25,930 nucleotides of DNA, from the IMG/VR virus record IMGVR_UViG_3300030012_002345, positions 1-25,930 of that record; one strand, given 5' to 3'. Of this stretch, positions 1 to 25,930 are shown in pieces. A program made the position numbers and the translations under genes. Under the pieces are notes generated by a model that saw nothing but the letters and a program-made list of their open reading frames with translations, had not been told where the DNA came from and searched no databases. Numbering within the stretch: position 1 is the first letter of the stretch; each line of letters starts with the position of its first letter. This DNA is from a virus.

Positions 1-64
1 GTTTTCTTTTTAGTTATGCAAAATAAAACAGGGGGGGGTTATAGTTATATCAATATCAATATAT
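1..64. other. left-end noncoding stretch, possible half of the packaging region
   Basis: This is a short A+T-rich stretch before the small terminase gene. It holds a run of eight G (31-38) followed by TTA, and a repeated ATATCA motif at 47-58. GGGGTTA at 35-41 is the reverse complement of TAACCCC at 25893-25899 near the other end of the window. If the two ends are joined, these arms lie about 65 bases apart. Phages with HNH-terminase gene order often carry the packaging site here. That role is inference from position; no known cos sequence is recognised. Confidence 0.3.
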
Positions 65-538
65 ATGGCAGGTAGAAAAAAAATACCAACTAAGATAAAA
101 GAAATCAGGGGAACACTTGCGAAGTCAAGAGAGATTGAAAATGAAATGCAAGTGACTGAAGTTTCAGCACCACCAAAGCCACCTAAATGGCTATCAAAAA
201 CAGCCAAACAACAATGGGTTTTAATTACCAATGAACTGTTCAATTTGAGAATGTTGCATTCAGTGGACCTTGCATTGATTGAAGCATATTGTAATGCAAT
301 AGCTTTACACATAGAAACAGAACAGATATTACAAGAATCAGGAAGGATTCAAATATATAGGGATGAAGATGGTAGAATCAAACATAGTCAAATTGTTCCA
401 CTGGTAACTGTAAGCAAACAGGCATTATCAGATGCTATAAAATTAGCAACACAATTTGGATTGACACCTTCAGCAAGAACAAAAATATCATCTGAAAGAC
501 CTTTAGAAACAAAAGATGAATATAATTTTTTTGAATGA
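65..538 (+). CDS. terS: terminase small subunit, P27 family
   Basis: Small terminase, the DNA-recognition part of the packaging motor; it binds the packaging site and hands DNA to the large subunit. The 157-residue product matches the P27 family in length and layout: a basic N-terminus (GRKKIPTK), a proline-rich stretch near residue 36 (APPKPPKWLS), a helical region with W50 and a central LIEAYCNA segment, and a C-terminal region with FGLTPSAR typical of the family. The stop overlaps the large terminase start by ATGA, implying translational coupling. It is the first gene of the head block and follows an HNH nuclease gene if the window ends are joined. The start at 65 is the first ATG and keeps the usual basic N-terminus. 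The family assignment is from recognised motifs, not from a search. Confidence 0.9.
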   Translation: MAGRKKIPTKIKEIRGTLAKSREIENEMQVTEVSAPPKPPKWLSKTAKQQWVLITNELFNLRMLHSVDLALIEAYCNAIALHIETEQILQESGRIQIYRDEDGRIKHSQIVPLVTVSKQALSDAIKLATQFGLTPSARTKISSERPLETKDEYNFFE

Positions 539-2088
539 AATATTATTTTGACAAAACTTCTGCACATAGAGCAGTTGCATTTATAGAAAAACACATCCAA
601 CACTGTAAAGGTGAACTAGCAGGTAAACCATTTTTACTAGAGAAATGGCAAAAGGAAAAAATCATTGAACCACTTTTTGGATGGAAAAGGGAAGATGGCA
701 CAAGAAAATACAGGACTGCATATATAGAGATTCCAAGAAAAAATGGTAAGTCAAGTTTGTGTGCAGCAATTGCATTATATATGTTATATGCAGATGGTGA
801 ACTTGGTGCAGAAGTAATCAGTGCAGCAGCAGACAGGTCACAAGCAGGGATTGTTTTTGAGATAGCAAAAGCAATGGTTTTAGGAAATAAAGAACTAAGT
901 AAAAGGGGAAAGGTGTTTAGAAACTCAGTTACTTTAGAACATAAGAACTCATATTACAAAGCAATCAGTGCAGATGCAAACACTAAACATGGATTCAATT
1001 GCAGTGCAATAATTTTTGATGAACTTCATGCACAAAAAACAAGGGAACTTTTTGATGTATTAACAACATCAACTGGTGCAAGAAGGCAACCACTAACCAT
1101 CTGCATCACCACAGCAGGATATGACAAAGAATCAATTTGCTATGAGGTCCACACCTATGCACAGCAAGTTTTATCAGGTGCAATAAAAGATGAATCCTTT
1201 TTACCTGTTATATTTGCAGCAGGAAAAGATGATGATTGGACCAAGAAATCAACATGGAAAAAAGCAAACCCAGCTTATGGGTCAATCATAAAAGATGAAT
1301 ATTTTGCACAACAATTTAACAAAGCAAATCAAATTGCTTCATATGAAAATACCTTCAAAAGATTACATTTAAATATTTGGACCACTAATGAAAGTAAATG
1401 GATAAATGATGAAGTGTGGAATGATTGCAATTTGGGGGAAATAAATGTAGAAGATTTCAAAGGAAGGGATTGTTTTGGTGGTTTAGATTTAGCATCTACT
1501 AGGGATTTAACTGCATTGACTTTAGTGTTTCCAAATGATGATGGAACATTTGAGGTGCTTCCATTTTTCTTTGTTCCTGAATCTAAGGTTTATGAAAAAA
1601 AAGATTCAGATGGTGTTGATTATTTAGCATGGGTGAACAAGGGTTTTATGTATATGACAGAAGGAAATGTGGTTGATTATAATTTTATTCAAGAAAAAAT
1701 TTATGAAATATGTGAAATGTTCAATGTGGTTGGTATTGGATTTGACAGGTGGAACAGTAGTCAACTTGTTATTAATCTAACAGAAGAAGGTGTGAAAATG
1801 AATCCTATAGGACAAGGGTTTGCAAGTATGTCAGCACCTTGCAAGGAGTTAGAAAAATTGGTTTATGGGAAACAGATAAATCATGGAAACCATCCTGTGT
1901 TAAATTGGAACGCATCTAATGTTCAAATCCAAGCAGATGCAGCAGGAAATATAAAATTCAGTAAAGCAAAATCAAAATCAAAGATTGATGGCATGGTTGC
2001 ACTGGTCATGGCACTTGCACAATATATGAATCAAGAAGAAGAAGATTCAGGAAGTGTTTATCAAGATAAAGATATTTTATTTATATGA
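535..2088 (+). CDS. terL: terminase large subunit (ATPase and nuclease)
   Basis: This is the packaging motor that translocates DNA into the prohead and cuts genome ends. The 517 residues cover both domains. The ATPase has a P-loop-like PRKNGKSS (67-74), a Walker B IIFDE (159-163) and a coupling motif TTAG (192-195). The RNase H-like nuclease shows the expected acidic triad: D318 in GGLDLAST, D404 in GFDRWNSS and D485 in KSKIDGMVAL. This layout fits the Terminase_1 group found with P27-type small subunits and HK97 morphogenesis genes. The length is normal and no key residue is missing. It starts within the stop of the small subunit and its own stop overlaps the next small ORF, so all three are probably co-translated. 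Confidence 0.97.
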   Translation: MKYYFDKTSAHRAVAFIEKHIQHCKGELAGKPFLLEKWQKEKIIEPLFGWKREDGTRKYRTAYIEIPRKNGKSSLCAAIALYMLYADGELGAEVISAAADRSQAGIVFEIAKAMVLGNKELSKRGKVFRNSVTLEHKNSYYKAISADANTKHGFNCSAIIFDELHAQKTRELFDVLTTSTGARRQPLTICITTAGYDKESICYEVHTYAQQVLSGAIKDESFLPVIFAAGKDDDWTKKSTWKKANPAYGSIIKDEYFAQQFNKANQIASYENTFKRLHLNIWTTNESKWINDEVWNDCNLGEINVEDFKGRDCFGGLDLASTRDLTALTLVFPNDDGTFEVLPFFFVPESKVYEKKDSDGVDYLAWVNKGFMYMTEGNVVDYNFIQEKIYEICEMFNVVGIGFDRWNSSQLVINLTEEGVKMNPIGQGFASMSAPCKELEKLVYGKQINHGNHPVLNWNASNVQIQADAAGNIKFSKAKSKSKIDGMVALVMALAQYMNQEEEDSGSVYQDKDILFI

Positions 2089-2258
2089 AATTTAATGAAT
2101 ATTTAAAAGAATTTCAAAAACATAATTCACCCAAAAAAGGTAGGAAAGCATGGGAAATAGTAGAAGAAAAACACTATGAAGAACATGGAAAATTCAAATA
2201 TAATTCCTATCAATCCTTCAAAACAATGAAGTCAAGAAAAAAAAATCAAAAAATTTAA
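2085..2258 (+). CDS. small basic protein downstream of terminase
   Basis: A 57-residue ORF whose ATG overlaps the large terminase stop (ATGA), a spacing that argues for real translation. It is lysine- and aromatic-rich: KKGRKAWEIVEEKHYEEHG is followed by KYNSYQSFKTMKSRKKN. The second half, with a SYQSF-type core ahead of a basic tail, resembles short DNA-binding proteins often seen beside phage terminases, but I cannot name a family. Its stop codon lies inside the start of the duplicated promoter block at 2255. A DNA-binding role in packaging is a guess from charge and position. Confidence 0.6.
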   Translation: MKFNEYLKEFQKHNSPKKGRKAWEIVEEKHYEEHGKFKYNSYQSFKTMKSRKKNQKI

Positions 2259-2336
2259 CAGAGGTAGGGGAAAAAAAATGAAAGTTTTTTGCCTGAAAGT
2301 TTGTTTGTAAGATAAAAAGTAGTATATTTGTGTATA
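2255..2336 (+). repeat. promoter-bearing repeat block, copy 1
   Basis: This 82-base block matches 20626-20707 without gaps; by hand count 68 of 82 positions agree. It starts with TTAACAGAGGTAGG, continues through an A-tract and a T-tract, and ends in TATATTTGTGTATA. The promoter elements sit at the same offsets in both copies. Conservation extends about 45 bases upstream of the -33 element, so more than the core promoter has been kept, perhaps an activator or repressor site or simply recent duplication. The first bases overlap the stop codon of the small ORF at 2085. Confidence 0.8.
2300..2330 (+). promoter_or_regulatory. Bacteroidota-type promoter P1
   Basis: TTTG at 2300-2303 is followed after exactly 19 bases by TATATTTG at 2323-2330. 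This matches the TTTG / TANNTTTG consensus read by the primary sigma factor of Bacteroidota. The predicted transcript start lies near 2336, so the ORF that begins at 2330 with GTG cannot be translated in full and the downstream gene must start at the ATG at 2357. The promoter drives the small-gene block between terminase and portal and possibly the head genes beyond it. Confidence 0.78.
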
Positions 2337-2356
2337 ACAAAAAATCAAATATAATT

Positions 2357-2653
2357 ATGAAAAAATTAAACAACGAACAAATTAAAGAAGTAAAAGAAAT
2401 AAAATTTATTCTTAATCTATTAAATCAAGAACCAATGACAATTGGTAGATTAAAAAATTATTGCAATAAAAAACATAAAAAAAGTTTTGGATATGAAATG
2501 ACATTTGAAGTTGCAGAAAAACACATTGCGTTTTTGTTATCGCAAGGAATGATTGTTAAACAAAAAGAACAAGGAGGTGATGGGTGGAATACATCATATG
2601 AATATGAAGTTTTTGTATTAAATAATTGGTGGGGTGAATTATTAACAAAATAA
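2357..2653 (+). CDS. hypothetical protein, possible winged-helix fold
   Basis: A 98-residue protein starting MKKLNNEQIKEVKEIKF. The ATG at 2357 is chosen over an upstream in-frame GTG because that GTG lies in the promoter, before the predicted transcript start. The pattern helix (ILNLLNQ), turn (EPMTIGRL), helix (KNYCNKKHKK), then EVAEKHIAFLLSQGMIVKQKEQ followed by a strand-rich tail, resembles a winged-helix DNA-binding protein in which the final helix-to-strand pair forms the wing. No family is recognised. It is the first gene after promoter P1 and could regulate that promoter or its twin at 20671, but this is inference. Confidence 0.6.
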   Translation: MKKLNNEQIKEVKEIKFILNLLNQEPMTIGRLKNYCNKKHKKSFGYEMTFEVAEKHIAFLLSQGMIVKQKEQGGDGWNTSYEYEVFVLNNWWGELLTK

Positions 2654-2659
2654 ATAACA

Positions 2660-2678
2660 AGGGGGTGAGATTCCCCCT
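2660..2678 (+). terminator. GC-rich hairpin after first small gene of the block
   Basis: The arms AGGGGG and CCCCCT enclose a seven-base loop (TGAGATT). The hairpin lies seven bases after the stop of the 98-residue gene and 21 bases before the next start. No T-run follows, so it is more likely an mRNA-end stabiliser or a partial attenuator than a full intrinsic terminator. Confidence 0.4.
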
Positions 2679-2699
2679 AAACTTAAAACTAAAAGAGAA

Positions 2700-2846
2700 A
2701 TGGAAAATCTAATTAAATGGCAAGTTTGGGTAAACAAGGATAGCCAACCTATTATAATGTGTCTACCTTTTAATAGTGTAAATAAAGTTCACGAATTTCT
2801 AAGCGAACAAATAAATAAAAGAATAAGTAGCATAAGTAAACTATAA
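2700..2846 (+). CDS. hypothetical 48-residue protein
   Basis: A short ORF, MENLIKWQVWVNKDS to ISSISKL. It is supported mainly by its leader: ACTAAAAGAGAAATG is the same A-rich initiation leader used by several other small genes in this window. The protein has a strand-like start (IKWQVWVNKDSQPIIMCLPF) followed by a helix (NKVHEFLSEQINKRI). No family is recognised. It is the second gene of the promoter P1 block. Confidence 0.55.
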   Translation: MENLIKWQVWVNKDSQPIIMCLPFNSVNKVHEFLSEQINKRISSISKL

Positions 2847-2879
2847 ATAATATTAACAAAAAACTAAAAGAGATGAAAA
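2843..2879 (+). repeat. repeated translation leader, copy A1
   Basis: These 37 bases are identical to 2988-3024, and 30 of them recur exactly at 21004-21033. The unit spans the stop of the upstream gene, a short A-rich spacer (ATTAACAAAAAACTAAAA) and GAGATG, the start of the next gene. It has no Shine-Dalgarno match beyond GAG and is probably a strong A-rich ribosome-loading leader of the kind used in Bacteroidota. Confidence 0.8.
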
Positions 2880-2995
2880 CAGAAATTAAAAAAAATGAAT
2901 TTGGTTTGTTTGAATTACATATAAATAACGAATTGTGTGTAGTTAAAAAAACAAAAAAAGAAATTATTAAATTTTTAAATGAAACTAATAAATAA
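2873..2995 (+). CDS. hypothetical 40-residue protein
   Basis: A small ORF beginning MKTEIKKNEFGLFELHINNE and ending IKFLNETNK. The start is fixed by the repeated leader directly upstream. The strand-turn-strand pattern (FGLFELHINNELCVVKK) followed by a lysine-rich helix (KEIIKFLNE) suggests a tiny folded domain rather than noise. No family is recognised. It is the third gene of the block driven by promoter P1. Confidence 0.55.
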   Translation: MKTEIKKNEFGLFELHINNELCVVKKTKKEIIKFLNETNK

Positions 2996-3024
2996 TATTA
3001 ACAAAAAACTAAAAGAGATGAAAA
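2988..3024 (+). repeat. repeated translation leader, copy A2
   Basis: An exact 37-base copy of 2843-2879, 145 bases downstream. The ATG it carries (3018) sets the start of the next gene. Upstream of that ATG the leader happens to be open in the same frame and would read NINKKLKE, so automated gene callers tend to extend the protein into the leader. Confidence 0.8.
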
Positions 3025-3248
3025 TATATATTGTAAATTACACAAAAATTAACAGTCAAAATGGGTGTTTAATTAGCACCCATAAAGGATTTTTAAATAA
3101 AAAAGATGCAGTAAGTTTTGAAAGTAAAGTCAGAAGGGGTTTGATTGATGAAACACACAAGGGTTTGACTTATGAAAGTTTAATAGAAAAAAATATTCCT
3201 AAAACCAGTAAAGGAATAATAACTGCAATTAATTTTAATACTTTTTAA
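3018..3248 (+). CDS. hypothetical 76-residue protein
   Basis: The protein runs MKIYIVNYTKINSQNGCLIS to ITAINFNTF. A longer reading from 2979 would add 13 residues encoded by the repeated leader; the ATG at 3018, directly after the leader, is preferred. It begins with strands (KIYIVNYTK, GCLISTHKGFL) and then has a helix with an alternating charge pattern (KKDAVSFESKVRRGLIDE), like many small phage accessory proteins. No family is recognised. It is the last gene of the P1 block, ending 58 bases before the portal gene. The palindrome ACTTTTTAAAAAGT spans its stop codon. Confidence 0.62.
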   Translation: MKIYIVNYTKINSQNGCLISTHKGFLNKKDAVSFESKVRRGLIDETHKGLTYESLIEKNIPKTSKGIITAINFNTF

Positions 3249-3306
3249 AAAGTTTATTGTGGGATTGAATTATATTTATTAATATGCACATTATACTGCA
3301 AATAAT

Positions 3307-4491
3307 ATGGGGTTACTAGATTTTATATTTCCTAAAAAGGAAAAAAGAAGCTATAATACAGATTTTATGGGTTCTTTAGGGATTTCATCATCTGGTGTTC
3401 CTGTTTCAGAAAAAGGTTCAATGCAACTTACTGCTGTGTGGGCAGCAGTCAATCTAATTGCTTCAACAGTTGCTTCATTACCTTTGAATGTGTATGAAAG
3501 AAAAAAAGATGGTTCAAAGGCAATTGCCTATGATTTACCCTTGCAACAATTGCTTCATTCAAATCCATCTGAAAGATACACAAGTTACCAATTCAGGAAC
3601 ACCATGATGGTTCATCTTTTATTATATGGAAATGCTTATGCAATAATCAACAGAAATGGGGGTGCAAAGCCTATAAGTTTTGATATAATTGACCCCACAT
3701 TGGTTTCAGCTTCTTTAGGTGAAGATAATAAAGTTTATTATGAAACAGGTGAAAGGACATATCAAAGCAAAGAAATTCTGCATTTTGTTGGACTGTCTTA
3801 TGATGGTTTGATTGGTAAATCACCGATAACTGCTTGTAGGGAAGCAATTGGTGTAGGACTTGCAACACAAAGATTTGGTTCAAAGTTTTTTGAAAATGGT
3901 GCAATCCTGCAAGGTGTATTACAAACAGATGGTAAATTGACTGAAGAATCAGCAGAGAGATTAAGAAAATCTTGGGGTAATAGATATGGGGGTTTGAATA
4001 ATACACATAAAACAGCAGTTCTTGAAGGGGGAGTTTCTTACAAACCAATTTCAGTTCCACTGGTGGATGCTGAGTTTGTTAAGAACAGACAGTTCACAAT
4101 TGCAGAAATAGCAAGGATTTTCAGAGTTCAACCACATATGCTTTTTGATTTGGAAAGGTCCACAAATAACAACATTGAACAACAATCAATTGAGTTTGTG
4201 ACTTACACTTTAATGCCTTATTTGGTTAACATAGAACAAGAGTTTAACAGAAAAGTATTTACTGCAAACGAAGAAAAAAACCACTGGACGAAATTTAGAG
4301 TATCAGAATTGTTAAGGGCAGATGTTGATTCAAGGGGTGATTATTACAGAAGATTATTTGAAATTGGTGTTCTGTCAGCAAATGAAATAAGAGAATTTGA
4401 AGATTTAAATAGATTAGAAGGTTTAGATGGACACTTTGTTCCACTTAACTTAGGTTCAATAGATAATACAAAAAAAAATGAAACTGAATAG
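3307..4491 (+). CDS. portal protein, HK97-like
   Basis: Portal protein, the dodecameric ring at one capsid vertex through which DNA enters and leaves and on which the terminase docks. The 394-residue length is typical of the HK97 and lambdoid portal family. Diagnostic stretches are AVWAAVNLIASTVASLPLNV (residues 44-63), the LLLYGNAYAIINRN segment, the IIDP strand, and the C-terminal ERSTNNNIEQQSIEFVTYTL region that forms the long crown and clip helices. The N-terminus (MGLLDFIFPKKEK) is also family-like. The gene ends overlapping the protease start by 14 bases. No obvious promoter lies in the 58-base gap before it, so expression probably reads through from promoter P1 or further upstream. Confidence 0.95.
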   Translation: MGLLDFIFPKKEKRSYNTDFMGSLGISSSGVPVSEKGSMQLTAVWAAVNLIASTVASLPLNVYERKKDGSKAIAYDLPLQQLLHSNPSERYTSYQFRNTMMVHLLLYGNAYAIINRNGGAKPISFDIIDPTLVSASLGEDNKVYYETGERTYQSKEILHFVGLSYDGLIGKSPITACREAIGVGLATQRFGSKFFENGAILQGVLQTDGKLTEESAERLRKSWGNRYGGLNNTHKTAVLEGGVSYKPISVPLVDAEFVKNRQFTIAEIARIFRVQPHMLFDLERSTNNNIEQQSIEFVTYTLMPYLVNIEQEFNRKVFTANEEKNHWTKFRVSELLRADVDSRGDYYRRLFEIGVLSANEIREFEDLNRLEGLDGHFVPLNLGSIDNTKKNETE

Positions 4492-5578
4492 TAAAGGATT
4501 TAAAAAAGCACAATCATTAATTGAAGCAGGAAAAGTTAATATTGATAGTGACTGGGATTTTTCTGCTGATGATGGTAATAAAATTTTAGGTGATGACAAC
4601 TGGTCTGCCTATGGACAATGGTTTTTGGGAGTTAAAGATGATGTAGATGCAGAAACAAAAGAACATTATGCCTTCCCATTTGGAAAAGATGGAAAGGTTT
4701 ATAGAAAGGCTTTAGTAGCTATAAGACAACGAGCAGCACAATTTAAGCATGATGATATTTTTGAAGCAGCAGGAAAATTGATAAACATGTTTGAAGATGA
4801 CAGAAAAAAGTCAGTTGTAAAAAGGCATATTGATTATATAGAAGAAACAGAAAAGCATTATATTATTCATTATTTAAAAGATGAGCATGAAATGATGGAA
4901 GAAGAAGTTGAAGAAGTTGAAGAAGTTGAAGAAGTTAAAAAAGATGAAGATGATGATATTTATAGAAACCTAACAAAGCAAGAAGGATTTGAAAGAAGGT
5001 TTTTCAATAAAACAGAAATGCGAATTGATGAAGAAAATCCAAGAAGGGTTGTGGGTTATGCTAGTGTGTTTAATTCACTTTCTGAAGATTTAGGTGGTTT
5101 TAGAGAACAAGTTTCAGAAAGAGCATTTGAAAGCGTTATGAATGATAATGTGGTTGCTTTAATAAACCATGACATGAATTACCCACTTGCAAGAACAGAC
5201 AATGGTTCATTGCAATTAACTGTTGATTCAAAAGGATTAAGATATTCATTTGATGTTCCTGAAGGTTTATCATATGGAAATGATTTATTGATTAATTTAA
5301 AATCAGGAAATATATATGAATCATCTTTTGGATTTATAGTTGAAGAAGATTCATGGGAAAGAAAAGATGGTCAACCAATAAGAACTATTGAAAAAGTTTC
5401 AAGGTTGATAGATGTTTCACCAGTCACAATCCCTGCATATAAAGGAACAAATGTTTCAACAGTTGCAAAAAGAAACTTAGACACATATAATGAAAAACAA
5501 AAAACCAAAGAAAATCAAGATTTGCATAAAAGAAATCTTATGGAATTAAAGTTACAAATATTAAAAAATAATAAATAA
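4478..5578 (+). CDS. prohead maturation protease with extra N-terminal domain
   Basis: Capsid maturation protease of the HK97 (U35/S78) type. The protease domain is roughly residues 170-340: strand VVGYASVFNS (191-200), catalytic His in LINHDMNYPLART (H231) and catalytic Ser in NIYESSFGF (S283 most likely). RLIDVSPVTIPAYKGT closes the domain, as in relatives. Unusually, some 170 residues come before it. Residues 38-105 (WSAYGQWFLGV, HYAFPFGKDGKVYRKALVAIRQRAAQ) resemble a small domain seen separately or fused in some other phage proteases. It is joined to the protease by a highly acidic linker of four EEV repeats and DEDDD. The acidic linker may act as scaffold or internal core, since no separate scaffold gene exists. 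The gene is followed directly by the capsid gene (TAA then ATG). Confidence 0.92.
   Translation: MKLNSKGFKKAQSLIEAGKVNIDSDWDFSADDGNKILGDDNWSAYGQWFLGVKDDVDAETKEHYAFPFGKDGKVYRKALVAIRQRAAQFKHDDIFEAAGKLINMFEDDRKKSVVKRHIDYIEETEKHYIIHYLKDEHEMMEEEVEEVEEVEEVKKDEDDDIYRNLTKQEGFERRFFNKTEMRIDEENPRRVVGYASVFNSLSEDLGGFREQVSERAFESVMNDNVVALINHDMNYPLARTDNGSLQLTVDSKGLRYSFDVPEGLSYGNDLLINLKSGNIYESSFGFIVEEDSWERKDGQPIRTIEKVSRLIDVSPVTIPAYKGTNVSTVAKRNLDTYNEKQKTKENQDLHKRNLMELKLQILKNNK
4901..4936 (+). repeat. four copies of a 9-base in-frame repeat
   Basis: GAAGAAGTT is repeated four times without change, coding for EEV four times (residues 142-153 of the protease). Copy number could change by slippage without breaking the frame. 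The repeats form an acidic, probably helical or extended linker between the N-terminal domain and the protease. Confidence 0.9.
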
Positions 5579-6805
5579 ATGGAAAGTTTAAAATTAAAAG
5601 AAGAAAGAGCAATCCTTATAGAAAATATGGATTCTCTGATAAATCTTGCAAAAGATGAAAAGCGAGATTTGACAGAAGATGAATCAAACCAATTTGATGG
5701 CTTTGATTCTGAAATCAAAACACTAGATAAAAAAATTGAAAGATTTGAAAAAATGGAAAAGCTAAATGCAACTATTGCTTCTAAATCATCAAGCACAACA
5801 CCAACTGAAACATCTAAAGAATTAAGAGATTATTCTTTTCAAGATGCTATGAAACAAGCATACTCAGGAAAAATAGAAGGTATTGTGAAAGAAATGGACC
5901 AAGAAGCTAGAAATGAAGCTAGATACACTGGTCAATCTTTTAAAGGAATTGCAATTCCTTCATCAGTTTTAACAACTAGGGCTGCGGTTGGAACTTCGGC
6001 AGGAAATGCAACTGAAGTTATGTCATGGACTGACCAACTAGAAAATAATTTAGTTCTTGCAAGTGCAGGTGCTAATTTTTATGGAGGTGTTAACAATATG
6101 AAATTCCCTGTGTTTAGTTCAATTAATTCAGGCTTTGTTGCAGAAACTGGTGGCTCTGCACCTGCTGCAAATGGAACTGCAAGTTCAATTACATTATCAC
6201 CAAAAAAAATGATTTCAATTGTAAATGTATCTGCTGAAGCAATGGTTCAGAACTCAGGTCTAGAATCAGCATTAAGAAGAAACATGGCTGCTAATATTGC
6301 ATCTACTTTAGAAAGTGCATTATTACAGTCTGATGGTGATGTTTCAAATGGACCTGAATCAATCTTCAGAGATGCTGCAACTGGTCCAACTACTGATTTT
6401 ACTGCGGCTGCTGCGGTTAGTATGGAACAAACATTGATTGCAAATGGTGTTCAATTACAAGGTGCTAGAATGGCATATTTAATGGATTCTGATGCTTATG
6501 CTGCTGCAAAAACTGCGGTTCAAGTCACTGGTGTTTCTGCTTTATATGACAACACAGATAAATCTGTTAACTCTTATTTCTCATTTGTTTCAGGCAATGT
6601 TGCTTCTGATGGCACTGCTGATAAAGCTCATGTTTTATTTGGTGATTTCTCAAAATGTCACATTGCACAGTTTGGTGGATTAGATATTTTATTTGACCCA
6701 TACACAAATGCAGGAACTGGAGAAGCAAGAATGGTTGTTACTTCATTAGTTGATGGAAATGCGGTTCAAAATGATACTGCATTTGTTCAATTATCTGAAG
6801 CATAA
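5579..6805 (+). CDS. major capsid protein, HK97 fold
   Basis: Major capsid protein; hexamers and pentamers build the shell. The 408 residues fit the HK97 family. Residues 1-70 are charged and heptad-like (KEERAILIENMDSLINLAKDE, EIKTLDKKIERFEKMEKL), matching the delta domain that acts as internal scaffold and is removed by the neighbouring protease. The fold proper begins around residue 120 with GIAIPSSVL. It continues with the long helix segment around ALRRNMAANIASTLESALL and ends with the FGDFSKCHIAQFGGLDILFDPYT region typical of the family's P-domain. The exact cleavage site is not visible. A strong hairpin follows the stop. Alanine and glycine codons are richer here than in neighbours, as expected for a highly expressed gene. 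Confidence 0.95.
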   Translation: MESLKLKEERAILIENMDSLINLAKDEKRDLTEDESNQFDGFDSEIKTLDKKIERFEKMEKLNATIASKSSSTTPTETSKELRDYSFQDAMKQAYSGKIEGIVKEMDQEARNEARYTGQSFKGIAIPSSVLTTRAAVGTSAGNATEVMSWTDQLENNLVLASAGANFYGGVNNMKFPVFSSINSGFVAETGGSAPAANGTASSITLSPKKMISIVNVSAEAMVQNSGLESALRRNMAANIASTLESALLQSDGDVSNGPESIFRDAATGPTTDFTAAAAVSMEQTLIANGVQLQGARMAYLMDSDAYAAAKTAVQVTGVSALYDNTDKSVNSYFSFVSGNVASDGTADKAHVLFGDFSKCHIAQFGGLDILFDPYTNAGTGEARMVVTSLVDGNAVQNDTAFVQLSEA

Positions 6806-6821
6806 TATCTATATTAATTTG

Positions 6822-6890
6822 AAATAGAAGGGGGTTAAACAGATACAAAATGGGGAAAGAGGTTTTAAACCTCTTACCCCCTCTATTTTT
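6822..6890 (+). terminator. strong hairpin terminator or attenuator after the capsid gene
   Basis: The core arms GAGGTTT and AAACCTC form a near-perfect palindrome at 6859-6873. The stem extends to GGGG (6852-6855) and CCCC (6877-6880) across an A-A mismatch, then TCTATTTTT follows. A second upstream arm, TAGAAGGGGG (6825-6834), can pair with CCCCCTCTA (6877-6885), giving a larger alternative fold that shares the same C-run. It is 16 bases past the capsid stop and 14 bases before the connector gene. It probably lets only part of the transcription through, raising capsid over connector output. Confidence 0.75.
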
Positions 6891-6904
6891 AAACAATTCA
6901 TTTA

Positions 6905-7567
6905 ATGGCTAGATTAACAGTAAGTTCTGCTGCATCAACAGATATTTTAACAACAGCAGAAGTAAAAACACATTTGAGGGTTACAAATTCGGCAGAAGAT
7001 ACATATATTGGAACTTTGATTAAGGTTGCAACTTTGTATGCAGAAAAGTATTGTGCAGGAAATTTCATAAACACTACATACACCATGACTATGGAAGATT
7101 GGTCTGATGTGTTTGTTTCTAATTCAACACTAGGCACAACTTCAAATTTATTAAAATCTTACACTTACCCATTTGGTGGATATTTTTCCCCATATACAGG
7201 ATTAGCACAAATATTTTTACCAAAAGCACCTGTAAGTTCAGTAAGTTCAATTACTTACTTTGATAGTGATAATTCATCACAAACTTGGTCATCATCAAAT
7301 TATAATCTTATAAATCCTGAAAATCAAAAAGGATTCATTGAAAGTGTAGATGGTGCAGATTATCCATCAATATATTCAAGAGGTGATGCAATAACAGTTA
7401 CATTTGTTAGTGGATATGGTTCTGCTGCAAGTGATGTGCCTGAACCAATTAAACAGGCAGTTTTACTTATAATAGGCAACTTGTATGAAAAGAGGGAAGA
7501 TATGGTTAAAAGGATGCCAACAACATCAGAATATTTATTAGAACCATATAGAATTTTTGAATATTAG
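6905..7567 (+). CDS. head-tail connector (adaptor) protein
   Basis: Head-tail adaptor of the HK97 gp6 / SPP1 gp15 type, which sits as a ring below the portal. The N-terminal part has the helical LTTAEVKTHLRV motif (residues 16-27) and an EDTYIGTLIKVATLYAEKYCAGNF helix characteristic of these proteins. The C-terminus has the PEPIKQAVLLIIGNLYEKREDM helix. Between them is a strand-rich insert with LPKAPVSSVSSITYFDSDN, a feature of longer adaptors (220 residues here). It is placed directly after capsid and before head closure, as expected. Start: ATG at 6905, first after the terminator hairpin. Confidence 0.85.
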   Translation: MARLTVSSAASTDILTTAEVKTHLRVTNSAEDTYIGTLIKVATLYAEKYCAGNFINTTYTMTMEDWSDVFVSNSTLGTTSNLLKSYTYPFGGYFSPYTGLAQIFLPKAPVSSVSSITYFDSDNSSQTWSSSNYNLINPENQKGFIESVDGADYPSIYSRGDAITVTFVSGYGSAASDVPEPIKQAVLLIIGNLYEKREDMVKRMPTTSEYLLEPYRIFEY

Positions 7568-7939
7568 ATGGAAAAAGAATTACTAAAAGCAGGAAAATTA
7601 GATACTTATATTACCATCTACCAATTAACAAGAACACAGGATTCTTATGGGGGTTATTCTAAAAGCAGAAGTAGTTTGAAAAGTGTTTGGTCAATGGTGA
7701 TGCCTTATAAGGGAAAAGAAAAAGTTGAAAATGAAACTATTGTTTCCACAAACAAAGTTTCTTTTTTGGTAAGATGGGATGATGATTTGAATTTGGATTC
7801 ATCAACTATTTCACCTGAACAAAAATATCAAGTTCAATATTTAAGTAAATATTATGAAATTGATAGTGTGGAATATAATGGAAGGGGAATGGGAATTTTG
7901 ATTAATTGTTCATTCAAAGATGATGGAAGATTGGCTTAA
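7568..7939 (+). CDS. head closure / head-tail joining protein
   Basis: A 123-residue protein of the SPP1 gp16 / phage head-tail joining family, forming the valve ring between connector and tail. Visible family features are the N-terminal GKLDTYITIYQLTRTQDSYGGYS (the ITIY...TQDSYGG pattern), a WSMVMPYKGKEK segment and a C-terminal strand pair (KYYEIDSVEYNGRGMGILINCSF). Its ATG follows the connector stop with no gap, so translation is likely coupled. A 213-base noncoding stretch follows. Confidence 0.85.
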   Translation: MEKELLKAGKLDTYITIYQLTRTQDSYGGYSKSRSSLKSVWSMVMPYKGKEKVENETIVSTNKVSFLVRWDDDLNLDSSTISPEQKYQVQYLSKYYEIDSVEYNGRGMGILINCSFKDDGRLA

Positions 7940-8152
7940 ATTTTAAAAAATATCTTAAATTATTTGGAATATTAAAAATAAAAACAAGTATTAAAAACAA
8001 ACGATTTAAGGCATTTTAACCCTACTTTGATGTAATTACATTAGGGTAAGCTAGAAAGTTAATTAGATGAAATTTCCCTCAAGAAGAAAATTAGTGTTTT
8101 TTGTCTGTTAAATATTTTTTATATATTTAAGTATTAACTAATAATTAAAAAA
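7940..8152. other. noncoding gap with nested inverted repeats
   Basis: This is the longest gap within the structural genes. ACCCTA (8019-8024) and TAGGGT (8042-8047) form outer arms, and the perfect palindrome TGTAATTACA (8031-8040) lies between them. No T-run follows, so it does not look like a terminator; an operator or RNA structure is more likely. A second part, from 8100, holds a promoter-like pair. I see no ORF in this gap. It separates the head-completion genes from the neck and tail genes. Confidence 0.5.
8100..8129 (+). promoter_or_regulatory. possible weak Bacteroidota-type promoter
   Basis: TTTG at 8100-8103, 18 bases, then TATATTTA at 8122-8129. It differs from the TANNTTTG consensus in the last base and has one base less spacing than the three better promoters in this window. 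It would transcribe the 37-residue ORF and the tail genes. A+T-rich sequence makes chance matches common, so support is limited. Confidence 0.35.
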
Positions 8153-8266
8153 ATGAAAGGAAAAAGGATACTACAAAATTTAATAAAAAAATTAGATAAG
8201 ATAAGGCATATTAAAGACAAAAAATCTAGAGATGAAATATTATTAAGGTATTTTGATAGGTTATAA
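8153..8266 (+). CDS. possible 37-residue basic protein
   Basis: A small ORF reading MKGKRILQNLIKKLDK then IRHIKDKKSRDEILLRYFDRL. It is strongly basic and could form one or two amphipathic helices. The ATG follows an A-rich leader and the stop lies 25 bases before the neck gene. No family is recognised. Support is only the open frame, its position between a possible promoter and the tail genes, and a plausible leader; it may be noise. Confidence 0.35.
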   Translation: MKGKRILQNLIKKLDKIRHIKDKKSRDEILLRYFDRL

Positions 8267-8291
8267 AAAAAGGGTTTAGAAAAAAGTAAAA

Positions 8292-8717
8292 ATGGCAAAA
8301 ATAATAGGACACGCAAAAATTGTAGGAATGGAAGATGTCATAAGAAGGTTGAAATTGTGTGATAATGATGCAAAAAAAAATAGATTATTAAGAAGGGTTT
8401 TGACCTTTGGTGCTTTTCCAATTTGGAAACAAATGAAACTTAATACACCAGTTAAAACAGGTAATTTGAAAAAGTCTATTTCAAGAATTGCAAGTAGGAA
8501 AAATGCTTTGGTTGCAGTAGGTGCAAGAGCAGGAAGAAGGGCAAAGTATGATGGTTATTATGTAAACTGGGTTGTGGAAGGACATAAAACAAGGGGTGGT
8601 GGACAAACAAAGGCAAATGATTTTATTTCACCTGCTTTTGAAAATAATAAAGAATTAGCAGTGAAAAGGATAGAAGATAAATTAATACAATTAGTAATTG
8701 AAAAAAATTTTAGATGA
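8292..8717 (+). CDS. HK97 gp10-like neck/tail completion protein
   Basis: Minor tail or neck protein of the HK97 gp10 family, needed to complete the tail end that meets the head. The 141 residues carry the family signature: MEDVIRRLKLC near the start, then TPVKTGNLKKSISR (residues 54-67, the conserved P-x-x-T-G-x-L-x-x-S motif), and a closing YYVNWVVEGHKTRGGGQTKANDFISPAFE with the FISPAFE element. Position between head closure and tail terminator is as expected. The stop overlaps the next start (ATGA). Confidence 0.85.
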   Translation: MAKIIGHAKIVGMEDVIRRLKLCDNDAKKNRLLRRVLTFGAFPIWKQMKLNTPVKTGNLKKSISRIASRKNALVAVGARAGRRAKYDGYYVNWVVEGHKTRGGGQTKANDFISPAFENNKELAVKRIEDKLIQLVIEKNFR

Positions 8718-9922
8718 GTATATCAAAGGCTATATATAAAATTTTATCATCTGAAACTGATTTGACATCATTGGTTTCAACAAGGATATTTCCATCTATA
8801 ATTCCACAGAATGAAAATTATCCTTCTTTGATGTATGAAATTAGAGATATTGAACCAATTGAAATAAAAGCAAGAAGGCATCCAAAATCAGAAGCAAGGA
8901 TTGTAATTGGTGTTCATGCCACCACATATGCAGATGTTCAAAATATATCAGATATAGTAGTTGCAACACTTGAAAGATATAAAGATGCAACAGATTATTC
9001 AACTGTTCCTTCAGGAATATCAGGAACACCACCAACAGCAGGATGTTCAATTGTTGAAGGATATTGGATTCAACAAGTTTTTTATGATAATAGCTTTGAC
9101 ATCTTTAATGACCAAATTAGAGTATTTGAAAAATATTTAGAATTTGATGTGAGATTTATGATAAATCCTGCTAGTATGGGTTCTTATGGTTGGTATACAG
9201 CAGGGATTGCAGGACTATTAAGAACCACAGGAAATGCAATTCCATCAGCAGATTTGGATAATATTGGAACATGGTATGATGGAAGTGGTGCAACTTCTTT
9301 GAATTTGACTGATGAATCAGCAACAAAGCCTGATTATTTTACAGAAGGATATTTAAATTTAAATCAAGGAACAGCAACACCATCCCACATTGGTTTATCA
9401 AATCAAGTAGAATTTACACAAGGCTGCACAATGTTTTTTATTTTACAAGAAAATACTGCGTTATCTGATTGGACTTTGTTTGCACTTGACAATGGTGAAT
9501 CAGGTTCAAATGCTTCTATTTTATATTTTAGGGCATCCAGTGGTTCATATTTTGCAAACTTACTTTGTAATGGAACAACAATTCTTTTTTATGGTGGAAG
9601 TTCACTTCCAACTTTAGCAAATAAAACTTATTTTGCTTTTTCTTGGGGTGGTTCATCAGATGAAACAGGAGAATGGGAAGTTATTGACCCAAACAATGCA
9701 ACATATTACAACAAAAATGAATATAATGCAATTAGTGGTGGAACAGGAATGGGTAATATAAAATTCAAAAATATTGGTGCAACAAGTGTGACAACAGACC
9801 CTGACCCAAATGCATCAATGAATTTTTATGAAACAGTTATTTTTAACAAAAAACTAACCTTTGGTGGTGGTCAATATAATAGGATAAAAGATTATTTATT
9901 AAATAAACATAAATTGAATTAA
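8714..9922 (+). CDS. tail terminator (DUF3168-like) fused to a lectin-like domain
   Basis: Residues 1-150 look like the tail-completion/terminator family (DUF3168): MSISKAIYKILSSETDL, RIFPSIIPQNENYPSLMYEI, then VIGVHATTYADVQNISDIV and a final LEFDVRFMI strand. This part caps the tail tube at the neck. The gene does not stop there but runs to 402 residues. Residues about 155-402 are glycine-, serine- and aromatic-rich beta sequence with the pattern of a LamG/concanavalin-like domain: CTMFFILQEN (238-247), KTYFAFSWGGSSDETGEWEV, and the classic ending MNFYETVIFNKKLT...YNRIKDYLLNKHKL. Such domains bind glycans. A glycan-binding domain on the neck would decorate the virion. The domain call rests on pattern recognition without a search. 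Confidence 0.75.
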   Translation: MSISKAIYKILSSETDLTSLVSTRIFPSIIPQNENYPSLMYEIRDIEPIEIKARRHPKSEARIVIGVHATTYADVQNISDIVVATLERYKDATDYSTVPSGISGTPPTAGCSIVEGYWIQQVFYDNSFDIFNDQIRVFEKYLEFDVRFMINPASMGSYGWYTAGIAGLLRTTGNAIPSADLDNIGTWYDGSGATSLNLTDESATKPDYFTEGYLNLNQGTATPSHIGLSNQVEFTQGCTMFFILQENTALSDWTLFALDNGESGSNASILYFRASSGSYFANLLCNGTTILFYGGSSLPTLANKTYFAFSWGGSSDETGEWEVIDPNNATYYNKNEYNAISGGTGMGNIKFKNIGATSVTTDPDPNASMNFYETVIFNKKLTFGGGQYNRIKDYLLNKHKLN

Positions 9923-9923
9923 T

Positions 9924-10112
9924 ATGAAAACTTATACAGTAACATTTATAAAAGACAGAGATATTGATGGTAGAAAAGAAGGTGATAAATATGGACCTGT
10001 TGACAAAGCAGGATATATAAATCTTCTGAATGGTGGATGGATAGAAGATGAACATAATTTGGTGAAAACAAAAAAACAAAAAATCAAAAAAGAAGAAGAA
10101 GATAATAATTAA
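9924..10112 (+). CDS. small conserved-type virion or neck-adjacent protein
   Basis: A 62-residue ORF lying one base after the tail terminator and 22 bases before the tail tube gene. It begins with a strand (MKTYTVTFIKDRDIDG), has a central DKAGYINLLNGGWIEDEH segment, and ends in a charged tail KTKKQKIKKEEEDNN that is probably disordered. Short proteins with a similar strand-plus-helix start occur in many phage head-tail regions, but no family is assigned. Clean spacing and coding character support it as a real gene. Confidence 0.65.
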   Translation: MKTYTVTFIKDRDIDGRKEGDKYGPVDKAGYINLLNGGWIEDEHNLVKTKKQKIKKEEEDNN

Positions 10113-10134
10113 TTAATTAAAACAGAATTTAGAA

Positions 10135-10566
10135 ATGGCAACAACAGGAATTTTTAATGGAACTGACCTGATATTAAAAGTAGATACATCAGGGGGTGGT
10201 TCACCAACATTATTAGGTGCTTCAACATCATGCACAGTGAGTTACAGCTTGGATACTTTTGAAACTACAAACAAAGATTCATCACATACAAAAGCATACT
10301 TACCTGCTGCACATGGATTCACGATGGATTGTGAAGCATTTTACACAACAGATGAAACAAATGCACCTGATAATTTAATGGCAGCACTAAGTGCAAGAAC
10401 TCAAATTGATGTAGAGTTCAACCAAGCATCAGCAACAACTGCTGATTATAAATATACAGGAAAAGCATATATAACATCATGCACATTAAATGCACCAAAT
10501 GAAGATGCTGCAACATACAGTATTTCATTACAAGGCACAGGTGCATTGACTATTGCAGCAAACTAA
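10135..10566 (+). CDS. major tail tube protein
   Basis: Major tail protein, which stacks as hexameric rings to make the tail tube. The 143 residues fit the TP901-1 family of tube proteins: a short N-terminal strand and loop (GIFNGTDLILKVD), TSCTVSYSLDTFETTNKDSS (the conserved strand followed by T-x-K-D), a GFTMDCEAFYTTDET strand, and a C-terminal AYITSCTLNAPNEDAATYSISLQGTG that matches the family's closing hairpin. It precedes the tail chaperone pair and tape measure, the canonical order. A weak inverted repeat and a T-rich stretch follow the stop and may lower read-through. Confidence 0.9.
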   Translation: MATTGIFNGTDLILKVDTSGGGSPTLLGASTSCTVSYSLDTFETTNKDSSHTKAYLPAAHGFTMDCEAFYTTDETNAPDNLMAALSARTQIDVEFNQASATTADYKYTGKAYITSCTLNAPNEDAATYSISLQGTGALTIAAN

Positions 10567-10633
10567 TAGCAATTAAGTCACTATTGTTTTTGGTTTTTTT
10601 ATATATTATATTTAAAAAAATTAATATAAAATT

Positions 10634-10981
10634 ATGAAAGAATTAAAAAAAATTGCAATAGGTGGTGAAATGCGACCTGTTCACTATGGATTTGCAACAC
10701 TGTCAGAATGGTGTGATTTGTGTAATTTAACAATGAATGATTTAACCAAGATTGGTGAAAACATGCCAATTTCAACAGCAATCAACATGGTTTTTTGTGG
10801 ATTGAAACATGGTGCAAGAAAATCAAAAAATGAATTTAAAATCACATTTGATGATGTTGCAGATTGGTTAGATAATGACCAACAAGCAATGACAGATGCA
10901 ATGCAAATTTTTAGTGATTCAATGTCGCAAAGAGTAAGCAAAAAAGGTCAAAAGTCAAAAAAGGTAGAGGGGGAAAAGTAA
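10634..10981 (+). CDS. tail assembly chaperone (gpG-like)
   Basis: Tail assembly chaperone that coats the tape measure during tail building, equivalent in position and logic to lambda gpG. The 115-residue product is acidic and helical in the middle (FATLSEWCDLCNLTMNDLTKIGE, FDDVADWLDNDQQAMTDAMQIF) with a basic tail (RVSKKGQKSKKVEGEK). Near its end the frame holds A AAA AAG (10957-10963) with a GC hairpin after it, the signal for -1 frameshifting. A fraction of ribosomes should make a 219-residue fusion: 110 residues of this ORF plus 109 from the -1 frame, ending at 11292. Unshifted ribosomes stop at 10981. Confidence 0.85.
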   Translation: MKELKKIAIGGEMRPVHYGFATLSEWCDLCNLTMNDLTKIGENMPISTAINMVFCGLKHGARKSKNEFKITFDDVADWLDNDQQAMTDAMQIFSDSMSQRVSKKGQKSKKVEGEK

Positions 10982-10995
10982 ATCCCCCCACCTTT
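10957..10995 (+). promoter_or_regulatory. programmed -1 ribosomal frameshift signal
   Basis: The slippery heptamer A AAA AAG occupies 10957-10963, in phase with the upstream frame (TCA AAA AAG). Five bases later GGGGG (10969-10973) pairs with CCCCC in 10984-10989 around a loop rich in A that contains the zero-frame stop. AAGGT (10961-10965) can also pair with ACCTT (10990-10994), lengthening the stem. The -1 frame is open from 10918 through 11292. This is the same heptamer as in E. coli dnaX and the expected place for the tail chaperone shift. Confidence 0.9.
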
Positions 10996-11025
10996 GATGA
11001 TTTCCTAAAAATAGGAATTGGACAA

Positions 11026-11292
11026 ATGGGAATGACTGAAGAAGAATTTTGGGATTTAACACCAAAAACATTCGGTCTAAAAAGTGAAGGATTTTTTGAG
11101 TTACTTGAAAAAAAAGAACAATTTGAATGGGAAAGGGTAAGATTTCAAACTGTTGCTTTAATCAATAGTGAAAGGAAAAAACACCAACAAATAAGACCAC
11201 AACAATTGGTCAAATTTGACTGGGAAAAAGTTGAAAGCAAAAAAAGTGAAAAAAGTAAAATTGATTATATAATTCATAAGGCAAAAAAATAA
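11026..11292 (+). CDS. tail assembly chaperone, downstream segment (gpT-like, -1 frame)
   Basis: This is the distal part of the tail chaperone fusion. The listed start is the first good ATG in this frame, but the frame is open back to 10918, upstream of the slippery site. The main product is therefore expected to be the frameshift fusion in which reading enters this frame at 10963 (GRGGKVNPPTFDDFLKI...). The segment has EEEFWDLTPKTFGL, a pattern common in these second chaperone domains (a small helix with W and a T-P step), a long EFWERVR-type helix and a basic tail. Separate initiation at 11026 cannot be excluded, though no special leader is present. The tape measure gene starts right after its stop. 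Confidence 0.8.
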   Translation: MGMTEEEFWDLTPKTFGLKSEGFFELLEKKEQFEWERVRFQTVALINSERKKHQQIRPQQLVKFDWEKVESKKSEKSKIDYIIHKAKK

Positions 11293-13848
11293 ATGGCACT
11301 ATCAAAAAATATAAGTGTTTTTCTTACCCTAAACACTAAACAATTTCAATCACAAATAACCAAGACAACTAAAAGCATGAGAGCTTTTGGAACTTCTATG
11401 CAGTCAATTGGTTCTTCTATTACAAGAAATTTCTCAATCCCTTTTGCATTACTGGGTGGTGTAGCAACAAAAACAGCACTTGATTTTGATAAATCAATGA
11501 CTAAAATTAGGACATTGGTTGGAATATCAGGAAAAGAAGTTTCAAGATTTTCTGAAGAAGTAAGGAACTTATCAAAAGAAACTGGTGTAAGTGCTAACGA
11601 ACTAGCACAAGCATTGTTTGATATTACATCAGCAGGTTTGAGGGGTGATGCAGCACTTCAGGCACTTGAAATGTCGGCAAAAGCATCTGCAATAGGACTT
11701 GGAGATACTAAGTCAGTTGCAAGTGCATTATCAGGTGTTATGAACGCATATGCAGGAAGTAATCTTACTGCTGCTGAAGCAACTGATATTTTATTAAAAA
11801 CAGTCAGAGAAGGTAAACTAGAAGCTGAATCACTTGCACCTGTATTGGGTAGGGTTACACCACTAGCAGCACAACTTGGAATTGGATTTGAAGAAGTTGG
11901 TGCATCCATAGCAACATTCACAAAATTAGGGGTCAGTGCAGAAGAAGCAGCAACAGGTCTAAGAGGTGTTTTAAATGCAATTATTAAACCAACAGGAGAA
12001 GCAGAACTAGCATTGAAGTCTTATGGACTGAGCATTGAACAGATTAGAAAAATGGCAGGTGAAAGGGGTTTGATGTTAACCTTAAAACACTTGATGGACA
12101 CTTTTGGAGATAATGACCAAGCAATTGCATCAATGTTTGGTAATGTTAGAGCATTGACAACTGTTTTGGGAACAGCAGGTGCACAAGCAGAAACATATGA
12201 GCAAGTTCTTGCAAGTTTAACTGACAGTCAAGGTGCATTAAATGATGCCTTTAAAGTTGTAGAGAACACAGCTTCTTTTCAATTAGCACAAGCAATGCAA
12301 CAACTAAAAGATGCAATGATTGAACTTGGTCAAGCATTAGTTCCTGTCATATTAAAATTCTCAGAATTTATCACCAATTTGATAAAAAAGTTTAGAAATT
12401 TAAATCCTGAAACAAAACAATTTGTTGCACAACTTGCAGTTGCTTTTGCTGTGGGTGGACCAATATTGACTGGAATTGGATTTCTTATTTCAAATCTTGC
12501 AACAGTAACTACTGCAATGGCAAAATTTGTTTTAAACAACCCAAAATTGGCACTGATGGCGGCAGCAATTGGACTTATTGCATATTATTGGGATGATGTA
12601 AAAGTAGCAATTGCACAAGTTGCAAATTATATGATTGATTTATATAATAATTCTGCATTTGTTAGGGGAATGTTGAATGGGATTTTGGCAACCTTAGCAA
12701 CAATGGGTGGAATTATTGTGACAGTATTTAACTTAATAGTATACACAGTTGAATGGGCAGTCAAAAAGATAGAGGATATTTTCAAAAAATCTAAGGAAAT
12801 ATTTGCAGATGCAGCAAACACCTTTTCTATAGATTTGGGTGACCCTCTAGGAGTGAATAAAGCTGTTCATGATATTTTTGGTCAAGGTGATGAATATGAT
12901 AAAATCAGAGAAAATGACCCACTGTGGATGCAAAAGCCAGACTGGCATGATATTTTAAATACAGGGGGCTCGGATTCAGAAAATTTTTGGGAAGATGAAG
13001 AAGAATTTGTTGAAAAATCAATGTCAGCAATTGAAGATTTTATTACAAAAGCTGATAATATTTGGAATAATGCTTTTGATGAAACTAAACAAGGAAAAAT
13101 TGATATTGAAGTAACTCCTGATGACTTACAAGCAGGGGTTGACAACATAAAAAACAATATTACTTCAGGGATGTCAGGCATTTTCAATGAATTAATGTCA
13201 ATGATGGGAATGGATGGTGGTTTTACTGCTATTGGTGGTGGAGATGATAGTTCAACAGGAACAACAGGAACAACAGGAACAGGAAATGATGTGGTTTTAG
13301 GTTTAGATTTAGGGGAACAAAAAGGAAAATTTCAAACCTTTGTTGATGATATAAAAACATCATGGCTTGAAGGGGTCAAAATAATGGGTCAAGAATTTGA
13401 GAATTTTGCAGTGAAATTTGGTGAAGGAATGTCAAGTGCATTATCAACTGCAATTGTTGAGGGTCAAAGCATGAAAGATGCTTTCAGAGATTTTATGAAA
13501 AGCATGACCCAAGAGGTGTTGAAAATGATAATAAAAACTTTAGTTCTTAGAACTATTATGAAGGCACTTGGACTTCCTGTTGGTGCTATGAGTTTAGGTG
13601 CAGGTCTGGACCAAATGGCAGGGATTACACCTGTTGGTGACATTGCTTTCGGTCCATCATCAGGAAGATATATAGTAGGTCCTGAAGGTGCTTTTTCATT
13701 ATCACCAAATGATTCTATTATTGCAGGAACTAATTTATTCGGTGGTGGTGGTGGTCCATCAAATATGACAGTAGATGGATATATTGATGGTTCATCCATT
13801 ATGCTTAGTAACCAAAGAGAAACAAATACAACAAATAGACTTTCATAG
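11293..13848 (+). CDS. tail tape measure protein
   Basis: Sets tail length and is ejected at infection. The 851 residues start with a coiled region and then the canonical TP901-type core: KIRTLVGISGKEVSRFSEEV, LAQALFDITSAGLRGDAALQ and GVTPLAAQLGIGFEEVGASI-like repeats of hydrophobic helix pairs (residues about 70-300). Two or three hydrophobic segments follow (about 375-435 and 460-485), probably membrane-crossing during DNA entry. A glycine-rich, TTG-repeat linker follows (13252-13284), then a C-terminal region with a helix (MKDAFRDFMKSMTQEVLKM) and IVGPEGAFSLSPND. By the usual rule of about 0.15 nm per residue the tail would be near 125 nm. The gene starts directly after the chaperone stop, consistent with joint assembly. 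Confidence 0.95.
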   Translation: MALSKNISVFLTLNTKQFQSQITKTTKSMRAFGTSMQSIGSSITRNFSIPFALLGGVATKTALDFDKSMTKIRTLVGISGKEVSRFSEEVRNLSKETGVSANELAQALFDITSAGLRGDAALQALEMSAKASAIGLGDTKSVASALSGVMNAYAGSNLTAAEATDILLKTVREGKLEAESLAPVLGRVTPLAAQLGIGFEEVGASIATFTKLGVSAEEAATGLRGVLNAIIKPTGEAELALKSYGLSIEQIRKMAGERGLMLTLKHLMDTFGDNDQAIASMFGNVRALTTVLGTAGAQAETYEQVLASLTDSQGALNDAFKVVENTASFQLAQAMQQLKDAMIELGQALVPVILKFSEFITNLIKKFRNLNPETKQFVAQLAVAFAVGGPILTGIGFLISNLATVTTAMAKFVLNNPKLALMAAAIGLIAYYWDDVKVAIAQVANYMIDLYNNSAFVRGMLNGILATLATMGGIIVTVFNLIVYTVEWAVKKIEDIFKKSKEIFADAANTFSIDLGDPLGVNKAVHDIFGQGDEYDKIRENDPLWMQKPDWHDILNTGGSDSENFWEDEEEFVEKSMSAIEDFITKADNIWNNAFDETKQGKIDIEVTPDDLQAGVDNIKNNITSGMSGIFNELMSMMGMDGGFTAIGGGDDSSTGTTGTTGTGNDVVLGLDLGEQKGKFQTFVDDIKTSWLEGVKIMGQEFENFAVKFGEGMSSALSTAIVEGQSMKDAFRDFMKSMTQEVLKMIIKTLVLRTIMKALGLPVGAMSLGAGLDQMAGITPVGDIAFGPSSGRYIVGPEGAFSLSPNDSIIAGTNLFGGGGGPSNMTVDGYIDGSSIMLSNQRETNTTNRLS

Positions 13849-16338
13849 ATGGCACAAGTTAAATATCAATGCGAATTTTACAGTAATAATGGGATAAGGT
13901 ATAGAATTAATATTTATCATGTTGATTATACTGGAAGCATTGTTGAATTTAAAGGTGGCATGGATGGTTTCAAATTAAAGTATGAAGGAACAAATGACCC
14001 TGAATATAAATCAATAAAGGCATCAAGTTTAGAATTTGATTTTCTTATTGAACAGAATCCAGTTGCAGTTGGAACACCAACAACTGGTAATATATATGGT
14101 GATTTACTTGGAAACAATGAATCAAAATTATTTGTTATTTTACAACACTATGATACTTCTGATAGTATTTGGATAAATTCATGGGCAGGTGATGTAATAG
14201 ATGACACAGTAACAATTGCAGACCAACCACTTCCAACAAGAATAAGAATAAGGGCAACAGATGGTGTGGCTAAAATGAAACAAAAAATCTATACACCAAA
14301 AACAGGTGCTTCATGGTTATGTGTTTTATATTATTTTCAAGAAGCTATTGAGCAGACTATTTATTATTCAACCATGTTTCCAAGTTCAGGTGGAACATCA
14401 ACTATATCCATAAGAAACACATCAAACAGGTTTCATGAAAATATGGGTAGTATTTCAGATTCAACATGGAAAGATACTTACAATCCTTATAAATTAGCAT
14501 TTATAAATGAAGCAGCTTTTAAAAAAGACAATGGTGAGTTCATGACTTATTATGATATAATAAACCAAATTGCAACCTTATATGGTGTTCAATTTTTTCA
14601 GTCTTATAAATACAATGAAAATCAGGGTGGATGTTGGTGGATTTTTAGCAGGTATGTAATGTATAATGAATCAACAAGTTCAGTTACTTCATCATGCAGG
14701 ATTTTTAATAATCAAGCATATCAAGCAGATGGAACAACATTGACTGAATATGAATATGTTGTTCCAAACACTTCAACCTTATCATCTGCATTAGATGTTA
14801 CCCAAGATATTGGATTGGATTTAGATACTGACAGACCTAAATTAAAAGGAAATAAAATCAGTTATCTTGCACCACTTGGAAGGGTTTTCAATAATTATTA
14901 TCATGACCTTATCAGTTATCCACTTAATATGCCAAATACAAATCCTGACCAATATTCAAACATCACTTGCTTAGGTGGTGGTGGTGGTGGCATAATTTCA
15001 TTCTTTGGTAATTCAGCAAGTGCAACTGTTGCAGGACAATTAAATTCACCAACTTTTCCTGCTGATATGCCTTATATTGGTAATGAAGGTGCAGGAACAT
15101 TTGGAAATAATGATGGATGGTTTATTCCAATAACAGCAGGTCAAGACTGCATTGCAATCACTGGAAATGTCACAGTTACTTACAAATTCAGTTGGTCTTT
15201 TGCAGCACTTGATGCTTTGTTATCAGGAGAAAATAGTTTTATTGATACTACATTTAAAATTCCATTAAGATTTGTTCCAATTATATCAAATAAATCTGCT
15301 TCTGATTGGGCTCAATCACAGATTGATGGTGGTTCATTAAATGATTCAGAAATAAGAAGATATTTAGATGGAATATTTGGTTCAAATGGTTCACCTATTG
15401 CAACTTGGTCATCTACAGTGACTGACTTTGACAATCCTGCAACACCTTTTGTAACAATAAATCTAGATAATCCACCACTTGAAAATGATACTGAAATCAC
15501 ATTGACAATTCCATTTGGAATTATGACTGAAGAACTACCAACACCACATGTTGGTGTTACTAATTACTTGAAAAGATTTGAATATTCAGTTTCAAATTTC
15601 TCAAATTCAAAAATGTTCAGTGGTGCTTTTTTTGATTTGATTGACAATGGAACAATCACAATGAGTAATTTTAATTTTCAAATAACAGATTTAAGAACCA
15701 GTCTAATTTTTGATGGTTCAACAATTTCAAATTATTTTGGTTATGAAAAAGGTCTTTTCTCTAACTTTAACACTGATGCTTCTGCACAAATGGAAATCAA
15801 GCCTGATTTCTTTATTGGTGACCCACCTGATTGGATTGGAACAGCAGCAGGTGGAACAAGCGAAACGAACCTTGCACCCACTCAATATTTTGGAGGAATC
15901 AGGATTCATGCACCTTCAGCAAGTAATCCCACAACAACTTTTCCAAATCAAATTCAAGTAAACAATGGTGATTGGAGAACAGAAAATGATTCAACAGAAA
16001 AAAATATAAATAGATTATTGTGCAGGGAAATAATTAAAAAAAGATGCGTTCCATCATTTAAATATGATATAAAAATCCAACCACAAACACAAGCAAAAAT
16101 GATTGGATTTTGGAATACTTTTAAAATAAATATGCGTTTGAACAATGATGCATCTGATAATGTAAGAGGTTTTTTTCCTATTGGTGGAACTTACACAGCA
16201 ATGACTAATACATGGCATTTTCATTTGCAACAAATGGATATTAATACAGAAACAAATATTCAAGATGATTCATATATTGAACCTAATTTTGAACCATTTG
16301 AAAACAATCCAAATATATTAATTCAAGTTGATAATTAA
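13849..16338 (+). CDS. large tail-tip or baseplate protein
   Basis: An 829-residue virion protein directly after the tape measure, where distal tail and tail-hub proteins are encoded. The N-terminus (YQCEFYSNNGIRYRINIYHVDYTGSIVEFKGG) has the Y-x-x-x-F-Y-x-x-x-G-x-x-Y pattern and an I-E-F-x-G-G step that I associate with tail proteins of Bacteroidota phages, followed by a distal-tail-like beta domain. The long middle is strand-rich with many N, T and S and a GGGGGG run near residue 380. The region near 710-770 (NRLLCREIIKKRCVPSFKYD) looks like the hub-type fold. The function, forming the tail tip and perhaps the channel, is inferred from position. No enzyme motif is seen. Confidence 0.7.
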   Translation: MAQVKYQCEFYSNNGIRYRINIYHVDYTGSIVEFKGGMDGFKLKYEGTNDPEYKSIKASSLEFDFLIEQNPVAVGTPTTGNIYGDLLGNNESKLFVILQHYDTSDSIWINSWAGDVIDDTVTIADQPLPTRIRIRATDGVAKMKQKIYTPKTGASWLCVLYYFQEAIEQTIYYSTMFPSSGGTSTISIRNTSNRFHENMGSISDSTWKDTYNPYKLAFINEAAFKKDNGEFMTYYDIINQIATLYGVQFFQSYKYNENQGGCWWIFSRYVMYNESTSSVTSSCRIFNNQAYQADGTTLTEYEYVVPNTSTLSSALDVTQDIGLDLDTDRPKLKGNKISYLAPLGRVFNNYYHDLISYPLNMPNTNPDQYSNITCLGGGGGGIISFFGNSASATVAGQLNSPTFPADMPYIGNEGAGTFGNNDGWFIPITAGQDCIAITGNVTVTYKFSWSFAALDALLSGENSFIDTTFKIPLRFVPIISNKSASDWAQSQIDGGSLNDSEIRRYLDGIFGSNGSPIATWSSTVTDFDNPATPFVTINLDNPPLENDTEITLTIPFGIMTEELPTPHVGVTNYLKRFEYSVSNFSNSKMFSGAFFDLIDNGTITMSNFNFQITDLRTSLIFDGSTISNYFGYEKGLFSNFNTDASAQMEIKPDFFIGDPPDWIGTAAGGTSETNLAPTQYFGGIRIHAPSASNPTTTFPNQIQVNNGDWRTENDSTEKNINRLLCREIIKKRCVPSFKYDIKIQPQTQAKMIGFWNTFKINMRLNNDASDNVRGFFPIGGTYTAMTNTWHFHLQQMDINTETNIQDDSYIEPNFEPFENNPNILIQVDN

Positions 16339-16340
16339 AT

Positions 16341-17144
16341 ATGAGTAGTCAAGTCAATTTTTATGGTGGTAAAATTTACAAAAAAACCCAAAAAACAATT
16401 TTTGGAAGTCAAGCTGATTTATATAGACAACAACAAGTCAATGTGGTCAGAGGTGGATTAAAAAATGAACAGGATAGAACTTGCATCACTACATTAACAG
16501 CAGATGCCAGTGGAACAACAACTTCACTGACTATTACAGCCATAGGATATAACACAATCAGAAAAGGTGATGAATTGTTTATTGTTAGCAAGGTTAATAA
16601 TTCAAAGCAAAAAATTGTAGTTTCACAGACACCATTAACAACAGACACAACTTTGCATATAACATCAACAAGTTTAGGACCATTTCCTTCAGGGTCATAT
16701 ATTTTTTTTAGCAATGCATTAATGAATCAAAGAATTGCAGGTGGATTGTTGCTTTCAATTGTAGATTTAACAAATGCAGAATATAAAAGTCTTGGTTCAA
16801 CAGAACAAACATTAGTTCCTGCTAATGCAAATGGATATATTTTTCCTTTGAATGTATGGGTTGAAACAACTGGTTATACTTCAGGGAGTGGGGAAAATTC
16901 CAGTAATTCTTTATATTTAAGATATAATGGGGGTAGTTCAAGCAATTATTTATCTGCTATAAGTAGATTCAATAAAAGGGTGAGGTCTAATGCAACATTT
17001 ATTTTTGATTTAACTGGTGTTTCAGGTAAAATACAAGGAAGTAGTGTTATAGGTGAAGCATTAGAGATTCAAGCAAGTGCAAATTTTACTGATAATGATT
17101 TTGGATTAAGAATATTTACACAATATCAAATGATAGGTTATTAA
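16341..17144 (+). CDS. tail-associated virion protein of unknown function
   Basis: A 267-residue protein two bases after the tail-tip gene and overlapping the following gene by one base. It begins MSSQVNFYGGKIYKKTQKT and contains a short beta domain (TLTADASGTTTSLTITAIGYNTIRKGDELFIVS) that looks like a small barrel with an I-x-K-G-D turn. A Ser/Gly-rich central part (GYTSGSGENSSNSLYLRYNGG) follows, then a strand-rich end. The composition matches tail fibre or tip accessory proteins. A receptor-binding or tip-decoration role is plausible but not shown. No chaperone or enzyme motif is seen. Confidence 0.65.
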   Translation: MSSQVNFYGGKIYKKTQKTIFGSQADLYRQQQVNVVRGGLKNEQDRTCITTLTADASGTTTSLTITAIGYNTIRKGDELFIVSKVNNSKQKIVVSQTPLTTDTTLHITSTSLGPFPSGSYIFFSNALMNQRIAGGLLLSIVDLTNAEYKSLGSTEQTLVPANANGYIFPLNVWVETTGYTSGSGENSSNSLYLRYNGGSSSNYLSAISRFNKRVRSNATFIFDLTGVSGKIQGSSVIGEALEIQASANFTDNDFGLRIFTQYQMIGY

Positions 17145-18178
17145 TGAAAATAAAAGAAACACATATCTATTTAATATTAATGCTTTTAGTTTTTGGACTA
17201 GGAACTTGCAGGTCACAAGGCTTTTTTGAATATGCCACATTTTATAGTTCAGTAAATATGAACACCAGTATGGTTGAAAGGCAGGATTTTGTGGCTACTT
17301 CAAAAGGTTATTCAGAAACAACAATTTTAAATGAATTTGATTATAATATTATATTTGGAATCAGGAAGGTTGCAAGGATGGATTTTGAACAGAAATTAGA
17401 AACATTTTATTATGGAAATGAAAAAAGCATTGCAGACAAAACAACACTATCAAGATTCAATGGGTGGGAATATTTATTCAATTATTCTTTTATAAGACAC
17501 AGGTCACAAAAATTTAATAATTCAGATTTTTGGCTTAGATATGTTAGTGATAAAATAATTGCAAAAGCACAAGTGAAAAAAGATGACATGAGGGATTTAA
17601 GTTTTAAATCCTTTGATTTAAGATATAGAATAAATAAAGGTGCTTTAGACATAAGTTTTGGTGGTGTAATTAGAAGGCATAATGCATACCATATAAATCC
17701 AATAGAACAAATATGGGAAAATGGCGAAAGTTCTTTTCAACAATTAGCACAGTCATTTGGATATAACACAAATCCAGTTCAGGGGAATCAGCATTGGTAT
17801 AATGGTTCACAACTAATTGCAACATCAAATGATGAATTTTATAAACATTATTTTGGTGCAGCAATAGCACAATATAATAGAAACTATTTGGATGCATTAG
17901 GTGGGCAAAATGAATTATCTTTTGTGATTGGATTGTCTTATTATTACTATAAAGAAAATTACTGGATTTTAACATGGGCAAATGCAATGCCAATTCACAA
18001 AAGGTTAAGTAAATATAGTCATCAATATACAGATTCAGAAATTGATTTGGATTTGGGTTTTGTTGCAGGGTGGAAAATAACAAAAAACTTTGGAATTTTT
18101 ATTGAAGGCACTTTCATTAGATTTTGGGAAAAAGAAATCTTTGATTGTCGCTTTGGTTTTAACTATTTAATATTTTAA
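17144..18178 (+). CDS. predicted outer-membrane beta-barrel protein with signal peptide
   Basis: 344 residues with an N-terminal signal peptide: a basic start, hydrophobic core LILMLLVFGLGTC, then RSQ before GFFEY. C22 lies near the end of the hydrophobic core but the preceding LGT is not a standard lipobox, so cleavage by signal peptidase I after SQ is preferred. The mature part is full of amphipathic strands with aromatic ends (LNEFDYNIIFGIRKVARMDF, SFKSFDLRYRI, ELSFVIGLSYYYYKENYWIL, NFGIFIEGTFIRFW) and ends in phenylalanine (FGFNYLIF), the usual C-terminal signal of outer-membrane barrels. I recall related proteins in other marine phages, where they are unassigned; this is from memory. It could change the host surface, for example block superinfection, or be a virion part. 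Confidence 0.72.
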   Translation: MKIKETHIYLILMLLVFGLGTCRSQGFFEYATFYSSVNMNTSMVERQDFVATSKGYSETTILNEFDYNIIFGIRKVARMDFEQKLETFYYGNEKSIADKTTLSRFNGWEYLFNYSFIRHRSQKFNNSDFWLRYVSDKIIAKAQVKKDDMRDLSFKSFDLRYRINKGALDISFGGVIRRHNAYHINPIEQIWENGESSFQQLAQSFGYNTNPVQGNQHWYNGSQLIATSNDEFYKHYFGAAIAQYNRNYLDALGGQNELSFVIGLSYYYYKENYWILTWANAMPIHKRLSKYSHQYTDSEIDLDLGFVAGWKITKNFGIFIEGTFIRFWEKEIFDCRFGFNYLIF

Positions 18179-18181
18179 TAA

Positions 18182-18379
18182 ATGAAAACACTTTTTAAAG
18201 ACAAGAACGGACAATTAAGTTCAAAAAGACTATTCAGCTTTATTGCTTTAGGTCTTTTCACATTCGGATATTTTGCATCATTATTTGGAACATATTGCAT
18301 TGATGATGCTTGGATTCACTCATTAATGGTAATTATAACAGGTGGCTTTATAGCTTCAGCAGCAGAAAGAAAAAGTTAA
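18182..18379 (+). CDS. small membrane protein, holin-like
   Basis: 65 residues: a polar start (MKTLFKDKNGQLSSKRL), a first membrane helix (FSFIALGLFTFGYFASLFG, residues 18-36), a short loop with YCIDDAWIH, and a second hydrophobic segment (LMVIITGGFIASAA) before a short basic tail. The NGQLSSKR motif before the first helix is common in small membrane proteins of Bacteroidota phage lysis blocks. It lies four bases after the barrel gene and one base before the next membrane protein. A holin or antiholin role is inferred from topology and position; the gene at 19536 is the better holin candidate. Confidence 0.6.
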   Translation: MKTLFKDKNGQLSSKRLFSFIALGLFTFGYFASLFGTYCIDDAWIHSLMVIITGGFIASAAERKS

Positions 18380-18380
18380 A

Positions 18381-18671
18381 ATGGCAAAAGAAGTATCAGA
18401 AAATACAAAAGTTCAACTCTCATTCAAGACCCTTGCAACTATTATTGGAATTGTAGCAGGATTCATTGGGATGTATTATAGTTTAAGTATGGAAATTGAA
18501 CAAGCAAAGATTTTGCCAGTGGTGGAAATCCCTGAACCTGAAATCACAGCAACAGAATTTCAACTTAAAATTGATTTAATATCAAATACTGTCATGAATA
18601 ATGCAGAAAAACTAGATAAAATAGAAACGCAGATGGAAAAAATTGAGGAAAGAGTATATGAACTGAAATGA
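18381..18671 (+). CDS. membrane-anchored coiled-coil protein
   Basis: 96 residues with a short cytoplasmic start, one membrane helix (TLATIIGIVAGFIGMYYSL, residues 17-35), then an extended PVVEIPEPEITATEF region and a C-terminal coiled coil (NTVMNNAEKLDKIETQMEKIEERVYELK). One helix plus coiled coil resembles an inner-membrane spanin component or a holin regulator, but there is no lipobox partner that would make a spanin pair clear. It starts one base after the previous stop and overlaps the next gene by four bases, so it belongs to the same envelope operon. Confidence 0.6.
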   Translation: MAKEVSENTKVQLSFKTLATIIGIVAGFIGMYYSLSMEIEQAKILPVVEIPEPEITATEFQLKIDLISNTVMNNAEKLDKIETQMEKIEERVYELK

Positions 18672-19045
18672 GATACTTAATAAATATATTATTGTGGGTG
18701 CTTTGCATCCCTTGTTACAGTCAGGACTTTATATATAGCAAAGATTTTAATAAAATAAACAATTCAAACCAACCATTTGTAATTGAATTTTGGGCAGAAT
18801 TTAATGACAAAAACAAGTGGCAAAAATTAGGTGAATTGAAAAAGTGTGGCATATATCGGTCCTGTATTATTGCTAATAAAAAATTAGCAGATGAATTTGG
18901 GATTAAAGTATTGCCCACAATAATATTATTTAACAATAGAAAAGAAGTTTGCAGATGGGAAGGGAATTTGATGTTTGAATTATTATTAGCAAAAAAAGAT
19001 GTGCAAATAAAAATAGATAGTATAATCCTAGATAAATTTAAATAA
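18668..19045 (+). CDS. secreted thioredoxin-fold protein lacking the CXXC active site
   Basis: 125 residues with a signal peptide (YLINILLWVLCIPCYSQ, cut likely after SQ at residue 19). The mature part follows the thioredoxin plan: strand FVIEFWAEF (37-45, like the FWAEWCGPC strand), first helix, strand, helix ANKKLADEFGIKVLPT with cis-proline P83 in VLPT, then IILFNNRKEVCRWEG as the last two strands. Where CGPC should be it reads NDKN (46-49), so ordinary disulfide exchange is not possible. Three mature cysteines remain (C60, C66, C95); C60 and C66 are five residues apart. It may be a periplasmic binding or chaperone protein acting on host thiol-redox proteins or on lysis proteins. It lies within the lysis block, overlapping its neighbours. 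Confidence 0.68.
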   Translation: MRYLINILLWVLCIPCYSQDFIYSKDFNKINNSNQPFVIEFWAEFNDKNKWQKLGELKKCGIYRSCIIANKKLADEFGIKVLPTIILFNNRKEVCRWEGNLMFELLLAKKDVQIKIDSIILDKFK

Positions 19046-19539
19046 TGTTATTGACAAAAAATTTTACTTTGCAAGAAATGGAATTTTCTGCAACAGCTAC
19101 AAGGTTACAAATTCCAAACAGAGCAGATAAAAAAATAATTGAAAATCTTTATTTTTTGTGCAAAGATGTTTTGCAACCATTAAGAAATGCAATTGGAAAA
19201 CCTATTAAGATTACTTCAGGATATAGAAGTTCAGAATTAAATCAAGTCATCAACAATGGTTCTAAAAGAATCAGTGACCATATGCATGGATTTGCAGCAG
19301 ACATTCAATTAATATATGATAATGAAGTTAAAAATGATATATTATTTAATACAATTTTAGATTTAGATTTACCCTTTAAGCAAATGATTTGGGAATTTGG
19401 TGACAGATTTCCACATGGTTCACCTGCTTGGATTCATATTTCGCACAGCAGGAAAAATGTAAAAAAACAAATACTTGAAGCATTTAAGGATAATGGAAAG
19501 ACTTATTATAAAATAATAAAAAAAGATATTTCATTATGA
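19045..19539 (+). CDS. M15 family peptidase, predicted endolysin
   Basis: 164 residues of the peptidase M15_3 type, zinc enzymes that cut peptidoglycan cross-links (D-Ala-D-Ala or L-Ala-D-Glu bonds). The signature is complete: ITSGYRSSELN (56-66), SDHMHGFAADI (77-87) giving zinc ligands H79 and D86, and WIHIS (129-133) giving the third ligand H131. There is no signal peptide, so release needs the holin next door. Its first base is the last base of the thioredoxin-like gene and its stop overlaps the holin start, a compact lysis cassette. In some phages such enzymes sit in the virion; position beside a holin favours lysis. Confidence 0.88.
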   Translation: MLLTKNFTLQEMEFSATATRLQIPNRADKKIIENLYFLCKDVLQPLRNAIGKPIKITSGYRSSELNQVINNGSKRISDHMHGFAADIQLIYDNEVKNDILFNTILDLDLPFKQMIWEFGDRFPHGSPAWIHISHSRKNVKKQILEAFKDNGKTYYKIIKKDISL

Positions 19540-19919
19540 TTAAAAAATTATTTGGTGGTGGTGATAAATTAATTGAATCTGTTGGTTCAGTTTTAGATAA
19601 CCTCACAACCACAAAAGAAGAAAAAGCAGAAGCAAAAAGACTTTTAAAAGAATTAGTTTTAGATTATGAAAATAAAGCATCACAAGAAGTTACAAAAAGA
19701 TGGGAAGCAGATGCAAAAGCAGGTTGGCTTCCTTCTAACATTAGACCTTTAACACTTATATTTTTGACTTTTGTTTTTGTTATAATATCAGTATTTGATG
19801 GAAATTTAGGTGGATTTGAAATTGCACCTGCTTATGTTCCAATTTATCAAACCTTATTACTTTGTGTTTATTCTGCATATTTTGCAGGAAGGTCCATTGA
19901 AAAAATAAAAAAGAAATAA
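19536..19919 (+). CDS. holin, three-helix gene-transfer-agent type
   Basis: 127 residues. The first half is charged and helical (DKLIESVGSVLDNL, TKEEKAEAKRLLKELVLDYENKASQEV), followed by the conserved RWEADAKAGWLPSNIRPLTLIFLTFVF (56-82), in which W64, NIRP and the following membrane helix mark the GTA_holin_3TM family. A second membrane segment (YQTLLLCVYSAYFAGRSIEKIKKK) ends in the typical AYFAGRSIEK. It should form the membrane lesion that frees the M15 enzyme. It overlaps the peptidase gene by ATGA and is followed one base later by the phosphoesterase gene. Confidence 0.82.
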   Translation: MIKKLFGGGDKLIESVGSVLDNLTTTKEEKAEAKRLLKELVLDYENKASQEVTKRWEADAKAGWLPSNIRPLTLIFLTFVFVIISVFDGNLGGFEIAPAYVPIYQTLLLCVYSAYFAGRSIEKIKKK

Positions 19920-19920
19920 T

Positions 19921-20625
19921 ATGAAGGGAGAAATCATTTTGTGTATTTCTGACCTTCATGCACCTTACCAACATCCACAAGCAATTTCATTTCTAAGGGC
20001 AATCAAAAAAAAATACAAACCAACAAAAATTTTAAATGTAGGTGATGAAGTAGATTATCATGCATTATCTTTTCATGATACAGATGCAGAACTTGACAAT
20101 GCTTATGCTGAATTGGTAAAAGCAAGGAAGGTAATAAAGAAACTTTATACACTATTTCCTGAAATGGATTTAGTTCATTCTAATCATGGTTCTATGGTAT
20201 ATCGTAGAGGCAAGGCACATGGGATTCCTAGACATATGCTTAAAAGTTATAATGAGATATTAGAAGTTGGAAAAGGTTGGAAATGGCATATTGACTACAA
20301 ATATAAAATGATAAATGGTCAGTGGCTATTTATGACACATGGACTTAAAAAGAATGGTTTAATGTTAGCAAAAGAAATGGGAATGTGTGTTCTGCAAGGT
20401 CATTATCATACAAATTATGAAATTGGATATACTTCTTCACCACTTAGTTTGAATTGGTCAATGATGGTAGGATGCTTGATAGATGATAAAAGTTTAGCAT
20501 TTGCATATAATAAAGTTAACAGTCAAAGGGTTATTCTTGGATGTGGAATCATCATCAATGGTCAACCTAAATTACTTCCTATGATACTGAAAAAAGGTGG
20601 AAAATGGGATGGTGTGGTTCATTAA
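19921..20625 (+). CDS. calcineurin-like metallophosphoesterase
   Basis: 234 residues with all blocks of the two-metal phosphoesterase fold: SDLHAP (D11, H13), GDEVD (41-45), SNHG (87-90, in place of the usual GNHD/E), the THG at 139-141 and GHYH (160-163). The SNHG variant keeps the metal-binding asparagine and catalytic histidine but has glycine instead of the acidic residue. Similar phosphoesterases are common in marine phages, with substrates unknown: nucleotides, cyclic nucleotides or nucleic-acid ends are options. It closes the lysis-side operon; the promoter repeat begins within one base of its stop. Confidence 0.82.
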   Translation: MKGEIILCISDLHAPYQHPQAISFLRAIKKKYKPTKILNVGDEVDYHALSFHDTDAELDNAYAELVKARKVIKKLYTLFPEMDLVHSNHGSMVYRRGKAHGIPRHMLKSYNEILEVGKGWKWHIDYKYKMINGQWLFMTHGLKKNGLMLAKEMGMCVLQGHYHTNYEIGYTSSPLSLNWSMMVGCLIDDKSLAFAYNKVNSQRVILGCGIIINGQPKLLPMILKKGGKWDGVVH

Positions 20626-20707
20626 TTAACAGAGGTAGGAGAAAAAAATATGTTTTTTTTTGCTTTAAAGTTTGCTAGTAAGCTAAAAAGTATTATATTT
20701 GTGTATA
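20626..20707 (+). repeat. promoter-bearing repeat block, copy 2
   Basis: Second copy of the 82-base block at 2255-2336, colinear without gaps. The best-kept parts are the first 14 bases (TTAACAGAGGTAGG), the AAAGTTTG -33 area and the last 14 bases around TATATTTGTG. Most differences sit in the A/T-tract between them. It lies immediately after the phosphoesterase stop, just as copy 1 overlaps the stop of the terminase-linked ORF. Confidence 0.8.
20671..20701 (+). promoter_or_regulatory. Bacteroidota-type promoter P2
   Basis: TTTG at 20671-20674, 19 bases, TATATTTG at 20694-20701: a full match to the TTTG / TANNTTTG consensus with the same spacing as P1. The predicted start of transcription is near 20707. 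It drives two small genes that end in a terminator at 21202, so this is a self-contained unit. Confidence 0.8.
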
Positions 20708-20747
20708 CAACTTAAAAATGTAATAAGCAATTAAAGTTGTTTGCTTA
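20707..20747 (+). promoter_or_regulatory. structured 5' untranslated leader with competing pairings
   Basis: ACAACTT (20707-20713) can pair with AAGTTGT (20734-20740), while TAAGCA (20724-20729) can pair with TGCTTA (20742-20747). The pairs interleave in the order of a pseudoknot, but only one base separates the third and fourth arms, so two mutually exclusive hairpins are more likely. The element begins at the predicted transcript start and lies 26 bases before the first gene. A role in translation or message stability is inference. Confidence 0.4.
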
Positions 20748-20773
20748 ATTAAAAACAAAAAACAAAAAGAGAA

Positions 20774-21010
20774 ATGAAAAAATTATACAAATCATATACA
20801 AGCGGAAAAGCAAAATTAATATTGTTTGAGGCAACTTGTTTAGGTTATAAGAGAACTCAAAGAATGTTTGGAATAAAAGAAACTACATTTTCAGAATTAG
20901 AAGATTGGTTGAGACAAAGTAAAAAACATAGTATAGGAATTATATTTGAAGATGGTAGTAAATTGTCATTTACAACTGATTCAATGCACCCATGCAGTCA
21001 ATTTAAATAA
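20774..21010 (+). CDS. hypothetical 78-residue protein of cassette 2
   Basis: First gene after promoter P2, with leader ACAAAAAGAGAAATG in place of a Shine-Dalgarno site. The protein has a basic start (KKLYKSYTSGKAKLILFEA), then GYKRTQRMFGIKETTFSELEDWLRQS, which looks like a helix-turn-helix with the turn at FGIKE, and finally a strand pair (GIIFEDGSKLSFTTDS). A small DNA-binding regulator is therefore possible. No family is recognised. The stop codon lies inside the repeated leader of the next gene. Confidence 0.62.
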   Translation: MKKLYKSYTSGKAKLILFEATCLGYKRTQRMFGIKETTFSELEDWLRQSKKHSIGIIFEDGSKLSFTTDSMHPCSQFK

Positions 21011-21033
21011 TATTAACAAAAAACTAAAAGAGA
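21004..21033 (+). repeat. repeated translation leader, copy B
   Basis: These 30 bases are identical to 2844-2873 and 2989-3018, some 18 kb away. As in the other copies, the unit covers the end of one gene and the initiation leader of the next; here two extra A separate GAGA from the rest of the start. Together with the repeated promoter block this links the two small-gene cassettes. Confidence 0.8.
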
Positions 21034-21035
21034 AA

Positions 21036-21188
21036 ATGAAAACAATAGAACAAGAATCAGCAATTATTTTAATAAAAAGTATAAGAAAGGAATTGCATGA
21101 ACTTACGAGAAGTTACAGTAATCCTGTAAGGATTAAATATTTATCAACATTAGTAAGAGATTTAGAAGAAGAATTTAAAGTTCACTAA
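21036..21188 (+). CDS. hypothetical 50-residue helical protein
   Basis: Starts MKTIEQESAIILIKSIRKEL and ends DLEEEFKVH. An upstream in-frame ATG at 20946 would add 30 residues, but these come from the previous gene in another frame and from the repeated leader, so the ATG at 21036 after the leader is chosen. Predicted to be mostly two amphipathic helices (AIILIKSIRKELHELTRSY and VRIKYLSTLVRDLEEEF), a layout common in small dimeric phage proteins. No family is recognised. It is the last gene before the terminator at 21202. Confidence 0.6.
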   Translation: MKTIEQESAIILIKSIRKELHELTRSYSNPVRIKYLSTLVRDLEEEFKVH

Positions 21189-21201
21189 ACACAATAAAAA
21201 A

Positions 21202-21232
21202 AGGGGGGTTGTTTTCAACCCTCTTTTTTTTT
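21202..21232 (+). terminator. intrinsic terminator
   Basis: GGGTTG pairs with CAACCC across a TTTT loop, with extra G-T, G-C and A-T pairs at the base, and a run of nine T follows. It starts 14 bases after the stop of the 50-residue gene and ends the transcript from promoter P2. Confidence 0.85.
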
Positions 21233-21294
21233 ATATTAACAATTAATTAACAGCTTATTAACTATTGAATGTTAATAAGTTAGATATAATTTTT

Positions 21295-21325
21295 TTTGTA
21301 ATATAATTGACAATGTTCAATTTTG
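21295..21325 (+). promoter_or_regulatory. Bacteroidota-type promoter P3
   Basis: TTTG at 21295-21298, 19 bases, then CAATTTTG at 21318-21325, one base off TANNTTTG. The spacing is identical to P1 and P2, and the site is followed by TGTAAACAAAAAACTAAAA and then an ATG, the same leader style. Being just after a terminator and just before the long replication operon, it is probably that operon's promoter. Confidence 0.65.
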
Positions 21326-21345
21326 TGTAAACAAAAAACTAAAAT

Positions 21346-21519
21346 ATGTCAGATATAAAAAAATGGTTTGTAGATAATATTCTTGGTTTAGAATTAGACA
21401 CTTTCAATATGTCAAGAATTGAATTATATGGACTAACTATTAAACAACTACATGAACTTTATTATGTGTTATTAGCACAAAAAAGAATCTTACAAAATGA
21501 TGAACCTTTAAAATATTAA
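21346..21519 (+). CDS. hypothetical 57-residue protein, first gene of the replication operon
   Basis: Reads MSDIKKWFVDNILGLELDTF, then MSRIELYGLTIKQLHELYYVLL, AQKRILQNDEPLKY. The start is supported by the leader AACAAAAAACTAAAATATG just after promoter P3. It has two helices separated by a short linker, the second strongly amphipathic. No family is recognised. It is followed three bases later by the next gene, so it is the leading gene of the operon. Confidence 0.6.
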   Translation: MSDIKKWFVDNILGLELDTFNMSRIELYGLTIKQLHELYYVLLAQKRILQNDEPLKY

Positions 21520-21522
21520 ACA

Positions 21523-21780
21523 ATGAAACAATTTGAATTTAAAAAAATAACCACTGTTCCAAATTCTTATTCAGGTGGAACATTATATTATATATTCTTT
21601 AATGATGGTGAAAGGTCCTATAAAACTTGCATTGATTCAAGATTTAGGAATTTCAAAAACTGGAAATATTTAATTGAAAATGGAAAAAGGGGTGATATTG
21701 TTACCAACTTAAAAATCAAATCAAAAGGTTTGATAAATGCAGACAGTGTTCCAAATTTTAGAAAAAATTTATTCATATGA
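21523..21780 (+). CDS. hypothetical 85-residue protein, OB-like strand pattern
   Basis: The protein MKQFEFKKITTVPNSYSGGT to VPNFRKNLFI has alternating strands: YYIFFNDGERSYKTCID, a short helix around FKNWKYLI, then GDIVTNLKIKSKGLINADSVP. That arrangement, with G-D-I-V-x-N-L near the end, resembles small OB-fold nucleic-acid-binding proteins of phages, but the similarity is loose. Its stop overlaps the start of the next gene (ATGA). A nucleic-acid-binding role is an inference from the pattern and from the operon's content. Confidence 0.6.
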   Translation: MKQFEFKKITTVPNSYSGGTLYYIFFNDGERSYKTCIDSRFRNFKNWKYLIENGKRGDIVTNLKIKSKGLINADSVPNFRKNLFI

Positions 21781-22160
21781 GCAAAAATGAAAAACTTAAA
21801 AAACTTTATTTAAAGTATAATTTAACACCGAATGATGTATTTACATCACCACTTGGCTTTACTATCATTAGAAGGTCTGGAATTGATAAAATACAAGGTG
21901 TTGAAAGAATTGAAATTGCATACAATATAGAATCTTTAAATGAAAAGCATGAATATTGTGTTATAAAAGCAGTTGCAAAAAAAGATGAAAATTATATAGA
22001 AACCTTTGGAGAATCATCCCCACTAAATACATCAAATAAATATCCAGTAGCTATGGCAGAAAAACGAGCAATGTCAAGAGCAGTTTTAAAATTAACTGGA
22101 TTTTATGAATTAGGTGTTTTTGGTGAAGATGAGTCAGAAGAATTTAAAAAACAATTATGA
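21777..22160 (+). CDS. recombination-type protein with ERF/Rad52-like C-terminal motif
   Basis: 127 residues. It begins with KLKKLYLKYNLTPNDVFTS, followed by FTIIRRSGIDKIQG and a beta region that ends CVIKAVAKKDENYIETFGESS. The last third has VAMAEKRAMSRAVLKLTGFYELGVFGEDES (residues 91-120). The A-E-K-R-A-x-S-R-A core is shared by phage single-strand annealing proteins and their relatives, where a trailing helix packs on the ring. At 127 residues it is shorter than full ERF proteins. I recall similar proteins next to SSB genes in Bacteroidota phages. Strand annealing or SSB partnership is a fair inference but not proven. It overlaps both neighbours by four bases. Confidence 0.6.
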   Translation: MSKNEKLKKLYLKYNLTPNDVFTSPLGFTIIRRSGIDKIQGVERIEIAYNIESLNEKHEYCVIKAVAKKDENYIETFGESSPLNTSNKYPVAMAEKRAMSRAVLKLTGFYELGVFGEDESEEFKKQL

Positions 22161-22372
22161 AAAAAATAGAAAAAATAAATATCAAAGAATTGTCTAGAAA
22201 ATTAGCAATTAATGAACTAAAAGAAATATATGGTGAAAGTGCTATATATGTAAATAACTATGATGAATTTAGGGGGTTAGTATTACATGAAAAGGTAAAA
22301 GAACCATATAATAAAATACTTGAAAAATATAATACTATAATTAACAATTCAATTTATAAAGATGAAAATTAA
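22157..22372 (+). CDS. hypothetical 71-residue protein
   Basis: The protein MKKIEKINIKELSRKLAINELKEIYGE to NNSIYKDEN is charged and mostly helical. It contains a short central segment (ESAIYVNNYDEFRGLVLHEKV) that could be a strand and turn. No motif or family is recognised. The ATGA overlap with the previous gene and the 11-base overlap with the next mark it as an operon member. Confidence 0.55.
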   Translation: MKKIEKINIKELSRKLAINELKEIYGESAIYVNNYDEFRGLVLHEKVKEPYNKILEKYNTIINNSIYKDEN

Positions 22373-22646
22373 AGTAAATAAAAAGAAGTATGGAATTGAA
22401 ATAAAAGATTCACCACCAAATGAAAGCACTAGATGGTGCATTGCTTGTAAAGGATATTTTGAACAATACTATGAGGAAAAAGGTTATAGAAATATGATTT
22501 TTGAAGGAACAAGAAAAGAGGTTGAAGATTTTGTTGAGGATTTACACATAAATGAAAAGGATTTCAAGGTAATTGGATTCTTTGAATATAACTCAGAAAA
22601 ATATTATCATTTTTTACATGGACCATTATGGAAGGAATTAATCTAA
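22362..22646 (+). CDS. hypothetical 94-residue protein
   Basis: MKIKVNKKKYGIEIKDSPPN is followed by RWCIACKGYFEQYYEEKG, then YRNMIFEGTRKEVEDFVEDLH and NSEKYYHFLHGPLWKELI. The C-I-A-C pair (residues 26-29) might hold a metal, but no second pair is present, so a zinc finger is unlikely. The pattern beta-turn-helix-beta-helix is compatible with a small alpha/beta domain. No family is recognised. It overlaps both neighbours (11 and 19 bases). Confidence 0.55.
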   Translation: MKIKVNKKKYGIEIKDSPPNESTRWCIACKGYFEQYYEEKGYRNMIFEGTRKEVEDFVEDLHINEKDFKVIGFFEYNSEKYYHFLHGPLWKELI

Positions 22647-23095
22647 AAAGACTTATTGATATAGTTTGCTATTTCAATAATATAAACAAAAAAAAGTTTT
22701 ATTCATTAAGTGCAAAATTAAATGTGTTGGATTGCAGAATTGTCATTGCATCTATTTTGCATTATGAATTGAAAAAACCTATTGATGAAATAAGTGATGC
22801 AATGTCAAAAGAACCTGCAACAGTTCTTCATTATTTAGAGGACCACAGCAATCAGTATCAAGACATTAATCATTATACTAAGTTATATGACAACACATTA
22901 TCACAGTATCTTAAACACAAAGATGATACATTCAGCAGTGATGTTGAAGAAATGATTTTGAAAACTAATTATGATTTAGAACTTGAAAAAAGATTAGAAA
23001 AAATATTAAATGAAAATACCAAGCTGCAACACATGCTTGAAAGGGAAAAAATAAAAAACAGAAACATAAACAAAAAATTTAAAAACTATGCATGA
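22628..23095 (+). CDS. DnaA domain IV-like protein without an ATPase domain
   Basis: 155 residues. Residues 7-90 follow the DNA-binding domain of the initiator DnaA: a first helix with IDIVCYFNNINKKKFYSL (the V-x-x-Y-F-x-I segment), the next helix beginning CRIVIASILHYELKKPIDEI (equivalent to R-x-I-A-x-x-L in DnaA) and then SKEPATVLHYLEDHSNQYQ, matching the R-x-H-T-T-V-L-H-A-x-x-K signature though with E-P-A in place of R-D-H. The C-terminus is a coiled coil (LEKRLEKILNENTKLQHMLEREK). No Walker motifs are present, so it would bind origin DNA but not form the ATPase filament. It may recruit host replication proteins. Confidence 0.62.
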   Translation: MEGINLKRLIDIVCYFNNINKKKFYSLSAKLNVLDCRIVIASILHYELKKPIDEISDAMSKEPATVLHYLEDHSNQYQDINHYTKLYDNTLSQYLKHKDDTFSSDVEEMILKTNYDLELEKRLEKILNENTKLQHMLEREKIKNRNINKKFKNYA

Positions 23096-23450
23096 TATAA
23101 ATATTACTGGAAAGGTTGTAAAAGTTAAACCAATTCAAATCATCAAAACAAAAAATGGAGAATATAGAAAACAAAACTTCATTGTGAAATTACATGATAA
23201 ATATGAAAACTTTATTGAATTCACAATACCTCAAAAAAGATTAGATTTTATTAATGTAAATGAAAATGATTGGGTGGATGTAAAATTCTTTATAAATGGA
23301 AAACAATGGAATGATAAAATAATTCATAATTTCAATGCAATAAAGGTTGATGTAAAAGATTATAAAACAGAATCAGATGTTAGTTATACATCAAGTGAAA
23401 ATGTTGAATATAATGAACCTAAACAACCTGAAGATGATTTACCTTTTTAA
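23088..23450 (+). CDS. ssb: single-stranded DNA-binding protein, DUF3127-type OB fold
   Basis: 120 residues. The N-terminal 85 residues fit an OB fold: ITGKVVKVKPIQIIKTKNGEYRKQNFIVKL (two strands with the K-N-G-E-Y-R-K-Q turn), then EFTIPQKRLDFINVNENDWVDVKFFINGKQW and IHNFNAIKVD. This is the layout of DUF3127, a family concentrated in Bacteroidota. The tail is acidic and ends DDLPF, like the C-terminal tip that SSB proteins use to dock partners. It overlaps the previous gene by eight bases. The role is ssDNA coating during replication and recombination and probably partner recruitment through the tip. Its presence supports the host assignment. Confidence 0.82.
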   Translation: MHDINITGKVVKVKPIQIIKTKNGEYRKQNFIVKLHDKYENFIEFTIPQKRLDFINVNENDWVDVKFFINGKQWNDKIIHNFNAIKVDVKDYKTESDVSYTSSENVEYNEPKQPEDDLPF

Positions 23451-23664
23451 TATAGAAACACAAGATATTTTTAATAGTCAAATGATATGGTTTATGATTA
23501 TTATATCAATATTATTATCAACCTTATTAGTTTTCATGGTTCATATTATAATTAAGTATGTGAATTTAAAAAAACTGGTTTACAGTCAACAAAAATTATT
23601 ATATGAATTAACAACCTTACAAATAACAAAAAACAAAAACAGAATAAAAAATGGCAAAATATAG
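23434..23664 (+). CDS. single-helix membrane protein
   Basis: Reads MIYLFNIETQDIFNSQMIWF, then the hydrophobic IIISILLSTLLVFMVHIIIKYV, a basic KKLVYSQQKLLYELTTLQ helix and a lysine-rich end. The start at 23434 lies 17 bases inside the SSB gene; an earlier in-frame start at 23377 would overlap much more, and a later one at 23482 is possible. The last 14 bases overlap the replication gene at 23651. It would sit in the inner membrane with its C-terminus inside. A membrane protein in the middle of the replication genes could anchor replication complexes; this is speculation. Confidence 0.55.
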   Translation: MIYLFNIETQDIFNSQMIWFMIIISILLSTLLVFMVHIIIKYVNLKKLVYSQQKLLYELTTLQITKNKNRIKNGKI

Positions 23665-24436
23665 ACATGTTCACACCACCTTTTGGAATGACCCTTTAAT
23701 CTTAGATTTAACACCTGAACAAAAGTATTTTTATTTATATCTAATGACAAATGACAAAGTCAAGCAATGTGGCATTTATGAAATATCATTAAGGCAAATT
23801 GCATATCAAACTGGATATAATAAAGATACTATTTTGAATCTATTAGACTTCTTTGAAAAACTTAAAAAGATAGTTTATTCACCTGAAACAAATGAAATAT
23901 TATTACTTAACTTTTTAAAATATAATTCAAGTAAATCACCAAAGGTTATCAAATGCATTGAAGATGAATTGGAAAAAGTTAAAAATCCTAAATTAATTGA
24001 TTTATTAAATGGTATTGATACTGTATCAATAGACTATACAAACGATATAAATAAGAAAAAGAAAAAGAAAAAGAAAAATAAAAAAGAAAAAGAAAATGAC
24101 TTTATAAATAAAGTCCAAGAATATAATGATGAATTTAAAGATATTATTCCTTCCTTTTGTGATTATTGGTGTGAAAGTAATTTAAATAGTGAGTTATTAA
24201 GATTTGAAAAAGAGAAGGTGTTTGATATTAAAAAAAGACTAGTCAGGTGGAAAAATAATAGTTTCAATAAAAAGAAAAATGAAATGCCTGATTTTTATGA
24301 TTCATATTATCTAAACAGAATCAAAGATGATATTCAAAAAGTAAGAGAGTTTGAAAAACATTTGATTGATAATTGTGGATATGAAAAAAAAGTAAATAGT
24401 TATGATGGAAAAATAAAATGGATAAAAAGAAAATAA
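23651..24436 (+). CDS. replication initiation protein, replisome-organizer type
   Basis: 261 residues. The N-terminal part is the winged-helix domain of phage replisome organizers: RHVHTTFWNDPLILDLTPEQ, KYFYLYLMTNDKVKQCGIYE, then SLRQIAYQTGYNKDTILNLLDFF and KIVYSPETNEILLLNFLKYN (residues 1-95). Next is a 13-residue lysine-rich stretch (135-147) and a C-terminal helical region. Such proteins bind origin DNA and load host helicase through its loader. No phage helicase, primase or polymerase is seen, so host machinery must be used. The origin could lie within this gene, as in lambda-type phages. The coding is unusually rich in AAA/AAG and includes a (GAAAAA)n tract. An ORF at 24418 overlaps its end by 19 bases. 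Confidence 0.8.
   Translation: MAKYRHVHTTFWNDPLILDLTPEQKYFYLYLMTNDKVKQCGIYEISLRQIAYQTGYNKDTILNLLDFFEKLKKIVYSPETNEILLLNFLKYNSSKSPKVIKCIEDELEKVKNPKLIDLLNGIDTVSIDYTNDINKKKKKKKKNKKEKENDFINKVQEYNDEFKDIIPSFCDYWCESNLNSELLRFEKEKVFDIKKRLVRWKNNSFNKKKNEMPDFYDSYYLNRIKDDIQKVREFEKHLIDNCGYEKKVNSYDGKIKWIKRK
24055..24100 (+). repeat. purine-rich GAAAAA repeat tract inside the replication gene
   Basis: Near-tandem GAAAAA units, interrupted by AATAA, give an all-purine strand bias across about 45 bases and code for the lysine-rich hinge. It could be only a flexible linker. Because replisome organizers often bind within their own gene, it is also a candidate unwinding element, although no separate iterons are visible. 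Confidence 0.6.
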
Positions 24437-24555
24437 ATAAAAATTATATAGATTATTTAAAAGAACAAAGGGAAACATCAACCCTTAAAAATAACAATAA
24501 AAAAAGAAAAAAATCTTTTTGGAAAATTTTTAAAAGTCTATTGATTGGTAAATAA
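24418..24555 (+). CDS. possible 45-residue basic protein
   Basis: Reads MDKKKINKNYIDYLKEQRE, then TSTLKNNNKKRKKSFWKIFK, SLLIGK. It starts 19 bases before the stop of the replication gene in another frame and is followed by an ATT repeat and a terminator. The C-terminal FWKIFKSLLIGK could be a short membrane-touching or amphipathic helix. No family is recognised. Support is the overlapping start typical of this operon and continuous coding; it is only moderately sure. Confidence 0.45.
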   Translation: MDKKKINKNYIDYLKEQRETSTLKNNNKKRKKSFWKIFKSLLIGK

Positions 24556-24641
24556 ATTATTATTATTATTGAATAATGTTTGGAATTTTACTTTCATAAG
24601 TTGTTTCAGACATTTTATTCTTAAAGGTTTTTTGTTAGCAG

Positions 24642-24674
24642 AGGGGGTTTTTTTAATCCCCTTTGTGTTTTATT
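24642..24674 (+). terminator. intrinsic terminator-like hairpin
   Basis: AGGGG (24642-24646) pairs with CCCCT (24658-24662) around a T-rich loop, and TTGTGTTTTA follows, a moderate T-tract. It ends the replication operon, but the next gene starts at 24675 with no recognisable promoter between them. The last five genes therefore depend on read-through or on an unseen promoter, so the hairpin may act as an attenuator. Confidence 0.65.
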
Positions 24675-24797
24675 ATGAAGAAGTCAGGTTTTAAATATTC
24701 ACCAAATAAAAGAAAAAAAAGAAAAGGTGTTCACTCAAAGAATGCTTCAAAGAATCAAAATGGATATAAAAAAAAATATATAGGTCAAGGTAGATGA
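24675..24797 (+). CDS. small basic conserved-type phage protein
   Basis: 40 residues, MKKSGFKYSPNKRKKRKGVH then SKNASKNQNGYKKKYIGQGR. About a third is lysine or arginine, so it should bind nucleic acid or be very unstructured. The ending KKYIGQGR is one I recall from short basic proteins beside zinc ribbons in Bacteroidota phages (memory only). The stop and the next start overlap as ATGA, supporting it as a real, coupled gene. It begins immediately after the hairpin at 24642. Confidence 0.6.
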   Translation: MKKSGFKYSPNKRKKRKGVHSKNASKNQNGYKKKYIGQGR

Positions 24798-24979
24798 TAT
24801 ACAAATGTAAAAAATGCAATGTTGAAAAACACTTATTAAAGACAACTTTATTTTTTGTTAATAATGAATTAGAAGTTAAAGAAGCACTGTGTAAATGTGG
24901 AATATATATGAAGCAGGTAGATGAAGAAAAATATAATGGTTTGCCTTCTATAATGAGAAATGAAAGAAATGGGAAATAA
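24794..24979 (+). CDS. zinc-ribbon protein
   Basis: 61 residues. CKKC (residues 5-8) and CKCG (near residue 33) form a short zinc ribbon with strands between (TTLFFVNNELEVKEAL). A C-terminal MRNERNGK tail follows a conserved-looking YNGLPSIMRNE. Such mini ribbons occur in marine and Bacteroidota phages without a known job; DNA, RNA or host polymerase binding is likely. It overlaps genes on both sides (four and 20 bases). Confidence 0.68.
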   Translation: MIYKCKKCNVEKHLLKTTLFFVNNELEVKEALCKCGIYMKQVDEEKYNGLPSIMRNERNGK

Positions 24980-25205
24980 ATATGAAATAGATTCTGATGA
25001 ACTATTGTTAATGGCAAATGAAAATGTAATTGATAGAGAGTTCAGCGAAACATTAAAAATTAAATTACCTAAAAGTGTTTATAATAACTGGAAGAAAACA
25101 AAGAAAAGGTTTGAAACATTATTAGGTTCAAAGGTTACTAATTCACAATTGCTTGAATGGATGATTGTTGAAATGAACAACATATCTGATGAAAGTTATA
25201 AGTAA
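24960..25205 (+). CDS. hypothetical protein, possible ribbon-helix-helix
   Basis: 81 residues. After EIDSDELLLMANENVIDREF comes TLKIKLPKSVYNNWKKTKKRF and then SKVTNSQLLEWMIVEMNNI. The order strand (TLKIKLP), helix, turn, helix is that of ribbon-helix-helix DNA-binding proteins, though the first helix is longer than usual. A role in regulating or binding DNA near packaging is possible. The start could also be the ATG at 24969 (MGNKYEID). It overlaps both neighbours. Confidence 0.55.
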   Translation: MKEMGNKYEIDSDELLLMANENVIDREFSETLKIKLPKSVYNNWKKTKKRFETLLGSKVTNSQLLEWMIVEMNNISDESYK

Positions 25206-25521
25206 AAGAAGAAGCAAAGAACTTAGGAAACTAAATAAGGCTTATGATGAAATAGCTTTAGAGAGGGAACACAAATGCACAGGTTGTGGAAGATATGATG
25301 TTCCATTATCACATTCACATTTGATTCCAAGAAGCAGAAGAAAAGATTTAATAACAAACAAAAAGAATATTACTTATCATTGTTTGTCAATGGGAAATAG
25401 AAAGGGATGTCATTCAATATGGGAAACATCTGACAGGGTTACTCTACTAGATTACTTTGATAACTTAGAAACTATTAAAGAACTTGACATAGATTATTAT
25501 AATTTAATTAACATAGATTAG
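25189..25521 (+). CDS. HNH-like zinc-binding nuclease, first of a pair
   Basis: 110 residues. CTGCG (30-34) is followed by LSHSHLIPRSRR (40-51), where the histidines match the beta-beta-alpha-metal core, then N60, HC (64-65) and GCHSIWE (73-79), giving two cysteine pairs and a final histidine. This is the general plan of HNH and HNH-like nucleases with structural zinc. It is not the ordinary H-N-H spacing of the next gene, so it may be a divergent recombination nuclease or a regulatory relative. It overlaps the preceding gene by 17 bases. Confidence 0.6.
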   Translation: MKVISKRRSKELRKLNKAYDEIALEREHKCTGCGRYDVPLSHSHLIPRSRRKDLITNKKNITYHCLSMGNRKGCHSIWETSDRVTLLDYFDNLETIKELDIDYYNLINID

Positions 25522-25523
25522 TC

Positions 25524-25850
25524 ATGCCTTATTTTCCTGAACCAAAGAAGAAGAAATGGATTACCAAAGTTAAATCAAAAGCATGGACTGATTCAACCTT
25601 TTATAATAGCAGAAGATGGAGAGCAGTTAGAAAAAACTATATAGGGGGTTATCCACTGTGTAAATTTTGCAAAGAAAAAGGTCTGATAAAAGAAGGTAAG
25701 GTAGTTGACCACATCATTCCTATTTCACAAGGTGGTGCAGAATGGAATGAAAAAAACTTTCAAACACTATGCACTTCATGTCATAATAGGAAATCAAGTA
25801 AAGAAGCAAAGGAAAGACAAAGTGTTTTAAATATTAAAAATAAATATTAA
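25524..25850 (+). CDS. HNH endonuclease, packaging-associated
   Basis: 108 residues with the full HNH plan: FYNSRRWRAVRKNYI near the start, CKFC (46-49), DHIIPISQGG (62-71, catalytic H63), WNEKNFQTLC and CTSCHNRKS (83-91, metal ligand H87). Proteins of this exact shape lie immediately before small terminase genes in HK97-like phages, where they work with terminase to cut cos ends (HK97 gp74 is the model). Here it is the last gene of the window and the small terminase is the first gene, so they become neighbours if the ends are joined. Normal length, no missing key residue. Confidence 0.88.
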   Translation: MPYFPEPKKKKWITKVKSKAWTDSTFYNSRRWRAVRKNYIGGYPLCKFCKEKGLIKEGKVVDHIIPISQGGAEWNEKNFQTLCTSCHNRKSSKEAKERQSVLNIKNKY

Positions 25851-25930
25851 TTTTATATTATTAATATAACATGTAAGGGTAAGTTGTAGGGGTAACCCCA
25901 TCCAATCCTTGAAAGTAAATTACTGTATAT
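25851..25930. other. right-end noncoding stretch, possible packaging site
   Basis: 80 bases without a gene after the HNH nuclease. GGGGT-A-ACCCC at 25889-25899 is a perfect 11-base palindrome with a central base, unusually G+C-rich for this genome. AAGGGT occurs just before it and AATCC after it. The AT-rich stretch at 25851-25869 (ATATTATTAATATAAC) may be an unwinding element. HNH-terminase junctions often hold cos, so this palindrome and the G-run at 31-38 are the best candidates. This is inferred from context. Confidence 0.35.

Follow-up and report, generated by a model that had tools for sequence, protein, structure and literature searches.

An uncultured siphophage tail terminator fused to a swappable concanavalin-A-like domain, a candidate adhesin at the virus neck

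The window analysed here is the whole stretch of 25,930 nucleotides of a virus record (25.9 kb, G+C 30%), in which the gene at 8714-9922 (plus strand) encodes a siphophage tail terminator continuing into a concanavalin-A (ConA)-like jelly roll. Our computational analysis shows both folds, their fusion in a single gene, the recurrence of such fusions, and the swapping and presence or absence of the lectin-fold part between related phages. The explanation that we favour, and hold to be probable, is that the added domain acts as an accessory adhesin, present in six copies at the neck and exchanged by recombination; its outward exposure, glycan binding and role in adsorption are what we infer.

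ORF and profile scans of the window revealed siphophage head and tail genes in the standard order, i.e. terminase, portal, protease, capsid, adaptor, head closure, HK97-gp10-like, gene 8714-9922, tail tube, chaperone pair and tape measure. The features around the neck are as follows.

6905..7567, plus strand: head-tail adaptor gene (PF05135, phrog_442)
7568..7939, plus strand: head closure (stopper) gene (PF05521, phrog_25)
8292..8717, plus strand: HK97-gp10-like / tail completion (Neck1) gene (PF04883, phrog_5), its stop overlapping the start of the terminator gene by 4 bases
8714..9160, plus strand: tail terminator domain, residues 1-149 (phrog_347; AlphaFold2 model and PDB terminator matches; alignment with plain 132-133 aa terminators)
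9161..9844, plus strand: predicted ConA-like jelly-roll domain, residues 150-377, the variable part (AlphaFold2 model, Foldseek, VIA; identity and tree comparison)
9845..9922, plus strand: conserved C-terminal tail, residues 378-402 (NKKLTFGGGQYNRIKDYLLNKHKLN), and stop (identity in 12 homologues, dN/dS)
10135..10566, plus strand: tail tube (major tail) protein, 143 aa (PF06199 over residues 7-139, phrog_1407)

The fusion gene is a single open frame of 402 codons with an ATG start. Searches baited with this gene and with the tube protein recovered complete copies from about 15 metagenome datasets, giving 12 distinct full-length fusions including that of the window (397-412 aa), every one in a single frame. 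Since homologous single ORFs occur in that many datasets, an assembly or chimeric fusion was ruled out; the sequence-only reading, which had worried that relatives might be two separate genes, proposed a fusion that is genuine.

Residues 1-149 have the fold and the place of a tail terminator, in agreement with what had been supposed for residues 1-150. The profile phrog_347 ('tail terminator') matches residues 1-91 (E=4.2e-7), PF11367 gives E=0.0023 at 18.5 bits, below its cut-off of 24.5, and residues 1-149 can be aligned with plain proteins of 132-133 aa from more distant phages whose genes stand in the same order. For residues 1-153, an AlphaFold2 model was built with 20 relatives (mean pLDDT 79.1), and its best PDB matches are mostly phage terminators: RcGTA (6tba, Z 15.2, 126 residues, 2.5 A), Bxb1 (Z 14.9), Douge (14.1), T5 p142 (12.4) and lambda gpU (11.5), with the Mu terminator also among the matches. 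Cultured phages gave only weak matches, to the N-terminal part of the protein. Siphophage terminators such as lambda gpU, SPP1 gp17, T5 p142 and RcGTA (PF11367/phrog_347) resemble residues 1-149 in fold, and their genes lie between the HK97-gp10-like and tube genes as in the window, where a position between head completion and tube genes fits a siphophage tail terminator. However, the classic proteins end near residue 130-160, whereas the window's adds about 250 residues of lectin fold. By analogy, we infer from fold family and gene order that the window's terminator would form a hexamer and sit at the neck.

Gene order does not predict the location of the T5 tail completion protein p143 (PMC11784142), and a terminator-fold protein sited elsewhere, e.g. 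at the tail tip, would turn the lectin domain into an ordinary tip adhesin. However, p143 is a different protein, terminators of the same fold (T5 p142, RcGTA, Douge) lie at the head-proximal end, and Pfam and PHROG profiles recognise no other terminator in the neck cluster of the window; we regard such a location as the least probable of the alternatives considered here.

The remaining part, residues 150-402, has no sequence match in Pfam, PHROG or PDB. In the full-chain AlphaFold2 model (12 sequences, mean pLDDT 62.6, moderate confidence) residues 150-200 are weak, pLDDT is mostly 70-89 from residue 210 on, and this part is modelled as a beta sandwich, i.e. a ConA-like two-sheet jelly roll. 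The models contain two domains, one with a lectin fold, and not the single continuous non-lectin fold that had been named as evidence against the fusion. Foldseek matched the jelly roll to a legume lectin (3ujo, E 3e-6) and also to a lichenase; the best VIA match was the Pan3 cyanophage tailspike (9vyh_p, Z 16.2, 216 residues, 3.3 A), followed by the binding domains of clostridial neurotoxins in their jelly-roll part; numerous viral-library proteins named 'Concanavalin A-like lectin' also match the model of the C-terminal part. The expectation of about 250 extra lectin-type residues is borne out by these matches, and the likeness to LamG that came with it holds at the level of fold but not of sequence: Pfam Laminin G and LamG profiles matched none of the 12 members of the window's kind (type I) up to E 10, thus the domain was filed at fold level only. 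The ConA fold is also found in non-sugar-binding proteins and enzymes, and the model-based matches would indicate a fold only, from which a shared function or ligand does not follow.

The C-terminal tail (residues 378-402) comprises the end of the last strand and the helix of the jelly-roll domain and is 71-100% identical across all 12 homologues. Between the window and homologue L003, its dN is 0.05 at dS 1.3 (simple counting, few pairs), which indicates that conservation of the tail is not simply due to recent exchange.

Decorated terminators are not confined to the window. Terminators from all loci amount to 69 distinct complete ORFs in a bait-biased census, 33 of them plain (129-133 aa, one called 160) and 36 extended (380-423 aa). 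Besides the 12 distinct ORFs of type I, 23 distinct ORFs of type II join the terminator to a ConA-type, PF09206-like domain; among the 19 scanned, PF11367 matched all (54.5 bits in L155), PF09206 matched 17 and Laminin_G_3 one. Type III is one ORF found on two contigs (L073 3469-4740 and L098 4299-5570) and combines PF11367 (46 bits), fn3 and the C-type-lectin-like Lcl_C, all above Pfam cut-offs. The decorated terminator that the sequence-only reading pointed out is real but does not stand alone, since homologous terminators carry lectin-like extensions of two or more other kinds.

In cultured phages, the proteins matched by type II lectin domains are tail, structural or hypothetical ones. A common sequence origin with the type I domains was not established by hhalign profile comparison (probability 2.6, E 0.018, 67 columns around a shared WYD.SG motif), and as the two were not joined, separate acquisitions are the simplest reading; at least two, and probably three, would have taken place on homologous terminators. 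We also considered as decorated terminators the LamG proteins encoded directly ahead of the tube gene of L022 and L034, in which profile search found no terminator domain.

The lichenase among the Foldseek matches, together with a match of the type II domain to an arabinofuranosidase family, raises the question of whether the jelly roll is a glycan-cleaving enzyme at the neck. This is very improbable, since the type II match is limited to the start of that family, about 75 of 315 profile positions, and D316 is the sole invariant acidic residue of the type I domain (positions mixing D and E aside), which argues against an enzyme.

Sequence comparison shows the lectin-fold domain to be a cassette exchanged between near-identical phages. 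Within type II, median identity is 93% for the terminator domain, 32% for the ConA domain and 65% for the last ~24 residues, and the loci, spanning L155-L181, have a recombination hot spot within one gene. Two of them, L162 and L176, are ~90% identical in DNA between the left end of the locus and base 3386 and again between 4088 and the right end; the lectin-coding stretch alone is unaligned, and the nearest flanking structural proteins are 95-99% identical. Loci L179 and L183 are colinear on both sides, and the terminator of L183 is plain (129 aa). In type I, the terminator domains of L011 and L014 are 95% identical and their jelly rolls 37%, and L003 joins a window-like terminator domain to a jelly roll like that of L018. 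Trees of terminator and lectin domains conflict (AU p 8e-5, 1e-68 and 1e-7), where the groups were named after the trees were seen and one further group was compatible. Divergence in type I is block-like, not limited to single codons, and no reverse transcriptase, the sign of a diversity-generating retroelement, was found among the ORFs scanned, which were part of all ORFs in a record that may be a fragment.

Exchange of this kind bears on another possibility, that the domain packs on the stopper, the portal rim or the first tube ring as a structural collar and stabilises the head-tail joint with no sugar binding. The strongly conserved C-terminal tail fits a fixed packing contact, and added domains of some terminators have structural roles, e.g. 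sheath contact (PMC11784142). However, packing predicts co-variation with the partners, whereas the domain is ~30% identical or absent while its presumed partners are 90-99% identical, and we consider a collar unlikely. Together, a ring-forming part that stays constant, a lectin-fold part that varies and an end that is conserved are the features to be expected of an exchangeable adhesin on a fixed scaffold.

Glycan-binding decorations are known from other siphophage virions. In 936 phages, carbohydrate-binding modules occur on the neck passage structure (NPS), the tube protein and Dit, and cell binding has been shown for some (PMC6669499); in Douge, capsid and tube have Ig-like domains and a carbohydrate-binding decoration with experimental binding, and the accessible part of that report describes no such decoration on the terminator (PMC13033339). 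The tube protein of the window is without a decoration domain of its own, PF06199 spanning residues 7-139 of 143.

Closest in location is the NPS of 936 phages and TP901-1, with carbohydrate-binding modules shown at the neck (PMC6669499, PMC10747895). As in the window, variable C-terminal modules follow a constant N-terminal part, and the last residues are conserved in some groups. However, the NPS is a long fibre protein in its own right, with a coiled coil and a BppU-like N-terminus, whereas the window's module is placed directly on the terminator ring protein, whose N-terminal domain is a terminator and whose model has no long helix. The window protein is not an NPS protein, yet it may work similarly.

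The tail tube extensions (TpeX) and the evolved Dit of 936 phages and the Ig-like domains of Douge likewise combine a core virion protein with a C-terminal or inserted glycan-binding domain, that of the window being predicted (PMC6669499, PMC13033339), but their carriers are other than the terminator. Moreover, TpeX is made by programmed frameshift, whereas in the window the reading frame runs on through the fusion, which would put the lectin-fold domain on each copy of the protein. The larger terminators of myophages and contractile injection systems (e.g. PVC16, T4 gp15) also add extra sequence to the terminator fold. The paper on the T5 terminator points to bigger terminators bearing additional domains, for which it cites contact with the sheath and duplication of the terminator fold (PMC11784142); these extras are not described as a lectin fold. 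The open-access literature that we searched contained no report of a lectin-bearing terminator, which does not by itself prove that there is none. Thus, the kind of decoration, glycan-binding, is already known and the carrier is new, and the swapping pattern makes the case more interesting than a single fusion.

Anatomy and swapping would look no different if the decoration had diversified for reasons other than host choice, such as binding of free polysaccharide, mucus or particles, or escape from host decoys or capsule, and types I-III are all binding-type folds. We judge this quite unlikely, because the siphophage decorations tested to date bind host cell glycans (PMC6669499, PMC13033339).

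Several other features of the window were recorded. The tail assembly chaperone pair (10634-11292, plus strand) has overlapping frames with the slippery GGGGGAAAAG immediately ahead of the first stop, and relatives have GGGGGGAAAG, hence a programmed -1 frameshift is likely. A 344-aa protein (17144-18178, plus strand) has a signal-peptide-like start, alternating aromatic strands and a final F; judged by eye it resembles an outer-membrane beta barrel, and the Pfam scan gave no match for it. An outer-membrane protein encoded by a phage would be noteworthy, e.g. as a superinfection block. A 125-aa thioredoxin-fold protein with a signal-peptide-like start (18668-19045, plus strand; PF00085, 27.4 bits) is encoded next to an M15 peptidase endolysin gene (19045-19539). 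The starts of most structural genes (e.g. 535, 5579, 8714 and 13849) have A-rich leaders only and no Shine-Dalgarno-like motif, which together with a DUF3127 gene at 23088-23450 gives a weak hint of a Bacteroidota host; two scans of genome contigs confirmed neither the domain nor the tube protein in prophage or host genomes.

In the favoured explanation, an accessory adhesin at the neck, six terminator domains would assemble into a ring closing the tail tube and linking it to the stopper; as the C-terminus of each continues into the ConA-like domain, six lectin-fold domains would be displayed at the neck. Their proposed role is that of accessory adhesins, multivalent and of low affinity, through which the virion would cling to glycans of cell surfaces or of the environment ahead of, or alongside, the receptor step at the tail tip. 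The lectin-fold domain would be dispensable for assembly across related phages, and cassettes could be exchanged via conserved flanks, with the terminator domain upstream and the C-terminal tail and tube genes downstream, such that exchange may adjust which sugars are recognised to suit the local host.

In uncultured phages, receptor-binding proteins are difficult to identify. Tail terminators are regarded as small, conserved caps for assembly. Here, homologous terminators carry three kinds of sugar-binding-type extension that are swapped or absent between near-identical phages, a pattern suggesting that the neck gives the virus a second hold, so far unrecognised, on sugars of the host or the environment. 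If true, glycan recognition would have a new site on the virion, and host adaptation of uncultured phages a marker open to direct testing. More tentatively, and as a conjecture that we would place somewhat short of even chances, the terminator may be a general neck display platform in several uncultured lineages, with the lectin cassette among the fastest-changing host-interaction parts of the virion; the host or habitat that a strain prefers would then depend in part on the head end of the tail and not on the tip alone.
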